Shown here piece by piece: positions 1 to 40,554 of a stretch of DNA of 40,554 nt (the stretch's first letter is position 1; the number at the start of each line of letters is the position of its first letter). The position numbers and the translations under genes were made by a program. The notes under the pieces were generated by a model that saw only the letters and a program-made list of their open reading frames with translations, was not told where the DNA came from and did no database searches. Origin of the DNA: Deltaproteobacteria bacterium (GTDB lineage: Bacteria; Desulfobacterota; Desulfarculia; JACQYL01); assembly GCA_016208165.1 (NCBI GenBank), contig JACQYL010000086.1, positions 1 through 40,554 on the forward strand. The letters are read 5' to 3'.

Positions 1-159
1 CGGCACATAATTGAATATCGTGCCGCCCAGCAATATCGTGGATACGAACAACATGTGTATCCACACAAACGACGCCAAAAAAAGGCCGCTCGCCGACGCC
101 AGCAAATCCACATATACATCGGCGCGATTCGACCTTCCCAATCTCTTATCGAGTACCAA
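1..159 (-). CDS. frdC: Fumarate reductase cytochrome b subunit, N-terminal part (cut by window edge)
   Basis: Partial gene; the first 53 codons lie in the window and the rest is beyond base 1. Seen: the reading frame opens with a TTG at 157-159, five bases after an AGGGAGG ribosome site, and only 12 bases after the fumarase beta stop, so it is translationally linked to fumB. The peptide has a short basic N-terminus, then a hydrophobic helix containing W-I-H-M followed by FVSTILLG. Family knowledge: this resembles the haem-binding first helix region of the diheme FrdC/SdhC-type membrane anchor of epsilon- and deltaproteobacterial quinol:fumarate reductases, where the His is an axial haem ligand. 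Inference: it anchors FrdAB, which should follow just outside the window, and exchanges electrons with menaquinone at the inner membrane. No upstream ATG exists, because an in-frame stop lies just before the ribosome site. Confidence 0.75.
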   Translation of the reverse strand, partial: MVLDKRLGRSNRADVYVDLLASASGLFLASFVWIHMLFVSTILLGGTIFNYVP

Positions 160-171
160 GAGGGCCTCCCT

Positions 172-729
172 TTATGTCCTTTGATATTGTTTCACACCTT
201 CCATATAGAGATCGTTTCCCTTCACATCGTTAACCACAATGGCCGGGAAATCCTTGACCACAAATCTCCACACGGCTTCGGGTCCCAGCTCCGGGTAGGC
301 CACGATTTTCGCCTCGAGAATACTCTGAGACATGAGGGCTCCCGCCCCCCCAACCGCTGCAAGGTAAACGGCGCTGTGTTTCTTCATGGCCTCGATCACT
401 TCCTTAGAACGCTTTCCCTTGCCGATCATGGCCCTGAGCCCGTTGGCTATGAGCGTGGGAGCGTAAGGGTCCATTCGATAGCTGGTGGTCGGACCCGCTG
501 CGCCAATGGCCCTTCCGGGAAGCGCCGGAGAAGGACCCACATAGTAGATCACCTGGCCTTCCAGCATGATCGGCAACTCCTCTCCTTTTTGGATCAAGTC
601 ATACAGGCGTTTGTGCGCGGCGTCCCGCGCCGTATAGATAACCCCGCTCAGCAGTACTTTGTCGCCGATGTTCAGGCGAATCACGTCTTCCTTGGCCAAA
701 GGGGGAGTCATTCGAATCATCTGCGTCAT
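172..729 (-). CDS. fumB: Class I fumarate hydratase, beta (C-terminal) subunit
   Basis: 185-residue beta subunit of the two-subunit, [4Fe-4S] class I fumarase, interconverting fumarate and (S)-malate in the cytoplasm. Seen: the family signature GRAIGAAGPTTSYRMD near residues 72-87, followed by KGKRS, an AVGGAGAL segment near 125-132 and KGNDLY near 170-175, all expected of the beta fold that closes over the substrate. The start is the ATG at 729, preceded by AGGAGAAGGA. It lies 68 bases downstream of the alpha subunit and 12 bases upstream of frdC, so the three form one operon. L(+)-tartrate dehydratase beta subunits are homologous, but the fumarate reductase neighbour favours fumarase. The symbol means the beta chain, not the E. 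coli isozyme FumB. Confidence 0.9.
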   Translation of the reverse strand: MTQMIRMTPPLAKEDVIRLNIGDKVLLSGVIYTARDAAHKRLYDLIQKGEELPIMLEGQVIYYVGPSPALPGRAIGAAGPTTSYRMDPYAPTLIANGLRAMIGKGKRSKEVIEAMKKHSAVYLAAVGGAGALMSQSILEAKIVAYPELGPEAVWRFVVKDFPAIVVNDVKGNDLYMEGVKQYQRT

Positions 730-797
730 GATCGTATCCTTCTCCTAAAAGGATGTTGTCTTCCGTGTGATTGTGGATCGCGGCTGCCCGAGTCTTC

Positions 798-1637
798 CTA
801 CAGGATGGACTCCTTGTGCCTGGCGGCGTGGCATTGCACATTGATCGCCACAGGTAGGCTCGCGATATGACAGGGCAGCATTCGGATATGTAACGCCAGA
901 CTCGTCGTTCGTCCTCCCAGTCCCTGCGGACCGATGCCCAGCTTGTTGATTTCAACAAGCCATTCCCTTTCGAGCGTGTCCAATTCCGGGTCCGGGTTGG
1001 TGGAACCAACAGGCCGCAGAAGCGCTTTTTTCGCCTGGAGCGCCGACTGCTCGAACGTTCCCCCTATTCCCACGCCGATAATCGTCGGTGGACATGGATT
1101 GGGTCCCGCATCTCTCACGGTTTCGAGTATCTTGTCCAATACCCCCGCTTTTCCCGAAGAAGGAGGCAGCATGAATAACCGACTCATATTCTCGCTTCCG
1201 CCGCCTTTAGGTACCGCGATGATCTTGAGCCGGTCCCCCGGAACCGGATCCACGTACACCACCGCGGGCGTATTGTCTCCGGTGTTGGCTCGCGTAAAAG
1301 GATGGCACACGGATTTCCTGAGATACCCTTCCTTGTACCCTTGCCGGACTCCTTCGTTCACCGCTTCGATCAGGTTGCCCCCGACGATCCGAACGTCCTG
1401 TCCCATCTCGAGAAAAACAACAGCCAGTCCGGTATCCTGGCAGATGGGAACACCGGTTTCCCTGGAAAGATTGGCATTTTCGATAAGCTGTCCGAGGATC
1501 TCCTTCCCAACAGGGGACTCTTCCGTTTCCGTGGAACGCTGGAACACGGCCATCATGTCGTCGCCGAGTCGGGTGTTGGCTTCCATGAACAGGCGCTTTA
1601 CAGTGGAAATGATCTCGTCACAAAAAATCTCTCGCAT
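798..1637 (-). CDS. fumA: Class I fumarate hydratase, alpha (N-terminal, Fe-S) subunit
   Basis: 279-residue catalytic alpha subunit. Seen: three well-separated cysteines in family positions, C66 in PICQDTG, C182 in NPCPPTIIG and C269 in INVQCHAARH. In class I fumarases these hold a [4Fe-4S] cluster whose open iron binds the substrate. The segment KSVCHPFTRANTGDNTPA around 108-125 is also typical. The ATG at 1637 follows GAGAGGG at good spacing. A likely promoter lies just upstream. Together with fumB and frdC it supports the reductive or oxidative C4 branch of the citric acid cycle used by anaerobic Desulfobacterota. The solvent-exposed cluster makes the enzyme oxygen-sensitive, which fits a strict anaerobe. 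Tartrate dehydratase alpha is the main alternative. Confidence 0.92.
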   Translation of the reverse strand: MREIFCDEIISTVKRLFMEANTRLGDDMMAVFQRSTETEESPVGKEILGQLIENANLSRETGVPICQDTGLAVVFLEMGQDVRIVGGNLIEAVNEGVRQGYKEGYLRKSVCHPFTRANTGDNTPAVVYVDPVPGDRLKIIAVPKGGGSENMSRLFMLPPSSGKAGVLDKILETVRDAGPNPCPPTIIGVGIGGTFEQSALQAKKALLRPVGSTNPDPELDTLEREWLVEINKLGIGPQGLGGRTTSLALHIRMLPCHIASLPVAINVQCHAARHKESIL

Positions 1638-1666
1638 GATAGTACCCTCTCATAAGAAATGATCTG

Positions 1667-1696
1667 TTTGTAGGAGAATCGGGATTCGTTTGTCAA
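1667..1696 (-). promoter_or_regulatory. Candidate sigma-70 promoter of the fumA-fumB-frdC operon
   Basis: On the minus strand a perfect TTGACA (bases 1691-1696) is followed after 17-18 bases by CTACAA/TACAAA (around 1667-1673). Transcription would start near 1660, about 20-25 bases before the fumA ATG. This is read directly from sequence; activity is inferred. Confidence 0.5.
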
Positions 1697-1900
1697 TGAT
1701 ATTGTCCCTGCCTCAACGCCTCCGGTCTTTCGGAGGAACATAGGCAGACTCCGCCGGATCACACCTGAAGCATTTGACAAATCCTCCCCCCTTTCTTAGC
1801 TTAACCTGGGCGCGACGCTGTTCAAGGATCGCAGCTGATCGCACCGACGAGGCGGACAGACCACGCGCCGAAAGTTCGGCATTTCCAACGAGAGGCCACC

Positions 1901-2668
1901 ATGCACATTCTTCTTACCAACGATGACGGGATCCATGCGCCCGGCCTATTGGCTCTGGTGGAGGGTCTGAGGGGAGAGCACGAGCTCTCGGTCATTGCTC
2001 CGGAGCAGGAACAGAGCGCCGTTGGCCACGCCATCACACTGCTTCAGCCCATCCGGGTCAAATCAATATCGCTCTGCAGCGGGATCCGAGGGCTGGCGGT
2101 AACGGGAACACCGGCGGACTGCGTCAAAATAGGCGTGGCGGAAGTGCTGTCCGCACCACCCGACCTGATCATCAGCGGAATAAACCTAGGCGCGAACGTG
2201 GGCATCGACGCTTTATACTCAGGCACGGTTTCCGCAGCCACCGAAGGCGCCATCCTGGGCGTTCCTTCCATGGCCGTTTCATTGGATACGTTTTCAGATC
2301 CCGACTTTGAGCCGGCGGTTGCCTTTATCAAAGGGTTTGTTCACCAGATATCCGAAAGACCATTCCCTCCCTCGACGGCTCTCAACATCAACGTCCCGGC
2401 TATCCCGCTTTCCCGGATTGGAGGCGTCACCGCAACCCGGCACGGGAGTTCCAGGTGCAGCGAGCGGTTCGACCGGAGAGTGGATCCTCGCGGTAATGTG
2501 TACTACTGGCAAGCAGGCGGCTCGCCTGTCCTTGACGAGAACGGTGGATCGGACCGTGAGGCGTTGGACCAGGGGAAAATCTCGATCACGCCCATACAAT
2601 ATGATCTCACGAACTATCCGGTTCTGGAGGAATTGAAGCGGTGGAAAATTCACGTGGGAACAATGTGA
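1901..2668 (+). CDS. surE: 5'/3'-nucleotidase SurE
   Basis: 255-residue SurE, a divalent-metal phosphatase that dephosphorylates nucleoside monophosphates (survival protein family, usual length about 250). Seen: the N-terminal TNDDG motif with metal ligands D8 and D9, S39 in QEQSAVGH, and N95 in SGINLGANVG, which complete the metal site. VTGTPADCV (67-75) and YSGTVSAATEG follow. The start is the ATG at 1901 with GAGAGG upstream. A TTGACA at 1774-1779 with a poor -10 may be its promoter. In proteobacteria surE often neighbours pcm or nlpD; neither is here, so it seems to be a single-gene unit. Confidence 0.95.
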   Translation: MHILLTNDDGIHAPGLLALVEGLRGEHELSVIAPEQEQSAVGHAITLLQPIRVKSISLCSGIRGLAVTGTPADCVKIGVAEVLSAPPDLIISGINLGANVGIDALYSGTVSAATEGAILGVPSMAVSLDTFSDPDFEPAVAFIKGFVHQISERPFPPSTALNINVPAIPLSRIGGVTATRHGSSRCSERFDRRVDPRGNVYYWQAGGSPVLDENGGSDREALDQGKISITPIQYDLTNYPVLEELKRWKIHVGTM

Positions 2669-3160
2669 AATTATTCCCCATGATCGAGGAATATTGAACC
2701 CATGGTCCAAAGACCGCACCCCGAGATCACCCTCTCCTCGTGCGGTCCCGAAAATGAACTGATGCTGGAACCGGCGACTCCACGCCGGGCGGACGGATTT
2801 GGCCAAGGAGCAACAAGAGGATATGTGACTAAGTTAACATACTGCTGTTATTACTATTTTACCTTTACCTCCGAATCTTTTCCCCCTGCTGCTTCGCCGC
2901 GCAGAAGAACGTACCGTCGCCTCAGGACCTACCTATAGGTCATGTAGCTAAGAAAGCCCCTCCGCAGATGTGTGAATGCATGCCGTAATGGATTCGAAGG
3001 CCGGGACTTCATTTCGGTTTTGTTGTCGAGCATTTTCTTGGAAAGATCTGTTGAAGTTTCTCTTTTTATACATTTCATCAGGTAGTTAAGCCGAGGACAG
3101 AGGCGTCGAAACAAAAGGCGCCGCGATTCCATCAACGATTTCGCATGCAAACCCAGTCTA
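2669..3160. other. Non-coding stretch after surE, with one long-loop hairpin
   Basis: No convincing gene is visible on either strand; open frames here have no ribosome site and look like chance frames. The only structure seen is a perfect 8-bp stem, 2712-2719 with 2740-2747, whose 20-base loop holds a second GAGA/TCTC pairing. It could terminate surE transcripts but lacks a clear U tract. The right part leads into the sigma-54 promoter and could hold enhancer sites, though no inverted repeat could be identified as one. Confidence 0.4.
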
Positions 3161-3176
3161 TGGCACGCCAGTTGCT
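3161..3176 (+). promoter_or_regulatory. Consensus sigma-54 (RpoN) -24/-12 promoter
   Basis: TGGCACG at 3161-3167, four bases, then TTGCT at 3172-3176. This matches the RpoN consensus TGGCACG-N4-TTGCW at every conserved base, with the GG and GC dinucleotides correctly spaced. Transcription would start near 3187, leaving a leader of about 39 bases to the zinc-ribbon gene at 3226. It implies control by an enhancer-binding protein that is not encoded in the window. Confidence 0.85.
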
Positions 3177-3225
3177 TATAACTTTGCCAACGCCTAACTG
3201 AACTCTGTTGAGGAAAGGAGTTTCG

Positions 3226-3417
3226 ATGCCGATCTACGAATACGCATGTATGAATTGCAGTCTCAGTGAAAGCAGAATAGCCGGTCTGGACGACCACACC
3301 GTCAAATGTACTTCCTGTGGCCACGATATGGAACGGCTCACAGACGGTGAGGATCTTTTCAGAGCGTACTGGGAAAACAGCGAACGCACCCCGGACAGGA
3401 ATATCAGTTCCAGTTGA
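3226..3417 (+). CDS. Small FmdB-family zinc-ribbon protein
   Basis: 63-residue protein starting MPIYEYACMNC, the classic opening of the FmdB/CxxC_CxxC regulatory family. Seen: two zinc knuckles, C8-x2-C11 and C28-x2-C31, followed by a polar tail rich in Asp, Glu and Ser with no transmembrane segment. The ATG at 3226 is chosen because AGGAAAGGAG ends five bases before it; a TTG at 3208 is in frame but lies upstream of that site. Family members are small, poorly understood putative regulators, first described near formamidase/amidase genes. The consensus sigma-54 promoter directly upstream suggests induction by a specific signal. A long perfect inverted repeat at 3758-3792 may end the transcript. 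Confidence 0.85.
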   Translation: MPIYEYACMNCSLSESRIAGLDDHTVKCTSCGHDMERLTDGEDLFRAYWENSERTPDRNISSS

Positions 3418-3872
3418 TAGACGCCGGACCTCCACCGGACAGAACCGTCTGCGCCGGCGGATTTCGGCTTGAGGCCGCCGGTTTCAGGCTTCAGCCCCTG
3501 ATGACGGAACCGTAGTGGATACCTATTCCGGTCACTTCATCGATCCGGTAGGGGACGTCATTTCTATTCCTGAACTCCATCCCGTTCTTTTCGATCAACC
3601 CGAGAACTCGTATCCGATGTCTTGTTTCCCTCCACGGCTCCCGGCGTTTATCCGCCGCATCGGAGAAGGCGAAACACCTCTTTTCGTCCGCCGATTCGGA
3701 CACGGGGATATCTCATGTCCGATTTTCGGCAATCCCTTGATCGGCGTCCGTGCGCGCAACGGCCAATGGGGAAAGTTTCCCCATTGGCCGTTTCATTCCG
3801 GTTCGACCTTCATACCGTTGACATCCTATCCCGCCTGGGATAGCATTCAACCATTTGGAGGAACAACGCCTT
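3418..3872. other. Non-coding stretch between the zinc-ribbon gene and the acetyltransferase pair
   Basis: No gene is supported. Open frames on both strands lack ribosome sites and family features. The main content is the 17-bp perfect inverted repeat at 3758-3792, listed separately. A GGAGG at 3857-3861 belongs to the next gene. Confidence 0.4.
3758..3792 (+). terminator. 17-bp perfect inverted repeat, probable terminator
   Basis: Bases 3758-3774 and 3776-3792 are exact reverse complements around a single central G, giving a 35-base near-palindrome that would fold as a very stable hairpin. The downstream bases are only modestly T-rich (GTTTCATT). It sits between the zinc-ribbon gene and the acetyltransferase pair, so it most likely terminates the former. 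A DNA-level role such as protein binding is possible. Confidence 0.55.
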
Positions 3873-4433
3873 ATGCAACTTCGATATCCAAAAGAGCTTG
3901 TGCTGAAGGATGGTACGGACGCGATCCTGAAACCCCTCGAGGCAGGGGACGGGGATGCATTGCTCCGCTTCTACTCACAGATTCCACTCGAGGACCGGTG
4001 GTTCATGAAAGAAGACGGTGCGGATCCCGTTGTGATTCGGAAATGGGTCATGGACCTGGATATCGAACGGGTATTCTCCATTCTGGCCTGGGTGAACAGC
4101 CGGGTCGTAGCCCACGCGACTTTGGTGCGCCACGTCTTCGGAGGTCTGAAGCACGTTGGCCATTTACGAATTATGGTGGCTCCCGAAGTGCGGAGAAAAC
4201 GGCTCGGCACCTGGATGTTGTTGGATTTGATCCGAAGGGCCATGGATGCAGGCATCGAACGGCTTCGATCCGATTTTGTCGTGGGCTTGGAGGACTCTGC
4301 CATTGACGCGGCCTACAAACTGGATTTCACGAAGGAGTGCGTCTTGAGAAATTTTGTTCAGGATCAGGACGGCCGTTATCACGACTACCAGATCATGGTG
4401 AAGCATCTCCACACCGAATGGAGTGACTTTTAG
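3873..4433 (+). CDS. GNAT-family N-acetyltransferase
   Basis: 186-residue single-domain GNAT protein. Seen: a core strand HLRIMVAPEVRRKRLGT around 97-113, which is motif A with the R-x-x-R/K-x-x-G acetyl-CoA pyrophosphate-binding turn, then a helix LLDLIRRAMDAG. Family knowledge: such enzymes move the acetyl group of acetyl-CoA to an amine, often a protein lysine or a small molecule. The start is taken as the ATG at 3873, eleven bases after GGAGG; an in-frame TTG at 3855 would place that site inside the gene. It ends 11 bases before an AcuA-like acetyltransferase, so the two are co-expressed. Inference: the pair may tune acetyl-CoA synthetase or other acyl-CoA enzymes by lysine acetylation. 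The acceptor is unknown. Confidence 0.8.
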   Translation: MQLRYPKELVLKDGTDAILKPLEAGDGDALLRFYSQIPLEDRWFMKEDGADPVVIRKWVMDLDIERVFSILAWVNSRVVAHATLVRHVFGGLKHVGHLRIMVAPEVRRKRLGTWMLLDLIRRAMDAGIERLRSDFVVGLEDSAIDAAYKLDFTKECVLRNFVQDQDGRYHDYQIMVKHLHTEWSDF

Positions 4434-4444
4434 AACCTTTTCTT

Positions 4445-5086
4445 ATGCCGGAGTTCCCCTCGAAGAGCGCCGTTTGGAACGTTCCGCAGGGACAGCTGAT
4501 CGTTCGGTCCTTTTGCGGATCCGAAGAAATAGCGGCCCTGCGCTTTCCCGATAGTTTCAAGAAATTCGCAAGCTACCAACCCATCATCTCGAGCCTGAAA
4601 AGGCTCGTCGGAGCCGCCGCCAAACCCGGCGCCAACGTGGTCATCGTGCACGAGCCCGGAAACGATATCGTTGGCGTGGGCGTCATGGAGCCCCCTCCGT
4701 CCGGGGAACGCTGGCATCGCGTCGGAGACGATGTGATGCTGGAAGTGTCGGTCATCGAGGTGAGTCGGGAATGGCGATCCGGCGGCGTTGCAAGGAAACT
4801 TCTTTCTCTCCTGATGGATCATCCCAACATCGAAGATCGCATTGTTTACATGGTGGGTTATTCCTGGACCTGGGATCTGGATGGCGTTGGCAAAACCGCC
4901 ATGGAATACCGCAACATACTCATGAACCTGTTCGCCCGGTTTCAGTTCAAACCTTATCCCACCAACGAACCCAATGTATGCCTCCGACCTGAAAACCTCT
5001 TCATGGCCCGTATTGGAGCGCGCGTTTCCCCGGAAGTTCAACGGAAGTTCAAATGGGTCCGCTTTAACCTGGATTTGCATACCTGA
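4445..5086 (+). CDS. acuA: AcuA-like protein acetyltransferase (acetyl-CoA synthetase regulator family)
   Basis: 213-residue GNAT protein that aligns along its length with what I recall of Bacillus AcuA (about 210 residues). Seen: an acetyl-CoA-binding stretch EVSREWRSGGVARKLL (105-120), the aromatic block YSWTWDLDG (139-147; AcuA has YYWHWDLKG), EYRNILMNLF, and NLFMARIG near 184-191 (AcuA NCLMARIG). Family knowledge: AcuA acetylates the catalytic lysine of acetyl-CoA synthetase and so switches it off. No ribosome site is obvious at the ATG; the 11-base gap to the preceding GNAT gene suggests translational coupling. The usual partners acuB, acuC and acsA are absent nearby. Inference: in this anaerobe it controls acetate or acyl activation. 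Confidence 0.75.
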   Translation: MPEFPSKSAVWNVPQGQLIVRSFCGSEEIAALRFPDSFKKFASYQPIISSLKRLVGAAAKPGANVVIVHEPGNDIVGVGVMEPPPSGERWHRVGDDVMLEVSVIEVSREWRSGGVARKLLSLLMDHPNIEDRIVYMVGYSWTWDLDGVGKTAMEYRNILMNLFARFQFKPYPTNEPNVCLRPENLFMARIGARVSPEVQRKFKWVRFNLDLHT

Positions 5087-5210
5087 CGGCAGGGCGGTTC
5101 CAGACTCTGCAATGCGCCCTGACACCGAAATCGAGATAGGAAGCGCACTCAGACCCCGCACAGCGGAAAATGGTCCCATTGTCACCCTGCGATGACGCCG
5201 AGTTTGGACC

Positions 5211-6323
5211 CTAATTCGCCTCCCGTACCATCATTTCCAAGCGCTCCAGCCCTTTTTCGGGGAAGCGGTTCTGAGTCGAAACAAGTCCTCTCAGGGCTTC
5301 CAGGGCGCTGCCGTCCGCCATGGCCTCGCGGGCGCGGTCGGTGGCTGATTTCAAATCCGGGGACCGATCCATAAGCCAGAGCGCAACAGCCGCGTTGACG
5401 GCGTAAAAATCCGCCAAAGGAGTGTCCGCTTTTCCGCTCAGCACGCCAAGCGCCGCCACCGCATTATCCCGTGCGCTTTCCCGAGTCGCTATAGTCTCGT
5501 ACCGGCTTGGTTTCACACCGAAATCTTCCGGGCGCAGCGTGTATTCGTTCACAGTTCCCCCCTTGAGTTCGACACAGTGCGTTTTTCCGCACACGGAAAT
5601 TTCATCGATACCGAGCTCTTCGGGATGTTCATCACTTTGGCCGTAATAGGCCAGGGCCCGTTCCATTCCGATTTCTTTGCATATAGCGATCATCTCGGAG
5701 GCCAGCGCTTTGGAATATACGCCCAATAATAGCGTGTCCGTGGCCTTGCACGGCATGGTCAGAGGACCGATCACATTGAAGGGGGAAGTGAACCGCATGC
5801 TCTGGATCAGCCGAGCCCAGCCGGATTTGAGGAAAGCCTCGCCCGGCAGATAGCATACGCGGTTCTTCTCGAGGGAGGACCGGGCCAACTCGAGGGGACT
5901 ACCGAGGTCTACTCCCAACTCCTGGTAAATGTCCGAAGCACCCGAGACACCGGTGACTCGCTGAGCGCCTTTTTTGGCGACGTATATGCCGCAGGCCGAG
6001 ACAACCGGGGCCACCGGGCTGGATACGTTAACCGTTTTGAGCGCATCCGAACCGGTGCCCACAATGTCACAGGCCGGTTCCGGAATATTCGGTTGAATGA
6101 CTTGCGTGTCGTACAGATTCACCGCTTCCCACGCGCCGGCGATTTCTTCCACCGTCGCGCCCTTGGCCATGTGGGCCGCCAGGAAAGCTCCCTGCTGAAG
6201 TTCAGGCTGCAGATTGAGCAAGATCTGCCGGTAGCATTCACGGCTCAACGATCGCGACAGGTGTTTTCCTTGAACTAGGTCCCCAATGATTTTGCCGAAT
6301 TCTCTCAATGATTGCTCGTTCAT
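5211..6323 (-). CDS. TrpD-like phosphoribosyltransferase under B12-riboswitch control
   Basis: 370-residue member of the anthranilate phosphoribosyltransferase / glycosyltransferase-3 fold. Seen: GTGSD-x4-VNVSS (89-102), equivalent to the PRPP-binding GTGGDG-x-x-x-N-S-T loop but with Ser for the second Gly pair; KKGAQRVTGVSGASD (117-131), equivalent to KHGNR-x-SGSAD; R171 followed by SPFNVIGPLTMP (180-191), equivalent to the FN-LGPL segment near the anthranilate site. These changes place it outside canonical TrpD, and no other trp gene is nearby. It follows the dehydrogenase gene by 38 bases and shares its riboswitch leader. Inference: it is a PRPP- or ribosyl-phosphate-using enzyme tied to cobamide status, possibly acting on a nitrogen base. 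True anthranilate transferase activity is the alternative. Confidence 0.7.
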   Translation of the reverse strand: MNEQSLREFGKIIGDLVQGKHLSRSLSRECYRQILLNLQPELQQGAFLAAHMAKGATVEEIAGAWEAVNLYDTQVIQPNIPEPACDIVGTGSDALKTVNVSSPVAPVVSACGIYVAKKGAQRVTGVSGASDIYQELGVDLGSPLELARSSLEKNRVCYLPGEAFLKSGWARLIQSMRFTSPFNVIGPLTMPCKATDTLLLGVYSKALASEMIAICKEIGMERALAYYGQSDEHPEELGIDEISVCGKTHCVELKGGTVNEYTLRPEDFGVKPSRYETIATRESARDNAVAALGVLSGKADTPLADFYAVNAAVALWLMDRSPDLKSATDRAREAMADGSALEALRGLVSTQNRFPEKGLERLEMMVREAN

Positions 6324-6361
6324 ATGAACCCTCCAATCCTCCGGGATAGCCCGGGAATGAT

Positions 6362-7417
6362 TCAGTCACCTAGATCCGTGTCATGCGATCCCCCGTGTGT
6401 CAGGATCACCTTCAAGGATCTTTTCTCTTCCATGAGTTGGAAACCGAGTTCCATCTCTTTCAGCGATACGCTGTGGGTAAGCAGATCGCTTACGTCTATG
6501 CTTCCTTCGGCGAGCAGGGTCAGTGCTTCGTGGAAGTGCATCGGCGAGCAGCCGTAGACTCCGGCCACAAGCCACTCTTGGTAGTGGATCCGATCATGCT
6601 CGGGAAGGTGGAAAGAGCCCCTGGATCCTAAGCCGGAAAAGAACGCAATGCGTCCTCCCCGATCGAGTAGAGAAAAACCCCATTCTAACGCCACAGGATC
6701 CGAGCATGCCGGAATCACCGCATCGGCTCCGCCGCCTAATCTGTTTCGTACCTCGTCCATCCAACCCTCGGAATTCGGGTCGGCGACGATGGCGCTCTTC
6801 GGGTCATCGGCCCGCTTCGGATCCGTATCGACAAGGACGACCCTGGTGGCCCCTTTTGCCCTGGCCAGCCTTTCATGTAATCTTCCCAAAACGCCTGCGC
6901 CAAAAACGAGCACCCGGTCTCCCGGTCCCACGCCAATTTTGGACTGGGCGTTCAGGCAACAAGCCAGCGGCTCGCCCAACGTGGCGACCGCGCTTGTTAG
7001 CCTTTCGGGCAGCCGCCGCACGCCGCCAACGGAAAGCGTGTTTTCCGGCACGGCCACCAACTCTCCAAATCCGCCGTCTCTGTGAAAGCCCATGACCTGA
7101 ATGTTCGAGCATAAATGCGGCTGCCGACGCAAGCAGGCCGGACAGCTGCAGCAAGGGATGCCGGGCCAAAGGGCCACTCGCTCAGCCGGCTCCTTGGGCC
7201 AAAGGTCCGTCCCGGATTCGACCACAAATCCTGACAATTCGTGCCCCAACACTCTTGGCGGACGAAGATCCTTATGTCCCACCCGCCACATTTTCAAATC
7301 AGAGGCGCAGAAGCCGGCGTGCGTGACCCGAACCAATAGACCTCCAGGCGGGCACTCCGGATCGGGAAGTTCCTTCATCTGAATTCGCCCCGGTTTTTCA
7401 AGCACTGCGGCACGCAT
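6362..7417 (-). CDS. Zinc-dependent MDR alcohol/polyol dehydrogenase, first gene of the B12-riboswitch operon
   Basis: 351-residue medium-chain dehydrogenase of the threonine/sorbitol dehydrogenase group. Seen: catalytic zinc ligands C37 (GFCASD), H59-E60 (GHE) and E149 (GEP); a structural zinc knuckle C89, C92, C95, C103; and a Rossmann motif GAGVLG (173-178) followed by an acidic VLVD, suggesting NAD preference. The start is the ATG at 7417 preceded by AGGGGG; a longer open frame to 7546 would run through the terminator hairpin and is rejected. The leader contains a cobalamin riboswitch and intrinsic terminator, so the gene should be repressed when cobamide is plentiful. The substrate is not deducible; threonine, aminopropanol-type or polyol substrates fit the family. 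Confidence 0.82.
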   Translation of the reverse strand: MRAAVLEKPGRIQMKELPDPECPPGGLLVRVTHAGFCASDLKMWRVGHKDLRPPRVLGHELSGFVVESGTDLWPKEPAERVALWPGIPCCSCPACLRRQPHLCSNIQVMGFHRDGGFGELVAVPENTLSVGGVRRLPERLTSAVATLGEPLACCLNAQSKIGVGPGDRVLVFGAGVLGRLHERLARAKGATRVVLVDTDPKRADDPKSAIVADPNSEGWMDEVRNRLGGGADAVIPACSDPVALEWGFSLLDRGGRIAFFSGLGSRGSFHLPEHDRIHYQEWLVAGVYGCSPMHFHEALTLLAEGSIDVSDLLTHSVSLKEMELGFQLMEEKRSLKVILTHGGSHDTDLGD

Positions 7418-7491
7418 CAGATCCCCCTGAAAGTTGGTTGGAGAACGGGAATCGCATTCCGCGGGAACGCACTCCCGACAAACAAACAAAA

Positions 7492-7523
7492 ATCCCCTAT
7501 TCCCAGTGCGAGGAATAGGGGAT
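7492..7523 (-). terminator. Intrinsic terminator in the riboswitch leader
   Basis: A perfect 12-bp stem (7492-7503 with 7512-7523, 8-base loop) is followed on the minus strand by T5-G-T3-G-T3. It lies between the riboswitch aptamer (ends 7552) and the dehydrogenase start (7417), in the position expected of an expression platform. No complete gene ends upstream of it on this strand, so it acts as an attenuator rather than an end-of-gene terminator. Confidence 0.88.
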
Positions 7524-7551
7524 ACTCTTGCCTCAAGTGACCCCATGTCGT

Positions 7552-7698
7552 CGATCCATGCGTCTTCTGGCTTCCGGTTCAGCCTCCTCCCACCCTTCCC
7601 ACCCCGCTTGCATACAGGGCAGTGGCTCTGTGGGAATCGTCACCGGTTACAGCGGCGGGACCGCCACGGAGTTGCACCGTGTTCCGATTCATGGATCG
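7552..7698 (-). promoter_or_regulatory. Cobalamin riboswitch (RF00174 type)
   Basis: Read on the minus strand the order of conserved elements is complete. P1 5' strand CGATCCATG is at 7690-7698, GGTGCAACTCC at 7668-7678, then GCGG-TCCCGCC-GCTGTAA around 7648-7664. GCCACTG follows at 7620-7626, GGGAAGG near 7593-7599, the B12-box-like AGCCAGAAGACG at 7561-7572, and the P1 3' strand CATGGATCG at 7552-7560. The two P1 strands pair over nine bases without mismatch. The element is followed 28 bases later by an intrinsic terminator and then the dehydrogenase/TrpD-like operon. Family knowledge: cobamide binding normally stabilises the off state. Confidence 0.93.
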
Positions 7699-7886
7699 AA
7701 TCTGCACTATTCTATACGCGTGAATCCACGCTCCGTCAAGTCCTGAACGCCGTATGTTTTCCCGGAGCTTCAACCTGAACGCTTTCCCTGTTGAATGCGC
7801 CGACAATCGGAGGTATGGTCGTAGAGAGTGGCGGAAAATTCGAGCCGGCGGGCACGCGCCGCACCCAAAAGGAACGAAAAGATCGT

Positions 7887-8828
7887 ATGAAGCGTAAGGT
7901 CATTGATTTCATCGTTTGCCCGGCCTGCCTCCCAAACGAGATTCGTCTCGATTGCGGTGCGGTGGATGAAACCGATGGAGACATAGAAACGGGCGCATTG
8001 ACGTGCCCGGCCTGTGGCGCGTCATATCCCATCATCCAAGGGGTAGCCCATCTGGTGTCCTCGAAGTCGCCCACGGTAAGATCGAATTCCTCGAAATACG
8101 AGAATCCGGAGGTGCTCTCCTCTTACCTGTGGAGTCACTTTTCGGACCTCCTGGGTGACGCCGATGCGCACACCGCTTACGGGGATTGGTCATCTCTCGT
8201 TGCGCCCGATTCGGGGACAGCCCTTGATACGGGTTGCGCAACCGGCCGATTCACCTTCGAACTCAGCCGAAAATGCGAGTTCGCGGTGGGAGTGGACTAC
8301 TCGACGACCTTTGTCCGCTCGGCAAGAGCCCTGATGAAGAACAGGGCGGGCGAGTTCGATCTGATCGAAGAGGGGCTCATCCGACGTCAACGCGGATTCC
8401 TTCTCCCGGAAACATGGGATTCCAACAAAGTCGAGTTCTTGGTAGCCGACGCTCAAGCCCTTCCCTTCAAATCAAATCGCTTTTCCATCGTTACCTCCCT
8501 GAATCTGGTGGACAAACTCTCGAGGCCCCTGGCCCATCTGAAAGAAATCAATCGCGTTGCAGGAATTACGCAATCTCAGTTTCTGTTTTCAGACCCCTTT
8601 TCCTGGTCGCAGGATATCGCTGAAACGAAAGAGTGGCTCGGAGGACTCACCGAGGGCCCCTTCGCCGGATTCGGCATAGACAACATCTCCAACCTGGTGG
8701 AAGGTGGGCGGAAGATGCTGTTGCCTGCTTGGAATGTCGAAGGACGAGGGACCGTTTGGTGGAAAATCCGTAATCACCGAAACCACTTTGAACTGATTCG
8801 AAGTTGCTTTCTCAAGGCAACCCGCTGA
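7887..8828 (+). CDS. SAM-dependent methyltransferase with N-terminal zinc ribbon
   Basis: 313-residue protein. Seen: an N-terminal Trm112/YbaR-like zinc ribbon with C11-x2-C14 and C40-x2-C43 (CPACGASYPI), then a class I methyltransferase domain with motif I ALDTGCATGRF (112-122), acidic GVDYS (135-139), and VADAQALPFKSNRFS as motifs II-III. Family knowledge: this layout occurs in methyltransferases of unknown substrate near lipid, quinone or natural-product genes. ATG 7887 is chosen because it precedes the ribbon and has GGAA upstream; a longer frame from 7791 lacks a good ribosome site. The next gene starts two bases after the stop, so it is co-translated with the dipeptidase. The substrate is unknown. 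Confidence 0.78.
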   Translation: MKRKVIDFIVCPACLPNEIRLDCGAVDETDGDIETGALTCPACGASYPIIQGVAHLVSSKSPTVRSNSSKYENPEVLSSYLWSHFSDLLGDADAHTAYGDWSSLVAPDSGTALDTGCATGRFTFELSRKCEFAVGVDYSTTFVRSARALMKNRAGEFDLIEEGLIRRQRGFLLPETWDSNKVEFLVADAQALPFKSNRFSIVTSLNLVDKLSRPLAHLKEINRVAGITQSQFLFSDPFSWSQDIAETKEWLGGLTEGPFAGFGIDNISNLVEGGRKMLLPAWNVEGRGTVWWKIRNHRNHFELIRSCFLKATR

Positions 8829-8829
8829 A

Positions 8830-9783
8830 TTGAACGAATTGAACCGATCCATACCGTGCGTAGACGGCCACGTTGACCTCGTGTATGATCTTATGCGACG
8901 ATACCCGAGGACTCCGTTCCCGGATTGCGGGGACGGACACGTCACCCTGGACAAGTTGCAGGCGGCTCGGGTGGTCGCGTTTGTGACCGCCCTTTACTGT
9001 CCGGACATCCACAACGGGCCCGGGATCGCGAAGGCGTATCTCGAGGATCTGTTCCATTATGCGCGTACCTATCTCAATGGAGTGCAACGGATCCGCACCC
9101 GGAAGGATTTAGAGAACTCCTACTCGGGCGACGGTCCACCGGGGACGTTCTTTCTTTTGGAAAACGCCGACGCTCTGGTGGATTTCAGCATCGAGACATT
9201 GGCGGGGAACGGCGTCAAGGCGGTGGGTCTGACACATGCGGGATCAAACCGGCTCGGAGACGGCAACGCGGTTGCCGCACCCCGGGGTCTGAAGCCCGCG
9301 GGTAAGAGATTGCTGGAGGAACTGGGACGCAAAGGGTTTGCCCTGGATGTGGCTCATTTGTCCGAGCCGTGCTTCCTCGAGGCCGTGGACCTTTTCGAAG
9401 GACCGCTGTTATCCTCCCACACGGGGTTCCGTTTTTTCTGTGACTCGCCCCGGAACCTGACGGCGCAACAGACAAAGATCCTCCTCGAACGCGATGGAAT
9501 GATCGGCATGAGCATAAATCCGGAAATGCTATCCAGGGACGCCCGGGCCGGAATCGAGGACGTTATCCGCCAAGTGGACTGGTTCGTCCAGCGCCACGGC
9601 GCGAGTCATCTGGGAATCGGAACGGATTTCGGAGGCTTTGACGTAATCAACCTGGGTCTCGAGGACATATCGAAGATTCCGGTTGTTGCAGAGCGGCTCT
9701 TCGGATTAGGCTACTCTCCGGACGCGGTGCGGGACATCATGGGCGTCAACTGGGTTCGTTTCTACTCCCGCCTTTTCGATTGA
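8830..9783 (+). CDS. Membrane-dipeptidase (M19) family metallopeptidase
   Basis: 317-residue renal-dipeptidase-like enzyme hydrolysing dipeptides, often with a D-residue, through two zinc ions in a TIM barrel. Seen: the ligand set H14 and D16 (VDGHVD), bridging E111 (ENAD), H176 (DVAHLS), H197 (SSHTGFR) and D266 (GIGTDFGGFD), all in family positions. No signal peptide is present, so it is probably cytoplasmic. The start is a TTG at 8830, one base after the stop of the methyltransferase gene; no ATG is available near the conserved VDGHVD. The tight spacing makes a two-gene operon. The family length (300-400) is satisfied. Confidence 0.92.
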   Translation: MNELNRSIPCVDGHVDLVYDLMRRYPRTPFPDCGDGHVTLDKLQAARVVAFVTALYCPDIHNGPGIAKAYLEDLFHYARTYLNGVQRIRTRKDLENSYSGDGPPGTFFLLENADALVDFSIETLAGNGVKAVGLTHAGSNRLGDGNAVAAPRGLKPAGKRLLEELGRKGFALDVAHLSEPCFLEAVDLFEGPLLSSHTGFRFFCDSPRNLTAQQTKILLERDGMIGMSINPEMLSRDARAGIEDVIRQVDWFVQRHGASHLGIGTDFGGFDVINLGLEDISKIPVVAERLFGLGYSPDAVRDIMGVNWVRFYSRLFD

Positions 9784-10105
9784 GTACAAAGTCCGAGGAA
9801 CAGCCGATCGCTGTCGGGTTGTTCGGGATGGGATTTAGGTGGGTTTGAATAGATTCGCATATGCCCTTTTGAAGATTTAGGGCTTGCTTTCGCTCCTGTT
9901 CCTCTAATATATAAAGATGGGTGTCTTGCCCTGACAGCAGTCTGAGATTCGGGCGCAACGATTCGGAAGGGAAGCCGTTTTCCTGAAAAATCGATGCCTG
10001 GTCGGGCGAGAGCATCGTTAGAGTTCTTCTATCGCTGGTTTTACGCCATCCACGGGAGAAGAGTACAAAGGGACGAACTTCAGCCACAGGAGTTCCTTCG
10101 AAGAC
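9784..10105. other. Non-coding stretch between dipeptidase and PilZ genes
   Basis: No gene is supported here on either strand. An 8-pair imperfect stem with an 11-base loop (GAACAGCC with GGTTGTTC, just after the dipeptidase stop) might slow transcription but has no U tract. A CAGGAG near 10087 is the probable ribosome site of the following gene. Confidence 0.35.
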
Positions 10106-10576
10106 ATGGACGATACGATTCCTTACCCAGAATACCGTTCGAAATGCCCTACGTGCGGGTCCGAGGTCGTCATCCGCGAACGTCACGCGAAAAGCGGCAC
10201 CATTGCAGTCAAATGCGAGGAATGCGGGGCAAGGTTTTCGTTTTCTATAGACCGAAGGTTTTGCGAACGGAAGAGATCTTTCCCCGGTGTCCGATTCGCA
10301 GCGGTTTCTTCTCGTCAGGGAACTCGCCCCTTTCAGGGCGAACTGCTGAACATCTCCTCCGGCGGTATCCGTGTGAGAACCAAAGATGCTCCTCCGAAAT
10401 TGGGGGAAGGCCTCAATGTCGAGTTCAGACTCGCACCCAACGATGAGCTACTCCAGTTTGTCGGCAAAGTCGTCTGGATCGAGACGCTGCATACGTCGCT
10501 GCACGAATTCGGCGTCCGTTTTATCGAGCTGGATGAAACAGCCCAAATCGCTATCCGGGGTTACCTCGAAGACTGA
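10106..10576 (+). CDS. Zinc-ribbon PilZ-domain protein (probable c-di-GMP effector)
   Basis: 156-residue two-domain protein. Seen: an N-terminal zinc ribbon with C14-x2-C17 and C37-x2-C40 (MJ0042-like), an Arg-rich linker at 50-58 that can supply the R-x3-R part of the c-di-GMP motif (R51 to R55), and N82-x-S84-x2-G87 matching the D/N-x-S-x2-G part. The remainder reads as a PilZ beta barrel (GEGLNVEFRL, FVGKVVWIE, HEFGVRFIEL). Family knowledge: PilZ proteins bind c-di-GMP and alter motility, polysaccharide or stalk functions. It stands alone between the dipeptidase and a convergent gene. A second PilZ gene lies at 25950. Confidence 0.82.
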   Translation: MDDTIPYPEYRSKCPTCGSEVVIRERHAKSGTIAVKCEECGARFSFSIDRRFCERKRSFPGVRFAAVSSRQGTRPFQGELLNISSGGIRVRTKDAPPKLGEGLNVEFRLAPNDELLQFVGKVVWIETLHTSLHEFGVRFIELDETAQIAIRGYLED

Positions 10577-10786
10577 TCTTTTACGGATGCATTCTTTCCC
10601 AAAGATCTCGCCCCGAAAAACGCTTTTTTGTCCCTCAAAAGAGAGCGGATAGGGATTCCCTCATCGAAGCGATGCCCCCGAACGATTTGTCCAGGTTTTT
10701 CGATTCCAAACCAGGGTTGAAAGGATGTGGGACACCGAATGGTTGCTCGCCTCTTTTAGATTTACCGCGGGCGTACGGAGCTGTTC

Positions 10787-11698
10787 TCATTGTTTTTTAC
10801 TGTTGACGCTCTTGACGGATGTTGGAGATGGGCCGGAATGGGCGGCGCGGGGGACCAGTTCGATCTCGAATAGCTCCGGCCAGAGCTTTCCCGTGACGTA
10901 GATTCTGCCTCCGTCAGGGTCATAGGCAATACCGTTGAGAACGTCCGCGCGGCGTTCGCCGCGAATCTCCCGTCTGAGACCGGACAGGTCCACCCAGCCG
11001 ACAACAAGCCCACCTTCGGGTGAGATTATTGCAATCCAATCGCTTCCCCAAACGTTGGCGAACAACTCGCTCTCAACGGTTTCCAATTCGTTCAGGAGAT
11101 CGACCGGCGCATTACCGTCCCGCACCCGCACTCGACGCACGACGGTGAACGTGGATGGATCGAGAAATCGAAGCTCTGAAGACCCATTGCTCATGATAAG
11201 GAACGATCCCCACTTAGTGATGCCCCATCCTTCACCTTCATATTTGAACTCACCCAGCACGTTCAGATCATTTCTGTCATACATCAGGGCCCTCCCTGCC
11301 CTCCAGGTGAGTTGGATCAGAACGTTGCTCCACTCCGTGAGCCCTTCCCCGAACAACGTAGGGTCGAGCCGGACCGAAGCAACCACCTCGCCCGTTTGCA
11401 GCCGCACTTTGCGCACGGTCGAGGCGCCCCACAGACCCGTACTCTCATAGAGGTAACCGTCCGCAATCATAAGCCCTTGGGTGAACGCTTCGGGATCATG
11501 AGGATACCTGTTCACGATTCGATATCCGTACAGAGGTATCGTACCCTTCTCATCGGAACGGGTGACGGATGGAGTAGAGGGATTGTCGATCCGGCCGGAG
11601 GAATAGGCCCCGGAAGGCGGTTCCCCATAGAGGCTGCCGCTCGAAAGAAGGATGCCGAGAACAGCCGCCGGCAGCAGCGACGTCAGTCGCTTCGGCAA
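10787..11698 (-). CDS. Secreted glutaminyl-peptide cyclotransferase (plant/bacterial beta-propeller type)
   Basis: 303-residue enzyme that cyclises N-terminal Gln to pyroglutamate on exported peptides. Seen: a signal peptide over residues 1-25 ending SLYG, then family landmarks FTQGL, ESTGLWGAS, LFGEGLTEW, GEGWGIT, MSNGSS, LNELE, ANVW, LNGIAYDP and VTGKLWP, in the order of the Glu_cyclase_2 family. The start is a TTG at 11698 with AAAGGAG eight bases before it. The gene lies downstream of the CHAP-repeat peptide gene on the same strand but is separated by a terminator and 270 bases. The repeat peptide contains no Gln, so a direct functional link is not supported. Confidence 0.9.
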   Translation of the reverse strand: MPKRLTSLLPAAVLGILLSSGSLYGEPPSGAYSSGRIDNPSTPSVTRSDEKGTIPLYGYRIVNRYPHDPEAFTQGLMIADGYLYESTGLWGASTVRKVRLQTGEVVASVRLDPTLFGEGLTEWSNVLIQLTWRAGRALMYDRNDLNVLGEFKYEGEGWGITKWGSFLIMSNGSSELRFLDPSTFTVVRRVRVRDGNAPVDLLNELETVESELFANVWGSDWIAIISPEGGLVVGWVDLSGLRREIRGERRADVLNGIAYDPDGGRIYVTGKLWPELFEIELVPRAAHSGPSPTSVKSVNSKKQ

Positions 11699-11917
11699 GT
11701 GGAGGCTCCTTTCCAGGACAGTCTCCCGTTAGAACGGAGACATTCCCGGTAAGATGGACTTGGCTTTAGTCGCACGAATGTACCGCGCAATGAAAACGCA
11801 CAGTTGAATACCAAAGCCGAATGCATTTGAAGGCTGCGGTCCCTCAAGAAATCGGAAACACTCGTGCGAGCACCTTGTACGGAACGGGGTATACGTGTCC
11901 TCCGGCATAAGAAAATA

Positions 11918-11943
11918 CCGGGAGATCTAGAAAGATCACCCGG
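11918..11943 (-). terminator. Terminator of the RiPP cassette
   Basis: On the minus strand CCGGG-T-GATC, a 6-base loop, and GATC-T-CCCGG form a stem with one mismatch, followed by a T-rich run (TATTTTCTTAT). It starts 28 bases after the precursor stop, the expected place to end the glycohydrolase, radical SAM and precursor transcript. Confidence 0.75.
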
Positions 11944-11971
11944 CTGTTTCTGTTACTCAAAACGCTCCCAA

Positions 11972-12127
11972 TCAGGCCGGGCCGTGGCAGGCAGGAGCAT
12001 GACACGCGGGAGCATGACAAGCCGGAGCGTGGCACGCCGGAGCATGACACGACGGGGCGTGACACGACGGAGCGTGGCAGCCGGCCGCATAGGAAGCCTT
12101 GCTTTCCACTTTCTTCATCTTCAGCAT
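11972..12127 (-). CDS. Candidate RiPP precursor: 51 residues with seven C-H-A-P-x repeats
   Basis: Not previously obvious because it is short and lies opposite a longer chance frame. Seen: ATG at 12127 with AAAGGAGGTGA ending four bases before it, 20 bases after the stop of the radical SAM gene. The product is a 16-residue basic leader (MLKMKKVESKASYAAG) and then seven tandem pentapeptides, CHAPS twice, CHAPA four times and CHGPA once, ending with TGA. Codons for the same residues vary (TGC/TGT, CAC/CAT, GCT/GCC, CCG/CCC/CCT), so the repeats are kept at protein level rather than by recent DNA copying. Family knowledge: Cys-rich repeat cores beside radical SAM enzymes with recognition domains are typical RiPP substrates. 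Inference: the seven Cys-His pairs are modified or bind metal. The final product is unknown. Confidence 0.85.
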   Translation of the reverse strand: MLKMKKVESKASYAAGCHAPSCHAPSCHAPACHAPACHAPACHAPACHGPA

Positions 12128-12147
12128 AGGTTCACCTCCTTTCGCAG

Positions 12148-14178
12148 CTAGTATTCCGACGGTTCAGGCCGGAGCAAACTCATGCTCCCCAAGGCCTGAA
12201 CAGCATCAACGCATTCACCGAAGAACTCCTTCGGACTCATCGCATTCCCATAGCGCGGATACAACTGCTCCGCGATGTGAGTAAGACTTTCTTCTCCACT
12301 GCACAGATTCAGAAAGTCTCTGCCGAAATCGTTGATTTCCGTCACTTCGAGCCGCTCGTCTTTCTGCTGAAAGACCAGAAGCGTGCGTTCCAAAGGGTAT
12401 TGTTCAAAAAACTTTGAGGACCTCATGTCCCGGACGATTTCAGGAACCGGGTAGTCAAAGGTTTCCAGCAGGAATGCCTTTGAGCGCAACGGTTTAAATT
12501 CCCGTATCCGGTGCTGGTCTATGTGAAAGTTCGTTTCTACGGATTTGAGTTTCCCCACTTCCAGCCCGCAGGTTTCGTACCTGAGTACGTCCGAGAGATG
12601 GTTCCGAAAAGCATGTGGGCCCGATATCCGAAGATGTCCGACAAACGAGGAAAACCGCTCGTAACAGTCTCGAGCACTGCACGTGAGTTTTCCCTGCGGC
12701 GATTTCGCTCCGAGCCAGGCCAACCATTCGAGGAAAACATCAGACGGGGATTTGCCGATGTCAAGGGTCAGTAGAAAAAAAGTCTTCGGATACAGATTCA
12801 CCATTAATGGGAAGTACTCCGTAATCAAAGCCAATTCGCTCAGACTTCGCCCCATGTTCGGAACATTGTAGAATGCGCTGTAGATCTCCCGGTCGGAATT
12901 GATCAGATCGTCATCGGATTCCAGTCGTCGGCCATCGTCAAATTCCAGGCCTAGAGCAAAATAGGTGTCCACTTCCCGCACCAAACGGTCGAGGTATGTA
13001 CGGTGAAGATCCGTTCCCGGAAGTACGGTAGGCATCTGAAGAAGCGTGTTCACATTTCCCAGGATGCCGGTCCTCAGAGCCAGATTCAAGGTGTCGTCGA
13101 CATCTTCCTCGCGCTCTTCGGGAAATCCGATCACATAGCTGAGGGTGGGAACGATTCCCCGGTCCGTGGTCTCGAGGACGCGTTGATACAAGATGCCCTC
13201 ATCAATGTTCTTTCGAATAAAGGCGAGGGTGCGTTTGGATCCGGAATCGATGCCGTAACACATGGATTCGCATCCCGCTTCACGCATCAACTCGAGCAAT
13301 TCCGCGTCCACACTGTCGAGCCTGGAGATGCAGTACCAGGGCAGATTATTCAACTTTTCCCGAATCATCGCCCGGCAAAAGTCCGTTACGAACGCCCTTG
13401 AAGCGGTAAACTGGTCATACGCCAGCAAGAAACACTCGGCGCCGAATTCCCTATGGAGGTATCCCATCTCCTGAATGAGGCGTTCCACGGAAAAGCGTCG
13501 CGTCTGCCTGCGCCACATGACGGACTCGGAGCAATAGACACAACGGTGGGGGCATCCCCGCCCGACCTCGAGGATGGCAATACTCCTCGGGAGTTCGCAG
13601 GCATCTCTGTATACGGAAAAGGACGGGAGACGATCATATCGAGGAAGAGGCAGCTCGTTCAGATCGGCGATTAACGGCCGATCTTCGGTGCGTAGAATCT
13701 CGCTGCCGTCCCGGAACGTAACCCCGGCCACGTCCTTTCTTCCTTTTTGCTCCTCGATGGCGGATATCCATTCCGGAAAGGTGACTTCTCCCTCCCCGCG
13801 TATGACCGAATCGATCCAAGGGTAACGTTCGAGCGTCTGAACATCGATGAAGGAGGCCGTATGTCCGCCCACGACAATATGAATCCGCTTATTCCTCGAC
13901 TTGATACGCCGGGCAATTTGAATCACGGCAGGATAGGTGGTGCTTTGCGCCGAGAATCCTACGACGTCGGGATCGTCATTCAGGATCATGGATGCGCATC
14001 GGTCATAGATCTCTTTTCCCATACGAAGTTCGCCCACGCGTAGCTGTAGGACAAAGTCCGTCACATGCACCTTGTGTCGAGTCTCGTTCACCGAGGTAGC
14101 GAGGTTTATCAGCCCCAGCGGCGGTAGATTGTACAAGGACTCGAGATAAAAGGGAGGGAAAGCGAGCGAAATATTCAT
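12148..14178 (-). CDS. B12-binding-type radical SAM peptide maturase with C-terminal PqqD-like recognition domain
   Basis: 676-residue enzyme. Seen: an N-terminal Rossmann-like cobalamin-binding-type domain (about 1-140, including VVGFSAQST, IVVGGHTASF and VIRGEGEVTF); a radical SAM core with GRGCPHRCVYCSES, cluster cysteines C209, C213 and C216; a GYGIDSGS-like SAM segment near 308-315; and GFPEE near 351. The C-terminus (about 600-670) has the EINDFGRDFLNLCSGEES pattern followed by helices, as in PqqD-like RiPP recognition elements. No D-x-H-x2-G base-off motif is present, as in many relatives. ATG 14178 is chosen for its GAGGTG site; a longer frame to 14247 would overlap the upstream gene. 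The precursor gene follows at 20 bases. The reaction (methylation, cross-link or other) cannot be deduced. Confidence 0.85.
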   Translation of the reverse strand: MNISLAFPPFYLESLYNLPPLGLINLATSVNETRHKVHVTDFVLQLRVGELRMGKEIYDRCASMILNDDPDVVGFSAQSTTYPAVIQIARRIKSRNKRIHIVVGGHTASFIDVQTLERYPWIDSVIRGEGEVTFPEWISAIEEQKGRKDVAGVTFRDGSEILRTEDRPLIADLNELPLPRYDRLPSFSVYRDACELPRSIAILEVGRGCPHRCVYCSESVMWRRQTRRFSVERLIQEMGYLHREFGAECFLLAYDQFTASRAFVTDFCRAMIREKLNNLPWYCISRLDSVDAELLELMREAGCESMCYGIDSGSKRTLAFIRKNIDEGILYQRVLETTDRGIVPTLSYVIGFPEEREEDVDDTLNLALRTGILGNVNTLLQMPTVLPGTDLHRTYLDRLVREVDTYFALGLEFDDGRRLESDDDLINSDREIYSAFYNVPNMGRSLSELALITEYFPLMVNLYPKTFFLLTLDIGKSPSDVFLEWLAWLGAKSPQGKLTCSARDCYERFSSFVGHLRISGPHAFRNHLSDVLRYETCGLEVGKLKSVETNFHIDQHRIREFKPLRSKAFLLETFDYPVPEIVRDMRSSKFFEQYPLERTLLVFQQKDERLEVTEINDFGRDFLNLCSGEESLTHIAEQLYPRYGNAMSPKEFFGECVDAVQALGSMSLLRPEPSEY

Positions 14179-14212
14179 AAGCACCTCAAACGAACCGGGC
14201 TTTCCACAATTC

Positions 14213-15115
14213 CTAAACCTCATCCAGGAGGGATTCGATTTTCGCACCCTCTACAAGACCGCTGATCCATTCTTCGGGTATGCCTTCCGCTCCGAGCCAG
14301 GCGCCCAATACCATACCCTCGATCATGCCGCGGGCGGCGGAATCGCCTCCAGCCATCACGTTTTCGATCAGAGCATCCTTGAGATTACTTTCATACTTAG
14401 CGATCAGGTGGATAACGCTCGGGAAAGCTTGAGCCGTGTGGCAGCTCTGTCCGAAACGGCCGATTGCCGGCGCGCTTTCCCGGTTGACGGAGCCAAGTCC
14501 ATCTGAAACCCATTCCGCGATCGGGGCATCCTTGAAAGGCTCGCCGGCGACCTCCCGAATGACCGACACCGGGGAACCGCCATCGAGCACCTTCCGGACC
14601 ACCCTGGCAAAGAACTCCGCGCTGTCGATTACAAGGGGATTATTGTGCGTCATTCTGGTCTGAGCTCGGGCGGACTCGACGAGTCCCTCCGGATCGCTTC
14701 TCAAAGCATATACCAGTGGAGCTATGCGTCCCGCTCCTGCAAGATCGGTGGAAGAAGAGCCCGACGTCGCGGGGCCTGCCCCGGAATCGAAATTCATCAT
14801 GGTTGCTTTTGTAGCCTTGTCCAAATACCCATTGTACTCTCTGAAAAGCGCACGCCAACGTTCGGAAAAATCGGAAAGATCAAATCGCTTCCGTGCAGCC
14901 AAGGACTCGAGAAGCACCATCGTTTGATCGCCGTAATGAGTAAAGGCGCCCCGCCGTTTCGTGGCATGGTAGGAATTCGGAACCGCATCAAGCAATCCTT
15001 CGATACGACCGAATTCGGCTTCAATCATCTGGGTGTCATAAATCCAATGCGCACCCAGGGCCAGCGAGTCGCCTGCGAACGAAGCTATCACCATAGCCTT
15101 TGCTTTATCTTGCAT
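14213..15115 (-). CDS. ADP-ribosylglycohydrolase family protein
   Basis: 300-residue all-helical enzyme of the DraG/ARH family, which removes ADP-ribose from proteins or small molecules with two Mg ions. Seen: ASFAGDSLALGAHWIYD at the N-terminus, GDQT (62-65) in place of the more common T/S-D-D-T, and AGGDSAARG near 253-262 in place of GGDTDTNA, so the metal site is kept with variant residues. HTAQAFPSVIHL is also typical. ATG 15115 has GAGGGCGGA upstream. It is the first gene of the minus-strand cassette, 34 bases ahead of the radical SAM gene. Inference: it may be a regulatory or immunity partner of the RiPP cassette, or simply co-transcribed. Confidence 0.8.
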   Translation of the reverse strand: MQDKAKAMVIASFAGDSLALGAHWIYDTQMIEAEFGRIEGLLDAVPNSYHATKRRGAFTHYGDQTMVLLESLAARKRFDLSDFSERWRALFREYNGYLDKATKATMMNFDSGAGPATSGSSSTDLAGAGRIAPLVYALRSDPEGLVESARAQTRMTHNNPLVIDSAEFFARVVRKVLDGGSPVSVIREVAGEPFKDAPIAEWVSDGLGSVNRESAPAIGRFGQSCHTAQAFPSVIHLIAKYESNLKDALIENVMAGGDSAARGMIEGMVLGAWLGAEGIPEEWISGLVEGAKIESLLDEV

Positions 15116-15527
15116 GATTCCGCCCTCGCTTCCAGCGCTACGGTTGGTCCGTCCGACACTTCGTGCTCATCGCCGGACCCGGCATTCTCAGAATATCAAC
15201 CCTCTATAATAACGGCATAAGCCCCTGCGAATGCTTCAACAACTCAGGTAGATCCGCTTTACGTTATTATAATATCCACGCATGCCCCGCCGTTCAACCC
15301 ATGCGCCCCCCCTATCTTGCAGCTATTTCATTTCCTGGTGAATACGCGGTCAGAAAAATGCCTCACATCCTCATTTCCTAACTGGTGTTTGAGGAGCGCT
15401 CTCTCCATGAGTGTCGAGATCCGGGGGGTCTTCTCGGGCAGCGTATCTCCGCCCTGCCGGCAGGAAATAGGTTCGGCATCCTTCTTGAAACCATCCCCGA
15501 TCTCGTGCTCCGTTCCGCTTCCGAGCG
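15116..15527. other. Divergent regulatory region between the RiPP cassette and ino1
   Basis: No gene is supported. The left part must hold the promoter of the minus-strand glycohydrolase/radical SAM/precursor operon; A+T-rich TATAAT-like segments occur near 15205-15214 and 15262-15271. The right part leads to the ino1 promoter. Open frames here have no ribosome sites. Confidence 0.4.
15205..15271. repeat. Inverted repeat TATAATAACG ... CGTTATTATA (possible operator)
   Basis: A 10-bp perfect inverted repeat, arms 15205-15214 and 15262-15271, 47 bases apart, both A+T-rich in a G+C-rich surrounding. It lies about 90-150 bases upstream of the ADP-ribosylglycohydrolase gene. Both arms contain -10-like TATAAT. 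It may be a paired operator or two promoter elements; function is inferred only from position. Confidence 0.45.
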
Positions 15528-15556
15528 TTGACATTGACGGGGTTGGACGCTATTTT
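15528..15556 (+). promoter_or_regulatory. Sigma-70 promoter of ino1
   Basis: TTGACA at 15528-15533, a 17-base spacer, and TATTTT at 15551-15556. Transcription would start near 15563, leaving a leader of about 127 bases before the GTG start at 15690. This placement also argues against starting the protein at 15528. Confidence 0.6.
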
Positions 15557-15689
15557 GAAACATCGATTTAACACTTTTAACTCGAATAGAACGTCGCTGG
15601 ACGGGACTGTACTGAGATTCCTCCATGAATTGGGTAGACGGCTGCGACAGTTTGAAAGCAGATTTCGATTTGAAGCGGCGGAGGTGCTC

Positions 15690-16793
15690 GTGTCCAAAAT
15701 CAGGATCGCAATTGTCGGTGTCGGAAACTGCGCTAGCTCATTGATTCAAGGTATCGCTTATTACTCAAAAAAGCGGGGCGAAGATGCCGTAGGCCTCATG
15801 CACTGGGAGATCGGCGGCTACAGGCCATCGGACATTGAAGTGGTCGCGGCGTTCGATGTGGACCGCCGTAAGGTCGGCAAAGATGTTTCCGAAGCTATTT
15901 TTGAGCCGCCCAACTGTACTACGGTGTTTTGTTCCGATGTGCCGAAAACCGGCGCCATCGTACACATGGGTCGGATTCTAGACGGCTTTTCAGAGCACAT
16001 GAAAGAGTACGATCCCAAATATACCTTTGTCCTGGCGGACGAACGGGAGCCAACGGAAACGGAAGTCGTCCGGATTTTAAAAGATTCGGGAGCCGAGATT
16101 CTGGCGAATTATCTCCCCGTCGGTTCAGAGGAAGCGACGAGGTTTTACGCCGGCTGCGCCCTGAACTCCAGCGTAGCCATGGTGAACAACATGCCCGTGT
16201 TCATTGCCAGCGATCCGGGCTGGGCCCGACGCTTCAGGGAAAAGAATATTCCCATCATCGGGGACGATATCAAAGCCCAGCTCGGAGCCACGATTACCCA
16301 TCGTGCTCTGGCGAACCTGTTCGAGAAGAGGGGCGTAAAGCTCGAACGCACCTATCAGCTCAACACCGGCGGAAACACGGATTTCCTGAACATGCTCAAC
16401 CATGTTCGTCTCGTATCCAAGAAGACATCGAAAACTGAAGCCGTACAGTCCGTCCTCAATCAACCCCTGGATCTCGAAAACATACACATCGGTCCGAGTG
16501 ATTGGGTTGCCTGGCAGAAGGACAACAAAGTGTGCTTTCTACGGATGGAGGGAAAGCTGTTCGGCGACGTACCGATGAACTTGGAACTCAGGCTTTCGGT
16601 TGAAGATTCTCCCAATTCCGCCGGTGTCGCCATTGACGCCGTTCGCTGCTGCAAACTGGCCCTGGACCGAGGCACGGGCGGAGCGCTGATCTCTCCTTCA
16701 GCTTACTTCATGAAGCATCCCCCCAAACAGGTTCCTGACGACGAAGCCTATCGAAGGACGGAGGCGTTTATCGCCGGGAAACGCGAGCGATAG
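15690..16793 (+). CDS. ino1: myo-Inositol-1-phosphate synthase
   Basis: 367-residue NAD-dependent enzyme turning glucose 6-phosphate into 1D-myo-inositol 3-phosphate. Seen: a Rossmann nucleotide motif VGVGNCASS (9-17), AAFDVD, then the prokaryotic family blocks ANYLPVGSEEAT, GDDIKAQLGATITHR, QLNTGGNTDFLNM and a C-terminal DAVRCCKLALDRG. Length matches actinobacterial and archaeal Ino1 (about 365) rather than the longer eukaryotic form. The start is a GTG at 15690 preceded by GGAGG; a longer frame from 15528 overlaps the promoter. Inference: it supplies inositol for phospholipid, a compatible solute or a glycan. No phosphatase or transferase partner is next to it, and a TetR regulator follows at 146 bases. 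Confidence 0.92.
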   Translation: MSKIRIAIVGVGNCASSLIQGIAYYSKKRGEDAVGLMHWEIGGYRPSDIEVVAAFDVDRRKVGKDVSEAIFEPPNCTTVFCSDVPKTGAIVHMGRILDGFSEHMKEYDPKYTFVLADEREPTETEVVRILKDSGAEILANYLPVGSEEATRFYAGCALNSSVAMVNNMPVFIASDPGWARRFREKNIPIIGDDIKAQLGATITHRALANLFEKRGVKLERTYQLNTGGNTDFLNMLNHVRLVSKKTSKTEAVQSVLNQPLDLENIHIGPSDWVAWQKDNKVCFLRMEGKLFGDVPMNLELRLSVEDSPNSAGVAIDAVRCCKLALDRGTGGALISPSAYFMKHPPKQVPDDEAYRRTEAFIAGKRER

Positions 16794-16854
16794 TCCCAAG
16801 AATCCTCCGGGAAGCAACCCCGAATGATCGGAATGACGCAGGCGACATTTTTGG

Positions 16855-16885
16855 TTGACAGATCCAGCGCACCATCTGATATATA
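16855..16885 (+). promoter_or_regulatory. Candidate promoter of the tetR gene
   Basis: Perfect TTGACA at 16855-16860 followed by a TATATA at 16880-16885 (19-base spacer) or GATATA at 17 bases. Just downstream is the imperfect dyad CCAACAATTGATGG, a possible autoregulatory site. It leads to the TetR gene at 16940. Confidence 0.45.
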
Positions 16886-16939
16886 GTTTCCAACAATTGA
16901 TGGACACCAAAATCGGGAGACACCGTCACGGCCACACCC

Positions 16940-17551
16940 ATGGAAAAAGCCCGAAAGGACCCCGAGTCCATGAAGGCCAAGATACTCTCGGAGGCGCGGC
17001 GCGTCTTTGGCCGCTACGGCTATCATGGCGCCACCACTCGGATCATCGCCCGGGCAGTCGGCATAGACGTGTCCACTCTCTATTACCACTGGGGTGAAAA
17101 AAGCGACCTCTACGAAGCAGTGATCGCCGATGTCACCGAGGACCTGCGCCAACAGCTCAGGACCGTCGAAAAAGCCATTCACGGCCGGCCTCTCCGCCAA
17201 CGCATGGCCAAAGCCATCGAACTGATGACGGACTACCTTTTCGAGCACCCCGAGATCCCCAATCTAATTCTCTTCCGATACTTCAGTCAGACCCGTTTGG
17301 AAATGGAGTTGGACGCTCGCGTCCCCGAACTATTCGTAGACATTGCACGATCCATGGGCCTTGCAGACGCCCACGGGGTTGTTTCCGTTTCAACCAAAAT
17401 GCGGGTGCTGGCCATGGCCATGGCCAACTGTAATTTCGTATCCGGTGAAGACTTCTTCCGATCCATGCTCGATCTGAATCGGGAGGAATACATCCCCCTG
17501 GTGAAGGAGACGCTAAAGTTCGTTCTGATTCCCGCGTTCGCGGGGCAATGA
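16940..17551 (+). CDS. TetR/AcrR-family transcriptional regulator
   Basis: 203-residue regulator. Seen: an N-terminal TetR helix-turn-helix, ILSEARRVFGRYGYHGATTR followed by IIARAVGIDVSTLYYHWGEK (about 15-54), with the diagnostic LYYH-x2-K/S turn, and a helical ligand-binding domain with no motif that names the ligand. The start is the ATG at 16940; an internal ATG at 16970 is possible. It lies directly upstream of, and on the same strand as, the beta-oxidation operon, from which it is separated by a terminator. Family knowledge: TetR proteins near fatty-acid genes often sense acyl-CoA. Inference: it represses the 17901-25429 operon in the absence of its acyl-CoA inducer. Confidence 0.88.
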   Translation: MEKARKDPESMKAKILSEARRVFGRYGYHGATTRIIARAVGIDVSTLYYHWGEKSDLYEAVIADVTEDLRQQLRTVEKAIHGRPLRQRMAKAIELMTDYLFEHPEIPNLILFRYFSQTRLEMELDARVPELFVDIARSMGLADAHGVVSVSTKMRVLAMAMANCNFVSGEDFFRSMLDLNREEYIPLVKETLKFVLIPAFAGQ

Positions 17552-17656
17552 ACCGGGCAGAGGCAAGGACGGGTCACGCTGACGACACTCCACCCGAGTC
17601 GGGCGCCCAAACGTCAACGAAGAGTGAAGAAGTGTGTTAAAGGCTTAAATTAGATT

Positions 17657-17675
17657 GGGTTAGCGAGCGTAACCC
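17657..17675. repeat. Palindromic intergenic element (GGGTTA-N7-TAACCC)
   Basis: GGGTTA at 17657-17662 and TAACCC at 17670-17675 flank GCGAGCG. The surrounding TTGGGTTAGCGAGCGTAACC resembles a widespread dispersed bacterial REP-like repeat. Only one copy is seen in this window, so the dispersed nature is recalled rather than shown. Confidence 0.4.
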
Positions 17676-17776
17676 CACATACGTCGACGTTCCCCGGAAA
17701 CCTGGTTCGGCTCCGTGACCGGCCGCCGGGGAGCGTACCAAGCGGGACGGGTTCAGCTCGAACGTCATGGGAGGTT

Positions 17777-17797
17777 AACCCGCCTCGAGCGGGTTTT
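17777..17797 (+). terminator. Short intrinsic terminator after tetR
   Basis: AACCCGC (17777-17783) pairs with GCGGGTT (17789-17795) around a 5-base loop and is followed by TTC. It separates tetR from the beta-oxidation operon. A nearby GTTGA-N7-TCAAC dyad around 17851-17868, just upstream of the operon start, could be an operator. Confidence 0.5.
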
Positions 17798-17900
17798 CAA
17801 GAGCACCCCGTGAGCGGACATGAACATGGCACGGTTCCTGTCCGCCCTAATAGTTGAGCGTAGTTCAACCAACACTTCTAACCGTAAGGGAGGAACCGGG

Positions 17901-20027
17901 ATGGCCCTGAATCTGGACGCCATCGGTGAAAAGATCGGCCCGATGAGCAAACAATACAACTGGAAGGACGTCGTCCTGTATGCTCTTGGAGTGGGGGCCG
18001 GTTTTGATGAGTTGGAATACGTTTACGAGGATCGCCTGAAAGTCATTCCAAGTTTTTCGATTGCCGGTATTTATGACTTTCTAGCTGAAGTGGGTATGAA
18101 ATCCGGCGCCGACCTCACCGGAATTCTGCATGGCGAACAGGATATCCTCTTTCACAACCCCATTCCGGTGGAAGGAACCCTGACCACCGAAGGCGCCATA
18201 ACGCACATGTATGACAAAGGGAAGGAGAAAGGCGCCCTGGTGGTAGCGGAAGCGGACACGTTCCACTCGGACGGTCGGAAACTGTTCACCAACATCTTCA
18301 CCCTCTTCTGCAGAAAAGACGGCGGATTCGGGGGTGAACCGGGTTCAGAGGAACCCACGGACTTTCCGGACCGCCCGCCCGATTTCGAGGAGCCGGCGGA
18401 GCCCTCCCCGAACCAACCGCTCCTCTACCGCCTGTCCGGTGATATTTTCCAGCTCCATGTAGACCCCGACTTCGCCCGAGCCAGCGGATTCGAGAAACCC
18501 ATCATGCACGGATTGTGTACCCACGGTTTTGCCTGCAGGGCTGTGATCAAACACCTTTTTTCCGGACAACCCGAACGGATGACCCGTTTCCGTGTCCGTT
18601 TCAGTCGCACGTTGTACCCGGACGTACCCATAAGAACCCGGATCTGGAAAATCAGCGACCAAAAGGCGCTGTTCAGAGTCGTGAATGCAGAGAACGGTGA
18701 AACCGTCATCGATCGGGGCATTGTGGAGTGGGCCGAAGCGGCGGAGATCGAGCGGCGGAAGAAGCTGGGAGGCATCAACTTCGAAGGTCAGGTGGCCGTT
18801 GTCACCGGGGCCGGCGCAGGCCTGGGAAGAATATACGCGTTGGAATTGGCCAAACGCGGCGCTAAGGTCGTGGTCAACGATATCGGAGGGGCCAGAGACG
18901 GATCCGGTTCGGATGCCGCCCCCGCGGACAAAGTAGTGGAGGAAATCCGGGCCATGGGCGGCGAGGCGGTGGCCAGCCACCACTCGGTCGCTACTCCCGA
19001 GGGCGGCCGGGCCGTGGTTGAAACGGCTGTAAACGCGTTTGGACGGATCGATGTGCTGATCAATAACGCGGGTATCCTGCGCGACAAGACACTGGTCAAG
19101 ATGGAGCCGGAAAACTGGGGCGCGGTGATGGACGTGCATCTCAATGGGGCTTACAACGTGACCCGTCCGGCCTTCGTCCGCATGCGGGAAAACGGATACG
19201 GGCGCATCGTTTTTACCACCTCGGCGGCGGGCCTGTACGGGAACTTCGGGCAGACCAACTACTCCGCGGCAAAGATGGCGCTGGTCGGCTTCATGTACAC
19301 CCTCAGGCTCGAAGGGGATAAATACAACGTCAAAGTGAATTCCGTGGCCCCCGTAGCGGCCACCAGGCTCACACAAGACGTGATGCCCCCGGACCTTTTT
19401 GAAAAGGCCAAACCGGAATATGTGGCTCCTCTGGTCCTGTACCTGTGTTCGAATCGATGCACGGTTTCCGGGGCCATTTACAATGCCGGTTTGGGATATT
19501 TTAACCGTGTGGCGTTGTCTACCGGTCCGGGAGCCGCCATGGGAGACGGTGAAAAAGTCCCGACTCCGGAGATGGTTGAAGGCGAGTGGGATCGCATCGT
19601 TTCGCTCAAGGACGCCCGCGAGTTTCCTAATGCCATGGCCGCATTCGAGCCCATGATTACTGCTTTTAGCGAAAAAGGGAAAACAGACACGGCGGAATCC
19701 GCAGGGAAGCTCACCGTGAAGAAGGTGTTCGAAAGCATGGCGGGCGCTTTTCGCCCGGATCGGGCCGCGGGAGTGGACGTGGTATTTCAGTTTTCCATTT
19801 CGGGTCCCGAGGGTGGAGAATGGCACGCCGTTGTCAAAGATCAGGCCTGCAAGGTCATCGAGGGCGTGCACCAGAGCCCCACGACCACCTTAAAGATGGC
19901 GGATGCGGACTTTGTCAAACTGATTGCGGGTCAGCTGAACGCAATGAATGCGTACACCACGGGAAAGCTCAAAATCAGCGGTGACCTCATGAAATCTCAA
20001 CTGATCGAAAAGATCTTTAAATTCTGA
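17901..20027 (+). CDS. Trifunctional MaoC hydratase / SDR (3R)-hydroxyacyl-CoA dehydrogenase / SCP2 fusion
   Basis: 708-residue fusion resembling peroxisomal multifunctional enzyme 2 with its parts reordered. Seen: a double hot-dog hydratase-2 region (1-285) with catalytic pair D181 and H186 in SGDIFQLHVDP and the PIMHGLCTHGF block (200-210); an SDR domain (about 294-600) with TGAGAGLGR, NNAG (388-391) and S441, Y454, K458; and a C-terminal SCP2 lipid-binding domain (about 605-708). Inference: it hydrates a trans-2-enoyl-CoA to the R-3-hydroxyacyl-CoA and oxidises it to 3-ketoacyl-CoA while SCP2 presents the substrate. ATG 17901 is chosen for GGGAGGA upstream. It is the first gene of a four-gene operon, 21 bases before the next. 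The substrate is probably branched, long or ring-bearing. Confidence 0.9.
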   Translation: MALNLDAIGEKIGPMSKQYNWKDVVLYALGVGAGFDELEYVYEDRLKVIPSFSIAGIYDFLAEVGMKSGADLTGILHGEQDILFHNPIPVEGTLTTEGAITHMYDKGKEKGALVVAEADTFHSDGRKLFTNIFTLFCRKDGGFGGEPGSEEPTDFPDRPPDFEEPAEPSPNQPLLYRLSGDIFQLHVDPDFARASGFEKPIMHGLCTHGFACRAVIKHLFSGQPERMTRFRVRFSRTLYPDVPIRTRIWKISDQKALFRVVNAENGETVIDRGIVEWAEAAEIERRKKLGGINFEGQVAVVTGAGAGLGRIYALELAKRGAKVVVNDIGGARDGSGSDAAPADKVVEEIRAMGGEAVASHHSVATPEGGRAVVETAVNAFGRIDVLINNAGILRDKTLVKMEPENWGAVMDVHLNGAYNVTRPAFVRMRENGYGRIVFTTSAAGLYGNFGQTNYSAAKMALVGFMYTLRLEGDKYNVKVNSVAPVAATRLTQDVMPPDLFEKAKPEYVAPLVLYLCSNRCTVSGAIYNAGLGYFNRVALSTGPGAAMGDGEKVPTPEMVEGEWDRIVSLKDAREFPNAMAAFEPMITAFSEKGKTDTAESAGKLTVKKVFESMAGAFRPDRAAGVDVVFQFSISGPEGGEWHAVVKDQACKVIEGVHQSPTTTLKMADADFVKLIAGQLNAMNAYTTGKLKISGDLMKSQLIEKIFKF

Positions 20028-20048
20028 TCCGCAACGGGAGGAGAAACC

Positions 20049-22787
20049 ATGATCGGCATCACATCCTACGGCGGGTATATTCCACGATTCAGGCTCGACC
20101 GAATGAGTATCGTACAAAACATGGGGTGGTTTGCTCCCGCCATCATTATGGTGGCGCAGGGCGAACGATCCTTCTGTAATTGGGATGAAGACGGTCTGAG
20201 CATGGCGGTCGCCGCCTCGAGGGATTGCCTCTCCGGAAAAGACAGGACCTCGGTAGACGGTGTTTTTCTGGCTTCGACCACCCTGCCCTTCGCGGATCGT
20301 CTCAACGCAGGCATCCTGAAAACGGCCTTGAACCTTAAGGACGAGGTTTCAGCCGCTGATTTCACCTCCACACTCAGGGCCGGCACAACGGCGCTGCTGG
20401 AGGCCATGTCGGCCGTCCGGAGCGGAGATAAAAGCCACGTTCTGGTGAGCGCTTCGGACATGCGCCAGACCAAAACAGCCTATTTTTATGAAATGTGGTT
20501 CGGGGACGGAGCTGCATCTCTTCTAGTGGGCGAAGGGGATGATGTCATCGCGGAATTTGTCGGCGGTCACACGGAGACAGTCGATTTTGTGGACCATTAC
20601 CGGGGCGCAACCCATGCGTTCGATTACGTGTGGGAGGAGCGCTGGGTTCGGGATGAAGGCTATTCCAAGATCATTCCCAGAACCGTCGAGGGGTTGTGCA
20701 AGAAATTGTCCCTGTCCATGAGCGACGTGGACCGACTCGTATTCCCTTGTTTTTTCAAGGCCGAGCACGCAAAGATCGCCCGCTCGCTGGGCGTTCCGCC
20801 TGAAAAGGTCGTGGACAACCTCCACGAAGTCTGCGGAGACACCGGCGCGGCCCACCCTCTGATCATGCTGATCCGGGCCCTGGAAGAGGCCCGGCCGGGT
20901 GAACGCATTTTGGTGGCAGGGTTCGGGCAAGGTTGCGACGCGCTGCTGTTCGAAACAACCGGCGCCATCGAGGCTCTTCCCAAACGCTCCGGCATCAAGG
21001 GATCTCTAGCCCGCAAGCAAACCACGGACAACTACACGCGTTTTCTCAAATTCCGGGGACTGATTCAGACCGAGATGGGAATCCGGGCTGAAGCCCCCAC
21101 TCAGACCGCCATGACCGTCACCTGGCGAAATCGCGACATGCTCCTGGGCCTCGTGGGAGGCAAGTGCAAAGAGTGTGGCACTCCCCAGTTCCCGAAAATG
21201 GATCTCTGCGTCAATCCTCATTGCCGGAGGCCTCACACTCAAGAACCCTACGGGTTCGCCGACGTAATCGCTCGCGTCAAGAGTTTCACCGGCGATCTTC
21301 TGGCCGTTTCCATCAATCCTCCGGCCATTTACGGAATGATCGAGTTCGAGGGAGGCGGTCGGTTTATGGCCGATTTCACGGACTGCGAACACTCGGACAT
21401 ACACGTGGGACAAAAGGTTTCCATGTCCTTCAGAAAACGCTATTCCGATCGGGAACGCGGCTTTACGGGCTATTTCTGGAAAGCCGTTCCCGTTCCCGGG
21501 GAGAAGCCGGCGCCCGGAGAAAGGAAAGGCATTCGCTTTGATGGACGCGTAGCCGTCGTCACCGGCGCGGGCTCGGGCCTCGGCCGGGTGTATGCCCTGG
21601 AAATGGCCGGGCGGGGCGCGAAAGTGGTGGTCAACGATCTCGGAGGGGCCCGGGACGGCACCGGCGCAGGTTCGGCGGCTGCGGACAAGGTCGTCGAGGA
21701 AATCGAGGCCCTGGGAGGAGAAGCCGTAGCCATTTACGACTCCGTGGCCACGCCCGAGGGCGGGCAAGCCATTGTGGACGCGGCCCTGAAAACCTTTGGG
21801 CGAGTCGATGTAGTCATCAACAATGCCGGCATCCTGAGGGACAAAACCCTCGTCAACACCGAGCCCGAAAACTGGAAAGCGGTTGTGGATGTGCACCTGC
21901 AGGGCGCTTACAACGTGACGCGACCCGCCTTCATCAACATGAGGGAAAACGGGTATGGACGCATCATCTTTACCTCGTCGGCTGCGGGTTTGTACGGGAA
22001 TTTCGGTCAAAGCAACTACTCCGCCGCCAAGATGGGTCTGATCGGCTTCATGAACACGCTCAAACTCGAAGGCGATAAATACAACGTCAAAGTGAATACC
22101 GTGGCTCCGGTCGCCGCCACCCGGCTGTCGGAAGACGTGTTTCCGCCGGATATCTTCCGAAAAGCCAAACCCGAGTTTTTGGCCCCTCTTGTGCTGTATC
22201 TGTGCTCCGATCGCTGTAAAGATACCGGGATGATCTTCAATGCGGGAATGGGTTACGCCAATCGTGCGGCATTCGTTACCGGCCGCGGTGTGGCGCTGGG
22301 CGACGGCGTCCGTGTTCCCACGATCGAGGAGATCCATCAGCACTGGGACCAAATCAACGATCTTTCCGGAGCCGCCGAGTATCCGAATCTCACGGCCGCA
22401 TTTGCTCCCATGCTGGAAGCGTTATCGGGTCCGCAGGACAAGAAGGAACCATCGCCGGCCCAACAGGAAATTACCGTGAAGGATGTTTTTCAACGAATGC
22501 CCGCCGCTTTCCGTGCCGAAATGGCCGGCGGCGTGGACGTGGTGTTTCAATACCGTATCGGAGGACCGGAGGGAGGAAACTGGCGCGTCGGAGTGAAAGA
22601 CGGTCATTGCGTTGTTACGGAGGGACTGCACGAACGTCCCACCACTACGATAAAGATGGCGGATAAGGATTTTCTGCTGTTGATCTCCGGGCGTCTGAAC
22701 GCCATGAGCGCGTTCACTTCAGGAAAGCTCAAGATCGAAGGCGATATTATGAAATCCCAGCTCATCGAAAAACTCTTCAAGTTCTAA
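20049..22787 (+). CDS. HMGS-like / DUF35 zinc-ribbon OB-fold / SDR / SCP2 fusion
   Basis: 912-residue four-part protein. Seen: residues 1 to about 340 have the thiolase fold of archaeal-type HMG-CoA synthase, but the segment TSTLRAGTTAL (106-116) has Leu109 where the family has its catalytic Cys (ACKAGT), and the His-bearing loop reads FPCFFK. Residues about 350-480 form a DUF35 rubredoxin-like zinc ribbon (C373, C376, C387, C392) plus OB fold. An SDR domain with TGAGSGLGR and FTSSAAGLYG-N5-NYSAAK follows, then SCP2 to the end. The SDR-SCP2 half is closely similar to that of the preceding gene. GGGAGGAG precedes the ATG. Inference: the HMGS-like and DUF35 parts scaffold the thiolase encoded next, while the SDR oxidises hydroxyacyl-CoA. 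Confidence 0.88.
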   Translation: MIGITSYGGYIPRFRLDRMSIVQNMGWFAPAIIMVAQGERSFCNWDEDGLSMAVAASRDCLSGKDRTSVDGVFLASTTLPFADRLNAGILKTALNLKDEVSAADFTSTLRAGTTALLEAMSAVRSGDKSHVLVSASDMRQTKTAYFYEMWFGDGAASLLVGEGDDVIAEFVGGHTETVDFVDHYRGATHAFDYVWEERWVRDEGYSKIIPRTVEGLCKKLSLSMSDVDRLVFPCFFKAEHAKIARSLGVPPEKVVDNLHEVCGDTGAAHPLIMLIRALEEARPGERILVAGFGQGCDALLFETTGAIEALPKRSGIKGSLARKQTTDNYTRFLKFRGLIQTEMGIRAEAPTQTAMTVTWRNRDMLLGLVGGKCKECGTPQFPKMDLCVNPHCRRPHTQEPYGFADVIARVKSFTGDLLAVSINPPAIYGMIEFEGGGRFMADFTDCEHSDIHVGQKVSMSFRKRYSDRERGFTGYFWKAVPVPGEKPAPGERKGIRFDGRVAVVTGAGSGLGRVYALEMAGRGAKVVVNDLGGARDGTGAGSAAADKVVEEIEALGGEAVAIYDSVATPEGGQAIVDAALKTFGRVDVVINNAGILRDKTLVNTEPENWKAVVDVHLQGAYNVTRPAFINMRENGYGRIIFTSSAAGLYGNFGQSNYSAAKMGLIGFMNTLKLEGDKYNVKVNTVAPVAATRLSEDVFPPDIFRKAKPEFLAPLVLYLCSDRCKDTGMIFNAGMGYANRAAFVTGRGVALGDGVRVPTIEEIHQHWDQINDLSGAAEYPNLTAAFAPMLEALSGPQDKKEPSPAQQEITVKDVFQRMPAAFRAEMAGGVDVVFQYRIGGPEGGNWRVGVKDGHCVVTEGLHERPTTTIKMADKDFLLLISGRLNAMSAFTSGKLKIEGDIMKSQLIEKLFKF

Positions 22788-22847
22788 CTTCGAACGACCG
22801 GGACCCCTGAACAAAAGGAAGAGCCCCTGGGTTGAGGAGGAGAAAAC

Positions 22848-24053
22848 ATGGCTACGGGCATTAGAGATAAAGTTGCGATCATCGGTATGGGCTGCACCCG
22901 TTTTGGCGAGCGCTGGGACGTTGGCGGTGAAGAACTCATGGTCGAGGCCTATACCGAATGTATCGAGGACGCGGGCGTCGATCCGGGAGACATCCAGGCC
23001 GCCTGGCTGGCGACGTGCATAGAGGAAATCAACATAGGAAAAAGCGCGCTTCCCATGGCGCGCGCGTTACGTTTACCTTATATTCCGGTCACCCGGGTGG
23101 AAAACTATTGCGCCAGCGGGACGGAATCGTTTCGGGGAGCGGTCTATGCAGTGGCCTCCGGAGCCTATGATATCTGCCTGGCCATGGGTGTGGAAAAGCT
23201 CAAGGACACGGGTTATGGAGGACTTCCCAACCCGGGATCGGGTTTCGGCTCTCTGAGCTGGCTGTGGTGGCCGAATGTCACCGCGCCCGGCGCTTTCGCC
23301 CAGCTGGCCACGGCCTACGGAGCCAAGTATGCGATTTCCGAATCGGATCTCAAACGGGCCATGGGCCAGGTGTCCGTAAAAAGCCATGAAAACGGAGCGA
23401 GGAACCCCAAGGCCCATCTCCGGAAGAAAGTGACCATCGACCAGGTCATGGCCGCCCCCATTATCGCCCATCCCCTCGGGCTCTTCGACTGTTGCGGAGT
23501 GAGCGACGGCGCCGCGTGCGCCTTGGTGACCACTCCGGAAAAGGCTAGAGACATGGGCATCCAAAACCCGGTCACCGTAAAAGCGCTCGAGTTGGCCCTC
23601 AGCAATGGAGAGGAGATGGGGTACAACGATTGGGACGGCTCCTACTTCCCCACCACGGATCGCTGCAGCGGCAAGGCCTATGAAGAAGCGGGCATCCAAC
23701 ATCCGCGAGAAGAGATCAGTATGATGGAGCTCCATGACTGCTTCTCCATCACCGAACTGGTGACCTACGAGGATTTGCACATTTCCGAGCGGGGCCGCGG
23801 CTGGAGGGACGTCCTGGATGGATTCTACAACCGAGACGGCCGGATTCCCAGCCAAGTGGACGGAGGACTGAAATGCTTCGGACATCCCATAGGAGCCTCG
23901 GGGCTGCGCATGATCTATGAGATGTATTTGCAGTTATTGGGCCGGGCGGGTGACAGGCAGGTAGAGAATCCACGCTTTGGATTGACACACAATCTGGGCG
24001 GTTTTCCGTTCATGAGTGTCTGCAGTATCGCCGTCCTCGGCCTGCATGCATGA
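22848..24053 (+). CDS. Thiolase (SCP-x / lipid-transfer type acetyl-CoA acyltransferase)
   Basis: 401-residue thiolase-like enzyme catalysing the thiolytic last step of beta-oxidation. Seen: nucleophile C88 in VENYCASGTESF, H in LHDCFSITEL, GHP in CFGHPIGASGLRM and a C-terminal HNLGGFPF. The layout is that of SCP-x-type rather than FadA-type thiolases, a group that commonly works with a separate DUF35 partner. The DUF35 domain is fused into the preceding protein. The ATG at 22848 follows GGAGGAG at five bases. The gap to the fusion gene is 60 bases. Inference: these two proteins form the thiolase complex of the operon. Confidence 0.9.
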   Translation: MATGIRDKVAIIGMGCTRFGERWDVGGEELMVEAYTECIEDAGVDPGDIQAAWLATCIEEINIGKSALPMARALRLPYIPVTRVENYCASGTESFRGAVYAVASGAYDICLAMGVEKLKDTGYGGLPNPGSGFGSLSWLWWPNVTAPGAFAQLATAYGAKYAISESDLKRAMGQVSVKSHENGARNPKAHLRKKVTIDQVMAAPIIAHPLGLFDCCGVSDGAACALVTTPEKARDMGIQNPVTVKALELALSNGEEMGYNDWDGSYFPTTDRCSGKAYEEAGIQHPREEISMMELHDCFSITELVTYEDLHISERGRGWRDVLDGFYNRDGRIPSQVDGGLKCFGHPIGASGLRMIYEMYLQLLGRAGDRQVENPRFGLTHNLGGFPFMSVCSIAVLGLHA

Positions 24054-24286
24054 TCATCCAGGGCTGTTCGACTTCGCGCGCCGGTGCGGTCTGGAGTTGA
24101 ACTGAATCGATAAAAATCGACATTATCTAAAGTGTAATATATCCAAAATATAGAATAAGGTTTAAGAATTCGATCAGCCGAATACGATACGCACGACCGG
24201 CTTCCATCTCACAAGCGGGGGGGATAGTCCGCCGCCCGCCTTGGTTTGATCGACGTTGCCGGATCGGAGAAATAAGGGGGAAATGG

Positions 24287-25429
24287 ATGGAGATTCTGAA
24301 CCACACGGAAGAACACAGGATATTCAGGAGCACCTTTAGAAAATTCGTGGAGCGCGAAATCACTCCACACGCGGACGAGTGGGAAACGGCCGGCATCGTA
24401 CCGAAGTCCGTCTGGAAATTGATGGGAGAGCAAGGTTTTCTGTGCATGGACATTCCGGAGGAGTATGGAGGCCTTGGGGCCGATTTCCTGTATTCCGTCA
24501 TTGTCTGCGAAGAACTGGTCAAGACCAATTTTACCGGTCTCGCCGCCAACCTTCATTCCGATATCGTGGTGCCCTACATCAGCGCCTACGCCTCGGAAGA
24601 AGTAAAGCACAAGTACCTTCCTCTTTGTATTTCCGGCGATATGATCACTGCGGTAGCCATGACCGAGCCCAACACGGGCAGCGATCTGGCCGCCATACGC
24701 ACAACGGCGGTGGAAGACGGGGATGATTTGATTATCAACGGTCAGAAGACCTTTATCAGCAATGGCATCAACTGTGACCTAGTCGTTCTGGCGGTCAAGG
24801 ACCCCGCCGTTGAAACCCCTTATCAGGCCATCGATCTGGTGCTGGTCGAGGCGGGAACGCCCGGGTTTGAGAAAGGCAAGAAAATCGACAAGATCGGCTG
24901 GCGATCCCAGGACACGGCCGAGTTGTTTTTCACCGACTGCCGGATTCCCAAAGCCAACCGCCTGGGACGGAAGGGCGGCGGATTCACGATGCTCATGGAA
25001 AAACTCCAGCCGGAGCGGCTGATCTGCGCCTTGATGGCCGTGAACGCTGCCGAGAGCGTCCTTGAAATGGGTATGCGCTACACCAAAGAGAGGACGGCTT
25101 TCGGAAAGCCGATCTCCAAATTTCAGAATACCCAGTTCAAGCTGGTTGAAATGGCCACAGAGACCAAATTAGGCCGGGTATTTATAGATAAACTCATTGC
25201 GGATCACATGGAAGGAAAGAGCCTGATCGTTGAGGTTTCCATGGCCAAATACTGGACAACGGAGATGGCCATGCGCGTGGCGGACGGATGTCTCCAGTTG
25301 TTCGGGGGATACGGTTATTGCGAAGAATACCCCATTGCTCGGGCCTGGCGGGATATGCGCGTCATGTCCATCTTTGCCGGAACAAACGAAATCATGAAAG
25401 GGATTGCCGCCAAGTTTATGGGATTGTGA
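24287..25429 (+). CDS. Acyl-CoA dehydrogenase (long-chain / isovaleryl type)
   Basis: 380-residue FAD enzyme for the first beta-oxidation step. Seen: AMTEPNTGSDLAAI (124-137), the FAD/acyl-CoA signature; ISNG; KERTAFGKPIS; LFGGYGYCEEYPIAR; and a C-terminal FAGTNEIMKGI. The usual Y-E-G-T glutamate is Ala here, while E243 in LQPERL occupies the position of the catalytic Glu of long-chain and isovaleryl dehydrogenases, so activity is expected. ATG 24287 follows AGGGGG. A 233-base gap separates it from the thiolase, which may contain its own promoter. With the three preceding genes it completes the four-step cycle. Confidence 0.92.
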   Translation: MEILNHTEEHRIFRSTFRKFVEREITPHADEWETAGIVPKSVWKLMGEQGFLCMDIPEEYGGLGADFLYSVIVCEELVKTNFTGLAANLHSDIVVPYISAYASEEVKHKYLPLCISGDMITAVAMTEPNTGSDLAAIRTTAVEDGDDLIINGQKTFISNGINCDLVVLAVKDPAVETPYQAIDLVLVEAGTPGFEKGKKIDKIGWRSQDTAELFFTDCRIPKANRLGRKGGGFTMLMEKLQPERLICALMAVNAAESVLEMGMRYTKERTAFGKPISKFQNTQFKLVEMATETKLGRVFIDKLIADHMEGKSLIVEVSMAKYWTTEMAMRVADGCLQLFGGYGYCEEYPIARAWRDMRVMSIFAGTNEIMKGIAAKFMGL

Positions 25430-25949
25430 GCGGTTTGCCGGGGGGGCAAGGGACAGCGAGGCGGCTGGGTCGTCACTGGAAGAGCCTGATCTCCTCTGTC
25501 CTGGGCCGCGGCTGACCCCACCGGGAATCGGGAGCCGGCTCGCTTCGAACCCGCGAATCACCATCCGATTGGACCGAAGAGGAAGAAACCTCGCGGGCAT
25601 GGATATCCGGCGGGACTTCAGCGGAAGTCCCCCCGCCCACCCAGTCCATGGATCGCCGGATTTCTTCCTGTACCTCATTGACGTAGTATGCCGGCCCCTG
25701 TATGATGAATGCATGGTATTTGTGGAAAAATGATTCCCGCAGCACGATGAAGGAGAATCTCCGCTCCATCCGAGCAAAACCGCGCGGGGGGAGGCACGGT
25801 GTTTTCTTTTCTCAACGTGCGATCATTCCGTGCGCGCCTGCGCCAGGTGCTTATTCACTGAAACCGATACCTGTTCCCCGTCATCGAGCTGAAACAACCG
25901 GCGCCCATCCTGAACGAACCGCTACACAAACACTGGAGGGAAAACGGCA
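25430..25949. other. Stretch after the beta-oxidation operon, one possible small minus-strand gene
   Basis: Apart from the small candidate at 25473-25769 no gene is seen. No strong terminator follows the acyl-CoA dehydrogenase. The right end carries GGAGG for the PilZ gene at 25950. Confidence 0.35.
25473..25769 (-). CDS. Possible small protein of unknown function
   Basis: 98-residue frame convergent with the acyl-CoA dehydrogenase. The first half (FHKYHAFIIQGPAYYVNEVQEEIRRSMDW is split here as FHKYHAFIIQ, GPAYYVNEVQ, EEIRRSMDW) reads like a compact conserved domain with aromatic and charged residues; the second half is Ser/Pro/Arg-rich and low in complexity. No clear ribosome site precedes ATG 25769. 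I do not recognise the family. It fills an otherwise empty region, which is the main reason for listing it. Confidence 0.4.
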   Translation of the reverse strand: MERRFSFIVLRESFFHKYHAFIIQGPAYYVNEVQEEIRRSMDWVGGGTSAEVPPDIHAREVSSSSVQSDGDSRVRSEPAPDSRWGQPRPRTEEIRLFQ

Positions 25950-26369
25950 GTGGATTCGTCCGATAACAGCAGCGACCGTCGTCGCCAGAAGCGACTTGTG
26001 CCCAAAGTCCTTGCGTTCGCCGCCATGGCGCCGAGTGTCGAGAAATTGGGAAAACTCAAGAACATCAGCCAGGTCGGCCTGGCATTCGAGTATGTCTCGC
26101 ACGGTCGCGAAGACCGGCGCGAGCACGAAGCCGAAATCGCACTGTTTATGAAAGACGGTGAATTCTATATAAAAGACATCTCTTGTACGGTCATCTACGA
26201 TCTCGATGTCGCCAGAGAAAACACCCTGTTCGTCAACCCTTTCGAACAGAGGTGCTGCGGAGTAAAATTCAACCGAATGCCGCCGGAAAAGGCTTTCCAA
26301 CTGGAGTCCTTCCTGAACAAATATGCCGTCGATCCCGAAGGATTATCGGCGGACGAGATACCGCTCTAA
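25950..26369 (+). CDS. PilZ-domain protein
   Basis: 139-residue single-domain protein. Seen: R11-x3-R15 in RRRQKR followed by N38-x-S40-x2-G43 (KNISQVGLAFEY), together the two-part c-di-GMP-binding motif, and a C-terminal barrel strand CCGVKFNRMP. Cys pairs are absent apart from C-C before GVKF. The start is a GTG at 25950, about ten bases after GGAGG. It lies alone, before a divergent-looking A+T-richer spacer. Inference: a c-di-GMP receptor, like the zinc-ribbon PilZ protein at 10106; the output is unknown. Confidence 0.75.
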   Translation: MDSSDNSSDRRRQKRLVPKVLAFAAMAPSVEKLGKLKNISQVGLAFEYVSHGREDRREHEAEIALFMKDGEFYIKDISCTVIYDLDVARENTLFVNPFEQRCCGVKFNRMPPEKAFQLESFLNKYAVDPEGLSADEIPL

Positions 26370-26570
26370 CATTTCCCGCAGTGGAACAGACTTGCCACTT
26401 TTATTGAAGTAATCCACGATTGTTTCTCGCCCATTCCTGAAAGGGCGCCTCTGTACCTTCCTGCAACATTGTCAATGAAAGCGAAGCCTTTGCTATTTGT
26501 TTGACACCTCACCGCAAATGCTGATAACGAACCATTCCGATATATACTGATGTACTTTGAAAGGATTACG

Positions 26571-27758
26571 ATGTATCTGGCGTCTTTTGTGCATCGGGAT
26601 GAGTTGTTTGACATCGTCGAGAGGTGCCTCTGCGACCGGCTTGAGGTGGACGATTTCTTGAAATTTACTCAGATCCTCATCTGTGACGGATTTGTCCTGG
26701 GCGAAAGCTTGAAGAGCGCGGGCGAACTTCTGATCGGGATGACGCACGGCGCATCGTTCATTGAAAAGCGGATCTACACCAAGGGGGAACTGCGGGACGT
26801 CATCTGCGGTTGCAGCAACAATGCGGACGCACGAGTTGAAGAACTCACAAGATGGTACAAAAGCGACCCCGACTTCTTCTACCGCGAGACCCCCATCAAC
26901 GGAACCATCTGCTTCGATGCAGAGAACCGGCTGCTGGGCATTTATCGGATTAAACGTCCAAGGAGGATTGCGGAGAAAGCGAACCGATACATCGCCAACT
27001 GGATCTTGGGAAGAGTCCTCGAACTGGCCGCAGGCATGGCCGACCAGAGAGCGAAATCTCACGGCCTTCGACTCGAACAGCTCATCACGCCGCATGATCA
27101 GATGGAAGAGGAATTCATTTCCGCGGAGAAGACCGTCGCGCACGCCTTCAGGGACGGGACCATGAAGCTGGAGAAGGCGGCCATGAGCATTCGGGACGTT
27201 GGAGGCATCAAGATTGTAGGAGGACCGGAATGTCTCGAGCGGTTGGAATCACGGCTCGCCGATGTCCCGAGCTTCAGAATCGTGGAAAAGGAGTACTTTG
27301 AAGGAGATTACCGCGCCGTCAGCCTGATCCTCGAATTCCAATGGGACCGGGAACATGTTTGCCGGCGGTACATGGAATCCGAAGGATGGGCGAGATACCT
27401 GAATCGCGGGATTCCGGACAGCGAGTTGAAAAAGGGGCTGGAGCCCTTTTTAGCAGGCGCGGCGGACACTGTTTTCATCGAGGTGATCCTCGCCGCGTTT
27501 CCGGATGTGGTTGAGTCCGAATTCGGAAAAAGCATTCATGAGGAACGCATCATTCGACAACGGCACAACAATACCTACAAAGGCTATATTCCCATCAACG
27601 TGGAGTTTCTTGTGGAGTATCTGTTTGCCGTTGGTTTCAGTCCGCAAACCCGAATCGAGCGCCTGCCCATAAAGCTCTGGGGAAGGTATCTGCCCGATAC
27701 GTTAATCTACGAGATTCGCGAACTCTATCATATTCCCGAGTTTGACGTCATTTACTAA
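26571..27758 (+). CDS. Conserved protein with a weak RelA/SpoT-like nucleotidyltransferase segment
   Basis: 395-residue soluble protein without signal peptide or membrane helix. I do not recognise the family with confidence. Seen: an N-terminal helical region, LIGMTHGASFIEKRIY, a middle basic stretch IKRPRRIAEKANRYI, and near 205-260 a segment D-VGGIKIV ... KEYFEGDYRAVSLILEF. This last recalls the D-I-A-G-I-R ... Y-K-x2-G-Y-R core of (p)ppGpp synthetase folds but lacks several catalytic positions. ATG 26571 is chosen for GAAAGGA upstream; an ATG at 26550 has no site. It stands alone. The similarity could be chance; a structure search would settle it. Confidence 0.6.
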   Translation: MYLASFVHRDELFDIVERCLCDRLEVDDFLKFTQILICDGFVLGESLKSAGELLIGMTHGASFIEKRIYTKGELRDVICGCSNNADARVEELTRWYKSDPDFFYRETPINGTICFDAENRLLGIYRIKRPRRIAEKANRYIANWILGRVLELAAGMADQRAKSHGLRLEQLITPHDQMEEEFISAEKTVAHAFRDGTMKLEKAAMSIRDVGGIKIVGGPECLERLESRLADVPSFRIVEKEYFEGDYRAVSLILEFQWDREHVCRRYMESEGWARYLNRGIPDSELKKGLEPFLAGAADTVFIEVILAAFPDVVESEFGKSIHEERIIRQRHNNTYKGYIPINVEFLVEYLFAVGFSPQTRIERLPIKLWGRYLPDTLIYEIRELYHIPEFDVIY

Positions 27759-28156
27759 AGGCGAACCGAAGGTAGGCTGAAAGCGTATCGGATTGTGTCA
27801 GGAGCGCCTACGAACAATGGTGTGAGTTTCGTGAAGAGCGGGAGCCTACGATGTTCATCCGGATGCCGATCGGAAGTCTAAAACGTACCATCGACTCGAG
27901 CAATGGAAGCGCCGGAATGTGAGGTAAGGATATGTACCAGGGTCTAGCGGGCGATCTGTGTGAACGGCGTTACAAGACATTTTAGTTGACTAAGTGTCAT
28001 TGATATGCCATAGTTACCCTGGAGTATTTCTTGAAGACCGTTTTTTTAGAAAAAGTGCACACTCAAAGCGGCAAGAAGTTCATGATCCTAGCGAGAGGAT
28101 GAGATCATTCATGATCGCGGACTTCGTGGCGGGTAGTATAATAATAGGGATTTGAC
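27759..28156. other. Non-coding stretch before the PEP-CTERM gene
   Basis: No gene of credible length is visible. A 16-codon frame near 27932 (MYQGLAG...) with GAGG upstream is too short to support. A TATAAT around 28136 lies about 20 bases before the PEP-CTERM start and may be its -10 box, though no good -35 is seen. The GGGA just before ATG 28157 is the ribosome site. Confidence 0.35.
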
Positions 28157-28792
28157 ATGATCAAGGCAAGACTATGGATATGCGGCATGGTGCTCGGAAC
28201 GCTGATGTGTATGCCTGCGTTGTCCTATGCGAACCTGCTGCTGAACCCAGGATTTGAAGCCGGTTTGACCAATTGGACATCCGCCGGGTTCGTGGGAACC
28301 GGCGATGCGATGTCCGTCCACACCGGTTCCGGCGGAGTGACCATTATCTTCTTCGGCGGCAGTATCGAACAGGACTTCTCCGTTCCCGACGCGGCGTCCC
28401 TCTACCTCAGCGCCTGGATCAGACTGTATACGAACAGTTATGTGGGCAACACCGGTGTGGCCCAGGTTACGCTGAAGCTCCCCGGCGACAATAATGTCCT
28501 GATGGGGGGGCCGGTGGACGGTCTCGGTTTCGTTTTCGAGCAGGACGACGACGGTTTTTGGCTCTCGAACTGGATACGATTGGAGGGCATTGTCGAGTTG
28601 TCCGGCGTGCCCGTTGGATCAAAGGCGTTCATCGACATCAGCTTCGTTCCCGGTGACGGGAGCGGCCTTCTCACGTCTCTTTTTGTGGACGACGTCCTGG
28701 TACAGCACACGCCCCTCCCCTGGGCTGTTTCCCTTCTGGGTTCGGGACTGCTGGGGCTTCTGGCGTTGCGAAACAAGTTGAGATTCCGGTAG
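28157..28792 (+). CDS. PEP-CTERM sorting-signal surface protein
   Basis: 211-residue exported protein. Seen: a signal peptide over 1-25 (ends ALSYA), a beta-rich domain beginning NLLLNPGFEAGLTNWT like DUF642/carbohydrate-binding modules, and a C-terminal tripartite tag: TPLPWA, a hydrophobic helix VSLLGSGLLGLLAL and the basic tail RNKLRFR. Family knowledge: this is the PEP-CTERM (VPLP variant) signal cut by exosortase during export, usually linked to exopolysaccharide. No exosortase or polysaccharide locus lies in the window, so the sorting enzyme must be elsewhere. It converges with the SDR gene at 28805. Confidence 0.85.
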   Translation: MIKARLWICGMVLGTLMCMPALSYANLLLNPGFEAGLTNWTSAGFVGTGDAMSVHTGSGGVTIIFFGGSIEQDFSVPDAASLYLSAWIRLYTNSYVGNTGVAQVTLKLPGDNNVLMGGPVDGLGFVFEQDDDGFWLSNWIRLEGIVELSGVPVGSKAFIDISFVPGDGSGLLTSLFVDDVLVQHTPLPWAVSLLGSGLLGLLALRNKLRFR

Positions 28793-28804
28793 AAATCGTC
28801 TGAG

Positions 28805-29662
28805 TCAGACACTAATATCCTTGAGTCCGAGCTTGTCCGTCCAAAAGCGGTCGAAGGCGTCGTCGTCCAAGGCAAATCGCTCTTCCAGAATGTCCTCCGT
28901 AAAAGGTCCCGCCGCATAAGCGGCCTTCGGGGCCTTCGATAACACCGCATCCACAATCGTTTTCGCTATCAATGCCGGTCCCGGAATCCTCAGGTCAATA
29001 AACATCTTCCCCACGCCGGCGCCCACGGCCTGGTAGACCTTCTTGTAGTCCTCGTCCGTCCGGCCCGCGGGATCTCCGCTCATCTCATTGGCCACCCCAT
29101 GGAATTCGGTGGCTATCACCCCCGGTCGGACGACGATAACACGGATGCCGAACGGCCGCAGTTCCATCCGCAGCGCGTCGCTGACGGCTTCCAGCGCGTA
29201 TTTGGTCGCAGAATAAACGCTGCTCAAAGGGAACGCGAATTTCCCGGAAATGGAGCTGAGATTGACAATGGTTCCCTCTCGCTGCTTTCGCATGCCGGGC
29301 AGGCAGGCTCGGGTCACCTGCATCAGAGAAAACAGGTTGACCTCGAAGATCCGCCGGACCGCTTCCTGGGAAACGTCTTCGAGGGCTCCCCGAACGCTGT
29401 ATCCTGCCGCGTTCACGAGAACCGAGACCGGATCGCTGAACGCGGAAATCTCCCCGCTAAACCGCTGGGTGTCTTTGGGATCGGACAGATCGACTTGCAT
29501 GGGGTGAATCCGTTCAAAGCGCTCTGAAAGCTCTGTCAGGCGATCCAACCGCCGTGCGGCGGCGATGACGTGGAAACCCTTGTCCGCCAGCATCAGAGCG
29601 GTCTCCCGTCCGATGCCGCTGCTAGCTCCCGTAACCAGGGCCGTTTTCATCTTCGTTTCCAT
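28805..29662 (-). CDS. Short-chain dehydrogenase/reductase
   Basis: 285-residue classical SDR. Seen: TGASSGIGRE (11-20), NAAG, and the catalytic S-Y-K set in NLSSISGKFAFPLSSVYSATK (split as NLSSISG and VYSATK), followed by RPGVIATEF. The C-terminal extension contains a helical region typical of family members acting on lipid or polyketide substrates. ATG 29662 is chosen because GGAGA ends four bases before it; ATGs at 29674 and 29650 are in frame. It is convergent with the PEP-CTERM gene and 78 bases downstream of the Tyr-rich gene. The substrate is unknown. Confidence 0.85.
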   Translation of the reverse strand: METKMKTALVTGASSGIGRETALMLADKGFHVIAAARRLDRLTELSERFERIHPMQVDLSDPKDTQRFSGEISAFSDPVSVLVNAAGYSVRGALEDVSQEAVRRIFEVNLFSLMQVTRACLPGMRKQREGTIVNLSSISGKFAFPLSSVYSATKYALEAVSDALRMELRPFGIRVIVVRPGVIATEFHGVANEMSGDPAGRTDEDYKKVYQAVGAGVGKMFIDLRIPGPALIAKTIVDAVLSKAPKAAYAAGPFTEDILEERFALDDDAFDRFWTDKLGLKDISV

Positions 29663-29740
29663 TTCGCTCTCCATTGATTTCGCCCCGGATCGAGCGTGAA
29701 AGACCGATCCGAGGAAGTAGCGCCTCGACGGTTGCACGAA

Positions 29741-30034
29741 TCAAGGCCAATACGTATATCCGCGTGGGTAGCCGTAGCTCCAGGTGATCGGGCTAACCCC
29801 GTAACTGATGTACGAACGGTGGATGACAACCGGACGGGCATAATATCCGTACGAGATGGGGTGACCGTAATAGCCGCTATATGCGATCGGGTGGGCGGGA
29901 TAGCCATAAGAAAGGTATCCCGCCGGCTGCTCGTAAGGGTGGACCAAAACCTGACCGTGCAGCGGAACGACCATGCAGGCGCCGCCCGCAAGAAGCAACC
30001 AGAGGACCAGTGCGGTCAAGATGAGCTTCATCAT
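29741..30034 (-). CDS. Small exported Tyr/Pro/Gly-rich protein
   Basis: 97-residue protein. Seen: a strong hydrophobic N-terminal segment MMKLILTALVLWLLLAGGAC, which could be a signal peptide or lipoprotein signal although LAGGAC is an imperfect lipobox, then a mature part dominated by Y, G, P, S and H with repeated GY-P and YGY units and no Lys. GGGAGG precedes ATG 30034. I do not recognise a named family; similar Tyr-rich small envelope proteins are common in Proteobacteria. It may be cotranscribed with the SDR gene downstream. Confidence 0.7.
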   Translation of the reverse strand: MMKLILTALVLWLLLAGGACMVVPLHGQVLVHPYEQPAGYLSYGYPAHPIAYSGYYGHPISYGYYARPVVIHRSYISYGVSPITWSYGYPRGYTYWP

Positions 30035-30352
30035 TCAAACCTCCCGACTTTTACCGTCCTTTCGAACCATTGCGCTATCCTAAAGCACATGGACCCGGAA
30101 ATCAAGAGCGGCGCCTGCACGGACGGAGGGGCCTGCCCATGCTGTAGGCGGCGGACAGAAACTGCTCGCCAATTGAAAAATAGTGTCGCATAATGGCGGG
30201 ACATGTTCGGGCAGCCGTTCAGGCCTCTGGCCGGCTGGCGAATGCATTGGATGGAGCCCGTTCTCAAGCGGCGTTGCTTGGCGAGGTTTCACGCTGTCCC
30301 GGACAGCGAACGTTTTCCCATGACTCATGCATCACATCGGGAGGTAGACCAC
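30035..30352. other. Spacer between divergent small exported protein and PKD/HAF genes
   Basis: Contains the ribosome sites of both divergent genes and presumably both promoters, but no clear -35/-10 pair could be named. Longer open frames here lack ribosome sites. GGGAGG near 30339-30344 serves the GTG start at 30353. Confidence 0.35.
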
Positions 30353-32080
30353 GTGTGGCGTAACGACTCCGGACTAGGTCCGTATTTCCTAATCCTCATT
30401 CTCCTACTCGCATGTACATCGGCCGCTTCCGCTTTCGGCCCCCCGCAGACGGCGGATTTCACAGCCGATCCCGTCGGGGGCCCGGGCCCTCTTACCGTCC
30501 GCTTCACCGGTTCGGCGAGCGAGGACAACTGCTTGCACGAGTGGGACTTCGGCGATGGCAAGCGCGGCACGGCGCCAAACCCCGAGCATACCTATACGCG
30601 CACGGGATCGTACACGGTCCGTCACACGGTCACGTGTCCCGGAGGCACCCAAACCGAAATCAAGCAGAAGCTTGTCCAGGTAACCGAATTTCTCAACATC
30701 GTCTTTGGCGCCGTGCTGGAGGTTTTTCCCGATATATGGCCGTCCGCTACTTCCCACGATTTTGGTCAGATACGACCGGGTTCCAAGGCCGAGTGGAGTT
30801 TCACGCTGAGCAACCTTTCCCCTCAGGCCTATCAAGTCACCGGACTTTCGGGCCTTCCGGAAAACGGCTTCCGCCTGACGCAACCGCCCTCCATGCCGTT
30901 AAACCTTGGAGCCTATGAATCCATCGAGATTTCCGTAAGTTTCGAGCCTGAAACCTCGGGCCTCAGCGCCGCCATACTCGGCATCCATACGAATGCGCCT
31001 TTTAGCCCCCGGATCGACGTGTCTCTCAATGGCAAGGTCTTGAACTACCATGTCAACGCTCTGGGAATCGCGGACGCTACGTTCAGTTCGGCCACGGCCA
31101 TAAACAACTCGGGCGAAGTGATCGGACATTCCAAGAGTTCAACCGCGGGATTCGGTTCCTTCCTCTGGGAGCCGGATACGGGGCTCTACACTTTCAGCAA
31201 GGAACTTTCCGGCTACGGCTACCCGGAGGACATCAACAACCAGGGTCAGATCGTGGGAAGCGTGAGCGGGCGTGGATTCATCCGGACTCCGAACGAAAGG
31301 ACAAACCTGCTTGCCGAGACCTCGGACTCGAGAACCAGTTGTCAAGGGATCAATGACCTGGGACAGGTGGTTGGGATCGTGAAATCCGCAGGGAATAGCC
31401 TCCTGTACGGCATCTTTCTCTGCGACGCTCGCACTGCTCCGCCGGTCCTCGAAGAGATTCTCCCACTGCAAAGCGAGCCCATTGACAACGTGAAAATAGG
31501 CAATTCCGGAATGGTCATCGGAACAAAACTGGTGGGAAAGTTCAGCGAGGCGTTCGTCTGGGACGCGGCCCACGGAATGCAACCCCTGGGAACCCTCGGA
31601 GGAAATTACAGTGCGGCCGCCAATCTGAACGATCTGGGAAACGTGGTCGGAAGTTCCACCCTCCAAGGCGACGAACTACTCAGACAAGGCTTTCTCTGGA
31701 ATCGATCGAAGGGAATGAAACCCATCGTCAACATACGAAAAGACGTGTCCAGCTACCCAATGGCCATCAATAATCGAAATGAAATCGTGGGTTACCTGAG
31801 CCACAAAACCCAGCGGGGAGAAACGGCATTTGTGTACATCAACGGCGTCACGTACTCTCTCGGCCTGGCGATGGCGGAAGGCCTCCGCTGGTCCATCGAG
31901 AGGGCTGTAGACATCAACGATCACGGCCAGATTGTGGGACTTGGCACGTTCAAGGGCAAAAAACGCGCATTTCTGATGACGCCCGCGCCCGTGACGGATC
32001 TGCAAGAACTGCGGAAAGCTCAGGAAGAAGCACCACCCGCGGAAGGCCCCACGTTCCGACAGCATCCCGCCTTACGGTGA
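30353..32080 (+). CDS. Secreted PKD domain, ASH-like domain and HAF-repeat protein
   Basis: 575-residue exported protein. Seen: a signal peptide (hydrophobic 11-20, cleavage near SAFG at 25-29), a PKD domain (about 35-110, with WDFGDG at 64-69 and HTY), an ASH-like immunoglobulin domain (about 135-228, DFGQIRPGS ... SFEPETSG), then HAF-type repeats each carrying an I-N-N/D-x-G-Q/E-I/V-V-G core (AINNSGEVIG, INNQGQIVG, INDLGQVVG, LNDLGNVVG, INDHGQIVG), forming a probable propeller. No membrane anchor or sorting tag ends the protein. GTG 30353 is chosen for its GGGAGG site. Inference: an extracellular adhesion or glycan-binding protein. Its TGA overlaps the next gene's GTG. Confidence 0.8.
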   Translation: MWRNDSGLGPYFLILILLLACTSAASAFGPPQTADFTADPVGGPGPLTVRFTGSASEDNCLHEWDFGDGKRGTAPNPEHTYTRTGSYTVRHTVTCPGGTQTEIKQKLVQVTEFLNIVFGAVLEVFPDIWPSATSHDFGQIRPGSKAEWSFTLSNLSPQAYQVTGLSGLPENGFRLTQPPSMPLNLGAYESIEISVSFEPETSGLSAAILGIHTNAPFSPRIDVSLNGKVLNYHVNALGIADATFSSATAINNSGEVIGHSKSSTAGFGSFLWEPDTGLYTFSKELSGYGYPEDINNQGQIVGSVSGRGFIRTPNERTNLLAETSDSRTSCQGINDLGQVVGIVKSAGNSLLYGIFLCDARTAPPVLEEILPLQSEPIDNVKIGNSGMVIGTKLVGKFSEAFVWDAAHGMQPLGTLGGNYSAAANLNDLGNVVGSSTLQGDELLRQGFLWNRSKGMKPIVNIRKDVSSYPMAINNRNEIVGYLSHKTQRGETAFVYINGVTYSLGLAMAEGLRWSIERAVDINDHGQIVGLGTFKGKKRAFLMTPAPVTDLQELRKAQEEAPPAEGPTFRQHPALR

Positions 32081-32859
32081 GCATAACCGGCATGGATTCA
32101 GATCAATCAAGAGAGGTTTCCCACCGCGAACCCGGCTTTTTTACCTGTTTCCTGGATCCGGACGTAAAGGCGTTCAACAAGCGCATGTTGGAACTGGCGT
32201 CCGAAATGGGGGAAGAGGTCGAGTATCAAGTGGATCGGTTTGTCGAATCCCGGCGGATCCCCACCACGGTTTTCGAACTGATGCAGGCGTTTCGGGAGAC
32301 GTACGATCGTTTTGTGGAGACCGTCATCGCTCGCGAAGGGCTGAACGTATACTGCAAAAAGGGATGCTCGACGTGCTGCATTGAAATGCCCACAGGAGTG
32401 GAACCCCTCGAGATCATGGAGATATACGACAGGATTCGTGAATGGCCCGATTTTCCGAGCATCTTTTCCGGCGCCGTCGACGCCGTTCGAAGCTTCAATG
32501 AAATCGTCCGGCGCTTCGGACACATGGAAGCCGGGGTTTTGAGGCGCTACGCCGCTCTGCGCCGTCCGTGCGTTTTTCTCGACCGCGACGGCGGTTTTTG
32601 CAGGATTTATGACATACGGCCGTTGATCTGCAGAGCGGTTTTCAGCCTTTCGCCTTCGTTTCTCTGCGATCCGGGTCATCCCGACTATGACGGCCCGGAG
32701 CGAAAAATCGAAGTGATCGAACCGGTCGACGTGATCAACTTCAAGCTGCTGGAGATCAATGCGGAAATAAGCAAAGCTTTGGGCGTGGGCTTTCCCGAGA
32801 CCCTGCTGCACGGCCTGCTGTTCTGGCGCCAATGCAGGGGCAAAGGTTCCCCGGCCTGA
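32077..32859 (+). CDS. YkgJ-family cysteine-cluster protein
   Basis: 260-residue cytoplasmic protein. Seen: a cysteine cluster YCKKGCSTCC (about 92-101) and a second CVFLDRDGGFCRIYDIRPLICR block (about 167-188, split as CVFL, GFC and IYDIRPLICR), the signature of the UPF0153/YkgJ family whose members bind a metal or Fe-S centre. The rest is helical and charged. The start is GTG 32077, overlapping the TGA of the previous gene; an ATG at 32092 is an alternative. Inference: translationally coupled to the secreted HAF protein, perhaps accidentally. Function unknown; maturation of a metal or peptide partner has been suggested for family members. Confidence 0.75.
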   Translation: MSITGMDSDQSREVSHREPGFFTCFLDPDVKAFNKRMLELASEMGEEVEYQVDRFVESRRIPTTVFELMQAFRETYDRFVETVIAREGLNVYCKKGCSTCCIEMPTGVEPLEIMEIYDRIREWPDFPSIFSGAVDAVRSFNEIVRRFGHMEAGVLRRYAALRRPCVFLDRDGGFCRIYDIRPLICRAVFSLSPSFLCDPGHPDYDGPERKIEVIEPVDVINFKLLEINAEISKALGVGFPETLLHGLLFWRQCRGKGSPA

Positions 32860-33045
32860 CCATCGGCGCCGCGGCGCAGGACTCAATTGAGGCGTTTGAC
32901 GCGAGGGCGCGCGATCAGAAGTCCCTTCGGCCACCAAAGATACGGGCCCAGGTTAGACCGCTTATCCAGGGTTCCGTGGCTTGTCAATTGAATGCGCCGC
33001 CTCCGGAATCATTCGCGATGCAAAGGTCCTCCTGAATCAAACGAC
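32860..33045. other. Short spacer, no gene seen
   Basis: No coding frame of merit and no terminator was recognised downstream of the YkgJ gene. A 12-base palindrome CGACCTAGGTCG at 33042-33053 overlaps the end of the minus-strand peptide gene. Confidence 0.3.
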
Positions 33046-33156
33046 CTAGGTCGGAGCTGGGAGTCCTACCGTGAGCTTATTCAGACTCCCATGCTTGATC
33101 AGCACCGGTTTGATGTACTGCTTCTTTTCTTTCACCTTCTTCAACGGTCCATTCAT
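33046..33156 (-). CDS. Small peptide with a lasso-type RiPP leader motif
   Basis: 36-residue frame in an otherwise empty region. Seen: MNGPLKKVKEKKQ, then Y14-x2-P17-x-L19-x3-G23-x4-L28-T29 in YIKPVLIKHGSLNKLT, then VG and a short tail LPAPT before TAG. Family knowledge: Y-x2-P-x-L-x3-G-x4-LT is the leader signature read by B1/PqqD-type recognition proteins in lasso-peptide and related systems, with the Thr two residues before the core. Here the core would begin at G31 and be only six residues, too short for a lasso ring. A plausible TTGATT-N17-TAAATG promoter precedes it. The ribosome site is weak (GGAG at 13 bases). It may be an orphan or truncated precursor. Confidence 0.6.
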   Translation of the reverse strand: MNGPLKKVKEKKQYIKPVLIKHGSLNKLTVGLPAPT

Positions 33157-33451
33157 CAGTTGATCCAATCTCCAATTGATAGGTTCTCGTCGTGATCTTA
33201 CCTTGAACGAATCAAATCATTTAAAAATAGCATAACATGAAATCAATTAAGTAGTGCTCTCATACGTAGCGCTCTCAAGGTGAGCCTGTCCTCGAGCTTT
33301 AAATCAAGGCCGAAACTGAGCGTCCGGGTCGGGGGAATTCCAATCTCCCAGCAACATGGCCTGCGTCCTTCGAGCGGCCGCCTATCGTTAGCGACGTCGA
33401 AAAAGTCGCGCGGGGATCGTCCTCGAACGGGGGGCCTCGGAACCCGGCGCC
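33157..33451. other. Spacer between BtuF-like gene and peptide gene
   Basis: Holds the A+T-rich candidate promoter at 33218-33246. A long minus-strand open frame spanning 33243-33827 runs in another frame of the BtuF-like gene and is not a gene. No terminator for the BtuF-like gene was identified. Confidence 0.35.
33218..33246 (-). promoter_or_regulatory. Candidate promoter of the lasso-leader peptide
   Basis: On the minus strand TTGATT (33241-33246), 17 bases, then TAAATG (33218-33223), inside a markedly A+T-rich block. Transcription would begin about 50 bases before the peptide ATG. Confidence 0.4.
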
Positions 33452-34252
33452 TCAGGAGCCGTCGGCGTATAACGTGTGGTAGAGCAACTCGACCATATCC
33501 ACGATACGGGGACCGGTCCTGCAGGTCAGGTTGCAGTCGAACATGAATACCCGATTCGTGGCGACGGCTTTGAATTGCTTCCATCGAGGGTGTTCCTTCA
33601 GCCTGGGTATGAATCGGCGGTCGTAGCCGCAGAAGAATACCACATCCGGATCCCATTCGAGGAACCGAGACATGGAAACCCGGGGGTAAGCCTCCGAAAT
33701 CCCGCTGGTGACAGTGCGCCCGCCCGCCCGGAGGATCACGTCGTACTGAAAGGAGTGCGGGCCCGCCACGAGCAGCTCCTCCCCCTTCCACTCCAGAACG
33801 CGCGAAACAGTGAGGCGTTCCGTCCATGGCAAGCGGCCGACCGCCGCATCCACCCGTTCGAGGCGTTGCCTCAGGCCGGCCAACAGCCGTTCGGCCTCGT
33901 CCGTCGCATGGAATAGTTTCCCGAACGTTCGTATGGCTTCGAGCGCTTCATTCACGGAAGTAGGCATCGTCAGTATTACTTCCACACCGGGAACGGTCTG
34001 CTCCAACACCGGTTTCAGCCGTTGGTGAACGGATTCAAGGCCCAGGATCAGGTCGGGCCCCAGAGCGCGGATTCGCTCCGGATCCGGATCGAACCAGGAA
34101 GTCACGTGAGGCTTCGCGGAAGCTTCCACGGGATAGTCACACGTATCGGTCACGCCGATCACCCGATCTCCGAGTCCCAGGGCGAACAACGTTTCCGTGA
34201 TGGACGGCGTCAGAGACACGATACGTCGATAGGTTTGACGGCGATGTTGCAT
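33452..34252 (-). CDS. BtuF-like cobalamin/Fe-siderophore-type substrate-binding protein lacking a signal peptide
   Basis: 266-residue class III periplasmic-binding-protein fold. Seen: RIVSLTPSITETLFALGLGDRVIGVT (10-35, split as RIVSLTPSITETLFALGLG and DRVIGVT), the usual opening of BtuF-type proteins, then PDLILGLE, GGRTVTSGISEAYPRVSMS, and a C-terminal RTGPRIVDMVELL. The N-terminus before this is only MQHRRQTYR, with no export signal or lipobox; the upstream extension to 34354 gives none either. No ABC permease or ATPase adjoins it. Inference: a cytoplasmic or lone corrinoid/ligand-binding protein, or a gene whose true start is unrecognised. The B12 link is by family only. Confidence 0.75.
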   Translation of the reverse strand: MQHRRQTYRRIVSLTPSITETLFALGLGDRVIGVTDTCDYPVEASAKPHVTSWFDPDPERIRALGPDLILGLESVHQRLKPVLEQTVPGVEVILTMPTSVNEALEAIRTFGKLFHATDEAERLLAGLRQRLERVDAAVGRLPWTERLTVSRVLEWKGEELLVAGPHSFQYDVILRAGGRTVTSGISEAYPRVSMSRFLEWDPDVVFFCGYDRRFIPRLKEHPRWKQFKAVATNRVFMFDCNLTCRTGPRIVDMVELLYHTLYADGS

Positions 34253-34604
34253 AATTTCATCTTTCGGGTTCGGGATGTGTGGCCGGCGCCCGCGGTATAT
34301 TCTCAAGCGCTTCCAGTCGTATGCGGCCGATATACACGCGTTGCCCCCGCTCATACAAACACTTTTTGCTCCGCTGGATCACCCGCATCGAGTAAGAACA
34401 CGAGATATCCTGGCCTCGACGCTTCAAAGAACAGGAAAAGGCTTTCGCATGGAGCCCATGCCGTTCGGTCCCCGGTCCGGAGCCGGCCGGCCGTGCCCCA
34501 TGGCTGCATCGAAGAGGGGCTTGGAGCAGCCCTGAATAATCCGGTTTGCATCCTGCCGCGGACGGCTTGCTCGGCCGGTTGCCGCCCCGGAACTTGGAAT
34601 TATT
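34253..34604. other. Divergent spacer between BtuF-like and collagen-like genes
   Basis: No gene and no riboswitch-like element was recognised on either strand; in particular none of the cobalamin aptamer boxes seen at 7552-7698 occurs here. The A+T-rich right end forms the promoter of the collagen-like gene. Confidence 0.4.
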
Positions 34605-34633
34605 TTGAATATTTATACATTATATACTATAAT
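34605..34633 (+). promoter_or_regulatory. Strong sigma-70 promoter of the collagen-like gene
   Basis: TTGAAT at 34605-34610, exactly 17 bases, then a perfect TATAAT at 34628-34633, within a conspicuously A+T-rich block. The leader to ATG 34724 is about 85 bases. Confidence 0.7.
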
Positions 34634-34723
34634 AAGGTATTTTGTAGTGGACGCGGCGATGAAGAGGGAACGTTTTTTCAAGACCCCTGTTAAAGAACTG
34701 TTTAGCGGAAAGGAGCGAAAGCA

Positions 34724-35587
34724 ATGAAGAAGGGGATTCTGTTTTCGGTTCTGCTGGTGATCGTTCTGGTGTGGGCTGCGCCTTCCTTTGCCCAGGACGG
34801 CGTCTGGAAAGACGACCTTATAGCGCCCACGGTGAGTTTCTATGTTCAAGCGTACGACGTGAACCCGAAGTCGGCGGTGGTGATCTATTCGCCTGAAGGG
34901 GTCAACTTCGCGGCATTCCTGACAGCCGACCTTGCCGCCGGAGTAGACGCCGATGACCTGGGAAACCAGGGACACCACCTTAAAATGACCTTCGTGGACA
35001 ATGACAATGCCACGGCCACCCTGAAACTGGCGGGAGCGGCCGAAGAAGATTTTGTTCTGGTGCGGCAGTTTATAAGCAACCAGGGTCCTGCCGGACCCAA
35101 AGGCGATCCGGGCGATCCGGGCGATCCGGGGCCCCAGGGTCCGGCCGGGGAGAAAGGCGACAAGGGCGATAAAGGCGACACGGGCGCGCAAGGACCTGCC
35201 GGGCCCGCTGGACCCGCCGGACCTGCCGGCGCTGCAGGCGCCGCCGGCGCCAAAGGAGATAAAGGAGATCCGGGCCAGGGTCTGCTGGCCGGAGTCCTCG
35301 TAAAGTTGAGCGACGGCGTGGTCAGCATCCACCGGTGGTTCAACAACGTCAACGGAGTCGCTCCTATCCTGTCCGGCAGCAATGGGGATTACTCAGTCAA
35401 CATGGGGTTCAATGTAGCGGATCGATACGTCTCGTGTACCGTGGAAACCAACACCGTAGTGACCCGCAATGCGAACTGCGTCGCCGGCGTGCCTTGGCAT
35501 GTCCCCTCCTCCAACGTTGTATCCGTGTACATCTGGGATCCGGAAGACGGCTACACCAAAGGAGGTTTCTACCTGTTGGTGTACTGA
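34724..35587 (+). CDS. Secreted collagen-like repeat protein
   Basis: 287-residue exported protein. Seen: a signal peptide over 1-23 (ends SFA), an N-terminal beta domain (about 25-118), an uninterrupted run of 21 to 22 G-x-y triplets from G121 to about G186 ([21 protein letters not shown] types), and a C-terminal domain (about 187-287) with two cysteines, CTVETN and NCVAG. Family knowledge: bacterial collagen-like stalks form triple helices and hold trimeric heads. GDK/GEK charge pairs fit such stabilisation. AAAGGAG precedes the ATG. It is a single-gene unit between a strong promoter and a strong terminator. Confidence 0.88.
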
Positions 35588-35707
35588 TGGAAAAGCGTTT
35601 CGGCATGACCGGATGGTGGCGGCCGGTTCCGTACCCCAGCTGAGCGGTGGGCTCGGAAGCACGCCGACCTGGGACCCTACATTGAGATGGATCCCGACGC
35701 CCCGCTC

Positions 35708-35751
35708 TACCCATGGAAAACAGCGACGAAGCTTTTTCCATGGGTATTTTT
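35708..35751 (+). terminator. Strong intrinsic terminator of the collagen-like gene
   Basis: A perfect 13-bp stem (35708-35720 with 35734-35746) with a 13-base loop is followed by TTTTTG. It is 120 bases after the collagen-like stop. The A-rich upstream arm and T-rich downstream tract make it weakly bidirectional in form, but no gene approaches from the right. Confidence 0.88.
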
Positions 35752-36028
35752 GTCAAATCATGCATCCACTCCAGGTAGACCGGTAACCCGCCCAGCGCTG
35801 TTATTCCCAGTCCTCTCTTCTCTTCTTCGTACTTGAATGGTAACACACCCTGTGTCATGCTACTTGCACCCCGTTGATGATAGGTTCTTTGTCCAAAACT
35901 ACTCTATCTGCTTGTTATCACAAGCACAACGGGGTCTTTTCTTGACGGTTTATCTGGGCCACGTGCTAAAGTACGCGGCAAGCTTTCCACCTTCAAATGA
36001 CTCCCTGTCGGCCGAAAGAGTGCGACTC
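35752..36028. other. Spacer before capA
   Basis: No gene is supported; a frame that extends CapA upstream to 35837 has no ribosome site and no family residues. A TTGACG near 35942 with TAAAGT 19 bases later is a possible but weak promoter. Confidence 0.35.
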
Positions 36029-37129
36029 ATGCGGATCGATCCGAAAAACAAACGTAGCGGCTGGAAATGGAGGGTCGGGCAAGGCGTCCTCGTCGCCGTC
36101 GGATTGGTCGCGGTCTGCATCGCTGCTGTTCAGGCCTGCCGCACCCTACCCCATCGCGACGAGGCTCCCCCCCTCACCATTGCCGCCGTGGGAGATACGT
36201 ACGCCCACGGCGAGTGGTTTAGCGGCCAAGATCCGCTCGAGGAAATCAGGAGCCTGCTGGACGAGGAGGATGTGTTCATCTTCAACATGGAAGGGGTGCT
36301 CCTGTCCAAAGATCCCCCGGCGGGAGCCTGCCGCACGTTTCCGAACCAATCCCGGTTATGGAGTCCATCGTCCGTCGCCGATTTCCTGCATCCCACGCGC
36401 AGGACCGTTGCCACCATGGGAAACAACCACATCCTGGATTGCGGGGCCCTCGGGATTCGGGAAACGCTCCATGAACTGGTCGGCAGAGGCATCCTGACCG
36501 TGGGAGCGGGCGAAAACGCCGACTCGGCCTGCCGGCCCCTCACCTTCCAAGCCAACGGAATCCGGCTGGCCATCCTATCCTACCTCTCCATGAATCCGGA
36601 TCGATTCTCGGCCGGTTCCGATCGAGCCGGCGCGGCTTCCTGGGAGACCTGTCCGGCCGAAAGCGCCATAACCCGGATGGCGGCCGAAGCGGACCTGGTC
36701 ATCGTGGCGTTGCATCTCCACATGGGGCAAGGCTGGACCGAACGGTCGCCATCCGAGCATATCGCTCTGGCGCAACGCGCCCTGGACGCCGGGGCCCATA
36801 TCGTCATCGGCCACGGTCCTCACGTGCCCCAGGGAATCCTGGTCGGAAAAGGCGGTGTGGCTTTTCTCAGCCTGGGCAATTTCCTGTTTCGGCCGCCTCA
36901 TACCATGCCCCCTCAGGCCCATGACGCTCTGATGGCGAAAGTCACGATCCTGCCGGATCGTCTCGAAGTCCGCCTGTTGCCCTTAATGCTCGATGTAAAG
37001 GGAAAACCGGCGATTCCAACGGAGCGGGAAGCCTCGTGGATGCTCGCGCGTCTCGCCGAGCTGTCGGCCCCGCTCGGTGCAAGGATCGAAATCGACGACG
37101 GGGTGGGCCATATTACGGTTCGTCGCTGA
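36029..37129 (+). CDS. CapA-family (poly-gamma-glutamate / capsule) metallophosphatase-fold protein
   Basis: 366-residue membrane-anchored protein. Seen: a single N-terminal hydrophobic helix (about 17-36, GVLVAVGLVAVCIAAVQAC), then the PGA_cap domain: TIAAVGDTY, FNMEGVLLS, TMGNNHILDCG, VGAGENADSA, ALHLHMGQGW, IVIGHGPHVPQG and FLSLGNFLF, in family order with the expected Asp, Asn and His metal ligands. ATG 36029 is chosen for GAAAGAG upstream and because it directly precedes the helix. Family knowledge: CapA acts in extracellular polyglutamate or capsule export, or as a phosphatase of unknown target. capB and capC are absent. Confidence 0.85.
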   Translation: MRIDPKNKRSGWKWRVGQGVLVAVGLVAVCIAAVQACRTLPHRDEAPPLTIAAVGDTYAHGEWFSGQDPLEEIRSLLDEEDVFIFNMEGVLLSKDPPAGACRTFPNQSRLWSPSSVADFLHPTRRTVATMGNNHILDCGALGIRETLHELVGRGILTVGAGENADSACRPLTFQANGIRLAILSYLSMNPDRFSAGSDRAGAASWETCPAESAITRMAAEADLVIVALHLHMGQGWTERSPSEHIALAQRALDAGAHIVIGHGPHVPQGILVGKGGVAFLSLGNFLFRPPHTMPPQAHDALMAKVTILPDRLEVRLLPLMLDVKGKPAIPTEREASWMLARLAELSAPLGARIEIDDGVGHITVRR

Positions 37130-37818
37130 ATACGACCCCCGGCCCCCATGCAGGAAACCGGGCCTCGGGAAGGATGGCGGAACCGCCCCAGCGAAACCGG
37201 AAGATACCGGATGATAACCTTTCTCCTTCAACCTGGATGCTTTCGTAAGAACCCCGGGTCGTCATGCCGGACTGGATCCGGCATCCAAAAGTATCTCACA
37301 TGAATGGATTCAGGCTTTCGAGACTGTGCTATAATCTCAGAAGCGTCCTTTCGGACGAGCGCGGTGAGACCCGTCATCCGGAAAAACCCAATAAATCCAA
37401 TCCATCCCGGATCCCGGCTCGCGCCCCGTTTCGCGGGGCTTGGCCGGGATGACGAATCGTGACCCAGCCTCTTTCGCCGGAATGACGGGGAACGGCCGCT
37501 TTCGACTTTTTACGGGTTTATCAACCCGGAGATACGAAACCGCGGTGTTCTCCCAAAAGTCAAGGTTATGCGGTTGATGCTCCATGGACCATACCGAACG
37601 AGTTCGCTTCGCACGTAACTGGGACCCCGACGGATTGAAACTACATGATTGTTGTATGTTTCTTTAGGATATCTCAGGCTTGCCGCCTAACACCATTGAC
37701 CGAAATCGTAGGATGTTCGTTTTTTCTTCAAAGGACCGTTCAATGCTATTGCAATTTGGCCCCATATTTTCTATCACTCTAGCTATTGAAATTTAACAAC
37801 GACGGTAGGAGGGGAAAA
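37130..37818. other. Non-coding stretch with dispersed palindromes before the acylase gene
   Basis: No gene is supported. It contains the palindromic units listed at 37261-37499 and, near its end, GGAGGGG for the acylase gene. A+T-rich bases at 37740-37800 could hold its promoter, but no consensus was found. Confidence 0.4.
37261..37499. repeat. Cluster of REP-like palindromic repeats
   Basis: Unit 1: ATGCCGGA (37264-37271) pairs with TCCGGCAT (37277-37284). Unit 2: ATCCCGGC (37411-37418) pairs with GCCGGGAT (37443-37450) with an inner GCCCCG/CGGGGC stem. Further GTCAT-CCGG and CCGGAATGACGGGG fragments flank them. The GTCAT...ATGAC ends and the GCCGGA cores are typical of dispersed intergenic palindromes in Proteobacteria. 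Their copy number elsewhere in this genome is not visible. Confidence 0.6.
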
Positions 37819-40284
37819 ATGCTCAAAAGATGCAGAATCATCATCGGTCTTTTTGTCGCCGCAACGGTGCTTCTAACCGTTGCAGCCGTCCCGGCCTTGG
37901 CTCAAGCGCCCAAAGCCGAGATCGTCCGGGACGAGTACGGTGTGGCTCATGTCTACTCGGACAGTCTCGAAGGCCTTTTTTTCGGCTTCGGTTATGCCAC
38001 CGCGCAAGACCGGCTTTTCCAGATCGAACTATTTCGCCGGACGTTCTGGGGTCGTCTGTCCGAGGTCCTAGGTGAGAACCTTCTCGCCTTTGACCAGGGC
38101 AATCGAAGGGACAATCTGACCCTGGCGCAGGTCAAGGGACAGGTCGAACAGCTTCGCCCGGAACTGCGGACGGTCCTGCGTTCCTACGCCGCGGGAATCA
38201 ACGCCTTCATTGCCGAGACCGTTTCAGATCCGGCCAACAAACTCCCGAAGGAATTCAAAGAGCTCAATTTCACGCCCACTCCCTGGTCTTCGGAGGACGT
38301 GGCCGCCGACTTCCTGTCGGTCATGGGTTTCTTCATGGATGTGTCCGCCGAACTGGCAAACGCCTCCGTGCTCGAGTTTCTTGTTGGAAAGCATGGGCCC
38401 GAAAAGGGCCGGGCCATCTTTGACGATTGGTGCTGGGAATATGATCCCCAGAGCCCCACGACCATTGACCGAAGGTTCACCCTGCCCCGGGGAAGGATGT
38501 TGGCGGACCGTTCCGGATTGGAAAGTCCCATCATGACAGCCGCCCTCGAGGTCGCCTTTCAGGCCGAAAGCGGGCTGGCCCGGGAACGGGCCGAAGGCCG
38601 GTTTTTCGCTGAATGGACCGGATACGGGCATCCGGCCAGCTACGCCGTGGCGGTTGCTCCGTCGCGTTCGTCCACCGGACGCTCCCAACTCATGGGCGGC
38701 CCGCAGTTTGGTTTCCAACTCCCTTCCGCCCTGTACGAAGTGGGGCTTCACGGGGCCGGAATCGACGTTGTGGGCTCAACCCTGACGGGTTATCCTTTTA
38801 TCATGTTCGGCCACAACCGCCGTGCGGCCTTCTCGTCCACCGCGGGAATCGATAACATCGAGGATATCTACGCCGAAAAGCTCAATCCGGACAACCCCGG
38901 GCAATATTGGTATCAGGGGGCATGGCGCGACATGGACGTGAGAACACATACCTTTTACGTAAAGGGAAAACCTCAGCCGGTCACGAAGGAGGAACTCTAT
39001 ACGGTCCACGGACCCGTGTTTTTTGTGGATGCCGCCCACCATGTCGCCTTCAGCAAACGTCTCAGCTGTAAGGAGACATTCCTGCAAGGGTTGGCTTCAT
39101 TTTTCGACCTGATGAATGCAGAGACCGTTCAGGAGTTCAATAAAGCGGCCCAACAAAGCGACATGTCCATCAATTACTTCTTCGCTACCACGGATGGGGA
39201 TATCGCCTATTACCACCTGGGTCTTCATCCGATCCGGCCCGAGGGCTACGATATTCGACTGCCCGCCCCCGGCACCGGGGAATACGAATGGCAGGGGTTC
39301 CTGCCCAAAACCGAAAACCCCCATGCCTCGAATCCAGCGAACGGCTTCGTGATCAATTGGAACAACCAACCCGCCCCCGGATGGAGCCATGGGGACCTGG
39401 CCACCTCGGATGTGTGGGGGGGGTGGGGCCGCGACGATCGCGTCACCACTCTTCAGCGCCTGGCCGAAGCCAAAAAGGAAGTCGGCCGCGAGGACCTGAA
39501 GGCCATGATCAAGACCATCGCCTTTTACGACAAGAAGGCTCTGAACATCAAAGACCGGATGGTCAAGATCTTGAGAGACGGCAACCCGACAAAGCCTGAA
39601 ACGATCGAGGCCCTCGAACTCCTGTCCCAATGGAACAATCTCCTGACGGACGGGGACGGCGACGGGTTCTGCGACCACCCCGGGGCAGCCGTTTTCAACA
39701 GCTGGTGGACCAGGGTCATCCCCGCCGTCTTCGAGGATGAATTCGCAGGCTATAAGAACGTCTTCGGACAAAGCGCGGTTCAGATTCTCTCCGACCGCTA
39801 CCACGGTTATACCCTCTTTCTCAAGGCGCTCGAGGGGAACACCAAGACCGATTTCTTTAACGGCAAGAAGACGGAGATCCTCGAGAACAGTCTGCTGGAA
39901 GCCCTTGCCGACCTGGCCTCGGAGCAAAAGGGGCGAAAGATGGACGGTTATCGCCTGAAAACGGCCATGGACGCGTTCCACCCGGTTACCGTGCTGGGAT
40001 ACTTCCTCCGTCAGCCCATTACCAGTTCGACCGGCGAGTTGCCGCCCTTTCCAAAAGTGGACCGGGGAACGGAGAACCATATCGTCCACCTGGAACCCGG
40101 ATCCATCCAGGGAACAAACGTCACGGCCCCAGGAACCAGCGGATTCATCGGCGTCTCCGGCGAAAAGAGCAAGCATCTGGACGATCAGGTCAAGATGTTC
40201 GTCGAGTTCACCTACAAACCCATGCTTTTCTATCACAATGCGGTGAACAAAGGGAAAGAGACAACCACGGAAGTGAAACAATAG
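37819..40284 (+). CDS. Penicillin acylase family (Ntn-hydrolase) protein, secreted
   Basis: 821-residue precursor of the penicillin G acylase / acyl-homoserine-lactone acylase family. Seen: a signal peptide over 1-29 (ends ALAQA), an alpha-chain opening AEIVRDEYGVAHVYSDS, GYATAQDRLFQIE; a candidate autocleavage point before S274 (HPA/SYAVAVAPSRS), then MGGPQFGFQLPS, GLHGAGIDVVGST, GYPFIMFGHN, TVHGPVF, INYFFATTDGDIAYYHLG, DIRLPAPGTGEYEW and NWNNQPAPGW, matching E. coli acylase landmarks. The usual S-N-x-W after cleavage is S-Y-A-V. ATG 37819 follows GGAGGGG. Inference: periplasmic amidase for aromatic or fatty acyl amides, possibly signal quenching. Confidence 0.9.
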   Translation: MLKRCRIIIGLFVAATVLLTVAAVPALAQAPKAEIVRDEYGVAHVYSDSLEGLFFGFGYATAQDRLFQIELFRRTFWGRLSEVLGENLLAFDQGNRRDNLTLAQVKGQVEQLRPELRTVLRSYAAGINAFIAETVSDPANKLPKEFKELNFTPTPWSSEDVAADFLSVMGFFMDVSAELANASVLEFLVGKHGPEKGRAIFDDWCWEYDPQSPTTIDRRFTLPRGRMLADRSGLESPIMTAALEVAFQAESGLARERAEGRFFAEWTGYGHPASYAVAVAPSRSSTGRSQLMGGPQFGFQLPSALYEVGLHGAGIDVVGSTLTGYPFIMFGHNRRAAFSSTAGIDNIEDIYAEKLNPDNPGQYWYQGAWRDMDVRTHTFYVKGKPQPVTKEELYTVHGPVFFVDAAHHVAFSKRLSCKETFLQGLASFFDLMNAETVQEFNKAAQQSDMSINYFFATTDGDIAYYHLGLHPIRPEGYDIRLPAPGTGEYEWQGFLPKTENPHASNPANGFVINWNNQPAPGWSHGDLATSDVWGGWGRDDRVTTLQRLAEAKKEVGREDLKAMIKTIAFYDKKALNIKDRMVKILRDGNPTKPETIEALELLSQWNNLLTDGDGDGFCDHPGAAVFNSWWTRVIPAVFEDEFAGYKNVFGQSAVQILSDRYHGYTLFLKALEGNTKTDFFNGKKTEILENSLLEALADLASEQKGRKMDGYRLKTAMDAFHPVTVLGYFLRQPITSSTGELPPFPKVDRGTENHIVHLEPGSIQGTNVTAPGTSGFIGVSGEKSKHLDDQVKMFVEFTYKPMLFYHNAVNKGKETTTEVKQ

Positions 40285-40554
40285 GTTCTGAATAATGGAA
40301 TCGGCGGCGAAGAGGGCCACGCCTTCTTCGCTCCTCTTACTACCCTTCCCTTCACACCATGGGGGTCACCTTTTTGCACCTGTTCGCAGGGTCAGAAGAA
40401 GCCGTTGTTCGTGGGGGGAACCATGTTGGTCGTCAGAAACAGAAAGGCGTTTCCAGTCCGTCTCGCTCGTCGTCACATTAGGGATCGACCACGATGGATG
40501 GGTGGCCCGGACAACTCGTTTGTCCGGGTCCGAAGGACGGGAGGTAACCGTACG
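40285..40554. other. Tail of the window after the acylase gene
   Basis: No complete gene is visible. A 7-bp stem, GCGAAGA (40307-40313) with TCTTCGC (40325-40331), followed by a pyrimidine-rich run may terminate the acylase transcript. A partial gene entering from the right edge cannot be excluded but no family was recognised. Confidence 0.35.

Follow-up and report, generated by a model that had tools for sequence, protein, structure and literature searches.

The ADH-PRT gene pair and its cobalamin riboswitch

The window, i.e., the whole stretch of 40,554 nucleotides that was analysed, carries on its minus strand two genes lying downstream of a cobalamin riboswitch. The first gene (6362..7417, minus strand), referred to as ADH, encodes a Zn-dependent dehydrogenase of the NAD type; its reading frame is intact from the ATG start codon at 7417(-), and the protein matches the Pfam domains ADH_N and ADH_zinc_N (PF08240, PF00107) with conserved zinc and GxGxxG motifs. 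The second gene (5211..6323, minus strand), referred to as PRT, encodes a phosphoribosyltransferase of the TrpD fold (PF00591, PF02885) belonging to a clade of its own. The original prediction had named a zinc alcohol dehydrogenase and a TrpD-like phosphoribosyltransferase as the targets of the riboswitch, and both identities hold according to Pfam and NCBIfam. To our knowledge, the pair stands outside the known cobamide genes.

A cmscan search of the whole window returned a single Rfam match above its gathering cut-off, the cobalamin riboswitch RF00174 at 7738-7542 (minus strand), where the score of 86.1 bits exceeds the cut-off of 31.5 (E-value 4.9e-20). The match spans the full model (1-189), and the predicted riboswitch is thus confirmed as a complete aptamer. 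The P1 helix associates a 5' arm at 7690..7699 with a 3' arm at 7551..7560 (minus strand), which are perfect complements over 10 bp, rather than the 9 bp initially proposed, and which are paired in the minimum-energy fold. Downstream, a pattern scan located an intrinsic terminator at 7492..7523 (minus strand) made of a T run and a stem of 13 bp, where 12 bp had been announced; with its -21.2 kcal/mol, it is the likely expression platform of the riboswitch. The 261-nt riboswitch region folds with a z-score of -3.41 relative to shuffled sequences. The platform had also been described as complete, which applies to the terminator but not to the antiterminator: no convincing one emerged from the predictions at this riboswitch, the alternative pairing comprising only about 4 G-C pairs. 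The riboswitch would turn down the ADH-PRT pair when cobamide is plentiful.

Other cobamide-related features of the genome and the window

Four RF00174 matches occur in the genome, the copy from the window being the lowest-scoring one. The other three precede, at L038, a BzaF-like/cobT operon, at L039, an ExbB/TonB locus and, at L040, a gene for a secreted protein. At L038 (contig C24, 5329-11650), the genes behind the riboswitch look like a BzaF-like one, cobT and those for a methyltransferase and for a radical SAM protein that binds B12, an arrangement which reads as an anaerobic benzimidazole operon in the very genome that harbours the pair. At L040 (contig C18), the riboswitch at 3770-3937(-) lies ahead of a secreted-looking protein of 492 aa (2114-3592, minus strand), which is devoid of any Pfam match and is possibly a surface cobamide-binding protein; its N-terminal part resembles, by eye, the start of the protein encoded at 34724-35587(+) of the window, itself secreted-looking and built of collagen-like Gly-x-y repeats (PF01391). 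The window additionally contains a BtuF-like periplasmic binding protein (33452-34354, minus strand; PF01497), with no riboswitch above the gathering cut-off alongside, and a radical SAM protein with a B12-binding domain (12148-14247, minus strand), whose nearest NCBIfam family, ApyD, is matched far under its cut-off.

Structural features of the two proteins

ADH resembles the medium-chain Zn dehydrogenases, e.g., threonine dehydrogenase and IolM, by its zinc ligands and its GxGxxG motif, the catalytic and structural zinc ligands and the nucleotide motif being present in 72-78 of 78 ADHs. It differs from them in that it passes none of the cut-offs of the 20 NCBIfam families listed for it, L-threonine 3-dehydrogenase being the best match with 142.3 bits against a cut-off of 380, and in that it occurs fused to CobT in some genomes.

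PRT resembles TrpD by its family score (228.6 bits against TIGR01245, above the trpD cut-off of 199.05), by its predicted structure (pLDDT 93.8), which adopts the TrpD fold with Z values of about 44 to TrpD structures, and by its PRPP/Mg-binding residues, since 95-96 of 96 pair PRTs conserve GTG.D with the next T and N, as well as the DE pair. In contrast to this overall likeness, a tree built with 35 canonical TrpD sequences gathers all 96 pair PRTs in one separate clade (support 0.994), and two residues that are invariant in the canonical enzymes have been lost. The Asn of the KHGN motif is replaced by A or S in 96/96 pair PRTs, while I, L, T or V stands in place of the GPR/PVR Arg (counts covering 95 of the 96 sequences), column counts finding this Arg retained in none of the 96; a two-residue deletion accompanies these changes in 92. 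Both positions presumably correspond to the anthranilate-contacting sites of TrpD, a role with which the PDB titles of the N138A and R193 TrpD variants agree. Close to the lost Arg, R170 is conserved in 92/96 PRTs and might still bind a carboxylate.

Two further TrpD homologues are encoded in the same genome, one of which (L006) displays the canonical motifs. BluB is not among the NCBIfam matches of either protein, and family models would label the pair as trpD plus alcohol dehydrogenase.

Distribution of the pair

Among 59 relatives searched besides the genome of the window, a single one (G025) possesses a close PRT orthologue, which shares 62% identity and exhibits the same layout of RF00174, ADH and PRT. 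A scan of named genomes yielded 79 PRT loci, distributed among the Desulfobacterota, Chlorobiota, Nitrososphaerota (Bathycorpusculum), Dehalococcoidia, Kiritimatiellota, Lentisphaeria, Peptococcaceae and others; no PRT relatives were found in viral contigs, nor on plasmids at 1e-60. Desulfonema magnum and a Chlorobium strain are among the carriers in culture. Extra loci brought the set to 98 PRT-holding loci, in 87 of which ADH and PRT are adjacent on the same strand, with ADH first in 80 and PRT first in 7.

In the survey of homologous pairs for an upstream RF00174, suggested along with the original prediction, a same-strand riboswitch occurs at most 313 bp upstream of the first pair gene at 21 of the 98 loci, and none is seen upstream of the pair at the other 77, at least 400 bp of upstream sequence being in view at 76 of the 98. 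Scores of the custom covariance model are non-independent, as it was trained on 21 aptamers, many of them from pair loci; the independent Rfam model RF00174 confirms 20 of the 21 upstream riboswitches, that of L155 relying on the custom model alone.

Within the Chlorobi, two loci (L107 and L113) each contain three cobalamin riboswitches inside about 3.5 kb around the pair; these loci combine a riboswitch at the pair with the lack of BluB, four BluB carriers (L106, L109, L117 and L149) have the pair without a riboswitch, and L116 has neither. Other surroundings were also encountered. In Bathycorpusculum, archaea from the termite gut, the pair (L089, L091) lies without a riboswitch a few kb from putative tetrahydromethanopterin synthesis genes (RFAP-synthase-like). 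In a Dehalococcoidia locus (L074, 2-8122, plus strand), the pair comes last in a row of genes that look by eye like hemA, hemC, cobA/hemD, hemB and hemL.

Linkage to CobT and nucleotide-loop operons

At some loci, the pair is inserted in operons devoted to the nucleotide loop of cobamides (genes named by NCBIfam at L159 and L128, by eye or tblastn elsewhere). The order riboswitch, ADH, PRT, cobT, cobS, cobD, cbiB occurs at L159 and L160, and is shortened to riboswitch, ADH, PRT, cobT, cobS at L153 and to riboswitch, ADH, PRT, cobT at L162. At L128 the order is cobQ, cobU, ADH, PRT, cobT, cobS; at L075 and L080, cobT, cobS, a CobD/CobQ fusion and cbiB precede ADH and PRT, and at L107 the order is riboswitch, ADH, PRT, riboswitch, btuB, btuF, cobQ, cobD, cbiB. 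Altogether, cobT is present in 13 of the 98 loci, against about 0.28 expected from their length, and any of the seven cob genes searched in 15; the remaining 83 loci, many of them short, contain none of the seven, and the pair of the window itself has no adjoining cobT. Where it is recognisable, the context of PRT is that of cobamides rather than of tryptophan. The exception is L153 (3427-11999, minus strand), where the riboswitch-pair-cobT-cobS operon directly follows an apparent complete trp operon equipped with its own canonical TrpD.

The association with CobT extends to gene fusion. In G145, ADH and CobT share one open frame of 716 aa, the C-terminal part of which scores 412.8 bits as CobT against an NCBIfam cut-off of 319.3, and a stop-free ADH-CobT fusion was found in 5 of the 57 genomes searched around it. 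A genome from a different family (G161, locus L158) exhibits the succession riboswitch, PRT and ADH-CobT fusion (705 aa). Fusions are therefore known from six genomes in two families, that of G161 being the one fused operon with a riboswitch. Comparison of four fused cassettes with wider flanks revealed no additional common neighbour. In G145 (L154, L197), CobT occurs at four places, i.e., in the ADH fusion, beside bzaF and at two others, and the copy joined to ADH is probably a dedicated one; these four places make a case for CobT copies each devoted to a different base.

Co-occurrence with CobT, BzaF and BluB

In a phylum sample of 395 evenly drawn genomes, 20 qualify as PRT carriers (at least 200 bits). 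CobT is present in all 20, as compared to 251 of the 375 others, the Fisher p of 4e-4 being indicative since the sampled genomes are related. Among 50 pair-bearing genomes, 40 possess a strong CobT match (at least 350 bits); the other ten comprise five archaeal genomes with matches of about 30 bits, one with a short partial match and four with none. In view of the 40 strong matches, a role of the pair as a replacement for CobT was rejected.

BzaF (at least 58% identity) occurs in 11 of the 50 pair genomes. Within the phylum sample it is neither enriched nor depleted, with 4/20 pair-bearing genomes against 78/375 others (at least 60% identity, one partial match included), so that the idea of the pair substituting for an absent bza system is unsupported. 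BluB exceeds its cut-off in 4 of 65 carriers, all of them Chlorobiaceae, and does not do so in the genome of the window.

Proposed function of the pair

Taken together, the conserved riboswitch (21/98 loci), the nucleotide-loop operons, the ADH-CobT fusions and the co-occurrence with CobT bear out the original suggestion of a new cobamide-related step. The ADH and PRT genes are probably overlooked B12 genes, and because these four lines of evidence converge, we hold with great confidence that they act alongside CobT in the assembly of the nucleotide loop.

As to the step involved, an analogy is offered by the BluB/CobT2 fusion of Propionibacterium freudenreichii, described in the available part of PMC4657239 as a single protein that makes and activates the base. 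Like the ADH-CobT fusion, it joins an enzyme to CobT in the context of the lower ligand. Considering this analogy and the types of enzymes involved, the pair may supply or prepare the lower-ligand base for CobT, as an oxygen-independent counterpart of BluB, a proposal whose chances we consider evenly balanced. The enzymes themselves are distinct, BluB being a flavin-destroying, oxygen-requiring protein of the nitroreductase type, and the pair a Zn dehydrogenase with a TrpD-fold phosphoribosyltransferase. The bza system (BzaF/BzaAB) shares with the pair its anaerobic character, its proximity to cobT and, in the genome of the window (L038), its control by a cobalamin riboswitch. However, bza proteins are unrelated in sequence to the pair, bza chemistry is radical, and both systems coexist in some genomes. 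According to the portion of PMC6461909 available, bza relies on ThiC-like and other chemistry starting from AIR.

A chemical scheme may be sketched along these lines. Under ample cobamide, the riboswitch would keep the two-gene cassette repressed. Once expressed, PRT would move the phosphoribose of PRPP onto an aromatic amine, the dehydrogenase would take two electrons from the attached sugar, and ring closure with loss of the sugar tail would deliver a base that CobT would then load. TrpD-like enzymes attach a ribose to an aromatic amine; by our own argument, turning a diamine that bears such a ribosyl group into a benzimidazole would require the removal of two electrons, a task that an NAD-type dehydrogenase could perform. 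This particular chemistry is rather doubtful. Equally speculative is its most far-reaching form, in which the pair would open a new way, free of both oxygen and radicals, to lower ligands of the benzimidazole type, with PRT deriving a ring carbon from PRPP in a TrpD-like manner, the dehydrogenase carrying out the two-electron oxidation and CobT, in some cases within one polypeptide, receiving the base. Two points speak against base supply as such: no source of an aromatic diamine was identified for the pair, and its distribution is not complementary to that of bza. Moreover, base supply would be redundant in some carriers, since BzaF occurs in 11/50 and BluB in 4/65. Further points against the overall proposal are the 77 loci with no riboswitch upstream, the 83 devoid of the cob genes searched, the distance of the window's own pair from cobT, the fused cassettes having no other gene in common, the conserved R170 of PRT and the failure to find an antiterminator.

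The pair could instead partner CobT without making the base, either in the salvage or remodelling of lower-ligand nucleotides or through a phosphoribosylated intermediate, e.g., as an alternative donor or by turning a beta-ribotide, via a keto sugar, into its alpha counterpart. Operons and fusions fit these readings equally well, the genomes that combine the pair with BzaF or BluB speak for them, and so does the fact that the fused cassettes require no other common gene. Nevertheless, CobT, which activates bases using NaMN, stands beside the pair and a second route is not evidently needed, and the recurrent neighbours include no salvage gene; jointly, these readings have a real but minor chance of being correct.

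It is improbable that ADH makes the aminopropanol linker and that PRT plays a separate part in cobamide synthesis. The resemblance of ADH to threonine dehydrogenase, from a family acting on related amino alcohols, and the occurrence of CobD and CbiB within the same operons would suit such a role, but the score of 142.3 bits is far under the L-threonine 3-dehydrogenase cut-off, the linker-making CobD is already there, PRT would be left without a role and the fusion to CobT without a reason.

B12-independent isozymes are known targets of cobalamin riboswitches, and the pair had accordingly also been envisaged as a B12-bypass step, replacing a cobamide-dependent reaction under cobamide scarcity; metE and nrdD are named in this respect in the part of PMC8620254 available. 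That view is disfavoured by the company that the pair keeps with cobamide biosynthesis genes, namely the operons with cobT, cobS, cobD and cbiB, the CobT fusion and the CobT found in 20/20 carriers, which render it very improbable. It is likewise scarcely credible that PRT is an ordinary TrpD under incidental riboswitch control, as the TIGR01245 score and the apparent trp operon ahead of the L153 pair might suggest, given the separate clade, the anthranilate-site residues altered in 96/96, the two other TrpD homologues of the genome and the many loci linked to riboswitches and cob genes.

The preferred reading remains a riboswitch-repressed pair that works with CobT, most likely by supplying or preparing the lower-ligand base, an assignment made with middling confidence.

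Significance for cobamide biology

The search, which extended to the open-licence full text of PMC (subscription literature lying outside its scope), brought up no earlier report connecting the pair with cobamides. The variable genes of an Antarctic Chlorobium include a trpD and a dehydrogenase, no link being drawn in the available part of that article (PMC8620254).

The lower ligand governs who can use a cobamide. If true, the non-radical route could explain cobamides that anaerobes make with a base for which no pathway is known, such as the 5-methylbenzimidazolyl cobamides reportedly described from sulfate reducers in 1988. According to the accessible part of PMC6461909, prediction of the lower ligand succeeded for no more than 58% of cobamide producers. 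A widespread riboswitch-controlled pair, fused in places to CobT, makes the missing lower-ligand prediction directly testable.

Follow-up and report, generated by a model that had tools for sequence, protein, structure and literature searches.

What use has a bacterium for a 51-residue peptide that ends in seven copies of nearly the same five residues? The question is raised by a small minus-strand gene (12127 to 11972) of the window, by which we mean the whole 40,554-nt stretch of deltaproteobacterial DNA analyzed here. The original prediction was of a modified or metal-binding peptide natural product. We lean, with a little more confidence than doubt, toward a different fate for the peptide: in anaerobes, the gene would supply a RiPP pathway with an expendable precursor, the product being a metabolite of the thiohistidine/ovothiol type. 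A modified RiPP precursor is thereby retained from the prediction; the peptide is probably not the end product.

The repeat peptide and its relatives

The translated peptide consists of the leader MLKMKKVESKASYAAG, followed by two CHAPS units, four CHAPA units and a final CHGPA (position 3 is thus Ala in six copies and Gly in one), and then TGA. The plus-strand reading of the same interval is unrelated to it. The 51-residue frame, its Shine-Dalgarno sequence, the 16-residue leader, the seven units and the 28-base distance to a terminator had all been described before, and the sequence confirms them: the terminator-like stem starts at 11943, 28 nt past the stop, with a T run behind it. Most homologues are also preceded by a GGAGGTGA-type Shine-Dalgarno sequence. 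When the seven 15-nt units are compared, all five third codon positions are variable, as against one of the five first and one of the five second positions. Since variation is so concentrated at third positions, the repeat is maintained at the protein level, and the earlier claim of selection on the protein stands. The CHAP pattern occurs only once in the 5.7 Mb genome, where a reversed control pattern has no match.

Table 1. Features of the CHAP system. Positions are those of the window, unless a locus (L number) of another genome is given.
Feature	Position	Strand	Basis or remark
Precursor gene, 51 aa, stop TGA at 11974-11972	11972..12127	-	Translation; 44 homologues including the window's
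Leader, 16 residues	12080..12127	-	16 residues in 34/44 loci, Glu8 in 44/44
Core, seven C-H-[A/G]-P-[A/S] units	11975..12079	-	Translation, codon-position count
Shine-Dalgarno AGGAGG, 12140-12135, 7 nt 5' of ATG	12135..12140	-	Sequence
Intrinsic-terminator-like hairpin and T run	11912..11943	-	Read from sequence
Cobalamin-type radical SAM maturase: B12-binding fold, CxxxCxxC radical SAM domain	12148..14178	-	Pfam PF02310, PF04055
C-terminal DUF2063-like + RRE peptide-binding module of maturase	12151..12855	-	Profiles, AlphaFold, fold search
Trm112-like domain and OvoM-like SAM methyltransferase (ORF open from 7791)	7887..8828	+	TIGR04345, PDB matches
M19 (renal dipeptidase/GliJ-type) dipeptidase	8830..9783	+	PF01244, PDB M19 matches
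CHAP gene directly after double-cubane-cluster reductase and ATPase	L070 851-2927, L097 864-2942, L105 4488-6570, L108 3278-5356		
Selenocysteine peptide	L148 2349-2548		After maturase, SECIS-like hairpin
Selenocysteine peptide	L149 1298-1497		After maturase, SECIS-like hairpin
Selenocysteine peptide	L119 4652-4851		After maturase, SECIS-like hairpin
Selenocysteine peptide	L121 6474-6673		After maturase, SECIS-like hairpin
Selenocysteine peptide	L122 6525-6724		After maturase, SECIS-like hairpin
Selenocysteine peptide	L123 4083-4282		After maturase, SECIS-like hairpin
Selenocysteine peptide	L124 6606-6805		After maturase, SECIS-like hairpin

Relatives were sought in about 85,000 species, each represented by a single genome, by scanning for CH[A/G]Px units that occur three in a row. 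The scan returned 68 stretches, of which 39 carry the same leader as the window's peptide, and leader and gene context are both conserved in these 39 further loci. They are nearly all deltaproteobacterial (a few are labelled otherwise or unlabelled), the bearers being MAGs of Geobacteraceae, Desulfuromonas, Desulfobacterales, Desulfovibrionales, Syntrophobacteraceae and unplaced "Deltaproteobacteria". As the loci come mostly from MAGs, absences of genes are weak evidence throughout. Four more loci and the window bring the set to 44, a few of them from one species group. It contains 284 units, in runs of three to nine per peptide. The His and Pro never vary, three units having been demanded by the search itself; position 3 follows the order A>G>S, and position 5 A>S>T>V. 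The leader consensus is ML-K-[IV]-K-K-[VI]-E-K-K-x-S-[SY]-A-x.

About 29 of the 68 stretches, which have no leader and resemble GC-rich repeat frames (from Actinobacteria, Proteobacteria and others), were discarded. So were 12 viral contigs that match [CHxPx]3, mostly in short or minisatellite-like frames, with the leader in no translated frame. Two contigs of the viral collection (L031 11415-11849 and L040 1244-1507) have long leaderless five-residue repeats of the CHAPT/CHAPI/CQTP kind, the opposite strand of which encodes VGAWQ-type repeats.

NCBIfam has no family that the peptides match above its cut-off. The earlier remark that no familiar named family has such a unit needs amendment, since a "Cys-every-fifth" RiPP family, CefA (NF038108), exists and shares the Cys at each fifth residue; the remark holds in that the window's peptide, whose best match this is, falls short of membership, at 17 bits where 30 are required. 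CefA membership was rejected on scores of 17.2, 16.2, 12.1 and 10.2 bits, and it fails on the invariant His and Pro as well. Membership in the CXXX-repeat RiPPs was also rejected: the period is five, not four, and TIGR04119, which we take to be the maturase family of those RiPPs, is absent from the best 25 of the 33 matches of the radical SAM protein. The CHAP peptides apparently constitute a widespread, undescribed RiPP family with its own radical SAM enzyme. A search of the open-access literature found no text with the repeat sequences; a prior report in subscription journals is possible.

The radical SAM maturase

A B12-type radical SAM gene had been expected beside the peptide, and the expectation is borne out: at 31 of the 39 pattern-found loci, the maturase gene is directly upstream on the same strand. 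The 31 enzymes have 43-60% identity, save one contig-edge fragment (tail only, 30%). The window's ORF is open to 14247, the conserved start being the ATG at 14178 by a 24-way alignment and profile match. Each of the 18 genomes tested has a single ortholog that scores over 840 bits, with the next best match at 222, even where the peptide is located elsewhere. In a test that did not depend on the peptide, the maturase profile alone was run against 395 genomes of the window's phylum. It matched in 13, and every one of the 13 maturases directly precedes a CHAP peptide gene (11) or a TGA-HAP version of it (2; see below). A lack of homologous peptides beside related maturases had been named in advance as the finding that would speak against the prediction; such peptides were found in 31 of 39 and 13 of 13 cases. 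Plasmid searches (tblastn) with the maturase gave only paralogs of 28-35%.

With 39 leader-sharing relatives and this regular adjacency, the RiPP reading gains support. A conserved leader and core, and a cognate enzyme with a leader-binding domain, mark the peptide as a likely RiPP precursor whose core is predicted to be modified, and on sequence grounds precursor and maturase are almost certainly a genuine pair. The domain in question is the C-terminal tail of the maturase. Its profile matches (HvfC/ApyI) are weak; its AlphaFold model has a pLDDT of 94 (the models of the maturase have 90 and 94), with NGO1945, TglI and lasso-peptide RRE proteins as top folds. An architecture of DUF2063-like and RRE domains is the partner type described for MNIO enzymes (PMC12452194); none of the window genes scanned encodes an MNIO enzyme as a partner.

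What would the enzyme do to the core? Cobalamin radical SAM enzymes mostly methylate, which counts against the ovothiol reading. It is conceivable, though unlikely, that His, Pro or Cys of each unit is C-methylated, the intact methylated peptide serving as a metal binder or redox peptide. Fold relatives of the maturase are the cobalamin radical SAM enzymes TsrM, TokK, OxsB, CysS and AprD4, the best match being the methylase TsrM, and Cys-His pairs are natural metal ligands. The closest named radical SAM family, ApyD (NF050148), is likewise a RiPP maturase and, as the nearest relative to have been characterized, counts against ovothiol too, since it beta-methylates Tyr (PMC10635010). The maturase is not a member of that family (272.5 bits, cut-off 750), and the two differ in that ApyD has a separate partner, ApyI, whereas the CHAP maturase has the binding module fused. 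C-methylation leaves unexplained the exchange of Cys for a single costly selenocysteine in some relatives, and also three further genes: those for the OvoM-like methyltransferase, the M19 dipeptidase and a PLP lyase-like enzyme. It is these genes that point elsewhere.

Neighboring enzymes and the likely product

In most loci with enough sequence, the gene order is maturase, peptide, methyltransferase, dipeptidase. The window is an exception, with the last two on the opposite strand about 2 kb off (7791-9783), and this counts against the ovothiol reading. The idea of an ovothiol came from the Cys-His pair, the peptidase and the methyltransferase, before the family of the methyltransferase was searched. 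The search gave TIGR04345 (ovoA_Cterm, "putative 4-mercaptohistidine N1-methyltransferase") at 92 bits, the next full-domain relative scoring 28; that 92 lies below the cut-off of 170 also counts against ovothiol. Among solved structures in the PDB, the 5-thiohistidine and 5-selenohistidine N-methyltransferases OvoM (1e-18) and OvsM (2e-17), together with OvoA (1e-15), are far ahead of generic methyltransferases (2e-6).

Across 19 genomes TIGR04345 exceeds its cut-off in four and is sub-threshold in 13. Four Geobacteraceae-type genomes (G070, G071, G072 and G080) do without the window-type enzyme and have OvoM instead, at 307-326 bits (cut-off 170). Two incomplete MAGs (G063, G074), in which the methyltransferase was not found, count against the ovothiol reading. 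In the phylum sample, the methyltransferase is present in 13 of 13 genomes with the maturase vs. 32 of 382 others (Fisher p = 1e-13, relatedness of genomes ignored). OvoA forms the bond between Cys sulfur and His using O2. An OvoA-type sulfoxide synthase exceeds the TIGR04344 cut-off in none of the 19 genomes; a likely counterpart of the last enzyme of ovothiol synthesis is thus present without the oxygen-dependent first.

The presence of the methyltransferase in 32 genomes without a maturase means that it is not exclusive to the CHAP pathway. Most contexts read in those genomes adjoin a molybdopterin oxidoreductase. In L181, L183-L191, L196 and others (e.g., L188 3932-6946), where the maturase is absent, this oxidoreductase resembles formate dehydrogenase or thiosulfate reductase. 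The pairing is possibly a second anaerobic route to thiohistidine, or it has a different role.

The M19 dipeptidase is conserved beside the cluster in relatives, and GliJ is among its PDB M19 matches. In gliotoxin synthesis, the thiols are freed by GliJ, an M19 enzyme, and then by the PLP C-S lyase GliI. The next gene in several CHAP loci is convergent and encodes an enzyme of PLP class V (cysteine desulfurase, C-DES or EgtE-like). Its orthologs are found in 15 of 27 maturase genomes and are absent from the window's genome and 11 others, where another lyase would therefore be needed. Together, the methyltransferase, the dipeptidase and the PLP lyase-like gene argue for a small thiol freed from the peptide rather than for a peptide product.

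Other neighbors were set aside. A DraG-like ADP-ribosylglycohydrolase (14213-15115), whose gene directly precedes that of the maturase on the same strand, is not conserved beside relatives (a single 24% match in one locus), nor is the glutaminyl cyclase (10787-11698) beside the peptide. The window also has frames of 240-400 aa with no Pfam match at 26550-27758, 4430-5185, 3515-4306, 55-870 and 934-1662.

In the scheme that we prefer, the DUF2063-like and RRE tail of the maturase would hold the leader, and the radical SAM domain would attach, in each unit, the imidazole of the His through its carbon to the sulfur of the Cys before it. The bond between Cys and His would then be cleaved by peptidases together with the M19 dipeptidase. 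A lyase of the PLP C-S type (like OvoB or EgtE, or like GliI after GliJ) would strip the carbon skeleton of the Cys, and the methyltransferase would N-methylate the ring to give ovothiol A. With three to nine units, each peptide would furnish several product molecules. The histidine-derived thiol would most likely be 5-thiohistidine or ovothiol A.

The same bond could be formed to another end. If a Cys-His thioether or other crosslink were the final state, the crosslinked peptide would be a ranthipeptide-like RiPP and the neighbors would serve otherwise. The invariant, adjacent Cys and His, the tandem units familiar from other multi-site radical SAM RiPPs, and a Cys/Sec exchange well suited to chalcogen-carbon bonding are all in keeping with this. 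We regard it as improbable, because a conserved dipeptidase and an amino-acid-type methyltransferase favor breakdown to single residues, and neither an exporter nor a leader peptidase was recognized in the clusters read. A more distant alternative, which we consider most improbable, is that the peptide, with little or no modification, stores or chaperones metal, perhaps for ATP-dependent double-cubane reductases: it does lie directly 3' of such a reductase and its activase in four Syntrophobacteraceae-type loci, and a BadF/DUF2229-type protein is near the maturase in Geobacteraceae (L048, L104, L107), but the genomes of the double-cubane loci nonetheless contain the maturase, and the invariant leader and RRE tail favor enzymatic processing.

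The ovothiol-type route that we favor would resemble the known ovothiol pathway (the N-terminal sulfoxide synthase of OvoA, the PLP lyase OvoB, and the methyltransferase OvoM or C-terminal domain of OvoA) in its Cys and His substrates, probably in its methyltransferase family, and perhaps in a PLP C-S lyase, a lyase-like gene being often in the cluster. It would differ in making the C-S bond by radical SAM chemistry on a ribosomal peptide, with no OvoA, no oxygen, and a requirement for peptidase. The pearlin pathway to 3-thiaglutamate (TglA, TglHI) also uses a ribosomal peptide to scaffold a small sulfur amino acid, and TglI provides the second-best fold match for the maturase tail; TglHI, however, is an MNIO iron oxygenase that acts on an added C-terminal Cys, whereas in the CHAP peptides the units are internal and numerous and the enzyme is of the radical SAM type. 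If our reading is true, it would explain how strict anaerobes synthesize ovothiol-type thiols without oxygen-dependent OvoA, and would provide a new mode of C-S (and C-Se) bond formation on histidine. The partner genes suggest that bacteria living without oxygen build ovothiol-like antioxidants on the peptide, selenium-bearing in some lineages. The reading leads to predictions about masses and enzyme activities that can be put to the test in organisms whose genomes are nearly complete.

A version with selenocysteine

In seven relatives, the gene directly after the maturase has an in-frame TGA at the Cys position of a unit (UHAP peptides). Five are in Syntrophobacteraceae-type genomes, which additionally encode a CHAP peptide elsewhere, and two are in other genomes. 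An example is MLKVKEVENKVLYTDVCHESSDQASACHVPT-TGA-HAPTESPVRR, where CHVPT and [TGA]HAPT are in the five-residue register, which places the TGA exactly at the Cys. A SECIS-like hairpin (AATCTCC-loop-GGAGAT) begins 14 nt past the TGA in all seven, and the codons between the two differ synonymously at His, Ala and Pro. A separate T-rich terminator is found 3' of the hairpin. Every one of the seven genomes has tRNA-Sec (73-77 bits); SelB is over its cut-off in four of the five genomes tested, with fragments in the fifth. Rfam gave no match in L122 6450-6800; its coverage of bacterial SECIS elements is poor. With an in-frame UGA, a downstream hairpin, coding past the UGA and Sec machinery, the UHAP variant, as distinct from the window's peptide, has the expected marks of a selenoprotein and would be read as one.

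Exchange of Cys for Sec is the usual sign of a functional chalcogen. Judged from the genes, the exchange here shows that the chalcogen itself would be what matters. The selenium of Sec would be joined to the His ring, and UHAP peptides would yield the selenium analogue, ovoselenol. The methyltransferase of the CHAP cluster resembles OvsM of the known ovoselenol pathway (OvsA/OvsM), and both routes would put selenium on histidine. The known pathway takes its selenium from a selenosugar, whereas that of UHAP would derive from coded selenocysteine, which would in this way join RiPP chemistry.

We stop just short of leaning toward the fuller claim, an oxygen-independent ribosomal route to ovothiol by cobalamin radical SAM transfer of sulfur from Cys to His, with a selenocysteine-coded version for ovoselenol. 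Held jointly with that claim, and as tentatively, is the view that the UHAP peptide is the first RiPP precursor whose modification site is a genetically encoded selenocysteine. Neither a ribosomal route to ovothiol nor a selenocysteine RiPP was found in the open-access literature; subscription journals may hold an earlier report.

Two minor observations may be added. The Sec/Cys-His active-site motif of formate dehydrogenase alpha subunits resembles [C/U]-H-[A/G]-P-[S/T], which may be chance. Beside the maturase of one genome, G066 (L120, ~3892-4091), the hairpin and the ESPVRR end are kept and the Sec unit is lost, apparently a remnant of a selenopeptide gene; a CHAP peptide is encoded elsewhere in this genome (L080).
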